NCBI RefSeq assembly: GCF_000970025.1
Contig: NZ_CP009528.1
Span: 2,839,168 to 2,903,167 of the forward strand
Direction of reading: 5' to 3'
Length of the DNA stretch: 64,000 bases
Source of the DNA: Methanosarcina barkeri MS
GTDB taxonomy: Archaea > Halobacteriota > Methanosarcinia > Methanosarcinales > Methanosarcinaceae
Below, piece by piece: positions 1 through 64,000 of this stretch. Made by a program: the position numbers and the translations under genes. How positions within the stretch are numbered: the stretch's first letter is position 1; the number at the start of each line of letters is the position of its first letter. The notes beneath the pieces are model-generated. The model made no database searches and was not told the origin of the DNA. It saw only the letters and a program-made list of their open reading frames with translations.

Positions 1-504
1 ATTTCCAATGCTGATTTTTCCCACATCTGAGGCTGTCAAGTCTTTTATTCCAGTTATATTGAGGTCGCTGTTTGCAGGGACTATGAGCACAAGGGAATTC
101 TCAGCAAAGTCTTCCCTTGTACTGTTGTCGATAAGGGTCTCATTGGCAAGTATGTCCATGTGGTTCTGGTTAGCCGAAGCAAAAACATCAACTGGAGCTC
201 CTCCTTCAATCTGCTGACGTAGACTCCCTGACCCTGCAAAATTTAAATTCACATCTGTGCCAGGGTTTTCGGTTTCAAACTGGGATTCCATATCCGTAAA
301 GGCTTCGGTAAGGCTGGCAGCTGCAGATACTGTTATAGCGTCAGGGTTCTGCCCAGAAACCGAAGTTTCATTTGCGACTGGGGCACTCGTTTCATTTGCG
401 ACTGGAGTGCTCGTTTCGTTTGTAGCTTCATTTCCATTACCAGTACATCCTATTGCAAGGAATACGCCTAATACTACTAGCAGAACTATCAGTTCTTTTC
501 TCAC
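1..504 (-). CDS. modA: Molybdate ABC transporter substrate-binding lipoprotein ModA (partial)
   Basis: The 168 N-terminal residues read leftward from a GTG at 504; the 3' part lies outside the window. The N-terminus is a hydrophobic segment ending in a lipobox (LAIGC), so the protein should be lipid-anchored on the outer face of the membrane. A Thr/Asn/Glu-rich linker with two near-identical NETSAPVA-type repeats follows, then the ModA family start (ITVSAAASLTEAF, later VNLNFAGSGSL and GAPVDVFASA). These segments contain Ser/Ala residues that bind the oxyanion in ModA/WtpA proteins. It should deliver molybdate or tungstate to a ModBC permease, which would lie to the left. The GTG is preceded by a weak GTAGGTG-like ribosome site. 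Family assignment is firm; molybdate versus tungstate cannot be decided here. Confidence 0.9.
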   Translation of the reverse strand, partial: MRKELIVLLVVLGVFLAIGCTGNGNEATNETSTPVANETSAPVANETSVSGQNPDAITVSAAASLTEAFTDMESQFETENPGTDVNLNFAGSGSLRQQIEGGAPVDVFASANQNHMDILANETLIDNSTREDFAENSLVLIVPANSDLNITGIKDLTASDVGKISIGN

Positions 505-925
505 GATTACACCTACTCAAAATATTATTATAATTAAGTACTTACGCGGTTGAACTCAGAATCGAGAACAATGAACTCTCGGTAGTATAATCACTTTTTT
601 GTTTTTTTCTACCGTATCCTTTCAAAGTAATATTATGTTATAGATCGTGTAAGTCAGATGATATATGACAAACAATGCGTTATGTTCAATAAGACATAAC
701 GCTTTTTCCTCATTTCTTTAATAGTATAAGAAGATTCCCGGTGCCGGTCTCAAGGAGGATTTTAAGATCGACTAATGGCTAGTTTACGATCAGATTATCT
801 CTTCAACAAATTGTTTTATAACAGGATTTCATGGACACCGAGATTTCATGAAAAACGAATAGTAAAAATAAAAACAGGATCAAGATTTAAAGAATAATTA
901 GACCTTATTTTCAGAGCTAGCATTT
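505..925. other. Intergenic region between yihY and modA
   Basis: AT-rich and gene-free. It should hold the modA promoter. Near 530-548 there is AGTACTTACGCGGTTGAACT, which resembles the GGACTTACGCNGTTGA motif seen beside the dead transposase at 31 kb and may be a solo IS end. A strong hairpin is at 677-702. Confidence 0.5.
677..707 (+). terminator. Hairpin with T-run, terminator-like
   Basis: A perfect 9-bp stem GCGTTATGT / ACATAACGC with an 8-nt loop is followed by TTTTT. It looks like an intrinsic terminator for rightward transcription, but no rightward gene precedes it. It may instead act on the 3' end of the leftward yihY transcript, or be a relic. Only the structure is certain. Confidence 0.4.
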
Positions 926-1756
926 TTAAGATTCCGAATAAACTTTTGTGAACTCCGCACCAAGCGTAATCATAATTGAGGAATAGTAAAATAGAAGAAA
1001 TAACCCTATGATAGACCCTATTGCTCCATAGACATTTGTTGGGTTACTGTATGCAATAAAAAGTACAATAACGTATTTTCCTATTGTTACAAGAACTGCG
1101 GTTACGAAAGCCCCAACAAAAATCGATTTTAAGTCAAAACTCTTATCTGGAAGCACTCTATACACAAGTATGAAAAACAGTACAAGAATAAGGAAGCCGG
1201 CTATTGAACCTGTATAATCAGCAATTATGGGTGAAAATGGTAGAAATTGTTGAAACAATTTTGAAGCCGCATAAAGAAATCCTTCAACAAATATACTCAT
1301 TGCGAGCAGTCCTCCAAAGAGTATAACAATAACAAAGGACATGATTGCGTCCCTGATAAAGTCTTTAATGTTGCTTGATTCAGTGGGTTTGATATCCCAT
1401 GCTCTTTCAAGGAAATTTTTTAATTGCCTGAAAACATTACTTGCACTCCAGAGAAGAAAGATAAAACCTATCAACGCGCTTATTGAAAGAGAATTAATTT
1501 CCGGAATACGTTCAAAAAGTAGAATTATCATATTGATAATTCTCTCATCAGTAGCTCCTTGCAGGTTGTTTATTATTTTACTCTGGAGATTTTCAGATTT
1601 CAAAAAAATACTTCCTATGGATACTGAAAATAATAAGAGAGCAGGAAGACTCAGTACAAAATAATACGCCAGCGCGGCGCTGTAAGTCATTGCATTATCT
1701 TCCATCCATTCCGTTATTGTTCTGGTAACCAGATTTTTTAAGTACCCCAGGCTCAT
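926..1756 (-). CDS. YihY/BrkB family membrane protein
   Basis: About 276 residues with six hydrophobic segments. It matches the YihY/UPF0761 (BrkB-like) family by the N-terminal WMEDNAMTYSAALAYYFVLSLP block, the WSASNVFRQLKNFLERAW loop and the C-terminal YGAIGSIIGLFLLFYYSSIMITLGAEF block. An upstream in-frame ATG at 1798 would add 14 residues. I prefer the ATG at 1756 because AGGGGA lies about 5 nt before it and family members begin close to the equivalent MSL. The molecular function of the family is unsettled; despite the old name it is not an RNase. It stands alone between modA and the nickel operon. Confidence 0.88.
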   Translation of the reverse strand: MSLGYLKNLVTRTITEWMEDNAMTYSAALAYYFVLSLPALLLFSVSIGSIFLKSENLQSKIINNLQGATDERIINMIILLFERIPEINSLSISALIGFIFLLWSASNVFRQLKNFLERAWDIKPTESSNIKDFIRDAIMSFVIVILFGGLLAMSIFVEGFLYAASKLFQQFLPFSPIIADYTGSIAGFLILVLFFILVYRVLPDKSFDLKSIFVGAFVTAVLVTIGKYVIVLFIAYSNPTNVYGAIGSIIGLFLLFYYSSIMITLGAEFTKVYSES

Positions 1757-1861
1757 ACTTTCCCCTATTTCATAAGGCACTGCACTTTTATTAAACATCT
1801 CTTATTAAATTTTTATAAAAATTATCTGTTTCTGCGAAGGATAAAGTAAAAACGAGATATA

Positions 1862-1920
1862 GGGAAGAATGAACAAAGAAATATATAGGGAAAAATGAAC
1901 AAAGAAATATATAGGGAAGA
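1862..1920. repeat. 26-bp tandem duplication
   Basis: Two copies of a 26-bp unit (GGGAAGAATGAACAAAGAAA plus TATATA) at 1862-1887 and 1888-1913 and the start of a third. They lie just upstream of yihY. Each unit contains a TATATA that could act as a promoter element. Confidence 0.8.
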
Positions 1921-2024
1921 AATAAAATCAAAGAAATAGTTAGAATATTTTCTTAATGTACACTACATAAAAAATGACAATCCGTCACATAAGAACAGTT
2001 ATCGCCGAAGAATTATTCATTTGT

Positions 2025-2107
2025 ATTCGGTTAAGGAATCCAGTGACGTTAATTCGGTCAAGGAGTTCAGTGACGTTAATTCGGTCAAGGGATCCAGTGA
2101 CGTTAAA
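2025..2107. repeat. 27-bp tandem repeat, about three copies
   Basis: The unit CAGTGACGTTAATTCGGTCA plus AGGRRTY occurs twice in full, with a partial copy on each side, in the gap (1799-2305) between yihY and nikO. The reading frame through it is only a repeat artefact. Apart from this and the 26-bp repeat, nothing functional is seen in the gap. Confidence 0.8.
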
Positions 2108-2305
2108 ACGCCTACTGCAATCATTTATGCATCTTGATTTACATTTTATATGTTTATACATTATATGTTTACGGAAGCTATATATTTACAGAAACGGCAA
2201 CAAAAATAACATTTCTATAGATTATATCTTAACCGAATACTGGACAAATATCAAATTATGTAATAATCAAGCACAGTTTATTAAATCGTATAAAGCAATT
2301 CAATT

Positions 2306-3136
2306 TTAGTGCTCGTGTATATGCTCTCTATAGTGAACATGCAGATGTTCGTGCACAAGCTTGCCATGAACGTGCATGTGTTCATGGATAAGATTTGTAG
2401 TAAGTAAAAGTTCCCTGTTATTGAGTACTGTTTCCACATTTCCGTCCACAACAATTCTATGATCTTCGCCCATAACTATGGCTCTTTTGCTAATCTGCTC
2501 TACTGTTTCAAGATCATGAGTAGCGGTAATTATCGTCTTTCCCGCTTTCCCAAGCTCCTGCAATAGCTCTACTAACCAGAGCTGAGTCCTTGGATCCAAT
2601 CCTGCGGTGGGCTCATCCAATAAAAGGACATCCGGGTTATTAGCCAAAACAGCTGCTATACAGACTTTTTTCTTCTCTCCTCCGCTCAGGGTATGAGGAG
2701 ATCGGTCTTTAAGCTTGGTAATCCCAATCATCTCCAGGACTTCCATCACTCTGGTTTTAACTTCTTCCGGAGTCATATTGAGCTGCATGGGTCCAAAGGC
2801 AACTTCTTCATAAACTGTGGAAGAGAAGAGTTGTACATCTGAGTTCTGAAAGACAAATCCTACTCTTTTCCTGAAATAAGACCTAAATTCATTATCTTTA
2901 ATGGCATCGAAAACATCTTCGCTTATCTGATTGTCAAAAGCATAGAATTCTCCCAAAGTAGGATATATAAGTCCATCTAGAAGGGTCAGTAGAGTCGATT
3001 TCCCACTGCCATTAGAGCCCATTATAGAGATTTGCTCACCTGGCTTTACTTTGAAGCTGATATCATTTAATGCATTTATTTTTCCAACATATGTATATGA
3101 TACATTTTTCACATCAAAAATTGTTTCCATGTTCAT
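2306..3136 (-). CDS. nikO: Nickel/cobalt ECF transporter ATPase (NikO/CbiO) with His-rich tail
   Basis: ABC ATPase of 276 residues that powers group I ECF uptake of Ni2+ or Co2+ from the cytoplasmic face. Walker A GSNGSGKST is at about 40-48, the signature LSGGEKKKV near 150, Walker B VLLLDEPTAGLDP near 170 and the switch His in TATHDLE near 207. The last 26 residues carry 11 histidines in HxH spacing, an unusual metal-binding tail that supports a nickel/cobalt role. It is the last gene of nikM-nikN-(gap)-nikQ-nikO and starts one base after nikQ ends. AAGGTGA lies just before the ATG; a second ATG two codons in has better spacing. Nickel is favoured by the NikM/NikN type, but cobalt is not excluded. 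Confidence 0.92.
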   Translation of the reverse strand: MNMETIFDVKNVSYTYVGKINALNDISFKVKPGEQISIMGSNGSGKSTLLTLLDGLIYPTLGEFYAFDNQISEDVFDAIKDNEFRSYFRKRVGFVFQNSDVQLFSSTVYEEVAFGPMQLNMTPEEVKTRVMEVLEMIGITKLKDRSPHTLSGGEKKKVCIAAVLANNPDVLLLDEPTAGLDPRTQLWLVELLQELGKAGKTIITATHDLETVEQISKRAIVMGEDHRIVVDGNVETVLNNRELLLTTNLIHEHMHVHGKLVHEHLHVHYREHIHEH

Positions 3137-3137
3137 A

Positions 3138-4073
3138 TCACCTTATGATGTTATGGGAGATCAACACTAGCAATACACTCATGGATACCGCAATTGCTCC
3201 TGAAATGTAATCGCGATTGCGCATTTTGAACTCCTGCATTATCTTAACATCACCATTGTACCCTCTGGACATCATGGCTGCATGAACTTTTTCACTTGTA
3301 TCCAGAGACCTTATTAGCGTATAGCCGATTCGTCCACCAACCCATTTCTGCTCCTCGAACATGCCTCCAGTCTTTATGGTTCTGGCTTTCTTGGCAATAT
3401 ATATCTCCCGCACCATATCAGTTAGCAAAAAAATGTATCTGTAGGCCATCTCCAGCGTGAAAACATAGATTTTAGGAACTCCCACCGAGCGCAGGGATTT
3501 AAAAAGAACCTTCTGAGGTGTGGTGAGAAAAAGCAAAACTACGGCAGATACGCATGCTGCGACACGCATTATAAATATCACAGCAAAATTAACGCCCTGT
3601 TTGGTGATGTATATGCTATCTGGAAGTGAAAATGGTCCCAGGTGTGCCCCAGAGCCCAGATAAACTAACCTGATAAGAGGATCTCCTGGAAAAAAGACAT
3701 TGAAAATCATTGGTATGGCAATGATTCCTGCAAAAATTGGTATGAAGAGCCACACCCGCTTGATAAAGAATAAAACATCGATCTTGCTGAGATATGCAAA
3801 AAGCAGAGTAAGCATATAAACAAAGATCAGTAATCTCAGGTCTCCGATTAAACTCGTTGCGAATATCACGGCCAGGATGGAAATCAGCTTGGCTCTAGGG
3901 TCCAAACTCTGGAGGAAACCATCGCGTTTAGAGAAGCTATCTGAGACAAAAGCTTCTTCCAAAAAGCCAAAGATTCCGTCAATCGTCTTTCCTATGAAAC
4001 CCTTCTTACCGTGATGCACCGCTGAGCACCGGCATGGACCGGTATCTGTTTTTGTCATCCAATCTGGGATCAT
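3138..4073 (-). CDS. nikQ: Nickel/cobalt ECF transporter transmembrane protein (NikQ/CbiQ)
   Basis: The 311-residue T-component, with about five hydrophobic segments. It carries the CbiQ-type coupling helices that contact the ATPase: the AYRYIFLLTDMVREIYIAKKAR region and RSLDTSEKVHAAMMSRGYNG near the C-terminus. The cytoplasmic N-terminus has an extra Cys/His-containing stretch (GPCRCSAVHHGKK) that could bind metal. GGGTGA precedes the ATG. A 309-bp gap with a long inverted repeat separates it from nikN, so it may have its own promoter or an RNA processing site. Confidence 0.92.
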   Translation of the reverse strand: MIPDWMTKTDTGPCRCSAVHHGKKGFIGKTIDGIFGFLEEAFVSDSFSKRDGFLQSLDPRAKLISILAVIFATSLIGDLRLLIFVYMLTLLFAYLSKIDVLFFIKRVWLFIPIFAGIIAIPMIFNVFFPGDPLIRLVYLGSGAHLGPFSLPDSIYITKQGVNFAVIFIMRVAACVSAVVLLFLTTPQKVLFKSLRSVGVPKIYVFTLEMAYRYIFLLTDMVREIYIAKKARTIKTGGMFEEQKWVGGRIGYTLIRSLDTSEKVHAAMMSRGYNGDVKIMQEFKMRNRDYISGAIAVSMSVLLVLISHNIIR

Positions 4074-4239
4074 TGTTCACCCGCTTTAAAACCTGAATTC
4101 CAGCTAGTATTAAAATATGATATGAGTTAATTAAAAATAAACAAAAATTAAAATTATAAAAAGGTGTCGATTTTATACAAAATTTTAGATTACATAAGTC
4201 ATCGGGAAACGAATTTTACATAGAGAGAACCAAATTATA

Positions 4240-4324
4240 GAGAATTTCAATAAATCTCATATTTACCAATTTTTTATAAGTATTATAAACAATCCATCAA
4301 ACTCGCAGGTTTATTGAAATTCTC
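4240..4324. repeat. 15-bp perfect inverted repeat between nikN and nikQ
   Basis: GAGAATTTCAATAAA at 4240-4254 is exactly complementary to TTTATTGAAATTCTC at 4310-4324, with a 55-bp AT-rich interior. The transcript would form a long hairpin inside the nikMNQO operon. It could be an RNA stability or processing element or a very small MITE. The rest of the 4074-4382 gap shows no gene. Confidence 0.75.
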
Positions 4325-4382
4325 ACAATACCAAGTATTTGGTTTTCAATTTATAGCAAGCTCACAATAATATTTAAAGAGT

Positions 4383-4697
4383 TTAATTTTTGGCGGCTTT
4401 TTTTCCTATAAAATACAGGAGGCCACCGCCGATTACTACACCTATCACTGCTGACAGAATATATGCTACAGAAGACATACTCATCGACTCATCGCCACCC
4501 ACAAAAGCATAATCAGGCATTGGAGCGCTCCAAAGATCCGAGAGCTCTTCAAGTCCTGGAGGCACAAAACCAAGCTTCTCCTTGACCTCTTCAGGCCCCC
4601 ATTCACCGAAGGTTTCACCAACGGCCAAAAGACCCAGTGGTGCAAAAATCATAAGTATTATCAAGCCAATGCTTAAGTTTCTTATTATTTTCTCCAT
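4383..4697 (-). CDS. nikN: PDGLE-domain protein of the nickel/cobalt transporter (NikN)
   Basis: A 104-residue protein with an N-terminal hydrophobic helix (about 9-28), an extracellular domain with the PDGLE-family core (GPEEVKEKLGFVPPGLEEL) and a C-terminal helix (about 77-98) ending in KKAAKN. PDGLE/NikN proteins are the small accessory subunit that works with NikM in nickel ECF transporters, in place of CbiN of cobalt systems. It begins 10 bp after nikM ends, so the two are surely co-transcribed. The presence of NikN rather than CbiN is the best argument for nickel as substrate. Confidence 0.88.
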   Translation of the reverse strand: MEKIIRNLSIGLIILMIFAPLGLLAVGETFGEWGPEEVKEKLGFVPPGLEELSDLWSAPMPDYAFVGGDESMSMSSVAYILSAVIGVVIGGGLLYFIGKKAAKN

Positions 4698-4706
4698 GTT
4701 CTCACC

Positions 4707-5426
4707 TCAGGCTGTGACTGCCTTCTTCATTTTACCCTTCTGCACTTCTGATTTTTCTCTATAAAATAGAGACACATCCGTTCTCTGGATATAGGCAAAA
4801 ATAATTGCGGTAATCACTGCTTCCAGAATGCTAAATCCAAAAGCATGTTCTATTACCATGGCAGGAACAGTTACACTCAATGGGTAGGGCATATACAGTG
4901 GGGTTCCAGCAGCCGTGTGTTGCAAGATAGGCTGTATTCCGAATTCAACACCTGTACAGAAAGCTGCTATGGTCAGAGAACACCAACCAGCTATAGCCGA
5001 AGCAATAATTCTCTTAGAGGACGTGATATCAGAATTTCCGCTAATAAGCTTATAAACATAATAACCGACAAAGGGTATTACAACTCCCATATTGAAGCAA
5101 TTCGCGGCTATGGCCGTAATTCCTCCATCACCGAATATCAATGCCTGCAATACCAGAGTTACAGAAATAGCTATCACTCCTGCCCAGGGACCGAGAACGA
5201 TGCCGATAATTGCGCCTCCAACGGCGTGACCCGTGCTACCTCCTGGAATAGGTACATTGAACATCATTATTACAAATGAAAAAGCAGCTGATAGTGCCAG
5301 CAGAGGGACCTGTCTGGACTTAAGTTCTGTGTTCAGTTTTTTTCCGGCATAATACCATATCGGGATCATAATAATCCAAAACGCGACATAGGTATACGGC
5401 CCTAGATATCCATCTGGAATATGCAT
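4707..5426 (-). CDS. nikM: Nickel/cobalt ECF transporter substrate-binding subunit (NikM/CbiM)
   Basis: The 239-residue S-component begins MHIPDGYL. In NikM/CbiM the His at position 2 inserts into the protein and binds the metal, together with a His at about 67, here in GGSTGHAVGG, with His at position 67. About seven membrane segments follow. It is the first gene of a leftward operon nikM-nikN-nikQ-nikO. A TATA box about 65 bp upstream and an AAGGGAAG ribosome site support the start. Nickel supply matters here because methyl-CoM reductase, CODH and hydrogenases need it. Confidence 0.93.
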   Translation of the reverse strand: MHIPDGYLGPYTYVAFWIIMIPIWYYAGKKLNTELKSRQVPLLALSAAFSFVIMMFNVPIPGGSTGHAVGGAIIGIVLGPWAGVIAISVTLVLQALIFGDGGITAIAANCFNMGVVIPFVGYYVYKLISGNSDITSSKRIIASAIAGWCSLTIAAFCTGVEFGIQPILQHTAAGTPLYMPYPLSVTVPAMVIEHAFGFSILEAVITAIIFAYIQRTDVSLFYREKSEVQKGKMKKAVTA

Positions 5427-5488
5427 TTTTCTTTCTTCCCTTATTTATTTTTAAAAATTATAACTGAGAATCTTTATTTTGACGAGTA

Positions 5489-5502
5489 ATTTTATATAAT
5501 TT
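5489..5502 (-). promoter_or_regulatory. Probable TATA box of nikMNQO
   Basis: On the minus strand the sequence reads AAATTATATAAAAT, close to the archaeal TATA consensus. Transcription should start about 25 nt downstream, giving a leader of roughly 40-45 nt before the nikM ATG. No clear NikR-type palindrome was seen beside it. Confidence 0.45.
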
Positions 5503-5892
5503 AGAATATTTTTTGAAAGAAAGGGAATTCAGCTTCTTTATATATTTTACAACATTTTGCTAGTTATTTTTCTGAACAGTGTCCTGACATGGCAGGATTG
5601 TTCTATATTACTTATATATATTTTGGTATTACTTTTTTTGATAAATTAATATCTTACATATAATTCAATATCCATATTTAATCCGTAAATAAAATTAAGT
5701 GCTCTTATCTCTATTTTTTATATCCAAATAGTTATTATTAAATGATTTTATATCATCTTTGTAAAAATTCTATTTATAAATCAACATTAAAAGGCTGAAA
5801 AGACGTGAGTAAAAATAGATCAAACCATTCAGTTCAAATTAATGGAGATTTTTTAGGGAATTTTTACGGGTCCTTATGTCCTTCTTTAATTA

Positions 5893-6031
5893 TCTGAACC
5901 TTATCCCTATCTGCTTTCACAGACAGGGTGAAAAGAAATTCAGGTACTTAAACTATTCAGGAGGTAGTTTAAGTTTTGTGTCTGTTCGCAAGAGACATAT
6001 TTACCTATACTACTAATGATATTTAACACTT
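5893..6031 (-). ncRNA. Candidate structured small RNA, copy A
   Basis: A 139-nt element shared with 16578-16715. It has (plus-strand terms) an outer helix CTGAA...TTCAGG at 5894-5944, a perfect 10-bp hairpin ACTTAAACTA/TAGTTTAAGT at 5946-5974 whose loop contains AGGAGG, a hairpin TGTCT-GTTCGCAAG-AGACA at 5979-5997 and the conserved block ATTTAACACTT at 6021-6031. I infer the minus strand: GTGTTAAATA would then be a TATA-like box about 25 nt before the first hairpin, and the loop would read CCUCCU, able to pair with Shine-Dalgarno sites. The strand and function are not proven. Confidence 0.45.
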
Positions 6032-6101
6032 ACTTTTTGTTTTTTATTACTAGATCTTATTTTTTTCTGTTACGTTGTTACATATTTGACGAACTCAATT
6101 T

Positions 6102-6171
6102 GAAGAAATCAGTTTGAAGAAATCAGTTTGAAGAAATCAGTTTGAAGAAATCAGTTTGAAGAAATTAGTTT
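6102..6171. repeat. 14-bp tandem repeat, five copies
   Basis: The unit GAAGAAATCAGTTT is repeated five times (last copy with one change), with degenerate flanks. It is noncoding and lies between element A and the small ORF at 6230. Confidence 0.85.
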
Positions 6172-6229
6172 CTTGGGCGTTTACTGTTTAACAATGGCTG
6201 GCAAAATGGCTGGCAAATATTGAACATGA

Positions 6230-6583
6230 GTGGAGAGCCTTAAATTAAGAAAATTTTTCAATATATCCGTTCTCAAAACCTTAAAATCAGCATTTTCGAG
6301 GGTAATAAAGACTCACTTGCAGAGCTCGATTGGGATTCTGTACTGGGTAGCAGGGCTCGCTGAACCTAAAAAACGCATCTTCAGGAACTTCCATTCGATT
6401 ATAAAAAATAGAAAACCAGAATCTGAAAAATCTATTTCAGTGTGCTACCGTGACTACAGTGGTATGAGACAGTTGCTCTATTGGCCACCCCAACCAGAAT
6501 ATATCAAAAGGTTCCGAAAAATAAAAGATATTTATCCAGATGAAAAGATAAATAACACCCTGGTCTTCCCGGAGTGTGAATAA
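6230..6583 (+). CDS. Doubtful 117-residue ORF
   Basis: Not recognised. The reading frame is open from an ATG but has no clear ribosome binding site, the product has no hydrophobic segment or motif, and it sits in a repeat-rich intergenic region. A Trp/Tyr-rich part (RQLLYWPPQPEYIKRFRKIKDIYPDEK) looks more protein-like than chance. It could be a decayed gene fragment or noncoding. Confidence 0.25.
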   Translation: MESLKLRKFFNISVLKTLKSAFSRVIKTHLQSSIGILYWVAGLAEPKKRIFRNFHSIIKNRKPESEKSISVCYRDYSGMRQLLYWPPQPEYIKRFRKIKDIYPDEKINNTLVFPECE

Positions 6584-6620
6584 CATTCCAAAAATTGAGA
6601 TCTTATGAAATTAATATTTA

Positions 6621-6775
6621 AGTTAATCCCAAAAATTATAATTGTGTCTCTGAACCTCGTATTTGGAATAATCAATAGAGTTCCAGATCATAAAACCTAG
6701 TTTTGGAACTCTCACTGATTTTATAGTTCTGGAACTTCATTGATTTGAGAATAAAATTGGTTTTGGGATGAACTA
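6621..6775. repeat. MITE-like inverted-repeat element, family R1, copy 1
   Basis: GTTAATCCCAAAA at the left and TTTTGGGATGAAC at the right are near-perfect inverted ends of a 155-bp noncoding element. Related ends with the core ATCCCAAAAC...GTTTTGGGAT occur at 16335-16466, 39337-39447, 40969-41221 and 56317-56445. Confidence 0.6.
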
Positions 6776-6889
6776 TTATAGCACTGTCTGTATCTTCGTT
6801 TTGACATTTTCACTTTAATCCATGAAGGTTCGGGTTTCTGATACTCTTCAAAATAAAAGATTACTAGCTTTTCCCTGCACAGAATTAAA

Positions 6890-8443
6890 TTATAATGCAA
6901 GGGTCTTGAGTGATTCAGGAATGCGGAGGCTGATTCTGTACCTGAAATTCTTCTGGATCTCGCATATCATCTTCATTTCAGCACTGTTAAGGATTTTTGC
7001 GCGGTGGACGATCAGGAAATACCCGACTATGAAAGTTGCGTACTCCCAGAGTGCTCCGGTAAGTAGATGAGCATTCTTGGCTGCGAGCATGGACCCGACC
7101 ATCAAGATAACGATGAAAGTTAATCTTCGGTACATCGAGGTGAAAGGATGCATATTCTGCTTCCTCCAGGCCCTTAAAGTCATCAGGACTTCGATGGATG
7201 AAAAGGACACTGCAGTCCCTATGGCTGCACCTACCATCCCATACTCAGGTATAAGCATGAAGTTGACTGCAACATTAATGCCTGCACTTGCTACTGAGCA
7301 CTTCATAAGGAAGTCCGAATCACCAGAGGCTAACAGAGTATGGTAGTTAAATCCAAAGTACGAATTTGCTATGAACCCCAGGGCAAGGATACGCAAGGCA
7401 ATGGCACCGCTCACATATTGCTCTCCATAGAGCTTTGTAATAAAGTATTCGGGATACACGAATATGAGTGCAAAGAGAGGGAATGTAAGAAGGAAGCACC
7501 ATTTAGTCATTATCTCATAAATTGAGCCAAGTGGAGCAGTCTCGTTTTGACCCCAAAGCCTGGACGTAACAGGGACATAAACAAAGCCCATGGAAGATAC
7601 CACCAGAGACAAAAATCCTACAATAGGATATACTGCATTGTAAATTCCAACGATCTCGGCCGACTTGAAATATCCTAGCATTATTGTGTCTATCCAGCTC
7701 ATAATGTTGAGCAGAGTTGCAGTTATCAAGAGTGGAAACGAATATCTTATTAACTGCCTGGTTGTGCCACCGAACTGAATTTTTCGTTCCTGTTTGACTG
7801 CCCTCTTGATTGGAGGCCTCTTTATGAAGTACACGGACATTATGCCGAAGGTAAAGATCATTGAGAGCAGATCCGCAAACACGACTCCCTTCAGAGAAGC
7901 ATTGATAAATACGGCAACTGTGGCAAACCCAAGTAGAGATACCGGCCTTACGATGTTATAGAAGTACATGTTAACATTCGTACGGTCGAATCCTCTGTAG
8001 ATCGCTACTGTCAGGTTCAGGAGTATGGTAAACGGAACTGCAAAGATGAGGGTCTTCACTACGGACAGGACTTTGCCCTGTGCATCAAAGCCATTTCCTG
8101 CCAGAGTATGGAACAGGGAAGGTGACACCAGAATTGAAAGCAAGCCTGCAATCAAGCCCATAATCATGGCTGAGATTATTAGTTCATGCACCTTCTGCTC
8201 CTCATGCCTGCCCCTGAAAAACGCAATATATCTTGGGACTCCTTCATTGAGTCCAAGAGTTGCAACTGCACCTGTAACTGAGATCACAGTAAGTGCAAGA
8301 GCATATGTGCCAAAATCGGCTGGCGCGAGATGTGAAGTGAGTACTTTTTTGGTGATAATGTCGAGAAGCATTCCGATGAAGGTTCCTGCAAGTATTACAC
8401 CGGAACCTGCCACTATCCGGTTGACCGAGTCGTTAACTGACAT
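6890..8443 (-). CDS. Polysaccharide-type flippase (Wzx/MOP superfamily)
   Basis: A 517-residue integral membrane protein with about 14 hydrophobic segments. The N-terminal block GSGVILAGTFIGMLLDIITKKVLTSHL and the LGLNEGVPRYIAFFRG segment are typical of archaeal O-antigen/teichoic-acid flippases. Such proteins move lipid-linked glycans across the membrane, here probably for S-layer glycosylation or exopolysaccharide. No glycosyltransferase genes are adjacent, so the substrate is unknown. The start ATG has only a weak ribosome site (ACGGTG). Confidence 0.88.
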   Translation of the reverse strand: MSVNDSVNRIVAGSGVILAGTFIGMLLDIITKKVLTSHLAPADFGTYALALTVISVTGAVATLGLNEGVPRYIAFFRGRHEEQKVHELIISAMIMGLIAGLLSILVSPSLFHTLAGNGFDAQGKVLSVVKTLIFAVPFTILLNLTVAIYRGFDRTNVNMYFYNIVRPVSLLGFATVAVFINASLKGVVFADLLSMIFTFGIMSVYFIKRPPIKRAVKQERKIQFGGTTRQLIRYSFPLLITATLLNIMSWIDTIMLGYFKSAEIVGIYNAVYPIVGFLSLVVSSMGFVYVPVTSRLWGQNETAPLGSIYEIMTKWCFLLTFPLFALIFVYPEYFITKLYGEQYVSGAIALRILALGFIANSYFGFNYHTLLASGDSDFLMKCSVASAGINVAVNFMLIPEYGMVGAAIGTAVSFSSIEVLMTLRAWRKQNMHPFTSMYRRLTFIVILMVGSMLAAKNAHLLTGALWEYATFIVGYFLIVHRAKILNSAEMKMICEIQKNFRYRISLRIPESLKTLAL

Positions 8444-8869
8444 GTTAACACCGTTTTACTGCGTTTAGTTCCCGACTCTCTGGGTCAACGGGCAGGAGCA
8501 ATGTTCGGTTGCCTTGCCAGTGACTACTTGTAAAACGTTCTCAGTCAACTGAAGGTTAAAGCCTGAAAAGTCTTTTTTTGCAGTTTGAAGGGAGAATAAG
8601 CCTACTTTTCCAGCTTTGAAGGATAAGCCTGTTTTTCCAGCCTTGAGGGTACTGCCAGATAGGGTACTGTTACTGTATGTAATGAAAAATCTCATTTTGG
8701 GATTTAGAGTTTCAAAGTTAGCTATTTCGAATTTCTGTAAACAGATGTAAATTTTAAATTTGTCTATATATCGGCCTTTTTGCTCAACTTTTTGTCTGGC
8801 TACCCCTTTCTGAGCTTCCAAGACAAGGTCTATTTCGGGTTTCGTGATAAGCTGCATGATTTATTACGA
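8444..8869. other. Gene-free repeat-bearing stretch
   Basis: Contains two copies of a roughly 35-bp motif (AAGCCTACTTTTCCAGCTTT-like, 8600-8660). The open frame here has no ribosome site and no protein-like composition, and I treat it as noncoding. Confidence 0.5.
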
Positions 8870-9200
8870 CCTTTAGGATTGGATCGGAGCTAAATCTTGG
8901 ATTGGATCGTGGGGTCAACTTCCAGGTTGGATCAAGGGTTGAATCCTGTTGGGTCCCAAACTGATTCGAATGCGGATCTTGGGCTAATCCTCGGTTAGGT
9001 GCCGATATTCGAAGCTGATTTTGGGCTAAGTCAGGAGGATCCCTGTTGGATCGCAGGTTGGATTGAGTAAAATCCAGAAGACCCCTGTTGGATTGCAGGT
9101 TGGATTTTGGTTTGAATCGTAGGTTTGGAAATGGGTTGAATCCAGTGTAGGACCTCAGTGAGTTGCAGGGTGAATCCTGGGTAAGATTCATGGCTGGGGT
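8870..9200. repeat. Degenerate TTGGATTG-type repeat tract
   Basis: About 330 bp in which GGTTGGATT / GGATTGNAGGTTGGAT variants recur every 20-40 bp, strand-asymmetric and G+T rich on the plus strand. The minus-strand open frame gives a protein of SNRGLLDF/SNRDPPDL-like repeats, best explained as a translation of the repeat. Related stretches were not seen elsewhere in the window. Confidence 0.6.
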
Positions 9201-10218
9201 ATGGAAGACGGATCTGGGTTTTACCCGCCTTGCATTAATTCTGATTTGCTTCTGCTAATTTGCCTCTTAATTCAATGAACGCTTTGTCTGTTTTTCGAAG
9301 CTTGGAATCTGTTTTTGCATTTCTGGAACAGCTTACGAAACTCATCGGGTCTTTTTTTCGAACTCCACAAGCGTCCGTAACTAATTTAGCCTTCAGAGGG
9401 CTGACAGAGCAAATTTCGGATTATGTCGTTTTTTCTGAAACTTGAAGGAGAAAAACTAAATATATATTTTTTAAAGTTTCCCCAAGATTTCCACGAAGTA
9501 CCTCATCGACTTAATATAAAAGCTTTTTGGAATCATCCCGTTATTATCATAATGGGGTAAAATAGCGACCTGAAGGAAATCTTATTTAATATGTGTTCTG
9601 TTAGAGATCGGTCAGAGATCGGCTGGATTCCGTTTCTCGACTTTTGCAGCTTAAACCAGAAGCAATTTTTAAAGCGATCAAATACTTCAGATTGAAAAAA
9701 TACGTCCTTAAAGAGGTTTTAAACTTTCCAAAAACCCGGTTTACCCATTCCGGATAATCCCAATTTCTTTTATTCGGTCAGGAACAATCCTGATGGAAAG
9801 AAGTTTTTGTCGGTATTATTCAAATACAGCCGGGATCGAGAAAATATTTTCGAAGATAAATATCTCAAAACGAATCTGTCTAAAGATTAGTATCAATTAT
9901 TTGAATTATTTTTTATAATTTCGCTGAAAATATTCAGGCTGATACTCAAAAAATATAATAATTTAACTTTTATATAAATAGAAATTCATCAGTACAGAAA
10001 AAATAAAAAGTCTTCAGCGGTATGAGGTAAATAAGAGTTCACAAGAATCCTCAATTCGCTCTTCAAAATCATACAAAAAGAAAAATTAATCTGCCGACAG
10101 GAACATCGGCTTAAAGTCATTAAATAATATCAACCTGAATAGCTGACCTGAATATTGCCAAAAATTTTCATTTGAGCTTGCAAATTTAGTAACATTCTCT
10201 GATTTTAGTATCGCAGTC
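9201..10218. other. Gene-free stretch of about 1 kb
   Basis: AT-rich. A 61-codon open frame at 9260-9445 has no convincing ribosome site. Nothing else supported. Confidence 0.5.
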
Positions 10219-10767
10219 TCAGTCAAAAAGCTCTGCCATTGCTTTTACACTTTTGAACATCTCGACAATCATAGGCGTGGTACTATTAGGTTCTCCAAGA
10301 GTCGAATTGGCAGCTTCGATCATGTTGTCAGGGTATATGAGGCTTGAATTAAGCCGTTCCATATTTTCGTTTAAAGGAACAAGAGAATTTTCCGTCTCAC
10401 TCAAATTTTCAGGGTCTGATTCCATCACACCAAGTATGGAATTCGTTGTTGCTATGCCTGCCTCTGTCCCTCCGATTGTAGGCTGCAAAAATGGATATTC
10501 CTCAACGCGTGCGTTCAGGGTTCTATCTATGAGGTTAAGGTTGAGGTCAAGCATCTGAAGCATGGATGTGAGAAAACGGAAGTTTAGGCCTATTTCCTGA
10601 TCCATTAGTTCATTTTCGTCACACATTGATGTGAAATCTGTTTCATTGTTTTCATCTTCAAAATTAGTCTCCGCTACATCAGTTACTGCAGATGAAATTG
10701 GAAGCGTTGACAGAATGACCAAGAAGCTTGCAGCTATCCTCAGGTAAAAAACCTTGGCTCTTTTCAT
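10219..10767 (-). CDS. Secreted hypothetical protein
   Basis: A 182-residue protein starting MKRAKVFYLRIAASFLVILS with a clear signal peptide ending near ISSA. The start was chosen because a GGGGGG ribosome site lies about 7 nt upstream (an in-frame ATG five codons earlier overlaps that site). The mature part is acidic and Asn/Glu/Leu-rich with helix-type heptads (NSLLNEN, MERLNSS patterns), probably a helical extracellular protein. No family recognised. Confidence 0.7.
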   Translation of the reverse strand: MKRAKVFYLRIAASFLVILSTLPISSAVTDVAETNFEDENNETDFTSMCDENELMDQEIGLNFRFLTSMLQMLDLNLNLIDRTLNARVEEYPFLQPTIGGTEAGIATTNSILGVMESDPENLSETENSLVPLNENMERLNSSLIYPDNMIEAANSTLGEPNSTTPMIVEMFKSVKAMAELFD

Positions 10768-11126
10768 AATAATTCCCCCCACTATTACTTATCCAGTACT
10801 TATCCAGTTTAGTAAAATTACTTCCTCTCTAAAAATACTCACACTTGTCTATAAAAACGCAACGATTCATATAAAATAATGTAGCAGGTTGAAAATATTG
10901 CAGGTCGTTTTGGAACAAAAATTTATAGGAGAAGAAACATATATTTGAACATATTAAACTATCAAAAAAAAGAGTTAAGGATATTTTGAAAGAGTTTGGT
11001 AATTTTCCAACAAGAATTTTAATCTCAAAAAAGGTTGGTTTTAAGTCTAGTTTGGCTAAATACCGGAAGTTTTGCCCTATTCGAGATTATTTTATTAAAT
11101 TCATTGAGTCGTTAAGGGTGAAAATT
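10768..11126. other. Intergenic region between divergent genes
   Basis: Holds the divergent promoters of the secreted protein and the ORF at 11127; ATATATTTGAACATATTAAA near 10937-10960 is TATA-like. No other feature seen. Confidence 0.35.
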
Positions 11127-11405
11127 ATGAGAAAAAAACAATTCGCAATCGCTTGTACTTTCTTACTTATAATAGCCCATATGTTCAGGCGATGGAAACA
11201 AATGCAAAAATCTCTTGTCTGGAAAGGATTTTTAAGTGAATCCATGTGGGTCGAAGGTTATGGAGATCTATCGTCCTTCAAGAAATTAGTTTTTTGGATG
11301 AATTATCCTTTCTCCTATGCTAGATATTTATGGGATGTTGTATGGGATCGTATTGACAGATTGTATTTTAGATATTCAAGAGCAAGATCACTAAATAAGG
11401 ATTGA
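11127..11405 (+). CDS. Small hypothetical protein, possibly frameshifted
   Basis: A 92-residue frame starting MRKKQFAIACTFLLIIA behind AAGGGTGA with good spacing. The N-terminus looks like a signal peptide or membrane anchor. The rest is Arg/Trp/Tyr-rich (WKQMQKSLVWKGF, YARYLWDVVWDRIDRLYFRY). In another frame the signal peptide would run into YVQAMETNAKIS, a plausible cleavage region, so a frameshift near 11180 is possible. No family recognised. Confidence 0.4.
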   Translation: MRKKQFAIACTFLLIIAHMFRRWKQMQKSLVWKGFLSESMWVEGYGDLSSFKKLVFWMNYPFSYARYLWDVVWDRIDRLYFRYSRARSLNKD

Positions 11406-11631
11406 ATTCCAAAAGATTTGAACTTCTCAAAGTATAATATATTTAGAGATTAAAATCCCCTCAGTTCTTGTGGAAATTGGCATGAGCAAATGCAATAAGG
11501 GAAGATCGAATTACCAACAGTGTAAATGATTGTAGACCTGTACAGCTTCCTTTTTCATTGATATCCCGAAACATTTACGGTAAGCATAGTCTCATAAGTT
11601 TTCTCTCTAGATCATCAAACTGTGTCAAAGT

Positions 11632-12147
11632 TTAAAATAATGTAGTTTGCCTGTATCTTTTCTTTTCTAAGGGTTCTTTCTTTTGAGAGTAATTTATAAT
11701 GCCCATAAGCCTATCAATAAAACCTATTTGTTCTTTTCGTATTTTTTTCTTAGCGAGCTCAATATCAAACCAGCCTGCTCTATCGACCTCGGGATACTCG
11801 TGTACTTTCCCGGAGTTTTTCGGCCACTCAAGCGGAAATGTATTACTTACAACATTTGATATATCCAGGTCTTTTTCAAGAGCCCATACATGGACTATCT
11901 TCTTTCTAGATTGGTTCAACTCTCCCAGATCAATAAACTCGCCGTCAGCCTCAAAACCTGTTTCTTCTTTAAATTCTCTTTTTGCCGTGTCCAGAGGTTT
12001 TTCGTGCCCTTCGGGTAGCCCTTTGGGTATTGACCACACTCCGTAGTCTTTGTTTGCCCAAAATGGCCCGCCTGGGTGAACCAGCATCACTTCGAGTATC
12101 TCATTCCTGAACCTGAATAAAAGAATGCCATTACTATGAACACGCAC
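11632..12147 (-). CDS. Nudix hydrolase
   Basis: A 171-residue protein starting at GTG behind AAGGAAG. The Nudix box G-x5-E-x7-REFKEETGF is complete at about residues 43-65 (GLPEGHEKPLDTAKREFKEE), so it should cleave a nucleoside diphosphate linked to another group. The N-terminal RVHSNGILLFRF and the WSIPKG block match the (di)nucleotide polyphosphate or DUF-type subgroup of Nudix proteins that act on phosphoanhydrides; the substrate cannot be told. The C-terminus ends in a basic tail. It stands alone. Confidence 0.9.
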   Translation of the reverse strand: MRVHSNGILLFRFRNEILEVMLVHPGGPFWANKDYGVWSIPKGLPEGHEKPLDTAKREFKEETGFEADGEFIDLGELNQSRKKIVHVWALEKDLDISNVVSNTFPLEWPKNSGKVHEYPEVDRAGWFDIELAKKKIRKEQIGFIDRLMGIINYSQKKEPLEKKRYRQTTLF

Positions 12148-12390
12148 TTTTCTACTTCCTTTCCAAACTGCTTTAATCTTAATGTTTCATAATAAATTCA
12201 TTTCATAACGAAATCATTTCATAATGAACTCATAGACGCTACATTGTAAAATGAGGCAAAATTCGGAATAAAACTGGAATTTCATTCTTGTTTGACATTC
12301 CGGTATCATTCGACACTCCGGAATCATTTGACATTTGCATCGTTTGCTTTAGTATTTATTTAGCCAAGAAAATATAAATTTACTGAGAAA

Positions 12391-13188
12391 TTATTTAATG
12401 GCTGTGCCTTTAAAAAAGGTATAACAAAACGTGCCTTCTTGCCCTGCAGTCCGGTAAAGGTCGCTAATACCTTTATTCCACGTTTTTTCATCGATCATCT
12501 TTAGCTCCAGTGCCTGCTCCCTGACTCCCTCGACCATCGCAGTAAAAGTATTCTTCGTAAATCCTTCTACCAGATCGGGTTTACTCGAATCAACATATAC
12601 CATTCTGGGGGAGACATTCACATTTTTAAAACCAGCTCGATTCAACAGCGGGTAGATTTCTCTACCTATGAGGGAATTACCTCCCAGAAGTTCCTGGATA
12701 TCGATCAGGCACTTTATTGCTTGCATAGCTTCATCGCTCCTGGGATAAAAATAGCTTGAGCCGTGATCTCCTTCTATGACAGTTATCGTGCCCTCTTTTT
12801 TGAGTACCTTTTTCACCGACAATAAGGCATCAAGAGGGTTCTTAAGGTGTTCAAGTACAAAGCATATGAAAATATGGTCAAAAGTCTCGTCTTCATAGGG
12901 CAGAGAGAAAATATTAGCTACCTGAAAATCAACATTCTCCACCCCTTCTTTTTTAACCAATTGTCTTGCTTTTTCTACCGATTCATCTGAAATATCAATT
13001 GATGTGATGCTGGCTTCGGGACTGTTTCTGCTCAGTATGACTGTCTGCGCGCCCACACCGCAACCGGCCTCAAGCACTTTGCTTCCCGGAGGATATATGG
13101 TATCACTATGTAATAGCGCGGTGAGTGTATTTGCCTGGTCATGAAGTCGAGAATTTTCTCTATTAGAATATCCGTGTACGTAATCCAT
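12391..13188 (-). CDS. Class I SAM-dependent methyltransferase
   Basis: A 265-residue Rossmann-fold methyltransferase. Motif I VLEAGCGVGAQT at about 39-50, acidic SAM-ribose residue in TSIDIS near 64, motif with VANIFSLPYEDETFDHIFICFVLEHL at about 89-114 and VLKKEGTITVIEGD near 127. It resembles small-molecule methyltransferases of the UbiE/arsenite type, but there is no metal-binding Cys cluster and the substrate is unknown. It stands alone, with a broken methyltransferase gene of another subfamily 260 bp away in divergent orientation. Confidence 0.88.
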   Translation of the reverse strand: MDYVHGYSNRENSRLHDQANTLTALLHSDTIYPPGSKVLEAGCGVGAQTVILSRNSPEASITSIDISDESVEKARQLVKKEGVENVDFQVANIFSLPYEDETFDHIFICFVLEHLKNPLDALLSVKKVLKKEGTITVIEGDHGSSYFYPRSDEAMQAIKCLIDIQELLGGNSLIGREIYPLLNRAGFKNVNVSPRMVYVDSSKPDLVEGFTKNTFTAMVEGVREQALELKMIDEKTWNKGISDLYRTAGQEGTFCYTFFKGTAIK

Positions 13189-13449
13189 TTTATCAACCGA
13201 ATTTCATAATAATTGCTTTTCTGCTGCTAATTTGTCCTTTGATGTACTTATATGTACAAGATTTTAGTACTAAACAAGTTTTACTATAAATGCTATTATA
13301 ACTGCTCTATTTCTCTAAATATTTTGGATTTTGACCAAATGTGAAAACATATTAGATAGATATGATCAAATTTAAAAATATATAACATATTTTTGCATTC
13401 TTTCTCTTCGAAATGGAGATGGAACCCAAAATTAAACGGAGGAAGAAAC

Positions 13450-13893
13450 ATAGCGAACAAATCTACGGATGTATGCCCCTATCAGAAAGCCTGGACCCTT
13501 GAAAACTGGGTTCGTAGATTTTTGCAAAACCCTTACAAAATCGCTGGCAAATATGTCTAAGAAGGTCAGGTTGGTATGGATCTGGGATGCGGCCCGGGTT
13601 TCTTTTCTCTGGCAATGGCGAAGCTGGTTGGTGAAAACGGAAAGGTCATTTCGGTAAAGGTCATTTCGGTAAAGGTCATTTCGGTAAAGGTCATTTCGGT
13701 AAAGGTCATTTCGGTAAAGGTCATTTCGGTAAAGGTCATTTCGGTAAAGGTCATTTCGGTAAAGGTCATTTCGGTAAAGGTCATTTCGGTGGATGTTCAG
13801 GATGAGATGCTTCAGATATTAAAGTGTAAAAGTGAGCGTGAAGGGCTTAGTTCTCGCATCGTTCTTCATAAAATTAGTTTTAAAGGTTTTTGA
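13450..13893 (+). pseudogene. Methyltransferase pseudogene with pentapeptide minisatellite
   Basis: A small class I methyltransferase gene in decay. GGAGG at 13439 is followed after 7 nt by ATA (13450) where ATG is expected, then ANKSTDVCPYQKAWTLENW. An in-frame TAA interrupts at 13558. The frame resumes with the SAM motif GMDLGCGPGFFSLAMAKLVG, then ten KVISV units made by a 15-bp tandem repeat, then VDVQDEMLQILKCKSERE. It ends early at TGA after FKGF, so the C-terminal half is missing. Start loss, nonsense codon, expansion and truncation together make function very unlikely. Confidence 0.85.
13641..13790. repeat. 15-bp minisatellite, ten perfect copies
   Basis: AAAGGTCATTTCGGT occurs ten times head to tail without a mismatch, in frame (KVISV)n, at the strand that follows motif I of the broken methyltransferase. 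Perfect identity means recent expansion. Confidence 0.97.
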
Positions 13894-14101
13894 TAAATCG
13901 ATAGCATTAGGGAAATTAAATGAATTTTTGCGTTTACCTGCAGAAAGCAGGGTAAAGTCATAAATCTTGTTTGTGTCATATTTTTCTATGTACTTTTAAT
14001 ATATTAATAATCCGCAATATTCATATTTTGTGACAACTCTTTAAATATTCAAACTATATTTGTTACTTGTTTGTTACAGTCAGTTTTTGAGGGGGGACAC
14101 T

Positions 14102-15352
14102 GTGATTAAAAATGTTGAATATAGAATTATTCTAATTTTTCTTTTATTAGTTCTGTTTTTACAGATATCAAATATGGCGGCTGCAGAAAAACCTGCGGAA
14201 CAATGGAACAGGTCTTTTGGTGGAAATGGTGAAGATAGTGCCTGGTGTATTCAACAGACTTCAGACGGTGGGTATATAGTGGCAGGCACAACGGCTTCAT
14301 ACGGCAAAGGTATAGAAGGTTATCCGGATGCCTGGCTTATTAAGGTTGATAAAAGTGGGAATATGCAGTGGAATAAAACTTATGGGGGAACTTATTTTGA
14401 TGAAGGATACTTCACCCGACAAACTTCAGACGGCAGTTATGTGTTGTCAGGTTACACATTTCCTTCTGGTTATGCCGAACCATGGCTGATCAAGACAGAC
14501 AAAAAAGGAAACGAGATGTGGAATAGAGTATCTGATAATATTACTCATTGGGATTACCTTCAGTACAGGGCTGAACGTACTTCTGATGGTGGATACGTAA
14601 TTGGCGGTATAGTCGAATATGAGATCGGAGAGCGGGATGATCTGGTTCTGGTCGATTATGATATTATGATAACTAAGTATGACATGAGTGGCAATAAGCA
14701 GTGGAACAATACCTTTGGCAAAAATCATAGTCTTGAAACATTGAACTTTCTATTAGATCCTGTTAAGCAGACTTCTGATTGCGGATATGTAATTGCCAGT
14801 GCTACTATCTCAAATCAATCAAGTAACTATGATATCTGGCTTATAAAGACTGACGAGTATGGTAAGGAGCAGTGGAATAAGACCTTTGGCGGACCTATGG
14901 ATGACTCTGCTTTTTCTATCTCGCTTACTTCAGATAATGGTTATGTGTTGGCCGGAATGTATAATGACTCATGGACCCTTGAGACTGATGGTAACGCGTT
15001 CATAATGAAAACAGACAGTGAAGGTAATCAGGAATGGATAAAAGAATTCAGAAACTGTACGCTATATTCCGTTCAACAGACTTCAGATGGTGGATATGTA
15101 GCTGCGGGCGTTAAAAACGAGAACGCATGGTTAGTTAAGTTGTCAAGCGATGAAAAAAATGCTAAGTATGAAACCGGAAAAAATATCGAATCTGAGAATT
15201 GTGAAGATACTGAATTTGAGAATGGCAAGGATACTGAATCGGAAAATGGAAAAAGTATTGATTCTGGTAATACATTAGATAGCTTCTCTGCCCAGGTAAG
15301 ACATTACATTTGCGATATATTCAGGGAGATATTCCAGTGGAACTATACTTAA
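14102..15352 (+). CDS. Secreted repeat protein with WNKTFGG/TSDGGYIVAG repeats
   Basis: A 416-residue protein. The start is a GTG at 14102, chosen because GAGGGGGG lies 5 nt upstream; an earlier in-frame codon (14060) has no such site. A signal peptide (about 8-30) ends near MAAAEK. Then come about six repeats of roughly 50 residues with the pattern QTSDGGYIVAG...AWLIKVDKSGNMQWNKTFGG, which form beta-propeller-like blades in related archaeal and bacterial surface proteins. The C-terminal region is Glu/Asn-rich with four copies of an ENGKDTES-type motif. It is probably exported; no anchor signal is seen at the C-terminus. Confidence 0.82.
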   Translation: MIKNVEYRIILIFLLLVLFLQISNMAAAEKPAEQWNRSFGGNGEDSAWCIQQTSDGGYIVAGTTASYGKGIEGYPDAWLIKVDKSGNMQWNKTYGGTYFDEGYFTRQTSDGSYVLSGYTFPSGYAEPWLIKTDKKGNEMWNRVSDNITHWDYLQYRAERTSDGGYVIGGIVEYEIGERDDLVLVDYDIMITKYDMSGNKQWNNTFGKNHSLETLNFLLDPVKQTSDCGYVIASATISNQSSNYDIWLIKTDEYGKEQWNKTFGGPMDDSAFSISLTSDNGYVLAGMYNDSWTLETDGNAFIMKTDSEGNQEWIKEFRNCTLYSVQQTSDGGYVAAGVKNENAWLVKLSSDEKNAKYETGKNIESENCEDTEFENGKDTESENGKSIDSGNTLDSFSAQVRHYICDIFREIFQWNYT

Positions 15353-15420
15353 AGGGACTACTATACTTGAAGAGGCTACTATACTTAAAGGGACTACTTA
15401 AAGGGACTACTTAAAGGGAA
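15342..15420. repeat. 18-bp tandem repeat crossing a stop codon
   Basis: Three copies of ACTATACTTAAAGGGACT and two shortened copies (ACTTAAAGGGACT). The first copy contains the TAA stop of the preceding gene, so the repeat grew from coding sequence into the 3' flank. The remaining 15421-15880 gap shows no gene. Confidence 0.8.
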
Positions 15421-15880
15421 ACTTTTCTTGAGAAAATCACATTCCTGTTTTTAATGCAGTGTTGCAAGCTTCAAATCTTTTAAAATTCCTGGGTATTATG
15501 TCTACTCCCCTTTTTCTGCTTTTCCAAACAAACTTTGGAGTATTTCGATCCATCAAGAGCAAACTTATTTCCAATTAACGCCAAGAAGGATAAGAATCCG
15601 TATTTTATTAAACAATGGCACGAAAAAGTTATATACATCGTTCAGAAGTTTTAGTCAAACCTCATTTTAACTCCGTATGCCGAGAATAGATCATTTTTCT
15701 ATACAAAAAATGGCTATACTACTTTATGTCGGTTCTACATTACTAAAGTGTCCTTTGGTCATAATTTTATAATTAATATATTTATTTTATATTAATACCT
15801 ACATGAAAAAAGCATATATAGTAATACATACAATAAATAATGTAACATTTAGATCTAAATTAAACTGTATGGTGGGTATT

Positions 15881-16300
15881 ATGATAGAAACAGAACTTAT
15901 GAGGATAGGTGTCTCTCTTCCAGATACCCTTCTGAATAAATTCGATGAAATCGTTGAGAAAAGAGGTTATTCTTCCCGCTCGGAAGGCATGAGAGATGCT
16001 ATCAGGAGTTATATTTACCATTATGAATGGATAAACGACGTTAAGGGCTATCGTATAGGAACAATTGCGGTTATTTATGACAACAAGAGAAAAGACCTTG
16101 CAAATGTTTTAACAAATATCCAGCATAACTATTCTCACCTGATAAGATCTTCAGTGCATGTTTACCTTGATCGTGAAAATTGTTTTGAACTAATTTTTCT
16201 CAATGGAAAAGGTGAAGATATTGCAGAACTTACTGAATCTATAATAGCCTTGAAAGGAGTCAAATTTTCAAAACTTACAACTATATCATTAAATAAATAA
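15881..16300 (+). CDS. NikR-like nickel-responsive regulator, one ligand changed
   Basis: A 139-residue protein: N-terminal ribbon-helix-helix ([39 protein letters not shown]) and C-terminal ACT-like nickel-binding domain. Compared with E. coli NikR, the ligands equivalent to His76, His87 and Cys95 are present (His82, His93, Cys101), but the one equivalent to His89 is Tyr95. GGTGG precedes the ATG at 15881; upstream frame extension has no ribosome site. It could regulate the nikMNQO operon 10 kb away, though the Tyr change may alter metal choice or geometry. A TATA-like GCATATATAG lies near 15811. Confidence 0.85.
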
Positions 16301-16334
16301 TGAACTTATAGGTATATTTTGAGAAGTATACTCT

Positions 16335-16466
16335 GAGCTCATCCCAAAACCAGCTTTATACTAAGAACTGATAAGAATTTAAGACCTATTCCCGTGATCA
16401 GAAACTCATTGATTATTCTTAATTCCATATTCGGAGAAGCAGTTTTGAGTTATGGAATAGGTTCTC
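16335..16466. repeat. MITE-like inverted-repeat element, family R1, copy 2
   Basis: Starts GAGCTCATCCCAAAACCAG and ends CAGTTTTGAGTTATGGAATA plus GGTTCTC. It is closely similar along its length to 56317-56445, including the internal ATTCCCGTGATCAGAAACTC block. Noncoding. Confidence 0.75.
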
Positions 16467-16577
16467 TTATAAACAAGTATATTCTTCCTTTTAAGAAGCA
16501 TTGGCCTGGATGAGTTTTAAACTATTGAATACTAAGTAAAATAGGAAATTTTGAACTCAAATTTGAACGCGAAAACA

Positions 16578-16715
16578 CCTGAAATTCCTCACCCGCTGCA
16601 CATACAGGTAAAGAATTCAGGAGTTATGCGTTCAATTCACAGATTTAGGAGGCTTTTCTATTTTTGTCTGTTCGCTTAGACATAGATACATACGACAAAC
16701 TGTTATTTAACACTT
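16578..16715 (-). ncRNA. Candidate structured small RNA, copy B
   Basis: A 138-nt element matching 5893-6031 in length and block order: helix CCTGAAATTCCTCACC / GGTAAAGAATTCAGG (16578-16621), AGGAGG at 16647-16652, hairpin TGTCT-GTTCGCTT-AGACA (16665-16682) and ATTTAACACTT (16705-16715). The middle hairpin of copy A is not kept. It lies 280 bp after the NikR-like gene. As for copy A, the minus strand is preferred because a TATA-like block then precedes the first hairpin and CCUCCU is exposed. Confidence 0.45.
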
Positions 16716-17862
16716 TTCATTACATTTGTGATATTTGATATTATTATATTGAAAACTTGTATTACTAATTTTAGGTCAACATTCAGGAAAAAACACTTTA
16801 ACTTTTACAGTACCTGAGAAATATGAAGTTAATAACCTTAGTAGGACAGTGTTAACTAATTTATATTTAATAGTTTTCTTCTTTTTTGGTTCAATTGGGC
16901 TTGACAATTTTTATAAGTTTAAAAAAATTTATTATATATTCTATGTAATTCCATGCTTTTTTACTACAATCAAGATTGTAACGGGGACGCGAACATATCC
17001 CCATTGCTTGTAGGGGTGCGCCAGCGCAACGAGAGTAACAATATTCTCAAAATACAAAAATAGGCAAAGAATTTCCTAAATTACTTAAAGATAAATATCC
17101 TTCTCTTTTTGAAGACAGAAAATATTGAAGTACTATCACCAGGGCACTTCTCATGAATACTTTCTTGCAAACTTAACATAAATCTACTAAAATATATTAA
17201 AGTAGATAATTATTTATATGATCGACATGATCTAGCCCTCCATCACATGATTAAAAGTTCAAACTCCGCATTTCTTGCAGTATACCGATGTTTTTTTCTC
17301 CTTCTTTTTGGGGATCAGTTCCTTGCTTAACAGGCTTTTATTTACGCTGGTTTGTAGAGAAAATGATTATTCCGAACTGAAAGTATTAAAGACAAACAGA
17401 TCAAAAATTAAACGTAAGAACGCCATACAATTCAATATCTATGAACGCAATCTACTAAATATAAACTTTAAAACCGGTTATTTACTGATTAATACTTTCA
17501 CTCCGCTATATTACTCTATTAATAAAAAGTCTGCATTCTGCTGTATGTATCGAAAAACGGGGTAGCATGAATCCGAAAATTGTCATATATATGAGGAGTG
17601 AAATCAACGTCATGTAATTATCACTACTTATTTATAATAATATATGGAATTATCTGCCTGAAAAAAATGGCTCGATAAATAAATATAAACTTTAGGTTTT
17701 TCAAAAAAGTTTCTTAAAATTCATAAATTCATATCATTTCTGGATTTTTTAGAGATCTAACTTAAAAATCCAGAATTTACTTTAATCTAAAATCCAGACT
17801 TTATTCTGACCTTAAATTTTCATCTAACCGATTCAACTGGACAAAAACCCGAGAGAAGGAAA
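16716..17862. other. Gene-poor stretch upstream of uvrA
   Basis: Very AT-rich except for a short GC-rich island at 16980-17035 that can form two hairpins (GGGGA...TCCCC at 16983-17002 and TGCG-CCAG-CGCA at 17017-17028), possibly a small structured RNA. The 96-codon open frame at 17275 has no ribosome site and no protein features, and is not called. The uvrA promoter should lie near the right end. Confidence 0.4.
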
Positions 17863-20800
17863 ATGAAAAATATTATTATTAAAGGGGCACGGGAACATAA
17901 CCTGAAAAACATCACGGTAGAACTCCCGCGGGACAAATTAATCGTTATTACAGGGGTATCAGGCTCAGGGAAATCCACCTTGGCTTTTGACACGGTTTAT
18001 GCAGAAGGACAGCGGCGATATGTTGAGTCCCTCTCGGCTTATGCGCGGCAGTTCCTAGGGCTTATGAACAAGCCGGATGTGGACAGCATCGAGGGCTTAT
18101 CTCCGGCAATATCCATTGAACAGAAAACGACCTCGAAAAACCCCCGAAGTACAGTCGGGACAGTTACCGAAATTTATGATTACTTGAGGCTGCTTTTTGC
18201 AAGAGTCGGCACCCCTTACTGCCCAACCCACAACATAAAAATCGAGTCTCAGTCTCCTGAAAAGATTGCGGACAGCCTGAGCAGAGAATGTGAAGGTATG
18301 GTTACCATTCTTGCGCCTATAGTCCGCCAGAAGAAAGGGACATACCAGCAGCTTTTCCGAGAACTGAACAGCGAAGGCTTCACCCGGATGAGGGTAAACG
18401 GCGAGATTCACAGGACTGACGATGAGATTACCCTTGACCGATACAAAAAACATGATATTGAAGTCGTGGTTGACCGGCTGGACCCTTCAGAAGACCGCTC
18501 AAGGCTTGTTGAAGCATGTGAAAATGCTCTAAATAAGGCAGATGGACTCTTAATAGCAGTTGATTCGGAAGGAAAAGACCACCTTTATTCCTCGAATATG
18601 GCCTGTCCTGTCTGCGGCATGGCTTTTGAAGAACTCCAGCCCAGGATGTTTTCTTTCAACAGTCCTTTCGGCGCCTGTGAAGCCTGTAATGGCCTCGGGA
18701 TCAAGATGGAATTCGACCCTGACCTGATTATTCCGAATAAAACTCTCTGTATTGCAGACGGCGCAGTCGCTCTGTACAGAAATTATCTGGACAGTTACCG
18801 AAGCCAGCACCTTGCAGCTGTGGCAAAACATTTCGGTTTTGACATATTTACTCCCATTGAGGACCTCACAGATGAGCAGTATAATGCTCTCATGTACGGC
18901 TCGGACGAACTTATGCAGTTCAATATGAGCATGAAGAACGGGGATGCACACTGGTCTCATAGGGGCACCTGGGAAGGGTTGCTCCCGCAGTCCGAGAGAC
19001 TGTACAGCCAGACAAAATCCGAGTACCGCCGAAAAGAACTTGAAAAATTCATGCAGGTTAAACCCTGTCCAAAATGTGAAGGCAAGAGACTGAAGGAAAA
19101 AGTGATTGCAGTAAAGTTCGGCGGGAAATCCATTATAGATGTATCCAATCTCTCAATTCTGGAGTGTATCCGGTTTTTCGAAAACGTGGAGCTCTCGGAA
19201 AAGGAAAAAGAGATCGCAAAACAAGTCTTAAAAGAAATTCGCTCCAGGCTCGGCTTTTTAGAGCATGTGGGGCTCGGCTATCTCACCCTTTCGCGAGGTG
19301 CAGGTACTCTCTCAGGCGGAGAAGCACAACGAATCCGGCTAGCTACTCAGATTGGCTCAAACCTCATGGGAGTGCTCTATGTGCTTGACGAACCTTCAAT
19401 AGGACTGCACCAGAGAGACAACGAGCGGCTTATCCAGACTCTCCAGACTCTGCGGGATCTTGGAAATACTCTGATAGTCGTGGAGCACGATGAAGATACT
19501 ATTCGGTCTGCTGATTATGTGCTCGATATAGGGCCAGGTGCAGGCGTTCATGGGGGTTATGTGGTAGCCGAAGGCACACCTGAAGAAATTGAACAGAATC
19601 CGAAATCTCTGACAGGCCAGTACCTTTCAGGAGAAAAACAGATAAAAACGCCTGCCCTTCGCCGGCACAGCGATGCATTCATCAGGCTTAAAGGGTGCAG
19701 GGCGAACAACCTGAAGGACATAGATGTGAATATTCCCATAGGGGTCCTGACCGTGGTTACAGGGGTCTCAGGGTCCGGAAAATCCACATTAATTTATGAG
19801 ACCCTGTACAAAGCCCTGATGAAAAAGATAAATAAATCAAGTGTAACCCCAGGGGACTATGACGAATTGGTTTTCGATTCCGAGATCGACAAGGTAATCG
19901 TTATTGACCAGAGCCCTATCGGCAGGACTCCTCGCTCAAACCCTGCCACCTATACCAAGGTTTTTGATGCCATAAGACAGGCTTTTGCCGAAACAAAAGA
20001 AGCGAAAATCAGGGGTTATAAAAATGGGCGTTTCTCCTTCAATGTAAAAGGAGGGCGCTGTGAAGCCTGTCAGGGAGAAGGACTGATAAAAATCGAAATG
20101 AATTTCCTGCCTGATGTATACATCGAGTGTGAGGAATGCAAGGGTAAACGCTACAACCGTGAAACTCTCGAAGTAAAGTACAGGGGCAAATCGATTGCTG
20201 AAGTCCTGAACATGACCGTTGAAGAGGCTGCCGAGCACTTTGAAAACATCCCTTCAATCAAACGCAAACTCGATACTTTAATAAGAGTCGGGCTGGGCTA
20301 TATCAAACTCGGCCAGAGCTCAACAACGCTTTCCGGTGGAGAAGCCCAGAGGATCAAGCTGACAAGGGAACTCTCCAAAAAGTGTACCGGAAAGACCATT
20401 TACCTCCTTGATGAGCCCACAACCGGACTTCACTTCCATGATGTCAAAAAACTCATCGCAGTTCTTAACAGGCTTGTGGCAAAAGGAAACACTGTGGTTG
20501 TAATAGAACATAACCTGGATGTAATCAAATCAGCAGACTATATCATTGATCTGGGTCCCGAAGGCGGGAACGCAGGCGGAGAAATTATTGCCGAAGGAAC
20601 TCCGGAGGAAGTGTCCACAGTTCAGGGAAGCTATACTGCACGCTTCCTTGCTCCTAAACTTTCACAGTCATATCTCGACATGTCGGGAGAAGAACCTGTT
20701 GAAGCTGTTTTTGAAGAAGGGGAAGAGTTTGAGACCGATTATGAAGATCTTAATGACGATCAGAATGAAGAGGATTCTGAAGATTTTGAAGAAGAGTCGG

Positions 20801-20880
20801 AGGAAGACTCCGAAGACTCCAGAGGTTTCAAGCACAATAAACATAGAGCCAACAATGCATTTCAAGAGCAATTGATTTAA
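17863..20880 (+). CDS. uvrA: Excinuclease ABC subunit A
   Basis: A 1005-residue DNA damage sensor of nucleotide excision repair, acting as UvrA2 with UvrB. Two ABC modules: Walker [10 protein letters not shown] near residues 31-39 and again near 638-646, each with an LSGGEAQRI signature and a LDEP Walker B. Zinc modules CPVCGMAF...CEACNGLG (about 247-274) and CEACQGEG...CEECKGKRY (about 734-766) are complete. The last ~70 residues form a very acidic tail ([18 protein letters not shown]) that is longer than in bacterial UvrA. The ribosome site GAGAAGG precedes the ATG. First gene of uvrA-uvrC-uvrB. Confidence 0.97.
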
Positions 20881-20981
20881 AATGTTTTTTAATATTTATT
20901 TGGTAAATTTAAGCCGGTTTAATCTAATTTAAACCCGATGAAAGCCTAATTAAGCTGATTAAACCAATTAAATTGATCAAA

Positions 20982-21214
20982 TTGACTAAACTGACTAAAC
21001 TGACTAAACTGACTAAACTGACTAAACTGACTAAACTGACTAAACTGACTAAACTGACTAAACTGACTAAACTGACTAAACTGACTAAACTGACTAAACT
21101 GACTAAACTGACTAAACTGACTAAACTGACTAAACTGACTAAACTGACTAAACTGACTAAACTGACTAAACTGACTAAACTGACTAAACCGATGAAACTG
21201 ATTAAACTGATTTA
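20982..21214. repeat. 9-bp microsatellite-like array, 22 perfect copies, between uvrA and uvrC
   Basis: CTGACTAAA is repeated 22 times without error at 20991-21188, with degenerate copies on both sides (TTGACTAAA, CCGATGAAA, CTGATTAAA). A multiple of three, it is open in one frame as (TKL)n but has no ribosome site. It fills almost the whole 377-bp uvrA-uvrC spacer. Confidence 0.97.
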
Positions 21215-21257
21215 AGCTCCCTTTAAAAACTGAAAAACTTGAAAAAGAGGTTTAAAA

Positions 21258-22817
21258 ATGATTGACCTGGAGGCTCTACCTCACCTACCTGGCTGTTATC
21301 TTTTCAAGAATGAAGAAGGGACTGTGATTTACGTAGGCAAGGCAAAGGACCTCAAAAAGCGGGTAAGCAGCTATTTCCAGAAACGAGACCATGATCCAAA
21401 AACTGCGAGCCTTATAGAGGCTGTAACGGACCTCGATTTTATTGTCACGAACACTGAAGTAGAGGCTTTTCTTCTGGAAAATACTCTTATCAAAAAACAT
21501 TGGCCAAGGTATAATATTGCTCTTAAGGACTCAAAAAGGTATGCCTGCATTCATTTAACTGATGAAAAGTTTCCAAGGATCAAGCTCGCCCGGAAAAAAG
21601 CAGATGGTGGAAGCTTTTTTGGGCCCTTTGTCTCGGCAAAGGAAAGAGACTACATTTTTGAAGTTGTAAGAAAGACTTTCCAGCTTCGGACCTGTAAAAA
21701 GATGCCGAAACGGGCCTGCCTCAGATACCATATAGCGGCATGCAGCGGGCCCTGCATAGGTGCAATTTCCGCAGAAGACTATGCCGAGAAAGTGAAGAAA
21801 GCGGCCTCGGTCCTGAAAGGCAATATCAGAGAGCTTATCGAGTCTATGGAAAAAGAAATGAGGGAGCTGGCATCGAGGCAGCAGTTCGAGCAGGCCATGG
21901 TTCTCAGGGACGAGATTGCAGCCCTTGAGTATCTTCAGGAAAAACAAAATATGGAGAGGCAGAAAAAGCATAATGAGGATATTCTGAACTACATTGTCAG
22001 GGATGATACCGTTTATCTCATGCTCTTCAAGGTCTACAAAGGTACACTTGAAGATAAACAGGACTATGTTTTTGCCTTTGGGGAAAATTTTCTGGAAGAA
22101 TTTCTTGTACAATATTATTCCGAGAACGAACCTCCTGAAGAACTAATTCTTCCTGAACCTCTCGAAGAATCGCTTGTTGACTTCCTTTCTCACGTCAAAG
22201 GAACAAAAGTCAAAGTTACGGTTCCGAAACAGGGAGAGAAAAAGGAACTTCTCGCCCTTGCCCTGAAAAATGTTGAGATAGGTTTCTTTGGAGACCGGAA
22301 AAAGCTCGAAGCCCTGCAGAGTAAACTATCCCTTCCGAAACTTCCGAATGTCATAGAATGTTTTGATATCTCTCATCTCTCAGGCACGGCTACGGTCGGT
22401 TCAATGGTTCAGTTCCGTGGGGGCAGACCTGATAAACACAATTATCGCCGCTTCAAGATCGAGAGTGTTGAAGGGATCGATGACTTTGCTTCCATTGCAG
22501 AGGTTGTACGCAGGCGTTATTCTCGCTTGCTCGAGGACAAGCATGACCTACCTGACCTTATCATTATAGACGGGGGAAAAGGACAGCTTTCTTCAGCTTT
22601 TCAGGAACTCAGAAAGCTCAAAATCAGGGTTCCTCTTATTTCGATAGCCAAGCGGGAAGAAGAAATCTATGTGCCCGGAATCAAGTCTCCTCTTCCCATC
22701 AAAAAAAACGAGAAAGCCTCTCTTTTTGTCCAGGAAATCCGGGACGAAGCTCACAGGTTTGCAATTACCTATAACCGCCTGCTAAGGCAAAAATCTATGA
22801 TTCCTAAAAATGACTGA
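21258..22817 (+). CDS. uvrC: Excinuclease ABC subunit C, short form
   Basis: A 519-residue nuclease subunit that makes both cuts in nucleotide excision repair. GIY-YIG domain at the N-terminus (LPGCYLFKNEEGTVIYVGKA, 9-28), Cys-rich segment RTCKKMPKRACLRYHIAACSGPC (about 145-170), UVR motif binding UvrB (about 195-232) and the RNase H-like endonuclease domain with IECFDISHLSGT and LIIIDGGKGQL. It ends shortly after DEAHRFAITYNR, so the C-terminal helix-hairpin-helix region of the ~600-residue bacterial proteins is absent. GAGGT precedes the ATG. Confidence 0.95.
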   Translation: MIDLEALPHLPGCYLFKNEEGTVIYVGKAKDLKKRVSSYFQKRDHDPKTASLIEAVTDLDFIVTNTEVEAFLLENTLIKKHWPRYNIALKDSKRYACIHLTDEKFPRIKLARKKADGGSFFGPFVSAKERDYIFEVVRKTFQLRTCKKMPKRACLRYHIAACSGPCIGAISAEDYAEKVKKAASVLKGNIRELIESMEKEMRELASRQQFEQAMVLRDEIAALEYLQEKQNMERQKKHNEDILNYIVRDDTVYLMLFKVYKGTLEDKQDYVFAFGENFLEEFLVQYYSENEPPEELILPEPLEESLVDFLSHVKGTKVKVTVPKQGEKKELLALALKNVEIGFFGDRKKLEALQSKLSLPKLPNVIECFDISHLSGTATVGSMVQFRGGRPDKHNYRRFKIESVEGIDDFASIAEVVRRRYSRLLEDKHDLPDLIIIDGGKGQLSSAFQELRKLKIRVPLISIAKREEEIYVPGIKSPLPIKKNEKASLFVQEIRDEAHRFAITYNRLLRQKSMIPKND

Positions 22818-22880
22818 TTCCAAAAAATCTATGATTCCTAAAAAGGATTGATTCCAAAAAATCCCAGATTCCTGAAAATC
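22789..22880. repeat. 35-bp tandem duplication at the end of uvrC
   Basis: AAAATCTATGATTCCTAAAA plus about 15 bp is present twice and partly a third time. The first copy contains the uvrC stop codon, so the gene 3' end itself was duplicated into the spacer before uvrB. Confidence 0.8.
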
Positions 22881-22954
22881 ATTAATTAGTTATTACTACT
22901 GTTGGTAATATGTGTCCGTCATTTAAATTTCCAGAATTTTAAGGTTTTGATTCT

Positions 22955-24967
22955 ATGAAATCTTCAGATAAGACATCCCAAGCTGTATCTAAAAAAGCCA
23001 TTGACACAATACGAGATACCCGATATTGGGACAGCCCGCAGTTCAAGCTGGTTTCCGATTTCGAACCCAAGGGTTCCCAGCCGCAAGCAATCGAAAAACT
23101 TGTGGATGGGCTTGAAAATGGGGAGCAGTACCAGACCCTGCTTGGGGTAACAGGATCAGGGAAGACCTATACTGTTGCAAATGTCATAAACCAGGTCAGG
23201 AAACCGACGATTGTTATTGCTCATAACAAAACCCTTGCTGCCCAGCTTTATAATGAATTCAAGGAGTTCTTCCCTGAAAACAGGGTTGAGTATTTTGTTT
23301 CCTATTACGATTACTATCAACCTGAGTCCTATCTTCCTGCCAGGGACCAGTATATTGAAAAGGATGCCCAGATTAACCCCAAAATCGAGCAGATGCGACT
23401 TGCAACTACTGCTTCCCTGATGTCTCGTCAGGACGTTATTGTAGTGGCATCCGTATCCTGTATTTACGGGCTTGGCAATCCTGAGAATTTCCAGAAAATG
23501 GGGTTTGAATTAAAGTTAGGAGATAAGGTCCGGAGAAAAGAAATCCTGCAAAAGCTCGTTGAAATCCAGTTCGAACGGAACGACCTTGAGCTCATGCCAG
23601 GGCGCTTCAGGGTAAAAGGAGATACTATTGATATTATTCCCGGATATTTTGATGATATTATCCGGATTGAGCTTTTCGGAGATGAGGTCGACCGGATTTC
23701 CGAGGTAAACAAACAGACCGGTCAGCGAACGGAAGAGATGGACTATTTCTTTGTTTATCCTGCCAGGCACTATGTAATTCCTGAGGAGGAACAGAAAAGT
23801 GCAATTCAGTCCATCCTCGAAGAACTCGAAGAACACCTTCCTGAACTCGGGCTTCTCGAATCTCACAGGTTGAAACAGCGCACGATTTATGATATGGAAA
23901 TGATTCAGGAAACCGGCACCTGTAAAGGCATTGAAAACTATTCTCGGCATTTTGACCACAGACAGCTAGGAGAACAGCCCTTCTGCCTGCTTGACTATTT
24001 CCCTGAGGATTTCCTGATGGTAATCGATGAGAGCCACCAGACCATCCCGCAGCTTCATGGAATGTACAACGGGGACCGCTCAAGGAAGAAGAGTCTTGTC
24101 GATTATGGGTTCAGGCTTCCCAGTGCTTACGATAACAGGCCTCTTAAGTTCGATGAATTCGAGAAGTACATGAAAAACGTGATTTTTGTCTCGGCAACGC
24201 CTTCAGATTATGAAAGAGAGCACTCAGCCCAGATCGTGGAACAGATTATCCGGCCAACAGGACTTGTTGACCCTGAGGTGGAAATTCGTCCTCTCGAAGG
24301 TCAGGTCAAAGATGTCATGCAGGAGATTCGGAAAATTGTGGAAAGGGGAGACCGTGCTCTTGTAACCACTCTGACAAAGAAACTTGCGGAAGAACTTACC
24401 GAGTACCTTGCAAGGAACGAAATAAAAGCTCGTTACCTGCACTCGGATATTAAAACGATAGAAAGAACTGAGATTATCCGCGAACTCCGCCTTGGAAAAT
24501 TTGATGTCCTTGTAGGGATAAACCTGCTCAGAGAGGGGCTTGATATTCCGGAAGTGGGCTTCATTGGCATACTGGATGCGGATAAGGAAGGATTCCTGAG
24601 GGACTCAAAAAGCCTGATCCAGATCATAGGCCGTGCAGCCCGGAATGCCAGCTCGAAAGTTGTCCTGTATGCCGATAACATGACGGATTCCATCAAAAAA
24701 GCTGTTCGTGAGACTGAACGCCGCCGTTCCATGCAGATCGCCTACAATAAGGAACACGGCATCGTCCCGACAACTATCAGGAAACCAATTCGGGAAAAGG
24801 TCGTGGATATTACCGACACCAAACACATCCCGAAGACCGAGATTCCCAATATGATTATCGAACTGGAAACCGAAATGAGGGAAGCTGCTGACAGGCTGGA
24901 CTTCGAAAGGGCAATTCAGGTAAGGGAAATGATAAAGAAGCTGGAAAAAGAGATCAAAGTAGCTTGA
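22955..24967 (+). CDS. uvrB: Excinuclease ABC subunit B
   Basis: A 670-residue DNA helicase-like subunit that verifies damage and recruits UvrC. Walker A GVTGSGKTYT near residues 64-73, the damage-probing beta-hairpin YYDYYQPESYLP near 117-128, DEAD-like DESHQT near 358, helicase motifs GINLLREGLDIPEVG and QIIGRAARN, and a C-terminal UVR domain (about 632-668) that pairs with UvrC. Length and motifs are those of a complete UvrB. The ribosome site (AAGGTTTTGAT) is weak. Third gene of the uvrACB group. Confidence 0.97.
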   Translation: MKSSDKTSQAVSKKAIDTIRDTRYWDSPQFKLVSDFEPKGSQPQAIEKLVDGLENGEQYQTLLGVTGSGKTYTVANVINQVRKPTIVIAHNKTLAAQLYNEFKEFFPENRVEYFVSYYDYYQPESYLPARDQYIEKDAQINPKIEQMRLATTASLMSRQDVIVVASVSCIYGLGNPENFQKMGFELKLGDKVRRKEILQKLVEIQFERNDLELMPGRFRVKGDTIDIIPGYFDDIIRIELFGDEVDRISEVNKQTGQRTEEMDYFFVYPARHYVIPEEEQKSAIQSILEELEEHLPELGLLESHRLKQRTIYDMEMIQETGTCKGIENYSRHFDHRQLGEQPFCLLDYFPEDFLMVIDESHQTIPQLHGMYNGDRSRKKSLVDYGFRLPSAYDNRPLKFDEFEKYMKNVIFVSATPSDYEREHSAQIVEQIIRPTGLVDPEVEIRPLEGQVKDVMQEIRKIVERGDRALVTTLTKKLAEELTEYLARNEIKARYLHSDIKTIERTEIIRELRLGKFDVLVGINLLREGLDIPEVGFIGILDADKEGFLRDSKSLIQIIGRAARNASSKVVLYADNMTDSIKKAVRETERRRSMQIAYNKEHGIVPTTIRKPIREKVVDITDTKHIPKTEIPNMIIELETEMREAADRLDFERAIQVREMIKKLEKEIKVA

Positions 24968-25007
24968 GATGAAAGTCACTTGAGGTAAAAAGAGCTTGAG
25001 AGAAAAA

Positions 25008-25214
25008 TTATCGGAGAGGAGGCAGTCCGATAACTATCACTGATTTTGCTTCAGGATATATGGATTGAGGATAGAATTCCTCAGGCATCCATGGTAAAAA
25101 AGGAGGATTGCTCCATCTCTCAATACTGGCAACTCCAACCATGGGTATGTCCATACTTTCGCATTTATGCAAGAGGGCTTTTTTCAGATCTTCAGTCGTA
25201 GATTCATCCCCTCT
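25008..25214 (-). pseudogene. Fragment of an iron-sulfur (epoxyqueuosine reductase-like) protein gene
   Basis: The minus strand reads DESTTEDLKKALLHKCESMD, then IPMVGVASIERWSNPPFLPW and MPEEFYPQSIYPEAKSVIVI, ending GLPPLR and a stop. This is the N-terminal part of a QueG-like 4Fe-4S protein family found in methanogens. No start codon is in frame before a TAA and the iron-sulfur part is missing, so it is a remnant. Family naming is from the WSNPPFLPWMPEE block and is moderately sure. Confidence 0.6.
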
Positions 25215-26196
25215 TTATAATTCATTATTGCTACAGGGAGATAGCTTTGTCTAATCATTTGAACATTTCTACTCATTAACATATCGGAATTTTCCAAAAA
25301 GAGAAACCGGCCTTAATTAATTTGGACATACTTCTATCGCTTTTTAGTTCCTCTATATTACCGGCTCAGATGCCAGCAGACAAGACAACATATTGAGTGG
25401 TTTTGTAGGAAAATTACTGTATTTTGTTTGGCTTGACCTCTGTATTTTTCTGACCTGTTTTCTCGCATGAATTAACTGCATTTTAGCCTGATTGCAAAAT
25501 AAAGTAGCCAAGTATCTTGTCTGTGTGCATACTCTCAAGTGGAGGAGGCCACCGAAGTCAGGCAAGAAAAATATTGGCTTTTCTTGGAAATGGGTAGAAA
25601 AATAACCTTAAGTCAAAAATATAACCTAAAATTTATTATACTTCGGTTATAATACGTTAGATAACTTAGATATGTTCAGTAAAACAGGAAAAACAATTAA
25701 TTCTCTTTTCTCGGGTTTTGCCGGAAAGTTATATTTTTACACCAACAATGCTAAAGATGTATTTTAACAGTTGAAGACAAATCCATATAGAGTTTTGCAG
25801 TTTCACGATGGCTTCTTGGATAAATAAAGCTTAATGGTGAAGTCAAGTTCACTAATGATATGTTGTATCCTGAAATAATTTCGCAAATTCAAAACCATTT
25901 GAAAGTTCAATACACGATACAACAGCAGACGGCGCAAAAAGTTAAACGTTAAGTAAGTTTCAATTCCATATTGGTATTGTGAAATAATCAAAAGTTAAGT
26001 AAGTTTCAATTCCATTTTGGTATTGTGAAATAATCATGTAAAATAAAACAAATTCGAAGTTGAAGAAGTTGGAGTAAAAAAGTGAGTCAGCTGTATACGA
26101 TATATAGTTGAAATAAAAAAAATAAAAAAGTATAATAATTTAGGGATAAACCAGAAGATTACCCTTTTAAGTTAGCAAGTAACAGGAGGAAAAAAC
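25215..26196. other. Gene-free stretch upstream of the nitrogenase-like operon
   Basis: AT-rich, with a 46-bp tandem duplication at 25948-26037. Small open frames lack ribosome sites. The promoter of the nitrogenase-like operon is expected in the right half. Confidence 0.45.
25948..26037. repeat. 46-bp tandem duplication
   Basis: GTTAAGTAAGTTTCAATTCC plus ATATTGGTATTGTGAAATAA and TCAAAA is present twice, the second copy with one change. It has no spacer and only two copies, so it is not a CRISPR array. Confidence 0.85.
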
Positions 26197-28515
26197 ATAA
26201 TCCAGATTGCTCTCTATGGGAAGGGGGGCATAGGCAAGTCCACGGTTGCTGCAAACCTCTCGGCTGCCCTTGCCGTTTTGAAAAAGCGGGTCCTTCAGGT
26301 TGGCTGCGACCCAAAACACGATTCCACCCGTCTGCTCCTTGGAGGGGCTGACATTCCCACAGTATTGGACTATATGCGTGAAACTCCTCAAGAAGCACAG
26401 AAGCTTGAAGATCTGGTCTTTGAAGGCTACGGAGGTACTGCCTGTGTGGAAGCCGGGGGGCCGAAACCAGGAATCGGATGTGCAGGTAGAGGGATACTGA
26501 GCAGTTTTGAGGTCTTAAAACGTGTGGGACTCAGGGCTTCTTCCTTTGACGTCGTACTTTATGATGTGCTTGGGGATGTTGTCTGCGGGGGGTTTGCGGT
26601 TCCCCTAAGAAAAGAATATGCCGATGCTGTTTTTCTGGTAACTTCAGGGGAATACATGGCCTTGTACGCTGCTAACAATATCCTCAGAGGAATCCGAAAT
26701 TTTGAGGATTCAGTTCCCAGGGTTGCAGGTATTATCTTCAACAGACGAGGGCTTTTTGAGGAGGAGGAAAGGGTCTTTGCCTTTGCCCGGGCAACAGGTT
26801 TGCCTGTGCTGGCTTCTATTCCAAGGGATGAAGTATTTTCTCAGGCTGAAAAAGTAGGGAAAACTCTGGCTGAAGCTTTTCCTTCCTCTGCTCCTGCAGG
26901 TATTTTCAGAGAGCTGGCATTGTATGTGAAAAACATGGAAAAGGACCGAAGCCTGCTGCATCCTGCCAACCCTCTCGGTGACATTGAGCTTGAGGCTCTG
27001 GTGCTGGGAAGGCGGGAACGGCCCTGTATAAAGCCATTTGGAACAGGTTCTGTATCCAGAAAAAGATCCTGTGCTGAACCTGTTTCTCTTAGCCAAGAAA
27101 ATAGGCCTTTCGCAGAAATCCATATGGAGATACCAGAAACAAGTTTCGAGAAAATCTGTCCGGGGATTCCAGAAGCGCAGTCTGCAGAAATTTCCTCCAG
27201 AACTCCAACAGAAGTATCCACATCATCCCAAGAAAAACAACTCTCCAGACCTCTCCTTTGCGGCTGTGCTTTTTCAGGGGCTGTGACTGCTACTTTTCAG
27301 GTTAACGATGCCGCCACGGTCCTACACGGGCCTAGGAGTTGCACCTATATCACGGCCGATGCCCTTACACGCTCGTTTTTATTAGGGGATGGAAGGAATA
27401 TCTCAGATAAGGAAAAGCAGGTCCCTGGCCTCCTGCCGACAGATATGAAGGAAGAGGACATTATTTTTGGGGGACTCGAAAAACTTGAGAATAGAATAGA
27501 GGAAGCCCTTTTAGCTGGCTGGCAAACGGTCTTTGTGGTGAGCACCTGTCCAGGAGGAATCATAGGAGACAATATAAGGGAAGCAGCATCAAGAGCCAAA
27601 GTTCGTTTTCCTGGAGCCAGGGTCATTCCTATCCCTGTGGAAGGCGTCATTACGGGAGACTTTTCAGCCGGTATGCTCGAGGGCAGCAAACGCGTTGCTG
27701 ATCTGATCGACCCCTCCGTAAGGCCCGAAAAAGGCCTGGTTAACATAATAGGAGAAAGGAATTTTTCCCCTCAAGAAGAAAAAAACTTCTGTATTGTTGA
27801 GAAATTGCTTCAAAGACTGGGATACAGGGTCAACTGCAGGTTTTTAAAAGAGACAGATACCCTTTCCCTTCGCTCTTTTAAAAAAGCGGAGCTCAACCTG
27901 TTAGCCTGTACCGACCCTGATACCCAGGCCATCCAGGAATACCTCTCCAAGCGTTTCAGGCTTGAGTTTTTTGAGCTTCCATTTCCTGTGGGTTTCCGGG
28001 AAAGTTCCATTTGGGTAAAAGCTCTGGCAGCACGCTTGCTTCCCGGAAAGGATGTCTCTTCCCTGCTGCAAGAACAGGAAAAAGTGTACAAAGCAGGGAT
28101 CGGGAAATATGCTCCCCATCTATCGGGAAAGCGTGTACTCTTGGTGAGTTACACCGAAGATATCAGCTGGGTTCTGGACACAATCAGAGACCTGGGAATG
28201 GAAATCCTCAAGGTTGGTTTTTCAGTCTCGACTTTCAGGAAGGAACGTCCGGACCTCCTGTCCAATGAAGGATTCCCTGTGGAGAGAAATTATACGGATG
28301 AAATGAGGGCTAAGGATGTCAGGGATCTCAGGCCGGACCTTGTTCTTTCGAGTTATGTCCCTTCGGTTCCTGAAGGTGGAGTGCATTATGATACCATACC
28401 CATCTCCCCACAGGTTGGGTTCCTGAGCGGGCTTGAACTTGCAAAACGCTGGAGTACGCTTTTGAGGCTGCCAGTTGTGGAGGGATGGAAATATGACGGA
28501 GGCGATGAAAGTTGA
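26197..28515 (+). CDS. Nitrogenase-like fusion: NifH-type reductase plus NifD/E-type subunit; ATA at the start position
   Basis: A 772-residue fusion. The NifH part (about 1-245) has P-loop GKGGIGKST (8-16), GCDPKHDSTR and the two cluster ligands Cys95 (GIGCAGRG) and Cys130 (DVVCGGF), as in a 4Fe-4S electron-donating ATPase. After a variable linker (about 245-345), the NifD/E-type part has cluster-type cysteines at 357 (GCAFSG), 382 (HGPRSC) and 451 (STCPGGIIGDN). The C-terminus lacks a NifD-like cofactor His segment, so it is probably not a true nitrogenase; reduction of a tetrapyrrole or other substrate is possible. The family start (M)-x-QIA-Y-GKGG aligns to ATA at 26197, 7 nt after AGGAGG; the first canonical start in frame is TTG at 26278, inside the domain after the P-loop. 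Confidence 0.85.
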   Translation: MIQIALYGKGGIGKSTVAANLSAALAVLKKRVLQVGCDPKHDSTRLLLGGADIPTVLDYMRETPQEAQKLEDLVFEGYGGTACVEAGGPKPGIGCAGRGILSSFEVLKRVGLRASSFDVVLYDVLGDVVCGGFAVPLRKEYADAVFLVTSGEYMALYAANNILRGIRNFEDSVPRVAGIIFNRRGLFEEEERVFAFARATGLPVLASIPRDEVFSQAEKVGKTLAEAFPSSAPAGIFRELALYVKNMEKDRSLLHPANPLGDIELEALVLGRRERPCIKPFGTGSVSRKRSCAEPVSLSQENRPFAEIHMEIPETSFEKICPGIPEAQSAEISSRTPTEVSTSSQEKQLSRPLLCGCAFSGAVTATFQVNDAATVLHGPRSCTYITADALTRSFLLGDGRNISDKEKQVPGLLPTDMKEEDIIFGGLEKLENRIEEALLAGWQTVFVVSTCPGGIIGDNIREAASRAKVRFPGARVIPIPVEGVITGDFSAGMLEGSKRVADLIDPSVRPEKGLVNIIGERNFSPQEEKNFCIVEKLLQRLGYRVNCRFLKETDTLSLRSFKKAELNLLACTDPDTQAIQEYLSKRFRLEFFELPFPVGFRESSIWVKALAARLLPGKDVSSLLQEQEKVYKAGIGKYAPHLSGKRVLLVSYTEDISWVLDTIRDLGMEILKVGFSVSTFRKERPDLLSNEGFPVERNYTDEMRAKDVRDLRPDLVLSSYVPSVPEGGVHYDTIPISPQVGFLSGLELAKRWSTLLRLPVVEGWKYDGGDES

Positions 28516-29807
28516 TATTTTCCCCAGACGCTTTTACGGGCTCTATCCTGACTGTGGAGGGAATCAGGGACGCAGCTGTGATTCTAAACGGTCCTACAGG
28601 GTGCAAGTTATACCATAGTTTCCTTTCGGACAGGCAGTTCCCCAGAGAAAGTTCCCATGACCCCCTGGCATTCCAGGACGAGTTCTATTTCGGACAGCCC
28701 AGGGTCCCTTGTACCTGCCTGGACGGAGAAGATTTCATCCAGGGCTCCCTTGAAAAATTTGAAAGGGCACTTGCAGCAGTGGCAGCAAAAGAAAAAGGTT
28801 TGCTTGTAGTGATTAATTCCCCGGGAGCAAGCCTTGTTGGAGATGACCTGGAGAACGTAATTAAAAAGGCAGGGCTGCAGACTCGATGTTTTGTTGTGGA
28901 AAAGACGGGTTTTTCGCTTCCCGCAGATCAGGGCTTTGAAAATACTACTCTTACCTTGCTGGAACATCTGAAATTCCGTTCCCTTTTTCGACCTCTCAAT
29001 CGCCCGGAGTTTACTAAAAAAGTGAATTTGATAGGACTTTCCCTTCTCCACAAACACTGGGAAGGCTCGGTTGCAGAAATGAAGCGGCTCCTGTCTTTCT
29101 TAGGCCTGGAAGTGGGAGCTATTTTACTTGCCGGAACTTCCCTCGACGAAATTCGGGAATCAAACAACGCAGCCTGTAATATTGTCCTTTTCCCCGAATA
29201 CGGCAGAAGGGTTGCTGAGTGGTATCGGAAAAACTTCGGAACTCCTGCCGTGTTTTCTCCTCTTGGGGCTCCATTGGGTTTTGATGCGAATGAAAGCCTG
29301 TTGAGAGAAGTTGCAGCTGTCCTAAATATCGACCCTGCACCTGCACTTGCGGAAGTACGGAAAGCCAGGCAGACTAGTTATCAACAGATTTCACGTTTCC
29401 ATTCATTCTCAGGGCTTCCCAAAGGAGCCAGTTTTTCAATCCAAGCCGAAAGCTCTCTTGTCTTTCCTCTTACACACTGGCTTTACTCCTACCTGGGCAT
29501 GGCCCCTTATGCAGTAAAACTGCTTCCCGGAAGCGACCCTGAAATAGCAAGATCTCTTAAGTCATTTCTGACGGAAAAGGGCTTTTGCGAAGCCTGGGAT
29601 AGGGACCTTTCGCTTGAATCGGTTGATATTGCCTTTGCTGACAGTTTTACCCTTCAGCTTTTAAAAGCAAAGGGATGCTGCAAAGCAGGTATCGAAATTT
29701 CCCTCCCGGACAGAGGGTACATCCACTTTATCCCGAAAACATATCTGGGAGTTTCGGGTGCCCTTTTCCTTCTAGAAGAAATCATTAACGGGCTGCGTTC
29801 CACATGA
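28512..29807 (+). CDS. Nitrogenase component 1-like protein, NifK/N-type subunit
   Basis: A 431-residue partner of the upstream fusion. It starts at TTG overlapping the upstream stop (TTGA), with GGAGG 9 nt before it, so the two are translationally coupled. The N-terminal ILTVEGIRDAAVILNGPTGC block is the component 1 fold with Cys31; PCTCLDGEDF adds Cys67 and Cys69. The position of the third NifK cluster Cys is Ser (INSPGASLVGDDL). C-terminal part keeps the domain pattern with LLPGSDPEIARSLKSFL and ends GVSGALFLLEEIINGL. With the fusion it should form a heterotetramer-like catalytic component fed by the NifH domain. Substrate unknown. Confidence 0.82.
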   Translation: MIFSPDAFTGSILTVEGIRDAAVILNGPTGCKLYHSFLSDRQFPRESSHDPLAFQDEFYFGQPRVPCTCLDGEDFIQGSLEKFERALAAVAAKEKGLLVVINSPGASLVGDDLENVIKKAGLQTRCFVVEKTGFSLPADQGFENTTLTLLEHLKFRSLFRPLNRPEFTKKVNLIGLSLLHKHWEGSVAEMKRLLSFLGLEVGAILLAGTSLDEIRESNNAACNIVLFPEYGRRVAEWYRKNFGTPAVFSPLGAPLGFDANESLLREVAAVLNIDPAPALAEVRKARQTSYQQISRFHSFSGLPKGASFSIQAESSLVFPLTHWLYSYLGMAPYAVKLLPGSDPEIARSLKSFLTEKGFCEAWDRDLSLESVDIAFADSFTLQLLKAKGCCKAGIEISLPDRGYIHFIPKTYLGVSGALFLLEEIINGLRST

Positions 29808-30320
29808 ACATACTAATTTTGAAGGACAAAAATTTCCATCACAAAAAATGGAATTTATCTTTTTTAATACGCAGTTTTTATCGCAAGATCTATGCATAAA
29901 TATAAAGCGAATTTTACAGAAGATTTAAAACGCTGCAAAATTCTTTCAAGAATAATATCATTGGAAAGAAAAAAATTGCAAAGAAAAAATTGTAAAGAAA
30001 AAAATTGCAAAGAAAAAATTGTAAAGAAAAAAATTGCAAAGAAAACGACAAGCAATAACTGTAAATGTTTCTTCTCTATGTAAAGTTTCTTCTCTATGTT
30101 ATGTTTCTTCTCTATGTTAATTCACATTAGTAAATTAAAATCACAATTATAAGTTTTTAAACTGGAAATGTCTGTTAGGTTCATAGTCTCATTTAATCTA
30201 AAATTTAGAAAAACTGTAAAAGGAAGCTTACGCCTAAGGTTTCTAGTTCTTAAATTCAAAAATAAATTCCTTATTTATCATTGGAAAAACTCAAATGCGT
30301 AGGTCCTATAAGTTAATTGG
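29808..30320. other. Repeat-bearing gap after the nitrogenase-like operon
   Basis: Two tandem-repeat blocks: a 29-bp A-rich unit (AAAGAAAAAAATTGC plus AAAGAAAAAATTGT) in about 2.5 copies at 29965-30044, and three copies of ATGTTTCTTCTCTATGT at 30065-30118. The rest is AT-rich with nothing supported. Confidence 0.7.
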
Positions 30321-30677
30321 TTATATATAATATTCAACATAGAAACGGTAAGCAACCTGAACTTCTTCTAGCTCCCTGGGTTCCAGTTTAAAATCAGGCT
30401 GGCCGGTTTTGTAAACTTTTTCTCCGAAGTTTTTGAAGGTGACTTCGCATTTTATATTTTCGGGAAGTTGAGCCTCAAAACTGCCGCATTTATTACGGAT
30501 TTCCAGCGCAAGCTTTTCGATTTCTTCAGGACTGAAGACTTTTTTCTTTTCAGGAATGTAATTTACCTCAACTATCAATTCTTCTTTACTCGTTAAGTCT
30601 GCCCAGAAACCGGAAAGTTCGGTCCCTACTATTTTGTAGTCCTGAAGTTCAAAACTTCTCGTGATTGTATTCTTCAT
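30321..30677 (-). CDS. Small hypothetical cytoplasmic protein
   Basis: A 118-residue protein. Start at MKNTITRSFEL was chosen because GAGGG lies 5 nt before; an in-frame ATG five codons earlier has no site. Acidic/basic mixed composition with beta-strand-like N-terminal (FELQDYKIVGTELSGFWADL) and a conserved-looking C-terminus (LEEVQVAYRFYVEYYI). No membrane segment, no known motif. It looks like a genuine gene by composition and ribosome site. Confidence 0.65.
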   Translation of the reverse strand: MKNTITRSFELQDYKIVGTELSGFWADLTSKEELIVEVNYIPEKKKVFSPEEIEKLALEIRNKCGSFEAQLPENIKCEVTFKNFGEKVYKTGQPDFKLEPRELEEVQVAYRFYVEYYI

Positions 30678-30830
30678 TTTGCCCTCTTCCATATGCTTAG
30701 TTTAGAAAGTGGATATATATAAACTATTTTAAAAACAAAACAACTTCTTTAGAAGCTTCTTTAAAAAATAACAATTATTTATTTCTGATCCATAGAAAGT
30801 TTATAATTCTTTCTTCTCAACAAATAAAGA

Positions 30831-31042
30831 ATAGGACTTACGCTGTTGAGGTACAAGTTACTAGCGACTTCGATTATCCAAGTCTCACATTACTTCTTCC
30901 TGAGTTTCTGCCCTGCATACAGGCAGACCAAACCGGCAAATAATCCGAAGCCTGGAATAGAGTTACTTTTGCTCGATTCGTTTCCATCTGAGCCATTAGC
31001 ACTATCAGACTCAAAATTATTGTTACTATTATTGTTATTACT
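30831..31042. repeat. 212-bp partial duplication of the 3' end of the PGF-CTERM protein gene
   Basis: Closely matches 34873-35084: the last ~50 codons of the YVTN/PGF-CTERM gene plus its 3' flank. On the minus strand it encodes SNSIPGFGLFAGLVCLYAGQ plus KLRKK without the rest of the protein (stop at 30890). It is bounded on both sides by GGACTTACGC-GTTGA motifs, the right one being the left end of the transposase region. Confidence 0.85.
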
Positions 31043-31131
31043 ATAGGACTTACGCAGTTGAAATGCCAAAAACATCATATCATTAAAAATATAATTATCT
31101 TGTGTGATTTTCTAAAACGTACGGAGTTATG

Positions 31132-31960
31132 GACATAAACTCACCCAAGTGTAATGACATCGACTACATTAATTTCCTCATCGCTGCTTCTAACGTTTTT
31201 AGTTGCACTGAAGCTGCTAGATGTTATCCCAAACGTAGCTAATGCTTCTTTTCATAACGCTTTTACTCGTTGCCTTCAAAGGCAACCTACAGACACGGAA
31301 GCACTATGGGAGGAAGTAAAAAGTCATGTCAAGTTTGAAGAAGGCTTTCTAATTGTTGATGATTCAACATTAGATAAAACCCTACGCAGAAGAAATGGCT
31401 TTTGTTATTCGTATGTGGAGTGGAAAACATCATAGTACTCTGTAAAGGGGATAGGTCTTGTTTCCTTAGTTTGGACTGACGGTAAAACCGTTATACCTAT
31501 CGATTTTCGAATTTATAACATCGATGAAGACGACAAAACTAAGAATGACCATTTCCGCGATATGCTTGATAAAGCCGAAGAACGTGGTTTTAAGCCAGAA
31601 TTTGTTTTATTTGATACATGGTATGCAAGTGTAAAAACCTTAAAGCCATTAGGTAAAAAGAATGGCATTTCCTTACAAGGTTAAAAAACAATCGTTTGGT
31701 AAATCCTGACAACAAAGGAAATGTGCCACTTGAAACAGTAGATATTCCTCCAGAAGGACTTGTGGTCCACCTCAAAGCATATGGATTTGTAAAGGTGTTT
31801 CGGATAGTTTCAAAAGATAGAGACACGCAACACTGAGTTACAGATGTGCAGGAGATGGATGAATCAAAACGTGAGAAGTTGGCAAAGAAGGCGTGGAAAT
31901 TGAGGAATATCATAGAGGAATAAAGCAAAAAGGATTGGAAATATTTGACGTCTCCCAAGA
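31132..31960 (+). pseudogene. Degenerate DDE transposase (IS4/IS701-like) of an insertion sequence
   Basis: Pieces of one transposase in several frames: MDINSPKCNDIDYINFLIAA from 31132, then QPTDTEALWEEVKSHVKFEE with GFLIVDDSTLDK (first catalytic Asp region), then GIGLVSLVWTDGKTVIPIDF and FRDMLDKAEERGFKPEFVLF-DTWYAS (second Asp region). Frameshifts occur near 31225, 31400 and 31680 and in-frame stops near 31835 and 31922; the C-terminal Glu region is missing. A possible left terminal sequence TAGGACTTACGCAGTTGAAA is at 31044; no right end was found. Confidence 0.85.
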
Positions 31961-32001
31961 ATGATATAGCATAGCCTCAAATGTTTTCTGTCTATACTAA
32001 T

Positions 32002-32955
32002 TCATTTTGATTCTACTGCCAGCACTCTTCCTTGCTCGTTTACAATATATTGCTCTCCTTCTAATGTATTATTTTTACTGTCAAAACTATATACTACTTT
32101 AATTTCGGTACTCAATCCTGCAGTGTTACCTTTTAATATGTTATTTTGAGAATTTCCAAGGTTGATTGAAAATGTATATCCATGCAAATTAATAGTATTA
32201 TTCAAAAGTTTATTATTGTCAGAATTTTCTAGGGTGACGCTGAAATAATTAGCTGAAGCTAAATTTTTATTAAGCTCATTATCTGAAGAGTCACTGAGAT
32301 ATATACCTCTCCAGGTGTTTGATACAATATTATTAATCAATTTATTATTATCAGAATCTTCAAGACTAATACCATCTATATCAACCATTATATCAGCATT
32401 TGAGATATTGTTTCTATTTAACCAGTTATTGTTAGAGTTTTCTAGATGAATTCCATACTGATTCTGAAAAAGAGTGTTATTTTCAATTAAAATATTATTG
32501 GATTTTTTTAATAATATTCCATATTCGTTATAAACTAATTTATTTCTAGTTATATTACCATCAGACCCGCTATAGTATATACCAGCTTTGTTTTTTGCCC
32601 CAGTAATATTAAATCCGCTGATTGTCACATCATTCGCAGTTACATGAAATACATCTTTTCTTGTGTTTGCAGCCTGAATAACAGTATCATTTGACTCTCC
32701 AGGGTTCGATATTATATCTATGGATTTGTCTACAACTAAATTCTCCTTATATGATCCTGAGTAAACAATAACAGTGTCACCGGATTTGGCATTGTTTATT
32801 GCTCGCTGTATCGAATCACCAGGGTGTACATTAATATTTGTTGGATTACTGGAATATTTTTCTTTATTATTTGTTTCTTCAATATATACTATTGAAGCAA
32901 TAAAAAATAATAATAAGATAAATATTAATTTTGCATTAGTTTGTGAGCGAGACAT
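32002..32955 (-). CDS. Parallel beta-helix (NosD-type) surface protein
   Basis: A 317-residue protein with an N-terminal membrane anchor or signal (KLIFILLLFFIASIVYI) and a right-handed beta-helix made of ~23-residue repeats such as NSNNNWLNRNNISNAD and DSSDNELNKNLASAN, the pattern of the NosD/CASH domain of archaeal surface proteins. It begins with the typical ININVHPGDSIQRAINNAKSGDTVIV-like block. Methanosarcina use many such proteins in the cell envelope, possibly for carbohydrate binding. It lies next to a dead transposase and a split peptidase gene. Confidence 0.85.
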   Translation of the reverse strand: MSRSQTNAKLIFILLLFFIASIVYIEETNNKEKYSSNPTNINVHPGDSIQRAINNAKSGDTVIVYSGSYKENLVVDKSIDIISNPGESNDTVIQAANTRKDVFHVTANDVTISGFNITGAKNKAGIYYSGSDGNITRNKLVYNEYGILLKKSNNILIENNTLFQNQYGIHLENSNNNWLNRNNISNADIMVDIDGISLEDSDNNKLINNIVSNTWRGIYLSDSSDNELNKNLASANYFSVTLENSDNNKLLNNTINLHGYTFSINLGNSQNNILKGNTAGLSTEIKVVYSFDSKNNTLEGEQYIVNEQGRVLAVESK

Positions 32956-32987
32956 AATTATTCTCTTCTTTTAAAAAATATGGGTGA

Positions 32988-33551
32988 TTAAGGTCTCACC
33001 CACGTTGATCTTGCACTGTCCCAGCTTCCAAAAGTGATACTATGGGTATTTACACCATCCCAAGTATCATGAATGAAAAGATAATCTGTTGTCGTCCCAT
33101 CAGAATAGCCCATACATGTAACAGAGTGATTTCCATAAGGTGAAGTTGATGGATATCCACTCCCAACCCCACCATTTGTCATACCTAGGATAAATGGTCT
33201 ATTTGCATTAATTTCTGTCACAGCTTCGGACATAGACAAATCACTATTATATACAGCATCAAAGTTTGTATACTGATAATTTTGACAAACTGTTTCTATA
33301 CCACCAGCAATGTGACTATGATATGTAGAACCCGTAATAGGATCAGTGACCATTGCCGTTGCCAATTCTTGTATTAATGTATGACCGCTTGGGAAATTTG
33401 GATATCCATGAGCATCCCAATATTCCAGAACCATGGCAGATGCAGTTGGAGAACAACCAATATACACAGTCTCAAAAGGAACAGTCGTCATTATTTTAAT
33501 AGTCGACGCTCTACTTGATACAGTTTCTACATCAGCGCTTTTTTCTATCAT
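32988..33551 (-). CDS. C39-like cysteine peptidase domain (3' half of a split gene)
   Basis: A 187-residue frame holding the papain-like C39 domain: catalytic Cys in YIGCSPTASAMVLEYW, His in GNHSVTCMGYSD and Asp in HDTWDG, so the active site is intact. It lacks a secretion signal of its own. Its first residues MIEKSADVE continue exactly from the repeat at the end of the upstream frame (33565-34269). A 37-bp tandem duplication at 33544-33617 shifts the frame between the two. Without the duplication the two form one preproprotein of about 410 residues. It has no ribosome site near its ATG. Confidence 0.75.
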   Translation of the reverse strand: MIEKSADVETVSSRASTIKIMTTVPFETVYIGCSPTASAMVLEYWDAHGYPNFPSGHTLIQELATAMVTDPITGSTYHSHIAGGIETVCQNYQYTNFDAVYNSDLSMSEAVTEINANRPFILGMTNGGVGSGYPSTSPYGNHSVTCMGYSDGTTTDYLFIHDTWDGVNTHSITFGSWDSARSTWVRP

Positions 33552-33617
33552 TCTGTTTTCTAAATCATCCCACGCTTTTTTCTATCATTCTGTTTTCTAA
33601 ATCATCCCACGCTTTTT
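33544..33617. repeat. 37-bp tandem duplication that breaks the C39 peptidase gene
   Basis: TCTATCATTCTGTTTTCTAA plus ATCATCCCACGCTTTTT is present twice (33544-33580 and 33581-33617). 37 is not a multiple of three, and removing one copy restores one continuous frame through WDDLENRMIEKSADVE. Confidence 0.95.
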
Positions 33618-34269
33618 TTATTTCATCACTTTTGGCCGTTTCTACTTTATTCATACTGGCTGAGGTATTTTCCTCCTCTGCATTTATTATATTTGATGTA
33701 ACAAGATCTACAATAACTTTCTTTTTATTCCCGTCTTTGCTGTCTTGAAGGTTATATTGACTATAGTAGAACGTTGCGCCTTCGTAGATAGGTACACTTT
33801 CCACAACATTCAGCTTATTTTTCTTTGCATAGTTTACTGCTGCATTTTGTGATTTCTTGGTCATTGTAGAGATTTTATTTTGGAGTTTTCCCTTTGAAAA
33901 TTCAAGAATTGGATATTTATTTTTGGTAGCAGATATTAGTATAAAACCATCATATTCGTTATTTTTCATCACGTCAAAGGAGTATGCTGTTATATTCCCT
34001 TCAAGGTCATAAAATGTAATGTCAGGTTCAACAACTGCATCTTCCCATTCCTCTAATTCAGGTATTGTTCCAGAGAGTTCTACCAGATAAAAAGCTGCAA
34101 TTTCTTTTGCCTCATCTATACTCAGGGGTGTAGATGTTTGTTCATCGGTACTTGTTGGGGATGTGTCTGTTTCTGCAAAAGCGACAGAACTTAAACTCGT
34201 TATAAAAATTCCCAATAATAATACATTAAGTATTAATTTACTCGTATTAGCTAATCTTCTTGTTTTCAT
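33565..34269 (-). CDS. Signal peptide and propeptide part of the C39-like peptidase (5' half of a split gene)
   Basis: A 234-residue frame with a signal peptide (about 10-32, ending VAFAET), a Ser/Thr linker and a PepSY-like propeptide region (SIDEAKEIAAFYLVELSG, later ITAYSFDVMKNNEYDGFILISATK). It ends in KKAWDDLENRMIEKSVG, the last residues coming from the duplicated 37 bp. In related archaeal proteins this pro-region precedes a C39-type peptidase, which here follows in another frame. As it stands the exported product would have no catalytic domain. Confidence 0.78.
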   Translation of the reverse strand: MKTRRLANTSKLILNVLLLGIFITSLSSVAFAETDTSPTSTDEQTSTPLSIDEAKEIAAFYLVELSGTIPELEEWEDAVVEPDITFYDLEGNITAYSFDVMKNNEYDGFILISATKNKYPILEFSKGKLQNKISTMTKKSQNAAVNYAKKNKLNVVESVPIYEGATFYYSQYNLQDSKDGNKKKVIVDLVTSNIINAEEENTSASMNKVETAKSDEIKKAWDDLENRMIEKSVG

Positions 34270-34931
34270 TTCTGCTTACCTTCTTTATTATTGTCGGAAG
34301 GCAAGACTAAGTAAACTTTAAATAATTATAAAGTAACCTACTTCTTGCCTTCGGGTATGCAGGGTTCAGGATCGGTCTGCAAACTTCTCCTAACTCTGCA
34401 TATTTTATCCAGTTTACAACTGGTACATAATTCTTTAAATGTTTTGTTATCGAACTCTCTAACAATTAGCGACTAAATCAAATTGCGTGCGGCCACCCCA
34501 ACCTAAAGAGGCTGTCCGACAATTATTGGCAGTAATAAAAAAGTGTTAAAAAGAAAGCAAATAAGACCTTTAAATCAAAAAAGAAGGAATTTGTTTATTA
34601 CCGAAAGTAATTGTCGGACAGCCTGTAAAGGATGGGGTATGCTTCGGGCCGCCCGCCCGGTTTCTGGGGAATAGTTAAGTATCCATTTACAAGACTTTCT
34701 TGATGCAGAGTTTCATTACCAACTTCTGTAACCATGAGACTAAGAAACCTACTTTACAAAGAAGCAACGGTACAGAGGTTTAAACGAAACCAAAAAGAGG
34801 CGAGGGTTCACTTCATCCTCAATCTAAAGAATGGGGATGAAGTGAACCTCTGCGCTCCCGTAGTAATAAAGGATAGAACTTATGCGGTTGAGGTACAAGT
34901 TGCTAGCGACTTCGATTATCTAAGTCTCACA
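34270..34931. other. Intergenic stretch with palindromic elements
   Basis: Holds the MITE at 34509-34624 and a strong hairpin at 34801-34850 (GAGGGTTCACTTCATCC ... GGGATGAAGTGAACCTC). The open frame at 34734-34985 is read through this hairpin and is not called as a gene. Confidence 0.5.
34509..34624. mobile_element. 116-bp MITE-like palindrome
   Basis: Ends are perfect inverted repeats of 17 bp (AGGCTGTCCGACAATTA / TAATTGTCGGACAGCCT), and the match extends with few changes to about 28 bp. The A-rich interior has no coding capacity. Such non-autonomous elements are moved by the transposase of an IS with the same ends, which is not in this window. Confidence 0.8.
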
Positions 34932-36377
34932 TTACTTCTTCCTGAGTTTCTGTCCTGCATACAGGCAGACCAAACCGGCAAATAATCCGAAGCCTGGAAT
35001 AGAGTTACTTTTGCTCGATTCGTTTCCATCTGAGCCATTAGCACTATCAGACTCAAAATTATTGTTACTATTATCGTTAATACTATTATCGTTAATACTC
35101 TCACTGTTTGAATTATTGAATTTGACAGCATTTTTTTCTTCTGATGATGATAAATTCGTTTCTTTAACTCCGAGATCTCCAGTTGCATTTAAAGTCGCCA
35201 TTGTACTCTGGCCAGTTTCATAAGAGGTTACCTTTATTTTTTGATCAGTCATGTCAGAACTTATAGATGGCCCTATGACAATTCCAGTAGGGCAGTTCAT
35301 AGTATATTTTCCTGTATTCACAGTTGCTGTAACTTTGTTTGTGGCTGCGTCAATTACAGAGACATTACCTTCGTAGTCACTGGAGTAGACGGCAGAGTTT
35401 GCCACATATACCTTTTTTCCATCTGAGGTGACTGCAACTCCAAAAGGAGTTGATCCTACAGATATTGTAGCTGTAACAGTATTTGTTGCTGCGTTAATTA
35501 CAGAAACATTGTCACTTCGCCAATTTGTCACGTAGACGTTCGTTCCATCGGGACTGACTGCAATATCACTGGGCCCATCCCCTACAGACACATTTCCTAT
35601 AACATTGTTTATAGCTGTATCAATTATAGAAATAGTGTTGCTGCCTGAATTAATCACATACACCTGATTTCCATCTGGACTGACTGCAATATCAGTCGGA
35701 TAGTCCCCTACAGGCACAGAGGCTATGATTTTGTTTGTAGTAGCATCAATCACAGAAGTAGTATTGTTGCGATTGTTCGTAGCATAGATTTTTTTTCCAT
35801 CTGGTGAGAATGCAATGTTATAAGTACTCAGCCCCAAATTAACCGGGTCCATTACAGTGTTTGTGGATGAGCCAATTACTGTGTTAATTACAGAAACATT
35901 GTTGCTGTCATCATCCACTCTACTGTAGCGTTTCGTCACATAAACCCTTGACCCTTTTGGGTTAACCGCAACTCCTACTGGATACCCTCCAACATCTACT
36001 ACTGCATCAACCTTATTTGTCGCTGTGTCAATTACAAAGATATTGGTACTGAATCCTGATGAGTCCGTCACATATACCTTTGTTCCTGCAGGATTGATTG
36101 CAGCTTCTCCAGCCCAGCCTTCTACAGGCACCACGGCTGTAAGATTGTCAGTTGCTGTGTCAATTACAAAGACAGTTCCAGTGTCGATTCCTATACTCGT
36201 CACATATGCAAATGGAGCTGCACCTACCACTCCCACCAGTACTAAAATCGCAAGTGCCGTTATTCCAAAAGCTCTTATGAGAGTATGTTGTCTACGTACT
36301 TTGTTAAGCGTTGTCATAGATGAAAGTGGAATCAAAAAAGCGGTAACCAGTATTGTTGATACAGTTTTACTTTCCAT
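34932..36377 (-). CDS. YVTN beta-propeller surface protein with PGF-CTERM anchor
   Basis: A 481-residue exported protein. The signal region is long (about 25-54). Then about seven YVTN-family blades with the pattern VSPDGTNVYVTNWRSDNVSVINAATNTVTATISVG, typical of methanogen S-layer-associated propellers. A low-complexity Asn/Ser linker leads to PGFGLFAGLVCLYAGQKLRKK-like C-terminus: the PGF-CTERM signal that archaeosortase cuts to attach the protein to lipid. GGGGAT 6 nt before the ATG supports the start. A 212-bp copy of its 3' end lies at 30831-31042. Confidence 0.9.
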   Translation of the reverse strand: MESKTVSTILVTAFLIPLSSMTTLNKVRRQHTLIRAFGITALAILVLVGVVGAAPFAYVTSIGIDTGTVFVIDTATDNLTAVVPVEGWAGEAAINPAGTKVYVTDSSGFSTNIFVIDTATNKVDAVVDVGGYPVGVAVNPKGSRVYVTKRYSRVDDDSNNVSVINTVIGSSTNTVMDPVNLGLSTYNIAFSPDGKKIYATNNRNNTTSVIDATTNKIIASVPVGDYPTDIAVSPDGNQVYVINSGSNTISIIDTAINNVIGNVSVGDGPSDIAVSPDGTNVYVTNWRSDNVSVINAATNTVTATISVGSTPFGVAVTSDGKKVYVANSAVYSSDYEGNVSVIDAATNKVTATVNTGKYTMNCPTGIVIGPSISSDMTDQKIKVTSYETGQSTMATLNATGDLGVKETNLSSSEEKNAVKFNNSNSESINDNSINDNSNNNFESDSANGSDGNESSKSNSIPGFGLFAGLVCLYAGQKLRKK

Positions 36378-36776
36378 CTTTTATCCCCAAGAAATTTTCG
36401 TCTTTCATATAGAGCCATTACCAAAAAGTCTAGACTTAAGATATTTTTCCAAATTTTCTTTAATTTAAGTTAACTTTAGGATATAAAACATATTAAAAGA
36501 CGAAATAATTTCAAGAGAAAATATAAAAATGGAAAAATTACATTATCCTTTACATAAGGGCCTGTGAGAAAAATCAATAACGACGTATCGTAAAAGTCAT
36601 AATAGATCTATATACATCCGGTATCGTCCCTATTATGCAAATTACCCATTATAATATAAAAAATTATAAAAAATTATAAAAAATAGAGTGGTTCACAACG
36701 CCTATCGAATAGGCTCTTACTTGTTCAACAATTCTTTCCACTGCTATTAACGATGCTTTAGTATGTTGCTTGTAGT
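36378..36776. other. Gene-free stretch
   Basis: AT-rich, with short direct repeats (AAAAATTATAAAAAATTATA near 36660). It should contain the promoter of the beta-propeller gene; nothing else seen. Confidence 0.4.
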
Positions 36777-37298
36777 TCAGACACTTACAGTTCCATTAGT
36801 AGATGTGTGATTCTGAGCTATCTTCTGTTTTCGCAGGAGATCACTGGTTGCAGTCGTGTTTTCCTGAGTTGTATTTTCTGTAGTTGTGTTTGTTCCACTT
36901 GATATAATCTTCAGAGTACCCTGATTTGAAACAGCTGGTGTATTATTTTCACTGTTGTTATATACAGTATAAGTTATCTGGTTTGCCTCTGAACTTGGTT
37001 CATGCGGAGCTACGTAAGTTGATTTCCTGATTACAGGCTTTGTTATATTTTCAGTTTTTTCAGTGTTATTATCTTCCGTAACAGTTTCGTTGGCATTTTC
37101 GGTTACATTTCCAACAGGTGAAGTCGTTGCTGATACTGCTGGAGTGGTCTGGTTTGAAACATCTGAGGTTTCATTCCCTGAAACTTCATTTCCTGAATTT
37201 TCGTTTCCCTGATTTGTTGTCTTTTCGGAACAGCCGGCTGCAAAGACAACAGTAGCAACAACAAGAAGCATTGCTACAATTTTTAAATTATTTTCCAT
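36777..37298 (-). CDS. Thr/Asn-rich lipoprotein
   Basis: A 173-residue protein with a lipoprotein signal (KIVAMLLVVATVVFAAGC, lipobox AAGC at 20-23) and then a low-complexity, Asn/Thr/Glu-rich, probably heavily glycosylated (many N-x-S/T sites) stretch. No enzymatic domain. A short KPVIRKSTYVAPHEPSSEAN segment is the only complex part. It is preceded by four tandem copies of a 29-bp unit that contains a TATA-like sequence. Confidence 0.75.
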   Translation of the reverse strand: MENNLKIVAMLLVVATVVFAAGCSEKTTNQGNENSGNEVSGNETSDVSNQTTPAVSATTSPVGNVTENANETVTEDNNTEKTENITKPVIRKSTYVAPHEPSSEANQITYTVYNNSENNTPAVSNQGTLKIISSGTNTTTENTTQENTTATSDLLRKQKIAQNHTSTNGTVSV

Positions 37299-37318
37299 TC
37301 ATAACACCGCTAAAATTA

Positions 37319-37434
37319 TCTTCTTTTTTATTTTAGCTTACATAAAGTCTTCTTTTTTATTTTAGCTTACATAAAGTCTTCTTTTTTATTTTAGCTTATA
37401 TAAAGTCTTCTTTTTTATTTTAGCTTATATAAAG
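37319..37434 (-). promoter_or_regulatory. 29-bp promoter-like tandem repeat, four copies
   Basis: Read in the direction of the lipoprotein gene, each unit is CTTTATATAAGCTAAAATAA plus AAAAGAAGA; the two copies far from the gene have TTTATATAAG and the two near it TTTATGTAAG. Each TTTATATA matches an archaeal TATA box. So the promoter itself seems to have been quadrupled, with the two proximal copies weakened by one base. Confidence 0.7.
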
Positions 37435-37819
37435 TTGCAATATTTTTTATGAGATACCTGTTCATGTTTATAAATCTTTTTTGCCCCCTAGTGTCGAGTC
37501 AATTATCTAACAACATACAGGTAACATGGATTTCAGGTCCCTAACAGTAAAAGAAAAAAGCACAGGAATAAAACTACAGATCCCTGATATACCGATTGAA
37601 AAAAATAATCAAAATACTCGGAAAAGCAAAGTTATTTTTCAGTTGTTCTTTCCTTTAAGTTGCCCTGTATTCGATTTGTTTACTGCTTTTTTTAATTTTT
37701 TTCAACAGCTCAAAAATTAAATATATATATAATAGATATATTTTCCAGCTATAGATCTCGAAAATACTGGCAATTAAAAGTGTGATCAGTTCATAGATTC
37801 CATATGTTTTGAGTTTTTT
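37435..37819. other. Gene-free stretch
   Basis: A 64-codon open frame at 37526 (MDFRSLTVKEKSTGIKLQIP) has no clear ribosome site and is not called. No Cys-rich peptide was found beside the radical SAM gene. Confidence 0.4.
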
Positions 37820-38965
37820 TCAGAGTTTCTTAAGCATGAGAGACATTATTCCTGGTTTTGAAGGTTTCATTGCCTGGGGCATAAACATATTGTCCATTCC
37901 TGAGGATCCACCGAACATTTCCTCATTGACACGCTTGTTTATTTCATCAAAAATCATCTTGTAGGCGGTGCAGTGAGGATCTACACCCTTAATCTCACCA
38001 TTCGTGGGCACTATTGCGTTGTACGGGCATCCACCTCTGCAATATTTGATATGGGCGCATTTGTTGCATGCAGTGTCCACATATTCTTTATACCGGTGCA
38101 TCTGCTTCCAGGCTTCGGACTGGGCAAGGTCTGCCATTGTCGGACGGTCATAAACATTGCCCATAACATATTCAGGCATCCCAACAAAGCGATAACAGGG
38201 ATATATGTTTCCTTCAGGGCCGACTGCAAAGGTATCTCCCATACAGTCAACATAGGTGCAGACCGTTCCCCTGCCTGTGAATACGCATTTGCACAGCTGA
38301 TCGATGTTCATAACGTCAATCCGGCCCAGGTTTTCCAGATATTTATCCAGAAGATAGATTAATAATTCTCCGTACTCTTCAGGAGCAAGAGTCCATTTAT
38401 CAGGATTGTCACCTTTTAAAGAAGGCAGGCAGGGGTGGAGTTTGAGTGTCAATCCTTTCTCAAGATAAAAATTAAAAATTTCTTCCTTTTGTTTTACGGA
38501 ATGAGAAGTGAAAGTGGTAATGAACCTCACATTAAGCCCATGTTCCCTGGCAATTTCATAGCCTCTCATGGTTTTATCGTAGTATCCTTTTCCCCTCTGC
38601 AGGTCATTAAGTTCCTTTGGACCATCCAGGCTGGAACCTATCGGAACCCCGTATTCCGCAAAAATTTCGGCTATCTCAGGGGTCATTTTCCAGAGGTTTG
38701 TCTGTATTGCAAACGCGATTTTCCTGGAACTCAAACCTTCAACCAGAAGAGGCAATGCTTCCCGATAAAATTCTGCTCCTGCCAGGAGTGGTTCTCCACC
38801 GTGGAAAGTGAAAGTTACAGCATCTCCTCTAAAAGTTTTAAGCCACTCAACCACTTCTTTTATAGTTTCAATACTCATTATCGGGGACTTTTCTTCGGAA
38901 CTCCAGCAGTAGCTGCAGTTAGCAGGACAACCAAGGGTCGGGATAAGCATCACATGAAAAGGCAT
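37820..38965 (-). CDS. Peptide-modifying radical SAM/SPASM enzyme
   Basis: A 381-residue enzyme. The radical SAM cluster motif CPANCSYC (Cys13, 17, 20) is near the N-terminus, GGEPLL follows at about 56, and the C-terminal SPASM region has the auxiliary-cluster cysteines (YPCYRF, CNKCAHIKYCRGGCPYN, HC). It resembles the anaerobic sulfatase-maturase/peptide-modifying branch known in methanogens, which modify Cys-, Ser- or other side chains of a peptide or protein. No sulfatase or short precursor peptide lies beside it. C-terminal tail is Met/Lys-rich (GGSSGMDNMFMPQAMKPSKP). Confidence 0.88.
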   Translation of the reverse strand: MPFHVMLIPTLGCPANCSYCWSSEEKSPIMSIETIKEVVEWLKTFRGDAVTFTFHGGEPLLAGAEFYREALPLLVEGLSSRKIAFAIQTNLWKMTPEIAEIFAEYGVPIGSSLDGPKELNDLQRGKGYYDKTMRGYEIAREHGLNVRFITTFTSHSVKQKEEIFNFYLEKGLTLKLHPCLPSLKGDNPDKWTLAPEEYGELLIYLLDKYLENLGRIDVMNIDQLCKCVFTGRGTVCTYVDCMGDTFAVGPEGNIYPCYRFVGMPEYVMGNVYDRPTMADLAQSEAWKQMHRYKEYVDTACNKCAHIKYCRGGCPYNAIVPTNGEIKGVDPHCTAYKMIFDEINKRVNEEMFGGSSGMDNMFMPQAMKPSKPGIMSLMLKKL

Positions 38966-39706
38966 TTTAAAGCACCTTTTTTTTAAGCTTCTTTAAATTA
39001 TTAGTATTTTTCTAAGTTTTACGAGAAAACTAAGATCGAATAACTTTATTATATACTATAGTTATCTAGTTTCTTAGAGCGTGTATTGAAATTAAACTTG
39101 ATCCTACAACTGGGAGCGGACTCATACATTTGACTAAGAAACGGTAGCATTAAACCGTTAAATGCTTAATATGTAAGTTTAAACCATGATTCTACTTTCG
39201 GCGGGTAACATTAAAAATTAAAATATTTTTCCGATGCCATTATTAGGATATGAATCACTATTTATAAAATTTAAAATTTTTAACTTGCGGCTTGACTCTC
39301 ACTAAATCTATAACCACTAAAATATTATTTTAAAATCTATCCCAAAACCAACTTTACTCTCAAATTAGTAAAACTTCAAAACTATTTTCGTGATTAGAAA
39401 ATCGGGATCCGACATTAAGAGAAATAATTTTGAGTTTTGGGATCAGCTATTATTAAAGTTTAGTACAAGAAATTAATATTTGGTCATTGTAAGCCTTAAA
39501 ACTCCACACAATTATTAGATCTTATTTTAAAATCGCCATCATCAAAAATTACTAAAAATTAAATGTCGACCTGCTGAATATAGAATGATGTTTAAAAAGT
39601 AGATCTATAGAATTTGTACACTTGATATACAAAAACAATAGCAGCAAACTCATAATTTTCTAAAATTAAAATTACAACAATGACGTTTAACGCACTTGAT
39701 TTTGCA
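38966..39706. other. Gene-free stretch with an R1 repeat
   Basis: Contains R1 element copy 3 (39337-39447) and, at 39087-39180, a stretch that resembles 53880-54010 (TGATYCTACAAYT and CTTATACATTTAAACTGAAG-like blocks). No ORF supported. Confidence 0.45.
39337..39447. repeat. MITE-like inverted-repeat element, family R1, copy 3
   Basis: Begins CTATCCCAAAACCAACTTTA and ends GAGTTTTGGGATCAGC; 111 bp, noncoding. Confidence 0.6.
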
Positions 39707-40609
39707 TTATAACAGTGATGTCTGATATAACATTTCAATCGAAAATCCATACTGAGCAGAAAAATCACTGAGCTTTTTAATAATATCTTTAGGAATTATC
39801 CCTTTATTAGTGCCTCTGTAGTAAATGGATATATGGCCTCTAAGATTTGAATCTCCCTTATTCAGATACCATTTGATTATCGACGCTCCATATTTTAAAA
39901 GTAATTTTTGTGCATAGTCTACAGTAATCTCTGCGTCTTCAAATTCTTCTAAAGCAACGTTTTGAGGTCTTCCTTCATAAAGAGTATAAGCCGTTTCTCT
40001 AGGTAATTCGTAAATTGGTTTAATTGATGATTCATTTAATTGTTTCCTCATTGCATCAATTTGCATAATTAAATACTCAAGTTTTTCAGAATCGCCGCTT
40101 AATCTTTCTGGTGGTGTTGCAAACGACTTAAAACCAAGGTATTTCCATAATGAATTGCAGTTGCCACTTTTACTGAAACTTTCGTTAATGTGGTTTACTA
40201 ATCTTTCAATCTCCTGCTTTACAATCCAACTTGATAGATCGTGCGAATATGTATGGTAGTTTATAACAGCAGTATCGAAAGGTACTTTCTCTGTAATGTC
40301 ATCCTTGACTAAGCAGACAGGCTTATTTAAAGCAGTTCTAATTCCTAATTCAAAAAAGACATTTGGATTATGGATAGACATGTCACATAAGACTAGGTCT
40401 GAAGATTCAATGTTAGAAATAATATGACCTTGAATAATTTCTGAACCTTGAGTAATTGGTAAAATTGGTTCAAATCCAGCTTTTTCGATTGCAGGCATAA
40501 ATAAACACTCCATGACATGTAAGAAATGTTTACTATCATCTTTAAAGTTGGAAACTAATTCTAGAGGAGTGGTAATTGGCATAATAATAAAACATTTTTT
40601 ATCTGGCAT
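39707..40609 (-). CDS. Nucleoside deoxyribosyltransferase/TIR-like domain protein
   Basis: A 300-residue protein. The N-terminal domain has the pattern CFIIMPI...SDLVLCDMSIHNPNVFFELGIRTALNKPVCLVKDD, the fold shared by nucleoside 2-deoxyribosyltransferase-like and TIR-like proteins; the Glu in NPNVFFELG is the presumed catalytic residue. After a variable middle, the C-terminal 80 residues (about 215-300) form a separate, unknown domain. Such proteins can cleave nucleotides or NAD and often serve as effectors of antiphage systems. It stands alone here, so a defence role is only a hypothesis. Confidence 0.7.
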   Translation of the reverse strand: MPDKKCFIIMPITTPLELVSNFKDDSKHFLHVMECLFMPAIEKAGFEPILPITQGSEIIQGHIISNIESSDLVLCDMSIHNPNVFFELGIRTALNKPVCLVKDDITEKVPFDTAVINYHTYSHDLSSWIVKQEIERLVNHINESFSKSGNCNSLWKYLGFKSFATPPERLSGDSEKLEYLIMQIDAMRKQLNESSIKPIYELPRETAYTLYEGRPQNVALEEFEDAEITVDYAQKLLLKYGASIIKWYLNKGDSNLRGHISIYYRGTNKGIIPKDIIKKLSDFSAQYGFSIEMLYQTSLL

Positions 40610-41272
40610 GAAATTGGTTATGACATTAAGTGATATTTAAGCTTACGAAATAATATTTATAAAGGCATGGATTGAGCTATAAACATTATAACCTATTTTG
40701 ATGTTTGAGTAAACATTACAAAGGTTTGACAGAATCAAGTCAAGTTTTCTTTAGACAATTCAAATTTATCTTTTGCGTGTATTGATTTTTGACATTTTTC
40801 ATTTTACTTCTAAATAATGTGTCAATGCAATGTGTTTTTTGTAAGAACATAATGTATTAATTAACAGAATCTGTTGAATTAGGTTCTTTTGTAAATGAAG
40901 AGTTGATATTGCATTCCATCAAATCTCACATAAGATATTATTTCAATAAGCAATCTCAAATATATTATGAGCTCATCCCAAAACTCGAAATTTGCTTCCT
41001 GGGCCTTGTATCTCGAATAATCAATCGAGCTCATGATCATGAAAACAATTCTGAAAATTCCCAACGATTAAGTACTCGTAGCGAAATAACTTAGACACGT
41101 TTTTATACTGTACTCAAGTATTTTCGCAAACAAGCTTAACTATTTATTTCAAACATAATTTTATGTTGCATAGGTTATTTCGTTGCGGGCACTAAGAATA
41201 AAGTAGCTTTGGGATAGGCTCTATAAAAAGTAAGGATTAGCTAAGTCAAGATTCGCCAGGGGTCCGAGAAGT
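40610..41272. other. Gene-free stretch with R1 repeat copy 4
   Basis: R1 ends GAGCTCATCCCAAAAC at 40969 and GCTTTGGGATAGGCTC at 41206-41221. Small open frames on both strands between them are mirror images of the palindromic sequence and are not called. Confidence 0.5.
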
Positions 41273-41680
41273 TCAGCGCAATTTTCGGAATTCAATTCCT
41301 TCAAACCTGCACGTTGCAATTCTTCTCTCACGGAAAGCATACAGGAAGATCTTAAAAAGAGCATAAAGCCTGAAGTAATAAGCAAGCAGGACAGGAGAGT
41401 GAAATCCGCTGATGTATACGATTTTCTTATCGTCCCTTATCGAATCATCCAGAAATTTTACAATACCGTCAAAAGTGTCCCTTTTAAGTGTACTTCCTCT
41501 CGGCATGTGGGGCCCCAGCACTACCACATCTTCTTCCATGCCGTCCGCGCTTTTCGTTCCCTCTACAAAGCCGTAATTGAAAATTGTGAGCAATGGGGAA
41601 AAGAAAGCCTTTTCATAGCCTTTTTCGGTTTTATTATATTTCCAGAAACTGTATTTTGGGGTCTCTATAACAATTTTCAT
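41273..41680 (-). CDS. Inorganic pyrophosphatase-like protein
   Basis: A 135-residue protein. IETPKYSFWKYN, FFSPLLTIFNYGFVEGT and DGMEEDVVVLGPHMPRG follow the order of a family I pyrophosphatase (NYGFxPxT, DGDPLDVLVL), but the metal-binding DGDPLD signature is DGMEED, so the canonical catalytic Asp pattern is only partly kept. The C-terminus is hydrophobic/aromatic (FRLYALFKIFLYAF), possibly membrane-associated. It may be an inactive or changed relative. No operon partner. Confidence 0.6.
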   Translation of the reverse strand: MKIVIETPKYSFWKYNKTEKGYEKAFFSPLLTIFNYGFVEGTKSADGMEEDVVVLGPHMPRGSTLKRDTFDGIVKFLDDSIRDDKKIVYISGFHSPVLLAYYFRLYALFKIFLYAFRERRIATCRFEGIEFRKLR

Positions 41681-42163
41681 GAGAAATAGTCCTGCCAGTG
41701 GTTGGAAACGATCTTTTAAGAACTTCCTGTATTTTATCTTTTTCTATATATTCGAGCTTTGATTTTATTCTCCTTTTATACATTTCTACTTATAGTACCC
41801 TCTACTTTAATGCAACATTAATATATAAAGTAGATATATTTATATAGTAATATGTTTGAAAATATTTACTACTTCTGATATTGCCACAGCTATATGTCAT
41901 TCTTGCAACAAAAATGAGCAGATGGACTTCAAGCCGTATTACTGGTTAAAAATAGTTTGAATCCCGCTAAAGTCGCAGGAGATTTTTTAGTTCACCTTTC
42001 AATAGTTCATTGTTGGATAAAAAAACTGAAAAATAAGGTTTGTTTAGCCGTAAATGTAAATCTGGTCGAAGATTAAATCCTTTTTTAACAGCAGAAAGTT
42101 GGGACTTGCAGTTAAACTGAAAAATCAACAGCATCAGACCATTATATTTGAACATAAACACAC
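41681..42163. other. Gene-free stretch before the HTH fragment
   Basis: The open frame at 41967-42167, which overlaps the HTH gene by 4 bp, reads MSVFMFKYNGLMLLIFQFNC and could be its original C-terminal half in a shifted frame. No other feature. Confidence 0.35.
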
Positions 42164-42382
42164 TCAATAGCTGAAATTGTTAAGAGTAAACATATTCACT
42201 GCACCAACTTTTTTTATATTTACTAAATTTACTCTATAAAACAAATCGACGAACCTCTTAACGCTGCCGGATGAGATCTCAAGTTCATGGGCAAGCTCAT
42301 TTATGTTCACCGGAGCAGTAGGATGAGAAAGAAACCATCCCAGGATTTTGTTTCCAACAACTTTACTGAATTCGTTGATCAT
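42164..42382 (-). CDS. Winged helix-turn-helix protein, probably truncated
   Basis: A 72-residue domain: MINEFSKVVGNKILGWFLSH, then the HTH helices ININELAHELEISSGSVKRFVDLF and the wing LVNIKKVGAVNMFTLNNFSY. Related Methanosarcina proteins continue beyond the wing; here a stop follows at once and a second frame begins in a TTGA overlap, so the C-terminal part is probably lost by frameshift. DNA-binding of a nucleotidyltransferase-type toxin/antitoxin partner is possible but nothing nearby supports it. Confidence 0.55.
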   Translation of the reverse strand: MINEFSKVVGNKILGWFLSHPTAPVNINELAHELEISSGSVKRFVDLFYRVNLVNIKKVGAVNMFTLNNFSY

Positions 42383-42410
42383 TCAATAGAATGAATGATT
42401 ATTCAATGTA

Positions 42411-42610
42411 TTAAATGATTATGGACATGATTCTGAGAATAAAATTGCTGGCTGGATTTTTTAATATCTTAGAAATTCTGGCAACCGGAGTTTAAAAAAA
42501 ATTTAATTTTTAGTTTTTGAACCGCAGAGATGTATAGTTTTTTGGATCCCCGAGTACTCAACGACCGCAAAGCGGGCGGCCTTTCCGAAGAAAAAAAGAA
42601 AAAAATTAAA
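42411..42610. repeat. Direct repeat D1, copy 1
   Basis: About 200 bp also present at 45555-45770: GAATAAAATTGCTGGCTGGA..., GTTTTTGAACCGCAGA, ATGTATAGTTTTTTGG and ACTCAACGACCGCAAAGCGG plus GCGGCCTTTCCGAAG. The CCGC-AAA-GCGG part forms a hairpin. In both places an hsdS C-terminal remnant follows to the right. Confidence 0.85.
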
Positions 42611-42885
42611 TCCAGAAAAGAACCGACCTTCCGCAAATGTCTTCAAAAAAATAACATTTTTCTTGTTATCGTTTTTGGAGAATTATTAGAAAAATCTGCA
42701 GTTATCATCTCAACTGAAGCTTCGGAAATGTGTGCTGGAAATTTTCAATGAAGGCAAAAGGTCGAAAATTGTAGGAGATTTCAAAAATATATGTTCAAGC
42801 AACTGAAAAGTTTTCAGAAAAAACGATAGCAGAAAAAATTGTGAAAATTAATAGAACATCTGCGGAAAGTGGGAAGAAACAATAG

Positions 42886-43030
42886 TATCGTTTTTTCTCT
42901 ATTTTCCCTTTCTCTGCTTTTATTCTCTCAAGTAAAACCTCCGCCGTCTACTAATCCCTACCTTTCCTTCTTGCAATCTTAGTTTCTATCTCAACAGACT
43001 TACCGGAAAAACTTATTTAGAATTTGAGAT
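42886..43030 (-). pseudogene. hsdS C-terminal remnant 1
   Basis: The minus strand encodes FSGKSVEIETKIARRKGRD, two stops, then TAEVLLERIKAEKGKIEKKR. This matches the C-terminal part of the type I restriction S subunit fragment at 45785-46078 and is nonfunctional. Confidence 0.8.
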
Positions 43031-43079
43031 TGAATTCACATATCAAGATCTTCGGCTCTTTTTTCACTTGTTCTACGTA

Positions 43080-43847
43080 TTAATAATAACCTGTAGCACC
43101 TTTTATAAATTCTATTCGATTCAATCTCAAAGTTATGAAAAAATACAATCCTAAATTAAAGCAAATGTAAAATAATATTATAAAAGAAATCTGTATCATA
43201 AAGACTAATTTTATATTATATTTTAAAAAAATTAAAAATTTAGTAGAAGCTATTGAGGAAAATAAGAAAGAAAGTGATAAATTAAACATACATTCTTGAT
43301 AACAATAATAATTTTCATCTATATATTTAAACTTATCAAGAGATAGAAATCCCATGTAATAAAACCAACTAGCTTTATTATTTTTCTTATCTTTGAAAAA
43401 ACATTTTTCCTTCCTCTCAATTTCCTGGCACTTATTTTTTGCCCATCCATAAAAAGGTAACGTAACCACAAATACAATTATGTTTAAAGCAAGTTTTAGG
43501 AACCACATTAATATATTTATCAGTTCTTCTATTGAACCTAGTGCATTTTCAATTTGAACCTTCGATTGGTTGTCCGGACAGAAGTTATAATATAATAATT
43601 TTATGATCACATGAGATAGAGCATCTATGATGATTCCTGTAATGGTTCCAAAGAAAATAAGACTACCAACTGCCCCTATGAAAGATGCCCAAATGTTATC
43701 CTTTTCTTGCAATAAAGAAAATAAGTTACTTATAGGGTCTGAAAACTGTGTATAAAGCATCAAAAAAATACCAATAGAGGCAAATACGCCAGGAAAAGTG
43801 TGAGAAATAAGCGTCGAAAAAGATATTTGGGAAGGAATCTCCGCCAT
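43080..43847 (-). CDS. Hypothetical membrane protein
   Basis: A 255-residue protein with about five hydrophobic segments (around 15-30, 55-75, 110-130, 190-210 and 220-240) and a central polar loop rich in Lys and Cys. AT-rich with Phe/Ile/Lys-rich product, more AT-rich than the metabolic genes, suggesting acquisition. Start MAEIPSQISF is common among phage- or defence-associated membrane proteins but I cannot assign it to a family. It sits among hsdS remnants. Confidence 0.6.
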   Translation of the reverse strand: MAEIPSQISFSTLISHTFPGVFASIGIFLMLYTQFSDPISNLFSLLQEKDNIWASFIGAVGSLIFFGTITGIIIDALSHVIIKLLYYNFCPDNQSKVQIENALGSIEELINILMWFLKLALNIIVFVVTLPFYGWAKNKCQEIERKEKCFFKDKKNNKASWFYYMGFLSLDKFKYIDENYYCYQECMFNLSLSFLFSSIASTKFLIFLKYNIKLVFMIQISFIILFYICFNLGLYFFITLRLNRIEFIKGATGYY

Positions 43848-44122
43848 TGAAAAAAACTCCTATTTCTATTGCGCATCGAACCCTTATAAGATATCTTCGT
43901 ACTTTTGATGAATGTATGTCTACTGGCTTTTATATAAGGAAATTAGATATATTTAGATATAAATGTATCATTGGTCAAATTTTAATATATTTAGTAAAGT
44001 TATTAAATAAATACTCTTTATTTATAATTTTTAATTCTGGTTCAGAGTATAACTGAGTTGAATTGGATTATATTTAATTAAAAAAGTATTAAAAAAGACA
44101 GGACGCAAAAAAGACATTAATA

Positions 44123-44480
44123 TTATCGTTTCTTCCCGCTTTTATCTCTTTTTCTTTATCCTTTCAAGTAAAACCCGACTCAGTACCAAAATCTAGTGAT
44201 GAATGTAAAATTCAAAATCACTAGATTTTGTAATTGGTCACAATCCTTGTAATACAACTTTGGGGTTGAGGTCTTTAGATATCGAATATTGATTTTAATG
44301 AAAACCAGATTTTTCTTGCTAATTCAGATTTTCAATCAAAAAATACAAAAATCACTGGATTTTGGACCAGAGTCCAAAACCCCGCGTTTTCATAATCTCT
44401 GCCTTCCTTTCTGGCAATCTCAACCTCTGTTTCTATAAGCTCCCCAGAAAAAACCTTTTTAAGAATGGACTGACATAGTT
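44123..44480 (-). pseudogene. hsdS C-terminal remnant 2, interrupted by a MITE
   Basis: Right part encodes EKKEKLCQSILKKVFSGELI and ETEVEIARKEGR on the minus strand; left part encodes a decayed ERIKxKRDKSGKKR-like tail. A 196-bp element at 44178-44373 separates them. Together they form another copy of the S subunit C-terminus. Confidence 0.75.
44178..44373. mobile_element. 196-bp MITE-like element in an hsdS remnant
   Basis: Left end ACTCAGTACCAAAATCTAGT and right end (reverse complement) ACTCTGGTCCAAAATCCAGT agree at 16 of 20 bases. Inside the left end is a perfect hairpin AAAATCTAGTGA/TCACTAGATTTT. AAAACCCG on the left and AAAACCCCG on the right look like a target duplication. No coding capacity. 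Confidence 0.65.
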
Positions 44481-44711
44481 TTTCTTTTTTCTCTACCGCT
44501 TATATCTAAAAAGTAATTTCATAGAGTTACCACTTTTATATGACAAATCAGCAAATATATCGATAAGTTTAGTGCTTCGATTCTCACGTAGATCCATTAT
44601 TTTGTGAGTAATTTGTTAATCGTATACGGATTTTGAAGTTTGGGTTTATGGATGTAATCTGGAATCGATGCACCAGAAAGTAATAAAAGGAGCATCGGGA
44701 AGAAGCATATT

Positions 44712-45515
44712 ATGGACAAAAAAGTCATAATCCTATCAATTGCTTTTGCGGCCATAGCCTGTATTCAGCACTTAATTACAAAAGGCAATATTAATAGGGA
44801 AACATTCACGATTGCTATATTAAGTTCAATAATTCTCGCATTTTACTTTACATGGTTTATACCTAAACTCAACCTCAGGAAAAGGGACGCGTACTTTCTG
44901 ACATGCATTACGCTGTTTGTTGTCGCGAGCCTTAACAACTTCATTGAGGCATACTTCTTCACAGATGTATTCAATACAACTTTTACTCTGGTAGCCGCCA
45001 TCATAGTTTCGTTATTGACCACCTTAATCCAAACGGCTCTTGCAATCTATATTCTCAAACCTGAAGGCAACATAACTCTGATAAATGACATCCGTGAACA
45101 CGTAAAAACAAATGACCATTATGTACTGCGTATTATAGCCGCATCCCTTGTCTATTTTCCAGTGTACCTAACATTCGGTCTCATCATATCACCTTTCGTA
45201 ATCCCCATATACACAAACCCTCAGAATGGCCTTTCAGTCCCCTCTTTCTCACTTATGTTCCCGCTTGAGCTAGTGAGAGGCGCAATATATGCCATTGTCC
45301 TTGCAGCAGTTTTTGCCAGCCTGAAAAAGCAGAAGAACCTGAATTTCAAAGTGGCTGCAACTCTACTATTTATTCCAGGCGCCTTCATACCGCTCCTTTC
45401 AAGCCTCACACAGGCAAATGCATTCAGCCAGGTCGCTCCATACCACATGTTCGAAATTCTCGGTGATTCCATAGTTTATGGTTATATAATATCCCGAATT
45501 TTTCATAAGGTGTAA
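44712..45515 (+). CDS. Hypothetical polytopic membrane protein
   Basis: A 267-residue protein with about seven hydrophobic segments: 4-20, 32-50, 62-80, 92-115, 142-165, 190-210 and 218-240. No CAAX-protease Glu/His motifs or transporter signature seen, so I cannot assign a family. GGGAAGAAG lies ahead of the ATG. Flanked by hsdS fragments and D1 repeats on both sides, it may be cargo carried between the repeats. Confidence 0.65.
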   Translation: MDKKVIILSIAFAAIACIQHLITKGNINRETFTIAILSSIILAFYFTWFIPKLNLRKRDAYFLTCITLFVVASLNNFIEAYFFTDVFNTTFTLVAAIIVSLLTTLIQTALAIYILKPEGNITLINDIREHVKTNDHYVLRIIAASLVYFPVYLTFGLIISPFVIPIYTNPQNGLSVPSFSLMFPLELVRGAIYAIVLAAVFASLKKQKNLNFKVAATLLFIPGAFIPLLSSLTQANAFSQVAPYHMFEILGDSIVYGYIISRIFHKV

Positions 45516-45554
45516 GCCAGAAATTTGTAATCTCAGCCTCTGTCTCTACAAGTA

Positions 45555-45770
45555 AATGATTCTGAACATGATTATGAATATGAGTCTGAGCATAAAATTA
45601 CTGGCTGTATTTTTTAATATCTTAGAAACTCTGGCAACCAGAGTTTAGAAAACATTTAATTTTGAGTTTTTGAACCGCAGATATGTATAGCTTTTTAGGT
45701 CCCCGAATACTCAACGACCGCGAAGCGGGCGGCCTTTCCGAAGAAAAAAGGAAGAAATAAATTAAATCCG
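45555..45770. repeat. Direct repeat D1, copy 2
   Basis: Matches 42411-42610. Just left of it (45521-45554) the minus strand still encodes LVETEAEIT, a tiny piece of another S-subunit C-terminus. Confidence 0.85.
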
Positions 45771-45784
45771 AAAAAGCAGCAATA

Positions 45785-46078
45785 TTATCGTTTTTTCTTT
45801 TTATTCCCTTTCTCTGCTTTTATCCTCTCAAGCAAAACCTCCGCCGTCTCATAATCCCTGCCTTCTCTTCTTGCAATTTCAGCCTCTGTCTCAACAAGTT
45901 GACCGGAAAATGCTTTTTCAAGAATGGACTGCCTTAGTTTTTCCGTTTTTTCTCTTGCCGCTGTGACTTTTGCTTCAATCGAATCCGCAAAAGCAAACAG
46001 AGCACCAACACACCAGATCATTTCTTGTTTTGTTCGTTTTTCACTAAGAAAAGCCGCTTCGCTCCGCGAGCGGGACAA
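45785..46078 (-). pseudogene. hsdS: Type I restriction enzyme S subunit, C-terminal fragment
   Basis: A 97-residue open frame: the second conserved helical region of an HsdS specificity subunit (DSIEAKVTAAREKTEKLRQS then ILEKAFSGQLVETEAEIARR). A full HsdS has ~400 residues with two target recognition domains, both missing here. No hsdM or hsdR is in the window, so no working system remains. It may still be expressed but I read it as a relic. Confidence 0.85.
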
Positions 46079-46144
46079 GAACGACCAGGATACAATAGTA
46101 AGGTTGTACTTTTTAAATTCAAATTTATTTTTTCAAACGTACAC

Positions 46145-46154
46145 CTTTATATAA
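46145..46154 (+). promoter_or_regulatory. TATA box of ywbE, leaderless transcript likely
   Basis: CTTTATATAA centred near 46150 is 25 bp before the ywbE ATG, the usual archaeal distance from TATA to transcription start. There is no ribosome site in between. Confidence 0.6.
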
Positions 46155-46174
46155 CTCCAGATTTACCTTCTGCC

Positions 46175-46369
46175 ATGAACAACGGTACTGTCAGAGCAAA
46201 TATTAAAGAAGGGCTGAATGTAGGAATTGTTTTAAAAGCAGACCAGAGAACCGGAAAAATTACCCGAGGTATTGTGAAAAGAATTTTAACCAACTCTTCA
46301 ACTCATCCACACGGAATAAAAGTGCAGTTAACAGATGGTCAGGTTGGAAGAGTCAAGGAAATTTATTGA
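46175..46369 (+). CDS. ywbE: YwbE family protein
   Basis: A complete 64-residue member of the conserved YwbE family: NGTVRANIKEGLNVGIVLKA, DQRTGKITRGIVKRILTNSS and THPHGIKVQLTDGQVGRVKE. The family is widely kept in bacteria and archaea, is predicted to be a small beta-barrel and has no settled function. The frame is open upstream, but the ATG at 46175 fits the family start and the TATA distance. Confidence 0.9.
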   Translation: MNNGTVRANIKEGLNVGIVLKADQRTGKITRGIVKRILTNSSTHPHGIKVQLTDGQVGRVKEIY

Positions 46370-46647
46370 AAACTACAGGACAAATTATAAGTCTTTGCTT
46401 CCCGATATCGAGCTTTCCAATCTCGATATAGAAGTCTCATTTTATAATTTTCTAAGTGCCTTTTTCAAATCGACTTATTGAAGGAGTATATAATGAGTTA
46501 TTTTATAAGATAATGAGTATAAAAAGTATAGAAAAAATGTAAAAATCTAACTTATGAATTTCTACAAAACATACAAAAACTCATCTAATAGGGATTAACT
46601 TTCCAGAACAGTGCAATTTATGCTTAAATCTAGTGGGGGAGATTTAA

Positions 46648-48024
46648 ATGGTATTATTCGGAACAAACGGCGTACGAGGTATCGCCAATGAATATATAAC
46701 TCCTGAACTGGCAGTCAATTTAGCCAGATGCCTTGGTACATATATGAAGTCTAAAGGCACTGTTGCCATAGGGTGTGACACTCGAATATCGGGCCAGATG
46801 CTGAAGTCTGCCGCAATTGCCGGAGCTCTTTCGACAGGCCTGAGTGTAATCGATGTAGGGATAGTCCCTACTCCTGCTATCCTGTATTATGTACGCGACT
46901 TCGCAGATGCCGGAATCATTGTAACTGCGTCCCATAATCCCAGACAATATAACGGGATCAAGTTTATTGCAGGAGATGGCTCGGAGTTTTCAAGAGACGC
47001 AGAAAAAGATATAGAGAAAATCTATCGTTCCGGAAAATATTCCATTGTATCCTGGGAAAAAACCGGCAGCTTCAGAATCGATCCTGGAGTCAATGAATAT
47101 TACGTAAGAAATATTATTAAATCTGTAAATGCCGAAGCTATCCGCAGCCATAAGTTCAAAGTGGTTACAGACACAGGCTGTGGAGCAGGTTCCCTTACTC
47201 TTCCTTTCCTACTCAAGGAACTGGGCTGTCAGGTCTTAACCCTTGAAGCCCAGCTTGATGGAACATTCCCATGGAGAAATCCCGAACCCTTACCTGAAGC
47301 CCTGACCGAACTTACTAATCTTGTAAAAATGACAGGCTCTGATTTGGGAGTAGCTCAAGATGGAGATGCGGATAGAGTAGTATTCGTGGACGAAAATGGG
47401 CAGTTCGTAAACGATGACGTTCTGCTTGCTATGATAGCAAAATATATGGTTAAACATGAAAAAGGTCCTTTAGTGACCCCCGTTAGTTCTTCTCAGCGAA
47501 TGGTCGATGTCGCAGAAGAGGAAGGTGTCGAACTATACTGGACTGCTGTAGGCTCCATAAACGTTGTCCGAAAGATGATGGAAGTAAATGCAGTCTTCGG
47601 AGGCGAGGGTAATGGAGGTCTTATCTTCCCCAAACACCAATACTGCAGAGACGGAGCAATGGGTTGTGCCAAGGTCCTTGAAATCCTGGCAAGTGGAAAA
47701 AAGCTTTCCGATCTTGAAAAAAGTGTACCTCACTACTTTAACGAAAAGACCAAAGTGCCTGCTAAAAATGAGCATGCTATTATGGAAATCGTGAAAAATA
47801 AAGCGTCAGGACTTGGGCACAAAATCGACACATCTGATGGAGTTAAAATATGGTATAAAGACGGCTGGGTTCTGATGCGTCCCTCTGGCACAGAACCAAT
47901 CTTCCGAATCTTTGCCGAAGCAAAAAATCAGAAAAGAGCAGAGGAACTTATGCAGGAAGGCCTGGACATGATAATAAGAGCAGAGAAAAGGTCTCGACTC
48001 GCAAATAAACTTTCTCCAAGCTAA
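46648..48024 (+). CDS. glmM: Phosphoglucosamine mutase/phosphomannomutase-like protein (GlmM family)
   Basis: A 458-residue alpha-D-phosphohexomutase. The N-terminal FGTNGVRGIAN, active-site phosphoserine loop GIIVTASHNPRQYNG (about 90-104), metal loop QDGDADRVVFVDE (about 238-250), sugar-specificity loop GGEGNGG (about 325) and phosphate-binding loop RPSGTEPIFRIFAE near 411 are all present. The archaeal GlmM-type enzyme makes glucosamine-1-phosphate for UDP-GlcNAc; a phosphomannomutase activity is also possible. GTGGGGGAG precedes the ATG. Confidence 0.9.
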   Translation: MVLFGTNGVRGIANEYITPELAVNLARCLGTYMKSKGTVAIGCDTRISGQMLKSAAIAGALSTGLSVIDVGIVPTPAILYYVRDFADAGIIVTASHNPRQYNGIKFIAGDGSEFSRDAEKDIEKIYRSGKYSIVSWEKTGSFRIDPGVNEYYVRNIIKSVNAEAIRSHKFKVVTDTGCGAGSLTLPFLLKELGCQVLTLEAQLDGTFPWRNPEPLPEALTELTNLVKMTGSDLGVAQDGDADRVVFVDENGQFVNDDVLLAMIAKYMVKHEKGPLVTPVSSSQRMVDVAEEEGVELYWTAVGSINVVRKMMEVNAVFGGEGNGGLIFPKHQYCRDGAMGCAKVLEILASGKKLSDLEKSVPHYFNEKTKVPAKNEHAIMEIVKNKASGLGHKIDTSDGVKIWYKDGWVLMRPSGTEPIFRIFAEAKNQKRAEELMQEGLDMIIRAEKRSRLANKLSPS

Positions 48025-48180
48025 TAAGTAATATTTAACGAAACTCTTTCCAAGCTAATAAGTAATGTTTAATGAAATAAAGAAGTATTAAAAACGTAGG
48101 CCTAACGGAATAAAGAAAGTGTTAAAACCATAGGCACAACTGATCTTCAGTTCTCAAACTTAGAGTTACTCTTAGAGTTA
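48010..48180. repeat. Cluster of short tandem duplications after glmM
   Basis: Three adjacent duplications: about 35 bp (CCAAGCTAATAAGTAATATT unit), about 34 bp (AATAAAGAARTRTTAAAAMC unit) and 14 bp (TTAGAGTTACTC unit). The first one includes the glmM stop region. Confidence 0.8.
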
Positions 48181-48183
48181 CTC

Positions 48184-48990
48184 TTATTTTTTGAATTTCA
48201 GAGCTTCTTCAACGGTTACATCCTCGATGGTTACGGCATAGATAGCATTACACATGCGGATAGCTTCGTCAAGGGGCTTCTGGTAGATATTTCTTCCTGT
48301 TGCCCTTCCCAGTGCTCCAGAGATGTGGATCTGATCATGAAGCTTTTTCAAGAAATCATCAACTTCGTCACTGGCACCGCCTGCACAAACGACTTTAGTA
48401 CGCCCTGCTGCTTTAATAGCTTCCTTAAAAACCTCAGCAGAATTTACTCCTTCCTTTTCTGGATAGTTAACCTTTGCAAAGTCGGTGCCAAGGCAGGCTC
48501 CAACACCCGTTGCGCCAGCGATTAAGTGAGGATCTTTTTCATCTATTACAGCAATGCCACGAGGATAAAGCCAGAGTACTGAGACCATTCCATGCTGGTG
48601 GGCATTATAAACCACCTGGACAGCCTGCATAAGCATCTCAGCTTCGAATTCACTGCCAAGATAGACAGTGTAACCTACTCCAAGGATCTTGAGCCCACTA
48701 CTCTCTTTAAATTTGACTACCTGATCTACATCGTACCAGAGATTGCTAAAAGGATCAGCTTGGGAAGTTTTTACGAGATTGGTTTTCGAATTTATTTTCA
48801 CAAGATAGGGCACATTTTTGTAGTCCATACCATAACGTGCAATTAACCCGAGCTGGGTTGCAAAAACCCCTATCTTTGCTTTTGATGCTATTTCGAAAAA
48901 ATGTTCTGGATTGGCAGCGTCTTTAGGTATTCCTTCCCCATAAAAATCATTATTTAAATGTTCTACTTTCTGGTCTCCTGCAAATAGCAT
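48184..48990 (-). CDS. Class I (DhnA-type) fructose-bisphosphate aldolase, 5' end damaged
   Basis: A 268-residue TIM-barrel aldolase of the archaeal DhnA type: first strand MLFAGDQKVEHLN, LGVGYTVYLGSEFEAEMLMQ, SVLWLYPRG and the Schiff-base Lys in LGTDFAKVNYP. In Methanosarcina it should act in gluconeogenesis, splitting or making fructose 1,6-bisphosphate. Family members begin about 35 residues earlier. Here upstream sequence to 49085 still encodes MDLEKVPLDVPKTER, then a frameshift, then TYLKNYM, a TAG stop and ITRESGKL joined to M1. So the N-terminal helix is lost or translation restarts at 48990 (weak AGTGGG site). Confidence 0.85.
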   Translation of the reverse strand: MLFAGDQKVEHLNNDFYGEGIPKDAANPEHFFEIASKAKIGVFATQLGLIARYGMDYKNVPYLVKINSKTNLVKTSQADPFSNLWYDVDQVVKFKESSGLKILGVGYTVYLGSEFEAEMLMQAVQVVYNAHQHGMVSVLWLYPRGIAVIDEKDPHLIAGATGVGACLGTDFAKVNYPEKEGVNSAEVFKEAIKAAGRTKVVCAGGASDEVDDFLKKLHDQIHISGALGRATGRNIYQKPLDEAIRMCNAIYAVTIEDVTVEEALKFKK

Positions 48991-49085
48991 TAATTTCCCA
49001 CTTTCTCGAGTAATCTACATATAGTTTTTCAGGTATGTGCTCTCTCTGTTTTCGGGACATCTAACGGTACTTTTTCGAGATCCAT

Positions 49086-49601
49086 ATGCATAAAACCCCA
49101 GCTTTTGTGCTCTGGATTTTCTCGTTAACCAGGCAAATCCAATTATATAAATAACAGTATTTTAATGTAATTTTTAGAATAATTATTCAATTGCATTACT
49201 TAATTGTATAAATCTTATAACGGGGCAAAATGGGGGTTCATATGAAGGCATCACCGGAAATCAGAAGTTAATGGGTATACCCGCCACTAGTCCTATCCAG
49301 AAAAATTTTATAACCTGCTACAACTTTTCGCAGGCAGTAAGAATAACCTGAACGGAATAGGACACTATGATAGACTATTGTAACTTTTAAACATGCCACA
49401 TTGACTTTTGTATTATTCAAATCAGAACAGGCTGAATAGGAGAAATTCATTTTTATCATCGACGCATAAATTGCAAATGGAGCCTCTTGATTCAAGAATA
49501 TCATATACGTTTTGGGGGAACGTTCCAAATAAGGTATGAGATCTTAGACACGTTTTGTAATTATTATGAAAATCAAATACTTTTAAGGGGATTTCGGGGA
49601 A
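49086..49601. other. Gene-free stretch upstream of ppsA
   Basis: An 86-codon minus-strand frame has no ribosome site. The ppsA promoter should be in the right part. No repeat recognised. Confidence 0.4.
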
Positions 49602-52049
49602 ATGTCTGAGAACAAAAGTAAGTACATACGCTGGTTTGATGAGACTTCGATTGAAGATGTTCCGCTTGTAGGCGGAAAAAATGCCTCTCTTGGAGAGATG
49701 TACAGGGAACTCACTCCAAAGGGAGGAAAGATCCCGAATGGTTTTTCAGTTACTGCTGAAGCTTACTGGCATGTCCTCAAAGCCGGCGGGATTCTGGAGA
49801 AACTCAAACAAACAATGGAAGGGCTTGACACCTCAGATGTGTCAGAGCTTGCAAAAAGGGGAAAAGCTGCAAGGGACCTGATCCTTGAGGCCGGAATTCC
49901 GGATGACCTCTGGCAGGAAATTAAATCCGGGTATGACCGCCTATGTGAGCAGTATGGAGAAAATACCGATGTAGCCGTGCGGAGTTCAGCAACGGCTGAA
50001 GACCTTCCAACTGCTTCTTTTGCCGGCCAGCAGGAATCTTTCCTGAACATAAGGGGTTATCCCGCGCTTCGAGATGCCTGCGTACGCTGTATTGCCTCGC
50101 TTTTTACTGACAGAGCCATCTCCTATCGGGTAATAAATCATTTTGATCACTTTAAAGTGGCACTATCGATAGGGATAATGAAAATGGTCAGATCTGATCT
50201 GGCTTCCAGCGGAGTTATATTTACTCTTGATACGGAAACCGGATTCAGGGACGTAGTTTTCATTACAGGTTCTTACGGGCTTGGAGAAAATATCGTGCAG
50301 GGACAGGTTAATCCGGATGAGTTCTACGTTTTCAAGCCAACTTTCAGGAAAGGATATAAGCCGATTATCGAGAAGAATTTAGGTGATAAAGAAATTAAGA
50401 TGATCTATGGGCAAGGCGGCTCCAAAATGCTTACCCGAAATGTAAACGTTCCTGAGACTGATAGACGTCGTTTCTGTCTCAGTGACGAAGAAGTGCTTAA
50501 ACTTGCATGGTATGCTATTACCATTGAAGATTATTACTCAAATAAATATAAGAAATTCATGCCCATGGATATCGAATGGGCAAAGGATGGGGCTACAGGT
50601 GAACTCTTTGTAGTGCAGGCAAGACCAGAAACTGTACAATCTCAGAAAAGCAGAGACATTCTGGAAACTTATGTGCTCGAAAAGAAATCTAATGTCCTTG
50701 CAAAAGGTAAGAGCATAGGAGACAAAATTGCTGCTGGAAAAGCGCATGTAATCCCTAATGTTTCAGATCTGCCTTCTTTTAAACAGGGAGAAATTCTGAT
50801 TGCTGATTCCACAACTCCGGACTGGGAGCCTGTGATGAAAATAGCGGCTGCAATTGTTACGAACCAGGGAGGTAGAACTTCCCATGCTGCAATTGTTAGC
50901 CGGGAACTTGGAATTCCGGCAGTTGTAGGGACAGTAAACGCAACAGAAGTTCTCAAGGCAGGTAAGGAAATTACCGTAAGTTGTGCGGAAGGTGAAGATG
51001 GACTTGTGTATGAGGGAATTCTTCCTTTCCACAAAGATACATTGAGCCTTAAAGACACAAGACGCCCTAAAACCGCAATTATGATGAACCTTGGAAATCC
51101 TGATGAGGCGTTTAGCCTTTCCATGATCCCAAACGATGGAATCGGGCTTGCAAGGCAGGAATTCATCATCTCAAACTATATCAAGATCCATCCAATGGCT
51201 CTAGTGCATCCTGAAAAGGTCAAAGACTCTAAAGTCCTTCAGGAAATCGAGGAACTTACCCAAAACTCCGATAACAAAGAAGAATATTTCGTAGATAAGC
51301 TTGCTCAGGGCGTCGGAACCATTGCTGCTTCTTTTTATCCCAAGGATGTTGTAGTCCGTACAAGTGACTTCAAAAGCAATGAGTATGCAAGCCTGCTTGG
51401 GGGCAGCTACTTTGAGATAGATGAAAATAATCCAATGCTGGGTTTCAGGGGAGCTTCCAGGTACTTTAATGAGCGTTACAGGGAAGGTTTTGCCCTTGAA
51501 TGCAGGGCTCTGAAAAAAGTCAGGGAAGAGATGGGGCTTAAAAACCTCATTATTATGATTCCCTTCTGCAGGACAGTTGAAGAAGCTAAAAAAGTAATTG
51601 CCGAAATGGAGAAAAACGGGCTAAAGCGAGGAGAAAATGAGTTGCAGATCTATGTTATGTGTGAGATTCCAAATAATGTCCTTCAAATTGACGAATTCAG
51701 TGAATATTTCGATGGTTTCTCCATAGGCTCAAATGACCTGACCCAGCTAACCCTCGGAGTTGACAGAGACTCTGAAATTCTTACTGCAGAATTCGATGAA
51801 AGGGACCCAGGTGTTATAAAAATAATGGCAATGGCCGTACAGGGGGCAAAGCAGAATAGAAGGCATAGCGGGATCTGTGGACAGGCACCCAGTGACTATC
51901 CAGAAATTGCAGAGTTCCTGGTAAAACAGGGGATAGATTCTATTTCACTTAATCCGGATTCGGTTATGAAAGTCACCCTTAAAGTTCTGGAAACGGAAAA
52001 GTGGCTGGGAGGTAAAAAAGAAGCGGAAAAAATAACTAGTGCCCATTAA
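49602..52049 (+). CDS. ppsA: Phosphoenolpyruvate synthase
   Basis: An 815-residue enzyme converting pyruvate + ATP to PEP + AMP + Pi, the entry to gluconeogenesis in methanogens. The ATP-grasp domain (about 1-360) has VRSSATAEDLPTASFAGQQESFLN; the swivelling domain has the phospho-His428 in GGRTSHAAIVSRELGIPAVVG; the C-terminal PEP-binding barrel has LGFRGASRYF, IMIPFCRTVEEA, SIGSNDLTQLTLGVDRD and GICGQAPSDYP with catalytic Cys. GGGGA precedes the ATG. It stands upstream of the phosphoglycerate mutase gene, the next-but-one step of the pathway. Confidence 0.96.
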   Translation: MSENKSKYIRWFDETSIEDVPLVGGKNASLGEMYRELTPKGGKIPNGFSVTAEAYWHVLKAGGILEKLKQTMEGLDTSDVSELAKRGKAARDLILEAGIPDDLWQEIKSGYDRLCEQYGENTDVAVRSSATAEDLPTASFAGQQESFLNIRGYPALRDACVRCIASLFTDRAISYRVINHFDHFKVALSIGIMKMVRSDLASSGVIFTLDTETGFRDVVFITGSYGLGENIVQGQVNPDEFYVFKPTFRKGYKPIIEKNLGDKEIKMIYGQGGSKMLTRNVNVPETDRRRFCLSDEEVLKLAWYAITIEDYYSNKYKKFMPMDIEWAKDGATGELFVVQARPETVQSQKSRDILETYVLEKKSNVLAKGKSIGDKIAAGKAHVIPNVSDLPSFKQGEILIADSTTPDWEPVMKIAAAIVTNQGGRTSHAAIVSRELGIPAVVGTVNATEVLKAGKEITVSCAEGEDGLVYEGILPFHKDTLSLKDTRRPKTAIMMNLGNPDEAFSLSMIPNDGIGLARQEFIISNYIKIHPMALVHPEKVKDSKVLQEIEELTQNSDNKEEYFVDKLAQGVGTIAASFYPKDVVVRTSDFKSNEYASLLGGSYFEIDENNPMLGFRGASRYFNERYREGFALECRALKKVREEMGLKNLIIMIPFCRTVEEAKKVIAEMEKNGLKRGENELQIYVMCEIPNNVLQIDEFSEYFDGFSIGSNDLTQLTLGVDRDSEILTAEFDERDPGVIKIMAMAVQGAKQNRRHSGICGQAPSDYPEIAEFLVKQGIDSISLNPDSVMKVTLKVLETEKWLGGKKEAEKITSAH

Positions 52050-52237
52050 GGAGAAGGTCTGTCCAAAAAGTGTTATGGTCTACTTAATTTTTACAACAGG
52101 CATCATGCAAAATAGGAAGTTGCTTGAGCATGCAGACCTGTTGTAATATCACAACACGCATCAAAAAAGCCTTTATTGATAGGACTTATATGGTTGAATT
52201 GAAAAACAGCAAAGTATACTTTGGGGAGTTTCGCGGT

Positions 52238-53860
52238 ATGACTCAGGCAAGAAGACCTCTTATGCTCATTATTTTTGATGGGTGGGGTTACAGGGAAGCA
52301 AAAGAAGGAAATGCTGTCATGACAGCACGAACTCCAAACCTTGACCGGCTGGAAAAGGAGTATCCCTGGTGTTTTTTAAAAGCCTCCGGAAAGGCTGTCG
52401 GTCTTCCGAAAGGTATGATGGGGAATTCGGAAGTTGGGCATCTGAATATAGGGGCAGGACGAATTGTAAATCAGGACCTTACCCGAATAAATATTTATAT
52501 CAAGGACGGAGATTTTTTCAAAAATGCGGTTTTTTTGAATGCAATTTCAAATGTCAAAGCTAATGATTCCAGCCTGCACCTCATGGGCCTTGCTTCCTGC
52601 GGAGGCATTCACAGTTATATGCCTCACCTACATGCTCTTATCAAACTTGCACAGAATAAAGGTTTAAAAAATGTCTATATACATGCTTTTCTGGACGGGA
52701 GAGACGAACCTCCAAAAGCTGCTCTAGGAGATATAAAGAAACTGGAAGCATTTTGTAAAGAGCACGGTAATGCTAAAATAGCAACCGTTTCAGGCCGTTA
52801 TTATGCAATGGATAGAGATAAGCGATGGGATAGGACGAAACTTGCCTATGATGCCCTGACAAGAGGAGTAGCTCTATATACTGCTCCAAATGCAGAAACT
52901 GCAGTTTCTAATGCCTACGCAAGAGGAGAAACTGATGAGTTTGTAAAGCCCACTATAATTACTGATCAAGTAATTACTGATCAAGTAATTACTGACCAAA
53001 TAATTACTGACCAAATAATTACTGATCAAATAATTACTGATCAAGCAGAAAAACCTGTGGCGACAGTACAGGATAATGATTCTGTTATTTTCTTCAATTT
53101 CCGGGCTGATAGGGCACGGCAGATAACCTGGGCTTTTGTAAAAGATGACTTTGACGGGTTTGTGAGAGAAAAACGTCCTGAGGTTTACTTTGTCTGCATG
53201 ACCCAGTACGACGAAACTCTTGACGTACCCATTGCTTTTCCTCCAATAAAGCTGGAAAATGTATTTGGAGAAGTACTGAGCAAGCATGGACTCATCCAGA
53301 TGCGCATAGCTGAAACCGAAAAATATGCCCATGTGACCTATTTCCTTAACGGCGGCGAAGAAAAACGTTATAAGAATGAAGACCGCTGCCTTATTCCCTC
53401 GCCGAAAATCGCTACTTATGACCTTAAACCAGAAATGAGTGCATATGAAATTACGGATGAGGTTATTAGAAGAATTGAGTCCGGAAAGTATGATGTCATT
53501 GTCCTTAACTTTGCAAACATGGATATGGTCGGGCATACCGGGATTTTTGAAGCTGCAGTTAAAGCAGTAGAAGCCGTGGATAAATGTATTGGCAAGATTG
53601 TTGAGGTTCTAAAAGAAAAAAGCGGTGTGGCACTTATTACTGCAGATCACGGAAATGCCGAGGAGATGATAGATCCAAAAACAGGAAAGCCACATACTGC
53701 ACATACCTCAAATCCGGTAAAATGCATTTACTTCGGAAACAGTGAGATAAAAGCTCTCAGGAATGGAAAATTGTGTGACGTTGCACCGACGATTCTTGCG
53801 CTTCTTGGAATCTCTAAACCGCAAGAGATGACAGAAAAGTCACTTTTGGTAAAAAAGTGA
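52238..53860 (+). CDS. gpmI: Phosphoglycerate mutase, 2,3-bisphosphoglycerate-independent, with inserted pentapeptide repeats
   Basis: A 540-residue enzyme interconverting 3- and 2-phosphoglycerate. FDGWGYRE carries the first metal Asp14; [14 protein letters not shown] carries the catalytic Ser64; the second metal set is in MDMVGHTG and [10 protein letters not shown]. The ATG at 52238 has GGGGAG 8 nt before; the frame is open 38 codons further upstream but family members begin here. Residues 240-269 are six copies of [10 protein letters not shown] made by a 15-bp tandem repeat, where other family members have about six residues. The insert lies at a surface loop of the Ser-domain and the frame is kept. 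Confidence 0.95.
52955..53044. repeat. 15-bp in-frame repeat inside gpmI, six copies
   Basis: ATAATTACTGATCAA varies only at two synonymous or conservative positions (GAT/GAC, ATA/GTA). It encodes six ITDQ(V/I) units. Confidence 0.95.
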
Positions 53861-54334
53861 TTACTCATTGTAAAAAAGTAATTAAGAGTTGTATGAAAAT
53901 TAGGTTTGATTCTACAATTAATATGATTTTGCAATTAATATAGGAATAATTGAGATAAAACTTATACATTTAAACTGAAGAACAGTAACATTAAGCCATA
54001 AAAACGTTAAAGAATAATTTAAATTATTATATTTATTGTATTTAGATTACCTTCGAGTACGCAAATCTATGGGTTTTATGAAATCCTCGGTTGATGAAAT
54101 AAATTGGATTTATCCAGTTTTTCTCTTAAAATAGAGTTGAGACTGATATTTTATTTTTAACAGTTGCCCTGTTTTCTGTGGATAGTGTATTATTAACCGA
54201 TTAACCGAAGCCTTCATAGAGCTTCAATTATTAACCGAAGTCTTCACAGAGCTTCAATAACCCAGCATTTCACGACCGGATTTGTTTCTGCTGAAGAAGT
54301 ATTTAAAGTATAAAAGCTCCATGAGGCACGAACA
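53861..54334. other. Gene-free stretch with 30-bp duplication
   Basis: TTAACCGAAGCCTTCATAGA plus GCTTCAATTA is duplicated at 54201-54258; each copy contains the inverted pair GAAGC/GCTTC. The 53880-54010 part resembles 39087-39180. Confidence 0.6.
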
Positions 54335-56107
54335 TTGGAAGTTAATACAAATTCCAAATTTAAAAACCATAGTTTGTTCAATTATTCCAATATAAGGAAA
54401 TATATCACTCGAAGATTCGATATAGAATCAGCAAAAATTAACTCGATTGCTATCCTGATTGGTCTTCTCACAGGGCTTGTAATAGGCATATATGACCGTG
54501 CCCTTCTGTATTTCAGCACTCTTTTCGGAATGCAACGCGGATTTTCAGTACACGAATTTCCACCCTATTACATAATGTTCATGCCTGCTCTGGGAGGGCT
54601 GATAGTTGGGATGATCTCGCATTTCCTGATGAAAAGGCGCTATGGGGTTGATGGGCTTATTGAGACAGTAGCCATTCGTGGAGCAAGGCTTAACCTTACC
54701 GATTCTCTTCTTGAAGTTTTTGCGTCAATAATTTCAATCAGCTCAGGAGGTGCACTGGGAAAAGAAGCACCAGGCATTGTAGGCGGTGCCTGGACAGGAG
54801 CTCTGGTGGGGCGAGTTATGAAGAGTCCAGAAAAACGGCTCCAGACTCTTCTAGGCTGCGGGGCCGCTGGAGGTATCGCAGCAGTATTCAGTGCCCCGCT
54901 TGCAGGTGTGGTTTTTGTCGTTGAAGTGATTTACGGAGAACTTGAAACAAGTACCTTTATTCCCATAGTTATTTCTTCAGTTTTCGCAACACTTGTATCA
55001 AACTCGATTATTGGAATTGAACTTCTCCAGATCCCTTCCTATGCACTTGTCAGTCCATACCGGGAATTAGGGCTTTACCTTGTTTTTGGGCTTCTTGCGG
55101 GCATAGTTTCAACAGTACTTATCCGAGCCCTTTACTACACAAAAGATCTGTTTTCGGGAATACCTGTTCATCCCATATTTAAACCTGCTCTGGGAGGACT
55201 GGTAGTAGGCGTGATTGGTCTTTTTTATCCCCGGGTTCTTGGGATGGGCTATGGTGTGATTACGGATGCCCTGAATAACCAGTTTACCTTCAAGCTTTTA
55301 CTAATCCTGCTTATCCTCAAAATTATCGTCTTTTCTCTAAGCCTTGGATCGGGAGGCTTTGGAGGGACAATTATCCCATCTCTGTTTGTGGGGACAATGC
55401 TTGGAGGAGCTTTTGGGACAGTTGTAGACATGTTATATCCTGGAATGACAGCAGGACCAGGGGCTTATGCCCTTGTAGGTATGGGCGCAGTTTTTGCTGG
55501 AAGTACAAGAGCTCCTCTTACTGCTATTCTGATCCTTTTTGAGCTGACCAGGGATTACAACTTAATCCTCCCTCTCATGTTTGCCTGTGTTCTCAGTAAT
55601 GTAATGTCAAGTGCTCTGTACCCTGAATCAATCTTTACGGAAGGGCTGCGCAGGAATGGCATCAAGATTCGAAAAGGCAGGGAAATAGACATCATGACCT
55701 CCATTCCTGTAAAAGCTGCAATGATCACAAGTGTCCAGACTGTCTCAGAGGATAAAAGTGTCGAAATCCTCGAAGCTCTCATGAAAGCGAGTCGTCACAT
55801 TGGTTTTCCTGTCGTTGATTCAAAAGGCAAACTTTCTGGAATTGTAACACTCTCAGACCTCAGGAACAAGGTAAAGCCTGGAGATGTTGGTAAAAAAATA
55901 GGGGAGATCGCCACCAGAGAAGTTGAAGTTGCCTACCCTGATGAAACTCTTGATACTGCCCTCAAACGTCTTGCTTCAAAGCAAATAGGCAGGCTCCCTG
56001 TCGTTGACAGAGAAGATAAAACAAAACTTCTTGGAATCATCACTCGGAGTGACATCGTGAACGCATACAACAAGAAAGTCGTTGAAAAGTTCCGGAACAC
56101 TACCTGA
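54335..56107 (+). CDS. ClC-family chloride channel with CBS pair
   Basis: A 590-residue protein. The ClC membrane domain covers about 35-440 with the filter segment SGGALGKEAPGIVGG (gating Glu conserved in the GKEAP loop) and the GSGGFGGTIIPSLFVG segment. Two CBS domains follow (about 453-510 and 525-583), which bind adenine nucleotides in ClC proteins and may tune the gate. The start is a TTG preceded by ATGAGG; a later start is possible since the first ~30 residues are cytoplasmic. Transporter versus channel mode cannot be decided by eye. Confidence 0.9.
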   Translation: MEVNTNSKFKNHSLFNYSNIRKYITRRFDIESAKINSIAILIGLLTGLVIGIYDRALLYFSTLFGMQRGFSVHEFPPYYIMFMPALGGLIVGMISHFLMKRRYGVDGLIETVAIRGARLNLTDSLLEVFASIISISSGGALGKEAPGIVGGAWTGALVGRVMKSPEKRLQTLLGCGAAGGIAAVFSAPLAGVVFVVEVIYGELETSTFIPIVISSVFATLVSNSIIGIELLQIPSYALVSPYRELGLYLVFGLLAGIVSTVLIRALYYTKDLFSGIPVHPIFKPALGGLVVGVIGLFYPRVLGMGYGVITDALNNQFTFKLLLILLILKIIVFSLSLGSGGFGGTIIPSLFVGTMLGGAFGTVVDMLYPGMTAGPGAYALVGMGAVFAGSTRAPLTAILILFELTRDYNLILPLMFACVLSNVMSSALYPESIFTEGLRRNGIKIRKGREIDIMTSIPVKAAMITSVQTVSEDKSVEILEALMKASRHIGFPVVDSKGKLSGIVTLSDLRNKVKPGDVGKKIGEIATREVEVAYPDETLDTALKRLASKQIGRLPVVDREDKTKLLGIITRSDIVNAYNKKVVEKFRNTT

Positions 56108-56527
56108 CCAGAAACACAGATATAAAATTCCTAGAGGCAGAAATACGGACTTTGAAATTGTATCGTCAAGTTGTATCTTCAGTTCGTCAAACTCATCTGC
56201 TTGCTCTGCAGATGGAGAACTTCCGTCTAGAAATAAGGGCCTATCCAAAGAGTGTTGTGACTTACAATATTTACAACTGTCAATATGTAAAATCGGAACG
56301 GATACTGATATTATATGAGTTCATCCTAAAACCAGTTTTATACTCAAAATTGATACGAATTTCAGAACTATTTCCCGTGATCAGAAACTCATTGATTATT
56401 TAATTCCATATTTGGAGAAGCAGTTTTGAGTTATGGAATAGGCTCTATACCTACTATAATATTTAATATGTGATAAATCTTTAATATGTAATAAGTTAAA
56501 AAATCTCATCTTTTTGCGGTGGTAGGA
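56108..56527. other. Gene-free stretch with R1 repeat copy 5
   Basis: 56240-56293 (CTATCCAAAGAGTGTTGTGA...) resembles 52058-52112 (CTGTCCAAAAAGTGTTATGG...), a second repeat family. R1 copy 5 follows at 56317-56445. Confidence 0.5.
56317..56445. repeat. MITE-like inverted-repeat element, family R1, copy 5
   Basis: Starts GAGTTCATCCTAAAACCAGT and ends CAGTTTTGAGTTATGGAATA plus GGCTC; nearly the same as copy 2 at 16335-16466 over the whole length. Confidence 0.75.
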
Positions 56528-56897
56528 GTGAGCAAAATTAAAGGGAAAATGCTGCTGTTTTTATCTTTTTTCTGACTCTTGTAGTACTATTAGGACTAGC
56601 TATAAAAACTTCAATTGATATGATAAAAGAAACTCAAACTCCTAAAGCAGGTGGTTTAGGTATCCAATTTGAAAATGGAACTACCGAGTCGGAAGTTGAA
56701 ACCATCCTTGAAAATTGCAACATGACTGTGAACTATACTATAGATTACGATTCTATATGTTAAAAAGGGATTACATAACCGTAGATCAAGATAAAAGAAT
56801 GGATATAATGAATGAATTGAGGAAAGATGAAAATTTTACTTATCATGACGAAATCAAAAAAGGAAATTATACCATAATTATGTTACCTGAAATATAA
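56528..56897 (+). pseudogene. UPF0228 family protein, frameshifted and truncated
   Basis: Starts GTG-SKIKGKMLLF, has stops and a frame change in the signal region, continues IKTSIDMIKETQTPKAGGLG and IQFENGTTESEVETILENCN, then MTVNYTIDYDS, shifts again, and ends DKRMDIMNELRKDENFTYHD plus EIKKGNYTIIMLPEI. UPF0228 is a Methanosarcina-specific family of unknown function, usually ~180-200 residues; this copy has at least two frameshifts and lacks its C-terminal third. Confidence 0.8.
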
Positions 56898-57680
56898 TAT
56901 GCTGTCAAGGAAAGGTACACTCCCGGTAGTCCTACAAGAGGGTACATTGACAAAAGAAATATAAGTGAAGCAAGAACACCCGGGTAAGGCACATCAAGCA
57001 GATAACGGCCAAGCAGGGCAATAACTCCTATTATTGCACTTGTGACAAAATGCTGTCTGAATAGGCTGGAATAGATCACATCCAGCTCTTTTAAGAATAA
57101 TTTTATTTCTTTTTCGTTTTTGTCAGGTACAAAGTTTAGCTGATCGATTAATTTATTTCCGGTAAGTAAAAAATAATAAGAAAAGATAAGCGCTACTATA
57201 ACAGTTACTATATCAAATGGCAATGTAGTTGTTAAAAAAATCACTAAAGATTTTGTTGGTGGAAAGTACGTATCTGTTAAACTTAAAATAAACTGGTCAA
57301 CCTGATTTGTGACCTAAGAAGAATTAAAATGTACATTTACTTTTATAACTTTTATTATTCTGCTTGTTATGCTTCTGGTGAGTGTCTGTAGATCTTCAGG
57401 CGAGTTCAAAAGAGTTAAAACTTCATTGGCAACAACGTAAATTATCCTTATACCAATCCAGGACAAAAATAGTTAACGCTAAAAGAACTGAAGCTGCAAC
57501 TGCTATCCTTCTGTATTTTACTCGGTGCTCTAAAAAGGAATATAAAGGAATAAGAAGGTACGCGATAAAAAAGCTAAAAAGTATCACGGAGAAAAAGGCT
57601 TTCGTTATATATATTGCAATGGCAATAACAAATATAGTAACCACTATTGTGAACTTATTGAAATTATCCCCGCTACCCAT
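56867..57680 (-). pseudogene. AI-2E (PerM) family transporter pseudogene
   Basis: Two open pieces on the minus strand: 57423-57680 (MGSGDNFNKFTIVVTIFVIA, two membrane helices, an AI-2E N-terminus) and 56867-57244 (FSYYFLLTGNKLIDQLNFVP, later SLFRQHFVTSAIIGVIALLG and YPGVLASLIFLLSMYPLVGL, the middle of the family). The segment between is in other frames. The C-terminus is cut off where it meets the 3' end of the UPF0228 relic. Confidence 0.75.
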
Positions 57681-58225
57681 ATAGTGTAATAAGCGTAGTT
57701 TGGGTGATAAGTTTTCTTACCATTTTATTTCTGACAATTCCTGACATCATAGTTCTTGATATCTTTTTTGTTTTCTCGCAGGTTCATTTCAGATTCTAAA
57801 AGTTACTAAAGTAAATATTGGATAAAGTTAAATCCGGATGAGCTCAAACATAAAAATGAGCTCAAACATAAAAATGAGCTCAAACATAAAAGATACTTTA
57901 GTTAATTCCGATTATGGAACTAATTATGAAAGCTTCTGAGACATATGTTTCAAAGCGAGAGCCAGGAGAAAGTCAAAGTGGAGATTCACTGAAAAATATA
58001 AAATGAATAATATAATTATTTGAAATACGAAGGACATGGGAAATACCACATCAGTTTCCATATTTCACTTTTCTTATGCTCTCATATTTCACTTTTCTTA
58101 TGCTCTCACAGAATCTTAATAGGGAACATTTGAAGTTAATTCAATATTTTCTATAACGATGCCTTAAAAGTTTAATAAATAACAAATTCGCCAAGTCACT
58201 AGATAAAAATACAAAAAGCTTTATC
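57681..58225. other. Gap with two tandem repeats
   Basis: Three 18-bp copies of ATGAGCTCAAACATAAAA at 57838-57891 and two 24-bp copies (CATATTTCACTTTTCTTATG plus CTCT) at 58059-58106. No gene. Confidence 0.8.
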
Positions 58226-59269
58226 ATGAACAGGTACAAAAAATGGCTTATCGCATCGCTGTTTATCAGTGTGGCATCAATTACACTCGTTACCTTCCTG
58301 AATTTTAACTCAGACACTATTGAAGCTCTGAGAAAGATCAAAATAGAATATATTCTGGTAGCCGGTCTTTTCCATGTTTTTTCATACTTTATCTGGGGAG
58401 CTCGGACTCGAGCGATGTGCAATGCACTGGGCTACAAAGTAAATTATCTTAAAATAGTAGAGATAATTCTCTCAGGCGTTTTTGTAGCTGGAGTTACTCC
58501 TTCTTCTGCAGGTGGAGAGCCTGTCAGGTTGAGTATGCTACATATGAACAGGATCCCTCTTGGGAAAGCTACAGCCGTAATTGTAGGAGAACGTCTGCTT
58601 GATGCTTTTCTCGTCTCTTCTTCTCTACCTTTTGCCCTTTATATTATGAAGGATACGCTTCCAAGCTCTAAATTCAATGTAGCATTGTTGATAGCTAGTC
58701 TCCTGGCACTTATGGCTCTGAGTTTTTTTATTTACGGATTATGGAAACCCGAGAAAGTAAAAAACATAATACGTAGGATCACAGGCAGAATTGCGCCTCT
58801 TTTAGGGAAACATACGGATGCTTCAATTTCCCATTTAATGGAAAAGGTAGATCGAGAAGTAGACCTTTTTCATGAAAGTATATGGATTTTTATTTCAGTA
58901 GGGAAAAAAGGACTGTTATGGGGCATGTTTTTTACCTACCTCTTTTGGGCGGTTGAGTTTTTCCTGCTTGTCCTGATTCTAGCTGGCCTTTCACAAACGA
59001 CTTCGATATTAACCGCTTTTGCAGCCCAGGTGTTCCTGGCACTAGTCATGGTCATACCCGCAACTCCGGGAGCAAGCAGAGTTGCTGAATTAGGAGCAGC
59101 TCCTATATTTTCGGTATTCATAAATGCATCCATTATCGGAGTTACAATTATCGCATGGAGAGCCCTAACATACTATATGAACCTTTTATTAGGAGGCCTC
59201 ATGAGTCTGAAGGTAATTAAAGACATGGATCTAATTAAAAAATTGACAGGGGATTCTACCGAGCCTTAA
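58226..59269 (+). CDS. YbhN/UPF0104-type flippase-like membrane protein
   Basis: A 347-residue protein with about eight hydrophobic segments. It has the lysylphosphatidylglycerol-synthase-transmembrane-domain signature: WGARTRAMCNALGYKVNYLK, then GVFVAGVTPSSAGGEPVRLS and GKATAVIVGERLLDAFL. Archaeal homologues include proteins of lipid-linked glycan assembly (AglD-like C-terminus) but this one has no glycosyltransferase domain. Probably handles lipid or lipid-linked sugar transfer; function not established. Confidence 0.85.
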   Translation: MNRYKKWLIASLFISVASITLVTFLNFNSDTIEALRKIKIEYILVAGLFHVFSYFIWGARTRAMCNALGYKVNYLKIVEIILSGVFVAGVTPSSAGGEPVRLSMLHMNRIPLGKATAVIVGERLLDAFLVSSSLPFALYIMKDTLPSSKFNVALLIASLLALMALSFFIYGLWKPEKVKNIIRRITGRIAPLLGKHTDASISHLMEKVDREVDLFHESIWIFISVGKKGLLWGMFFTYLFWAVEFFLLVLILAGLSQTTSILTAFAAQVFLALVMVIPATPGASRVAELGAAPIFSVFINASIIGVTIIAWRALTYYMNLLLGGLMSLKVIKDMDLIKKLTGDSTEP

Positions 59270-59656
59270 TGATTACCTGAAAGTGAAAAAGATATTTGAG
59301 GTCAAAACTATTTGAGGTCAAAACTGCCCCTGCAAGGCTCTAAACCCATTATTTCTACCCGGTTCCTTACAAACCGGACTGCGGTTAAGAAAACAAATAT
59401 TTTGGTCAGGTGTACACAGTTTTCCCTGAGAAAAATGTTCACATAATCTCAACCCCGATCATGCTCATGTCTCAATCCTGACCGCACATAGTCTTATCCT
59501 GATCGTGCTCGTTATACAAGCTCCCAGGAAAAGAAGCGGTTCTCTGAGTATTTGTGCTCTTACTTTGCCGCTATTCTTTTCCTGGACTATTCCTGACTGG
59601 AACCAGCTTGAAAATATCCCTTTTTCCAAACATGCACCGAACAGGAAGCAAATTGA
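59270..59656. other. Gene-free stretch
   Basis: A 16-bp tandem duplication (TATTTGAGGTCAAAAC) lies just after the previous gene. Nothing else supported between the convergent genes. Confidence 0.5.
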
Positions 59657-60508
59657 TTAATAAAATTTATCAATTTCGTGCTTTACGTCCTCAATAGAGA
59701 ACTTTTGCCTTACAAGAGGTTTTTCCTGAATTGTCGGTATCCCTTCTTCAAGCGTCTCCCGTTCATTTTTATAGAAAATGCCGTTAGGAATTTTATCTCC
59801 CCATTCCAGAGACCTTTCAAACGCTTTTAAGCGGTTATATGGGTCATATTCTTCTTCGAGTTTATAGACCCTGTCTCGGTACCATCTGAAAGTGTTTATC
59901 TTGTTAAATGTAACACAGGGCTGAAGGATATCAAGAAGGGAAAAACCTTTGTGTGATATGGCAGCCTTCATAAGCTCTTTCAGATAACCTGGATCTCCTG
60001 CAAAACCTCTGGCTACGAAACTGCAGTCCTGCGAAATTGCCAGGGCAAGTGGGTTTAATGGCTCTTCAAGGACACCATAAGGCTGGATTTTGGTGTGAGT
60101 TCCCTGAGCTGTGGTAGGAGATGCCTGTCCTTTTGTCAGTCCGTAAATCTGGTTGTCGTGCACTAGCAGGGTAATATTCGGGTTACGGCGAATTGCATGA
60201 AGGAAATGATTTCCGCCTTCTCCATAACAGTCCCCATCCCCTGCAACTGCTATTACGTGCAAAGAATGGTTGGCAAGTTTTGCAGCCGTAGCTACGGGCA
60301 GGGTCCTTCCATGCAGCCCATTAAATGTGTGGCACTTAGTATAGTGGGGCAGTTTTCCAGACTGCCCTATCCCAGAAACCATAAGCACTTCCCGGGGTTC
60401 AATTCCAAGCTCTACAAGTGCCTCTTCAACAGTCGAAAGGATATTGAAATTTCCGCACCCCGGACACCAGGCAGGAACTTGTCCCTTATAATCTTCAGAT
60501 GTAGGCAT
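59657..60508 (-). CDS. korB: 2-oxoacid:ferredoxin oxidoreductase, beta subunit (KorB-type)
   Basis: A 283-residue thiamine-diphosphate-binding subunit. CPGCGNFN is at about 15-22; the TPP/Mg motif GDGDCYGEGGNHFLHAIRRN with N in HDNQIYGLTKGQ is at about 90-127. It pairs with the fused gamma-alpha subunit encoded just upstream, whose last 14 bp it overlaps; GGAGGAATTGC before its ATG lies within that overlap. Two-subunit OFOR enzymes of this type oxidise or make 2-oxoglutarate or another 2-oxoacid with ferredoxin; the exact substrate is not decided. Confidence 0.9.
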   Translation of the reverse strand: MPTSEDYKGQVPAWCPGCGNFNILSTVEEALVELGIEPREVLMVSGIGQSGKLPHYTKCHTFNGLHGRTLPVATAAKLANHSLHVIAVAGDGDCYGEGGNHFLHAIRRNPNITLLVHDNQIYGLTKGQASPTTAQGTHTKIQPYGVLEEPLNPLALAISQDCSFVARGFAGDPGYLKELMKAAISHKGFSLLDILQPCVTFNKINTFRWYRDRVYKLEEEYDPYNRLKAFERSLEWGDKIPNGIFYKNERETLEEGIPTIQEKPLVRQKFSIEDVKHEIDKFY

Positions 60509-62219
60509 GCAATTCCTCCTTCAGATTTTCAATTGTAAAAGGTCTCCCATCATACCTGAGAATCTGATGGGAAAATTCAAACCCTGTTTCGGCTCTCATT
60601 AGTTTTGCAAACTGCCCGGTAGCAGTATTTTCTATACAGATGGTAAGATCAGCATTCTCAAGAAGTTCAATATAATCAAACTTATCCCGTTCCGGAAGAG
60701 GATAGACCTGGCTAAAATGCATCATCGCAACCTTGTGATCCTTAGAAATAGTATCGACCACCTCTTTTATCACACCATAAGTAGAGCCACGCCCTACAAG
60801 CACGATTTTTGGAGAAGAATCGCCATAAAGAAGTGGGGGTTCAATCTCTTTCTTTATAAGAGGAAGTTTCTTCAACATCCTTTTCTGGACCATCTTGATC
60901 CGGGTCTCGGAATCTTCTATGATGTGTCCCTCCTCGTCATGTTCATCGCTATCCGCTACAACGAGGTGTTTTCCGGCTTCTCCGGGGACTGCAAGTAGAG
61001 AGATTCCTGTACTGGAATATTTAAAACGTTTATAAACCTCAACGCCTTCAAGGTCTTTTTCTCTCAGCCGATAATCATTGTAAATTATATTTTCAAGGCC
61101 AAATTTTTCATACGTCCACTCGGTATCCCCAAGATACTGGTCTGACTGAATAAACACAGGGATCTGGTACTTTTCCGCAAGTTCGAAAGCCCTGTTAGTG
61201 AGATAGAAAGCCTGTTTTGGGTCTCCCGGTTCAAAAATCACCCTTGGAAACTCTCCATGTGCTGCGTAAAGGACAAAAAGCAAGTCTGCTTGTTCCGTGC
61301 GTGTAGGTAAACCGGTTGCAGGTCCGGGACGCTGCATTTCAGCAATAACGATAGGAGTTTCAGTCATTCCTGCAAGAGAAAGGCCTTCTACCATCAGGGC
61401 AAATCCTCCACCTGACGTTCCGGTCATTGCTCTTACGCCTGCAAAAGAAGCCCCTATAGCCATATTAATAGCTGAAATCTCGTCTTCAACCTGTTCAACG
61501 ACCAGGTTGTACTCTTCTGCTCTGGAAGCCATATAGTTTAGAATCCCTGTTGAAGGCGTCATAGGATAACCGGAATAAAACTTACAGCCTGACATTAGGG
61601 CTCCCATTCCGATTGCATTAACCCCGTCAATAAGCATGAGTCTTCTGTTTTCAGGTTCACGGATTTCGGGAGCTTCACAACGGGGACAATTTTTACGAGC
61701 ATAATTATATCCCGCTTCTGCACAGGCTATATTTCCCTGGATTACCTCGTCCCCTTTTTTCTCGAAGGCTTTTCTTAGAACATTCCTGAAGGTTTCAAGC
61801 CCAAGATCAAGAATTCCAAGTGCTGCTCCGGTAGCTACAGTATTTGCCATCACACTTTTTTTTCCAACATCAAGGGCTATTTTTTTGAACGGGATATCTA
61901 TGAACTCAGGTTCTTCAAATTTCTTTTTGGTAATTTCGGAATCATAAAGAATAAATCCGTCATCTCGTACGCTTTTTCTATGAATTTCTATAGTGTCCAG
62001 GTCAAGAGCCAGGAGGATATCGACCATATCTCTTGAGGCAGAGATCTCCTTTTCAGAAAAGCGAATTTGATAAAAATTGTGCCCACCACGTACCCTGGAC
62101 ATATAATCCTGGTGAGTAAATACGTGAAATCCTATCTTGGAAAAGACCTGTGCAAGAGCTCCACCTATGGTCTGCAGTCCCTGTCCGGCCTCTCCTCCTA
62201 CTCGAAGTGTGTACTCCAA
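60495..62219 (-). CDS. korA: 2-oxoacid:ferredoxin oxidoreductase, fused gamma-alpha subunit (KorA-type)
   Basis: 574 residues from a TTG at 62219, chosen because GGGGGT lies 7 nt upstream and LEYTLRVGGEAGQGLQT is the family start; an in-frame ATG 11 codons earlier has no such site. The gamma domain (about 1-180) begins with GGEAGQG; the alpha pyrimidine-binding domain follows with DGVNAIGMGALMSGCKFYSG, YPMTPSTGIL, VVEQVEDEISAINMAIGASF and TGTSGGGFALMVEG. The small cluster CPRCEAPE near 180 separates the two parts. Operon korA-korB. Confidence 0.9.
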   Translation of the reverse strand: MEYTLRVGGEAGQGLQTIGGALAQVFSKIGFHVFTHQDYMSRVRGGHNFYQIRFSEKEISASRDMVDILLALDLDTIEIHRKSVRDDGFILYDSEITKKKFEEPEFIDIPFKKIALDVGKKSVMANTVATGAALGILDLGLETFRNVLRKAFEKKGDEVIQGNIACAEAGYNYARKNCPRCEAPEIREPENRRLMLIDGVNAIGMGALMSGCKFYSGYPMTPSTGILNYMASRAEEYNLVVEQVEDEISAINMAIGASFAGVRAMTGTSGGGFALMVEGLSLAGMTETPIVIAEMQRPGPATGLPTRTEQADLLFVLYAAHGEFPRVIFEPGDPKQAFYLTNRAFELAEKYQIPVFIQSDQYLGDTEWTYEKFGLENIIYNDYRLREKDLEGVEVYKRFKYSSTGISLLAVPGEAGKHLVVADSDEHDEEGHIIEDSETRIKMVQKRMLKKLPLIKKEIEPPLLYGDSSPKIVLVGRGSTYGVIKEVVDTISKDHKVAMMHFSQVYPLPERDKFDYIELLENADLTICIENTATGQFAKLMRAETGFEFSHQILRYDGRPFTIENLKEELHAYI

Positions 62220-63710
62220 ATATTTTACCCCCAAATATTTTTTATTTTTCAATTTTGGTTCGATTGTTCGAATAAGTTCAAGTCACTAATACGAACTCTA
62301 ATATAAAACTTGTTTGAGCAGTTTTACAATGATTGCAGCAAAACAGAGATTATTTACCCACTTCCTTTTTATGTCGTTATTAACCCTGTTTAACCGCCTT
62401 CTCTTTTCAGCTCCCTGAGTAATAGTTATTATTCAGTATTAAATATTATTGCAACTTGACTATTTTCGAAAAGAATACGCCTTTAAAGTAGTATCAAAAT
62501 TGACAGAAGGTTATAATAAATACAATCAAGGTGAACGGCTGGTTCCCTGACCAATAGGTAAAAGACTGGTTTCCTGATCGGTTAGGAAGGCATAAGGTCT
62601 ATGTTCTTACAGAATCCGTCTGGATACTCCAATATTATAGACCTATTGTGATTTTTCAACATGAATTACTGACTTTTCGGATAGCTCTCTGGGATGAGGA
62701 CCTATTCCATCTCATATGCCTTCTGTCAATTTTTGTGTAGATAACACGAACGATTTCCGATGATAAAAAAGATATTTTATAGATGTAAGAGTTACGCAGC
62801 GCCTTATTGACTCTGAAAAAGTTGTCAAATTTCTTTTTAAAATGCATATGATAACTTCCCTCCACGCCCGCATGCTCACGAAGTGAGCAGATATCGGGTG
62901 GTCACTGGCAAAAAAGAAGAAAAGAAAAATAAGCAGTTTGTAAAAATTACGGATATGTTTTTGGAGTATTTGCTTTCCTATTTTCATGATCTATCGGTTT
63001 CAACAACCTTCATAACGTTTAGCCTTTGTTCCTTCCTCTATTATGGTTTGAAGGCTCACATCTCTTACTCACATCTCTTATTCTGATTTGCTATCGTCGC
63101 TAGTTCCGCTGCATTGTTATGCAGCGGAAGCTCTGGCAAAACCAGTACCTTTAACAGCAATTTACTGGTTAGTTTTATCACGGCTTCGAAGAACCAAAAT
63201 AAGTAAAACTTTAATGCCCAGGATGATGAAGAGATCAATAGTCAAAAGAGATAGGGTAAAATCTCATATCTTTGTGCCTACTATTTCGAAGAATTTCGTG
63301 TTCGTTTTATTTAACGTATTATTTCTTATTTATTATTTTATTTTTTAATTAGTACTTATCACCTCTTTGTCAAAATTAGCCTACAATTTTTAATCCCTTT
63401 TTATAGGTTTAATATCACTCCCATATTGCTGAAACGTGACTACTAATTCAAGCCTTTATACTAACTTTTTTCAATTAAAACAGCGATGTAAGGCCCGGAA
63501 TATTTTATTTCATTTGTAAACTTTTATTGTTAGAATCCCCAATTCTTTGCAGATATATTTATATACGATAAGAGCTTGGGCTATATTGGCAGTAAAAATA
63601 AAGAGTCATATAATCTGTTATTAAAAACTTCACTTTTGTTTTTAATAAAAGAATGTATAGATCTTATTTTTATAGCAACCTAAACTATATCCGCTATAAG
63701 CGGAGGTGAA
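62220..63710. other. Long gene-free stretch with hairpins
   Basis: A 1.5-kb AT-rich region. Hairpins: GCTCAC-GAA-GTGAGC at 62874-62888 and a perfect 11-bp stem TTCCGCTGCAT-TGTT-ATGCAGCGGAA at 63104-63129, next to CTGG-CAAAA-CCAG. Short open frames on both strands lack ribosome sites. The 63088-63348 frame with a Lys/Arg-rich middle (KISKTLMPRMMKRSIVKRDR) may be a gene remnant but cannot be supported. Confidence 0.45.
63691..63706 (+). promoter_or_regulatory. Hairpin overlapping the ribosome site of the CxxC/RGG gene
   Basis: CCGCT-ATA-AGCGG (63691-63703) is a perfect 5-bp hairpin whose right arm shares GG with GGAGGTGA (63702-63709). Folding of the mRNA could limit ribosome access, for example in a temperature-dependent way. 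Confidence 0.4.
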
Positions 63711-63938
63711 ATGAAAATGAGTTTTAATGACAGAGGGAACTCTTTCAGGGGAAGAGATAGCAACCGGGGAAACAGAGACAACAATCGCGGAGGTTATAGA
63801 GGTGGCAACAGCGGCCCCAAAGAAATGTACCCCGCAGTTTGTTCTGACTGTGGTGCAGAGACCCAGGTTCCATTCAAACCAGCTGAAGGAAGACCGGTTT
63901 ACTGCAGAGACTGCCTACCAAACCACAGGAAGTTCTAA
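63711..63938 (+). CDS. RGG-rich CxxC-x17-CxxC zinc-binding protein
   Basis: A 75-residue protein. The N-terminal half is Arg/Gly/Asn-rich (SFRGRDSNRGNRDNNRGGYR), like RNA-binding RGG segments. The C-terminal half is the CxxC-x17-CxxC domain: CSDC, then VPFKPAEGRPVY, then CRDC, a treble-cleft-like zinc site common in Methanosarcina. It is likely an RNA- or ribosome-associated small protein. ATG at 63711 follows GGAGGTGA closely; the ATG two codons later has better spacing and may be the true start. Confidence 0.88.
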   Translation: MKMSFNDRGNSFRGRDSNRGNRDNNRGGYRGGNSGPKEMYPAVCSDCGAETQVPFKPAEGRPVYCRDCLPNHRKF

Positions 63939-64000
63939 ATTCATAAATTCCAGAATTTTCTTATTTTAATATTATCACTGGAAACTCTCCTGTAATAGGG

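Follow-up and report, generated by a model that had tools for sequence, protein, structure and literature searches.

Both acetate use and carbon fixation in Methanosarcina, organisms that are large sources of biogenic methane, centre on a nickel enzyme, the ACDS complex (CODH/acetyl-CoA synthase). In M. mazei, the translation of ACDS is repressed by the small RNA sRNA41, which masks the ribosome-binding sites (PMC5867862); this RNA is expressed, its level is lower under nitrogen limitation, and the link that has been published for it is to nitrogen, not to nickel (PMC5867862). Two other RNAs of M. mazei, sRNA154 and sRNA162, are also archaeal intergenic sRNAs, and one loop of sRNA154 masks a ribosome-binding site. 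Small RNAs governed by metal sensors have been described in bacteria: NikS of Helicobacter pylori is controlled by NikR and acts on virulence genes, and RyhB (Fur, iron sparing) and s-SodF (Nur, nickel) share a logic in which a metal repressor acts through an sRNA to give less of a metal enzyme. Among the metal-sensing regulators covered by a recent bacterial review, the nickel cases are only NikR-NikS and Nur-s-SodF.

The window (the whole stretch of DNA analysed, 64,000 nucleotides of Methanosarcina barkeri MS) carries on its minus strand an element, here called copy A, which lies upstream of nikMNQO, where the first-pass annotation had placed it, 463 nt before the start of nikM and on the same strand as that gene. 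Copy A and a second element at 16578-16715 (copy B) had been proposed to represent a new small-RNA family, with no connection drawn to nickel control or to ACDS. Judged by sequence comparison, copy A is a real small-RNA gene and belongs with sRNA41 (Rfam RF02905), of which it is a diverged relative. The novelty lies in the proposed nickel wiring and in the proposed division between cdhA and cdhC; copy A itself is a diverged paralogue of an RNA already described. The features involved are collected in Table 1.

Table 1. Features of copy A, copy B and their nickel-gene surroundings (positions in the window)
Feature	Position	Strand	Basis or remark
nikO/cbiO	2306-3136	minus	nikMNQO operon
nikQ/cbiQ	3138-4073	minus	nikMNQO operon
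nikN-like PDGLE protein	4383-4697	minus	nikMNQO operon, within 2306..4697
nikM/cbiM (CbiM family), first gene of Ni/Co ECF transporter operon	4707..5426	minus	domain match
NikR-type operator GTAATAC-N14-GTAATAT, nikM promoter	5605..5632	minus	pattern match
Copy A, predicted sRNA41-related RNA, A-type subfamily	5890..5994	minus	covariance-model match
Copy A 3' stem-loop CCCUGUCUGUGAAAGCAGAUAGGG	5905..5928	minus	best supported helix of the sRNA41 family
Copy A 10-bp hairpin, CCUCCUGAA in loop	5946..5974	minus	folding and orthologue comparison
UACCUCCUGAAUA in copy A, complementary to cdhA ribosome-binding site UAUUUAGGAGGUA	5954..5966	minus	13 bp, one G-U
Copy A 5' hairpin UGUCU-CUUGCGAAC-AGACA	5979..5997	minus	kept in most family copies
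TATA box TGTTAAATA of copy A	6020..6028	minus	begins 34 nt before model start
Weak NikR-type operator over copy A TATA box, GTAATAA-N14-GTGTTAA	6023..6050	minus	score 2.8
nikR (nickel-responsive repressor)	15803..16300	plus	convergent with copy B
NikR-type operator GTAATAC-N14-GTAACAT before nikR	15821..15848	plus	pattern match
Copy B, sRNA41	16569..16681	minus	RF02905, above gathering score
TATA box of copy B	16704..16712	minus	promoter comparison
NikR-type operator O1 of copy B, GTAATAC-N14-ATAATAT	16738..16765	minus	exact pattern, matrix score 12.0

The kinship of copy A with sRNA41 was established with two covariance models. Copy A aligns to model positions 1-113 of RF02905 with 44.3 bits (genome-wide E 6.3e-6), which is 0.7 bit short of the gathering score of 45 bits, and for this reason it is called here a diverged sRNA41-related paralogue; copy B exceeds that score with 54.8 bits (genome-wide E 2.9e-8). 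Since one Rfam model fits both elements at full length, the resemblance that had been noticed between them is not due to chance. A second model was built from 38 copies at other loci, leaving out copy A, copy B and all A-type copies; it gives 45.8 bits (E 7.5e-7) for copy A and recovers most of the copy A orthologues, and over 360 kb of unrelated sequence in this genome nothing scores above 20.9 bits with it. The Rfam match and the leave-out model together rule out a new family. A search of the interval 5400-6700 for other archaeal sRNA families of Rfam, at E values up to 10, gave no match, and copy A is, as far as its sequence tells, neither sRNA162 nor sRNA154, from which it would differ in targets and regulation.

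The blocks that the first-pass annotation had listed as common to 5893-6031 and 16578-16715 were all recovered: TTCAGG at 5939-5944 (copy A) and 16616-16621 (copy B), TGTCTGTTCGCAAGAGACA at 5979-5997 with its counterpart near 16665, AGGAGG at 5959-5964 and near 16649, and ATTTAACACTT at 6021-6031 and 16705-16715. The last of these had been counted within the element. With the RNA encoded by the minus strand and its 5' end near 5994-5997, ATTTAACACTT has no place in it and belongs to the promoter, being the TATA-box region as read on the minus strand (AAGTGTTAAAT). The sequence AAAAGT[A/G]TTAAATA starts about 31-34 nt before the RNA in all but a few copies of the family, and the spacing between TATA box and RNA is near-constant over nearly all of them. 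A promoter scan designed for bacteria, not for archaea, returned nothing. The copy A promoter is directly preceded, at 6085-6171, by a tandem array in which the 14-bp unit TTTGAAGAAATCAG recurs about six times.

Read in the minus direction, copy A runs CUCUUGCGAACAGACACAAAACUUAAACUACCUCCUGAAUAGUUUAAGUACCUGAAUUUC... and finishes in a strong stem-loop, and the part matched by the model amounts to 105 nt; the transcript could be longer, since the first T5 run downstream on this strand comes only near 5815-5811. The fold has an energy of -30.4 kcal/mol (z = -4.7), which none of 200 shuffles equalled. The earlier view of the element as one of the sRNA type, on the minus strand, was right. An RNA on the plus strand was considered and set aside, given that the same 139 nt fold less well in that direction (z = -2.3 vs -3.7) and that the promoter is oriented the opposite way. 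Over the 64 family copies, 73.9% of cells hold standard pairs, against at most 46.5% in slid controls, and 23 of the 32 pairs show two-sided changes, so that the compensatory changes on which the original proposal had been made to depend are present. The 3' stem-loop is predicted by RNAalifold unaided, with two-sided changes in 7 of its 9 pairs. The 5' hairpin and the helix that presents the loop are less uniform family-wide (48% of cells each); the perfect 10-bp hairpin with CCUCCU in its loop, which had been described from the first reading and is real, is accordingly a trait of the copy A orthologue group. The loop itself is 9 nt long (5956-5964, minus).

In each of four genomes (G000, G004, G026, G030) a member of this orthologue group precedes nikM by 420-590 nt. 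In one orthologue (L090) the end pair of the hairpin is U-A instead of the A-U of copy A, and has thus changed on both sides; its 3' hairpin (L090:3060-3163) keeps the stem but has an apical loop that is inverted when compared with the three remaining orthologues. The wider subfamily of copy A (alignment A2, 24 sequences) carries CTCT..CGAACAGACAC at the 5' end. Applied to the whole genome, RF02905 finds four copies, with 88.5, 54.8 (copy B), 47.9 and 44.3 bits (copy A), and a wider model adds a fifth, A-like copy beside the second cbiM operon (C2:4058522-4058631), which brings the family to five copies in this genome; the number per Methanosarcina genome goes up to about eight. Among the 31 genomes of the genus, RF02905 gives 64 matches in 25 genomes and the wider model detects copies in 28, together with weak matches in two further genomes that both belong to one other genus. 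These last are weak A-type relatives from the same family of organisms (L215:3001-3117, L216:3001-3116).

The neighbourhood of these copies is that of nickel genes. Of the 64 genus copies, 33 have a NikR or CbiM domain no more than 5 kb away, where 0.93 would be expected, and 10 of 28 further matches outside the first set of copies are also near nikR or cbiM; roughly half of the copies are not near nikR or nikM. Others adjoin genes for DUF3344 surface proteins, in clusters where nikR or nicotianamine synthase is present as well. DUF3344/PKD genes stand beside sRNA41 copies in L037, L038, L039, L040, L042, L054, L059 and L061, the gene and the sRNA copy being often convergent with nikR nearby, and the DUF3344 proteins may be part of nickel acquisition. 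Beside copy A lies the remnant of the C-terminal part of a nicotianamine synthase (6283-6580, plus strand), its frame broken near 6346, which is 67-73% identical over 78 aa to the PF03059 relatives in L061 and L089; longer copies of this gene adjoin nikR or cbiM in related genomes. Proteins of about 330-377 aa with no Pfam match also adjoin cbiM (L089:6264-7397 and homologues; P377), and a NikR-type operator precedes the start codon of their genes by about 15 nt (L048, L085, L089, L100).

The nickel genes and most of the sRNA copies have in common an operator-like element. Throughout the genus, nikM promoters carry GTAATAC-N14-GTAATAC over the TATA box. In the sequences analysed, the more general pattern GTNNTAC-N14-GTANNAC peaks at a spacing of 14 only, with seven exact sites against 0-2 at other spacings. 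The NikR signal of delta-proteobacteria has been given as GTGTTAC-[N13/14]-GTAACAC (PMC545781), and the geometry of the Methanosarcina operator equals it. In the window the operator of nikR falls inside the open reading frame assigned to that gene, the true start of which is probably downstream. Directly after the nikM operator, at 5575-5605 on the minus strand, the nikM leader contains a conserved hairpin, CCTGCCATGTCAGG, with variants in L082, L090 and L091; it is a possible cis element.

A matrix derived only from the promoters of nikM, nikR and the adjacent genes, with the sRNA sites excluded, locates the operator in the sRNA41 promoters at a constant distance from the TATA box, between 53 and 26 nt ahead of it, with a median score of 11.6. 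At this register 38 of the 64 sRNA promoters score 10 or more, compared with a fraction of 0.00075 of AT-rich background windows, and these counts are not independent events, since the copies are related by descent; none of 200 column-permuted matrices came near the real one. The exact pattern GTAATAC-N14-RTAAYAY occurs at five sites in the genome, three of them at nikM, nikR and copy B and the other two at the second cbiM and at the gene that precedes it, a result that speaks for specificity and not for discovery because the pattern was drawn up after the sites had been seen. Once one mismatch is allowed, as the sRNA41 copy at 1511705 requires, the pattern is found no more often than its reversed control. 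A different candidate, GTAT-N20-ATAC between the TATA box and the RNA start, fails as a NikR site for copies A and B; the conserved operator lies upstream.

Copy A itself has lost the strong operator: its score at the fixed register is -11.5, and O1 is degenerate. There is also a weaker register, over the TATA box; the site at this register is strong in one relative from the other genus (15.2) and is the sole one left in copy A, where its score of 2.8 is the highest of the 26 TATA-like sites sampled, copy A included.

The idea that the CCUCCU loop is suited to pairing with ribosome-binding sites, also put forward in the first reading, proved right, and the best partners are the starts of cdhA. 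When 394 gene starts are ranked as partners of copy A, the two cdhA genes take the first two places, and likewise for the fifth copy; for the 13-nt segment UACCUCCUGAAUA, the only partner in the genome (exact, or with G-U at its G) is the cdhA start. The starts of nikM, nikN and nikQ, considered as partners of copy A, rank poorly, at 322, 86 and 23 of 394. For canonical loops, trimmed to 13 nt, it is both cdhC that rank first of 394 gene starts, and the sequence complementary to the canonical loop, GATTTAGGAGG, is present at seven genome sites: two sRNA genes, two cdhC starts and three elsewhere. In nearly all genomes the cdhA sites read GGAGGUA and the cdhC sites GGAGGCG or GGAGGCA. The U-A that stands before CCUCCU in A-type copies near nikM suits the cdhA site AUUUAGGAGGUA, and the C-G or A-G that most canonical copies have there suits the cdhC site AUUUAGGAGGCG; U-A is found in 10 of 16 cbiM-adjacent copies vs 3 of 72 others. 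Of 400 random loops built around CCUCCU, 22 (5.5%) do as well as copy A, with the two cdhA genes in first and second place, and 15 put both cdhC at the top. Given this control, and given that the ribosome-binding sites of ACDS are strong Shine-Dalgarno sequences, target specificity is only moderately supported, and specific targeting of cdhA as a strong claim is weakened.

Taken as a whole, copy A resembles M. mazei sRNA41 in its full-length match, its 5' GUCU-AGAC hairpin, its CCUCCU loop, its 3' stem-loop, the same TATA box and the ACDS ribosome-binding sites as best partners. It differs in having the 10-bp hairpin that presents the loop, in having U-A rather than C-G before CCUCCU (cdhA rather than cdhC), in its lack of a strong upstream operator and in its score below gathering. 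We put at roughly 0.6 the probability that copy A is a trans-acting RNA of the nickel regulon whose loop represses ACDS translation by pairing. The transcript of copy A would expose the CCUCCU loop to the Shine-Dalgarno sequences of the ACDS mRNAs, cdhA in particular, and block their translation. The nickel-gene neighbourhood and the common operator suggest that sRNA41-type RNAs set the amount of a major nickel enzyme. The family appears to sit in the nickel regulon, beside nikR and nikM/cbiM and in most copies with an operator of the nikM/nikR type, so a family that blocks ACDS translation and is wired in this way would make ACDS synthesis follow the nickel supply, and to match this nickel-rich complex to that supply is its likely purpose.

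The direction of such control would depend on where NikR binds. In the simplest version, that of nickel sparing, nickel-free NikR would leave the operator and the sRNA would be made; an operator over the TATA box implies repression by Ni-NikR, and hence sparing. Either sign is possible, given that the strong operator precedes the TATA box, where binding could activate. A broader proposal, against which we would lean slightly, is that the sRNA41 family is a multi-copy, NikR-controlled system of nickel sparing, which would be the first sRNA circuit for metal sparing among archaea, and in which nikM-linked A-type copies such as copy A silence cdhA (Ni-CODH) and the canonical copies linked to nikR silence cdhC (Ni acetyl-CoA synthase).

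An ACDS regulator of the sRNA41 type need not have anything to do with nickel: the family could have come to its place in nickel islands by descent, with the operator-like element serving another regulator. The nitrogen data published for sRNA41, the weak operator of copy A and the location of several copies elsewhere than at nickel genes would all agree with this. Yet canonical copies remote from the nik genes (the 1511705 copy, with a score of 15.3, and G004 1864769) retain the operator, its exact pattern is limited in this genome to nickel genes and copy B, and the target is itself a nickel enzyme, which makes a role apart from nickel unlikely. It is more doubtful still that copy A is a decaying, unexpressed pseudogene of sRNA41 among other remnants. 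Its low Rfam score, its degenerate O1 and the adjoining nicotianamine synthase remnant could be read in that sense, but its fold is strong and its TATA box intact, loop and hairpin are conserved over four orthologues, the end pair of the hairpin has changed on both sides, and the inverted apical loop leaves the stem intact. That copy A is a cis leader or antisense element of nikMNQO, for example a nickel-sensing 5' UTR, might be supposed from its strand, its distance from nikM and its conservation in four genomes, but is very improbable, as nikM's own TATA box and operator lie in between, A-type copies at the second cbiM operon face away from cbiM (G003, G014, G028), and the nikM start is among the poorer pairing partners.

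The trans-acting nickel-regulon RNA proposed here would have its nearest parallels among bacteria. If the predicted control by NikR holds, the sRNA41 family would be like NikS in its regulator, and unlike it in its targets and in being archaeal, with no known sequence kinship between the two; the logic would match that of RyhB and s-SodF, which are bacterial, if the direction of metal control in the sRNA41 family is the one that sparing would predict. In the openly searchable literature, outside which most subscription papers lie, no paper was found that treats sRNA41 together with nickel. Methanogens do adjust to nickel: its limitation reshapes their metabolism (PMC12350162), and in nickel-limited Methanothermobacter a NikR homologue goes up and NiFe-hydrogenases go down (PMC12350162). 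If NikR control is true, sRNA41 would gain a physiological trigger that is absent from the papers found, and archaea would gain a counterpart of metal sparing of the RyhB type.

Follow-up and report, generated by a model that had tools for sequence, protein, structure and literature searches.

A candidate nickel-sparing RNA of the sRNA41 family beside a nikR-like gene in Methanosarcina barkeri

In a 64-kb stretch of the Methanosarcina barkeri MS genome, hereafter called the window, an earlier note had singled out two copies of an intergenic element, one (copy A) next to a nickel transporter operon and the other (copy B, 16578-16715) next to a gene resembling that of the nickel regulator NikR. 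The question raised by this locus is whether such an arrangement is fortuitous or whether the RNA and the nickel genes are members of a common regulon and, in the latter case, which genes the RNA would control.

A multicopy sRNA41 gene on the minus strand

The claim that 16578-16715 belongs to a small-RNA family was borne out, since copy B is a gene for sRNA41 (Rfam RF02905), whose covariance model it matches at 16569..16681 on the minus strand; it scores 54.8 bits (E 1.7e-6), where the gathering score is 45. This is the only Rfam match at gathering level in the window; a second one, to mir-87, stayed below its own gathering score and was rejected. The element is structured and conserved as had been proposed, but the strand had to be corrected. 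None of 200 shuffled sequences folds as well as the minus-strand RNA (z -2.87), whereas the 138-mer taken as a plus-strand RNA was discarded, 86 of 200 shuffles being equally good (z -0.16). The 138 nucleotides first delimited correspond to most of the copy B RNA and its promoter up to the TATA box, read on the reversed strand. On the minus strand, the TATA box TTAAATA lies at 16704..16710 and is kept across 58 copies of the family, and the seed GCCUCCUAAAUC, complementary to the ribosome binding site (RBS) of cdhC, lies at 16642..16653. Copy B is convergent with the nikR-like gene (nikR2, 15881..16300, plus strand) and is aimed at its 3' end.

Copy A (5890..5994, minus strand, with a TATA box at 6020..6026 on the same strand) scores 44.3 bits, slightly under the gathering score, and has a fold z of -4.29; in the predicted fold its seed sits in a hairpin loop. 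A blastn search of the M. barkeri genome with the 138 nt of copy B recovered copy B itself and two other sites and missed copy A, so the two copies are distant relatives. The common length of 138 nt given for them earlier could not be recovered, the Rfam matches spanning 113 nt for copy B and 105 nt for copy A. As for the compensated helix changes, they are found at the level of the family: among 58 copies, 6 of the 9 pairs of the apical helix are changed on both sides in some copy.

The Rfam model gives three matches above cut-off in the 4.57-Mb M. barkeri genome, with copy A just under it, and 82 rows in 24 of 30 Methanosarcina genomes at E<=0.1. A model of 157 positions covering promoter and RNA (R1), built from 58 of these 82 rows, has 113 matches in 29 of the 30 genomes, from 1 to 9 per genome and six in M. 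barkeri MS. Its training rows, among them copy B with 136.9 bits, are bound to match; of the 113 R1 rows, 32 are absent from the Rfam-model set, and one Rfam-model row (G079:C81:28589) is not recovered by R1. The single Methanosarcina genome without an R1 match is 60% complete. Over 60 genomes of the family, R1 matches were obtained in genera g1 (6 of 6 genomes), g11 (4 of 4) and g2 (1 of 2, E 5.5e-4), and in no further genus among the 14.

Many copies at unrelated places had been named beforehand as the mark of a dispersed repeat. Copies are indeed numerous, as many as nine in a genome and clustered in some genomes, and a majority lie away from nickel genes (see below). However, conservation among the 58 copies is highest in the TATA box and in the seed CCTCC..A-AT, and promoter, seed and terminal hairpin are retained while the remaining parts diverge, so that a plain dispersed repeat fits poorly.

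The window also carries repeats of other kinds. A dispersed intergenic repeat (ATCCCAAAACC... / AATTCCATATTYGGAGAAGCAGTTTTGAGTTATGGAAT) occurs in both orientations at 6723-6774, 16336-16470, 39339-39463 and 56400-56446, its second copy falling between nikR2 and copy B. A 9-nt tandem array of many units about 90% alike (20892-21260) lies at the end of a UvrA-like ORF, ahead of a UvrC-like ORF, and a perfect 15-nt tandem array of AAAGGTCATTTCGGT (13641-13805) runs in frame within a short methyltransferase-like ORF. Elsewhere in the genome, a group II intron domain (RF00029) was noted at L045:9400-9476 (minus strand), some 3 kb away from a different sRNA41 copy.

Nickel-gene neighbours and a predicted common operator

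Both neighbours were confirmed. The product of nikR2 contains the NikR family domains RHH (RHH_1) and NikR_C (E 2.3e-28) and matches the NCBIfam model 'nickel responsive regulator' above cut-off. The four nickel ligands of NikR are His, His, His and Cys; the protein reads HHYC and is called NikR-like because its third His is replaced by Tyr. The operon beside copy A is of the CbiM/PDGLE/CbiQ/ATPase type, all on the minus strand: NikM/CbiM (4707..5426, PF01891), a NikN-like PDGLE protein (4383..4697, PF13190), NikQ/CbiQ (3138..4073, PF02361, and TIGR02454 above cut-off) and a NikO/CbiO ATPase (2306..3136, ABC_tran), whose top NCBIfam matches, to models of ECF ATPases, stay under the cut-off.

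The neighbourhoods of the copies were then compared, as the earlier note had suggested, for 120 copies with flanking sequence (113 from the genus and seven from g11 and g2) within a radius of 1.5 kb. A NikR-like gene was found near 22 of them and a CbiM, PDGLE or CbiQ gene near 21 more, making 43 copies close to a NikR-like or nickel/cobalt-transporter gene. The other 77 have none of these genes in that radius, so it would be wrong to state that every copy adjoins nickel genes, and one widespread copy type has other neighbours. Seen from the side of the regulator, the 30 genomes contain 74 full-length NikR rows (four fragment rows being set aside), 18 of which have an sRNA41 copy within 1.5 kb, and in the 11 complete genomes nine NikR genes are linked in this way, compared with 0.12 expected. 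None of the 24 rows of a divergent third NikR group has a copy within 2 kb.

The promoters of nikR2 and of its paralogue group nikR1 have in common the element AGTAATAC-N14/15-GTAATAT/GTATTAT, read from 25 nikR promoters (the genome G047 lacking a good site). An earlier guess for the operator, TCATAC between TATA box and start, was replaced by this upstream element. An independent test is provided by a whole-genome search, for which the pattern was AGTAATACN{14,15}RTAAYAT. In the 4.57-Mb genome, AGTAATAC-N14/15-RTAAYAT has exactly three matches, all inside the window, and the reversed control pattern has none. They lie in the promoters of copy B (16738..16766, minus strand), of the nikR-like gene (15820..15848, plus strand) and of the nikMNQO-type operon (5605..5633, minus strand, with a TATA-like stretch in the spacer). 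Since the second of these predicted operators falls inside the longest ORF call, the start of nikR2 is probably at 15881. The same pattern has 32 matches in 17 of the 30 genomes, compared with five for the reversed control: 14 precede sRNA copies, five nikR, three nikM operons, two a binding protein (best NCBIfam model NikA, below cut-off), one a lipoprotein and one a gene between a copy and CbiM, whereas six have no evident relation. Thus, 26 of the 32 stand at nikR, at copies of the RNA, or at genes that encode or are linked to a transporter. In M. barkeri MS, the exact operator precedes only copy B among six copies, and it is absent from the three promoters examined for the third NikR group.

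We also ran a matrix trained on nikR promoters only over the 120 sRNA promoters; 64 scored above the 95th percentile of shuffles, 30 above the 99th and nine above the 99.9th, although these matches are not independent cases because the copies are related by descent. Most sit near position -88 relative to the RNA start and have a spacing of exactly 14, and others sit near -57 over the BRE/TATA region.

These data argue strongly for an operator shared by the copy B, nikR2 and nikMNQO-type promoters, of the kind that would define a NikR regulon, and NikR presumably binds at the predicted sites. Given the nine linked NikR genes against 0.12 expected and the three operator matches, the closeness of sRNA41 copies to nickel genes is, as judged from the genomes, not a matter of chance. 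The hint of a shared nickel regulon is accordingly supported, by nucleotide sequence only. It could be argued that sRNA41 controls acetyl-CoA synthesis genes in response to nitrogen, or constitutively, and that its vicinity to nickel genes and its element were acquired by co-duplication with nikR, without any nickel response. In M. mazei, sRNA41 falls under nitrogen limitation and represses the CO dehydrogenase/acetyl-CoA synthase (ACDS) genes, according to a review (PMC5867862), and because nikR2 and sRNA copies adjoin, the parts could be duplicated together. However, the element is also present at unlinked nikR1 genes and at nikM operons, and we regard this explanation as unlikely.

The position of the half-sites bears on the sign of the regulation. 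At nikM and nikR the element overlaps the TATA box. The sRNA promoters contain two half-site pairs, the stronger upstream of BRE/TATA and the weaker overlapping it; it is over BRE/TATA that the copies of g11 have their best site. The overlap at nikM and nikR and the weaker pair over BRE/TATA are the grounds on which repression, hence induction of copy B by low nickel, is proposed; this sign is a weaker point of our reading, and activation is possible, given that the TATA box is preceded by the strongest operator pair.

The regulator itself may also have changed. Among 17 sRNA-linked NikR rows, the ligands are HHYC in eight, HHHC in four, HRYC in two and HCYC, HYYC and HHYG in one each, so that 13 of 17 depart from HHHC, compared with 2 of 28 nikR1 or other-genus rows, the remaining 26 of which have HHHC. 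When 63 NikR proteins are placed in a tree, most of the linked ones cluster as a fast-evolving offshoot of the slowly evolving nikR1 group (four changes of the linked label compared with 15.3 in shuffles, the bootstrap leaving the grouping unsettled). NikR2 is a possible sensor with an altered metal response. The stronger upstream pair and the altered ligands would both suit a scheme in which NikR, or the altered NikR2, activates the RNA, which would rise with nickel or another signal and balance the ACDS subunits instead of saving nickel. We consider this scheme quite improbable, in view of the second pair lying over BRE/TATA, of its being the best site in g11, and of the same element sitting on the TATA box at nikM and nikR.

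Complementarity to ACDS gene starts

The copy B seed GCCUCCUAAAUC is complementary to GATTTAGGAGGC at every base, and perfect complementarity over 12 nt is found with the cdhC RBS of both ACDS operons. In the M. barkeri genome, GATTTAGGAGGY has six matches: two lie in sRNA copies, two at the cdhC RBS, one at the RBS of a ferredoxin-like DUF362 gene, and the last away from any start. The 10-mer ATTTAGGAGG has 14 matches, of which three are in sRNA copies, six others have no plausible start, and only five are at plausible gene starts, namely both cdhA, both cdhC and the DUF362 gene. It is the places and not the number that matter here, since the reversed control of ATTTAGGAGG matches 11 times. 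The cdhB RBS differs from ATTTAGGAGG. In Methanosarcina, ATTTAGGAGG is present in 27 of the 29 located cdhA RBS and in 18 of the 22 located cdhC RBS; it stands at cdhC in three genomes of genus g11, and TTAAGGAGGC is found in the one readable genome of g2. In the other genera examined, ATTTAGGAGG is absent from the cdh RBS, where CGGAGG, CGGAGA or similar sequences occur instead. The genus border of the RBS motif is thus nearly the same as that of sRNA41.

Duplex energies were computed for 86 gene starts of the M. barkeri genome, the cdh genes included, on the sequences irrespective of accessibility. Copy B ranks cdhC over all background starts (-21.8 kcal/mol), whereas copy A and the copy at 4058522, both adjacent to transporters, prefer cdhA (-24.3 and -24.5 kcal/mol). 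The DUF362 gene (L210, C2:1814195) pairs with copy B better than cdhC does (-27.3 vs -21.8 kcal/mol) and may be a further target. RBS pairing is weak for nikR2 (-6.6 kcal/mol) and also for nikM, and both genes were set aside as targets of copy B. Across the 120 copies, an exact CCTCC is found in 92, and contiguous complementarity to cdhA or cdhC reaches at least 10 bases in 69 and at least 12 in 50, genomes in which the cdh genes were not located being compared against the genus-type RBS. The best match of the 21 transporter-linked copies is cdhA in 12 and cdhC in five (four lacking CCTCC); for the 22 NikR-linked copies it is cdhC in 10 and cdhA in seven (five lacking CCTCC), and cdhC is preferred in 48 of the 77 unlinked copies. 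Taken together, the sequences make a strong case for pairing of copy B with the cdhC and cdhA RBS.

The core CCUCC is the anti-Shine-Dalgarno sequence of 16S rRNA. This identity, together with the copy number, the clustering and the orientation of copy B towards the nikR2 3' end, could be accommodated by an element that is a dispersed repeat, a general anti-Shine-Dalgarno decoy or a cis effector of the nikR2 3' end, devoid of specific ACDS targets. We find this very improbable, because promoter, seed and hairpin are preserved amid divergence, the extension AAAU(C) matches cdhA/cdhC and few further starts, and copy B shows weak pairing to the RBS of nikR2.

A proposed nickel-sparing RNA and its relation to known systems

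CdhA and CdhC are the nickel-carrying subunits of ACDS. We think it probable, from operator and target sequences, that copy B is a NikR-controlled nickel-sparing RNA, RyhB-like in logic. The RNA would be transcribed from the minus strand under a TATA promoter governed by NikR-type half-sites. With ample nickel, Ni-NikR would repress copy B along with nikMNQO and nikR; in nickel shortage, nikMNQO, nikR and the sRNA41 copies would all be released, raising uptake and lowering CdhA and CdhC synthesis. The single-stranded CCUCCUAAAU would pair with the Shine-Dalgarno sequences of cdhC and cdhA in the ACDS mRNAs and block translation; among the ACDS genes, copy B matches cdhC best, and the transporter-linked copies A and 4058522 match cdhA best. 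Nickel would be spared because these subunits carry nickel sites. A nickel response of copy B is what we infer from this arrangement. The wider proposal, that sRNA41 is an archaeal nickel-sparing family under NikR with a division of labour between cdhA and cdhC and an altered-site NikR paralogue as its regulator, is tentative, and we give it slightly less than even credence.

The nickel-sparing reading of copy B draws on family membership, the shared operator, target complementarity and co-occurrence across genera; with regard to metal sparing proper, a predicted NikR-type operator at copy B and complementarity to the starts of nickel-subunit genes are observed, both read from the DNA. Counting against it are the reported nitrogen dependence of sRNA41, the altered NikR ligands, the exact operator in one of six copies of the genome, the 77 of 120 unlinked copies and the better pairing of the DUF362 gene. 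Moreover, the ACDS of Methanosarcinaceae was slightly up or stable when digesters ran short of several trace elements at once (PMC5859356).

Acetate-derived methane passes through ACDS, a nickel enzyme. If the proposal is true, sRNA41 gains a signal besides nitrogen, nickel control of methanogenesis becomes directly testable in genetically tractable strains, and, so far as the open-licence literature shows, no metal-sparing RNA would have been proposed for archaea before it. In that literature we found no publication linking sRNA41 with nickel, nor its nickel regulon, copy number or cdhA/cdhC preferences in print. The family is known; its multicopy extent, nickel-gene linkage, shared operator and cdhA/cdhC preferences are new.

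The half-sites GTAATAC/GTAACAT with 14-nt spacing are near the NikR signals of deltaproteobacteria, GTGTTAC-[N13/14]-GTAACAC and the reversed GTAACAC-[N13/14]-GTGTTAC (PMC545781), and the 22 bp between half-site starts recall the E. coli signal GTATGA-N16-TCATAC (PMC7055735). The letters and the orientation of the half-sites differ from both, and here the operator also precedes sRNA genes. Copy B resembles M. mazei sRNA41, which is reported to mask the RBS in ACDS mRNAs (PMC5867862), by belonging to RF02905 above the gathering score and by its type of target. M. mazei sRNA41 is described as nitrogen-dependent, whereas we find many copies, a NikR-type operator, nickel neighbours and cdhA/cdhC preferences. 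With RyhB, the iron-sparing RNA under Fur, copy B would share the logic of a metal sensor repressing an sRNA that withholds metal-using proteins; it would differ in that nickel and NikR take the place of iron and Fur, in being archaeal, in the proposed masking of the RBS and in its unrelated sequence. Like Helicobacter pylori NikS, it is predicted to be an sRNA gene under NikR, although the reported targets of NikS are virulence and colonization factors and not nickel enzymes, and the RNAs are unrelated. Finally, like Streptomyces s-SodF, it is proposed to arise in nickel starvation and to switch off a nickel enzyme, but s-SodF derives from a 3'UTR, depends on the Fur-family regulator Nur and is bacterial.
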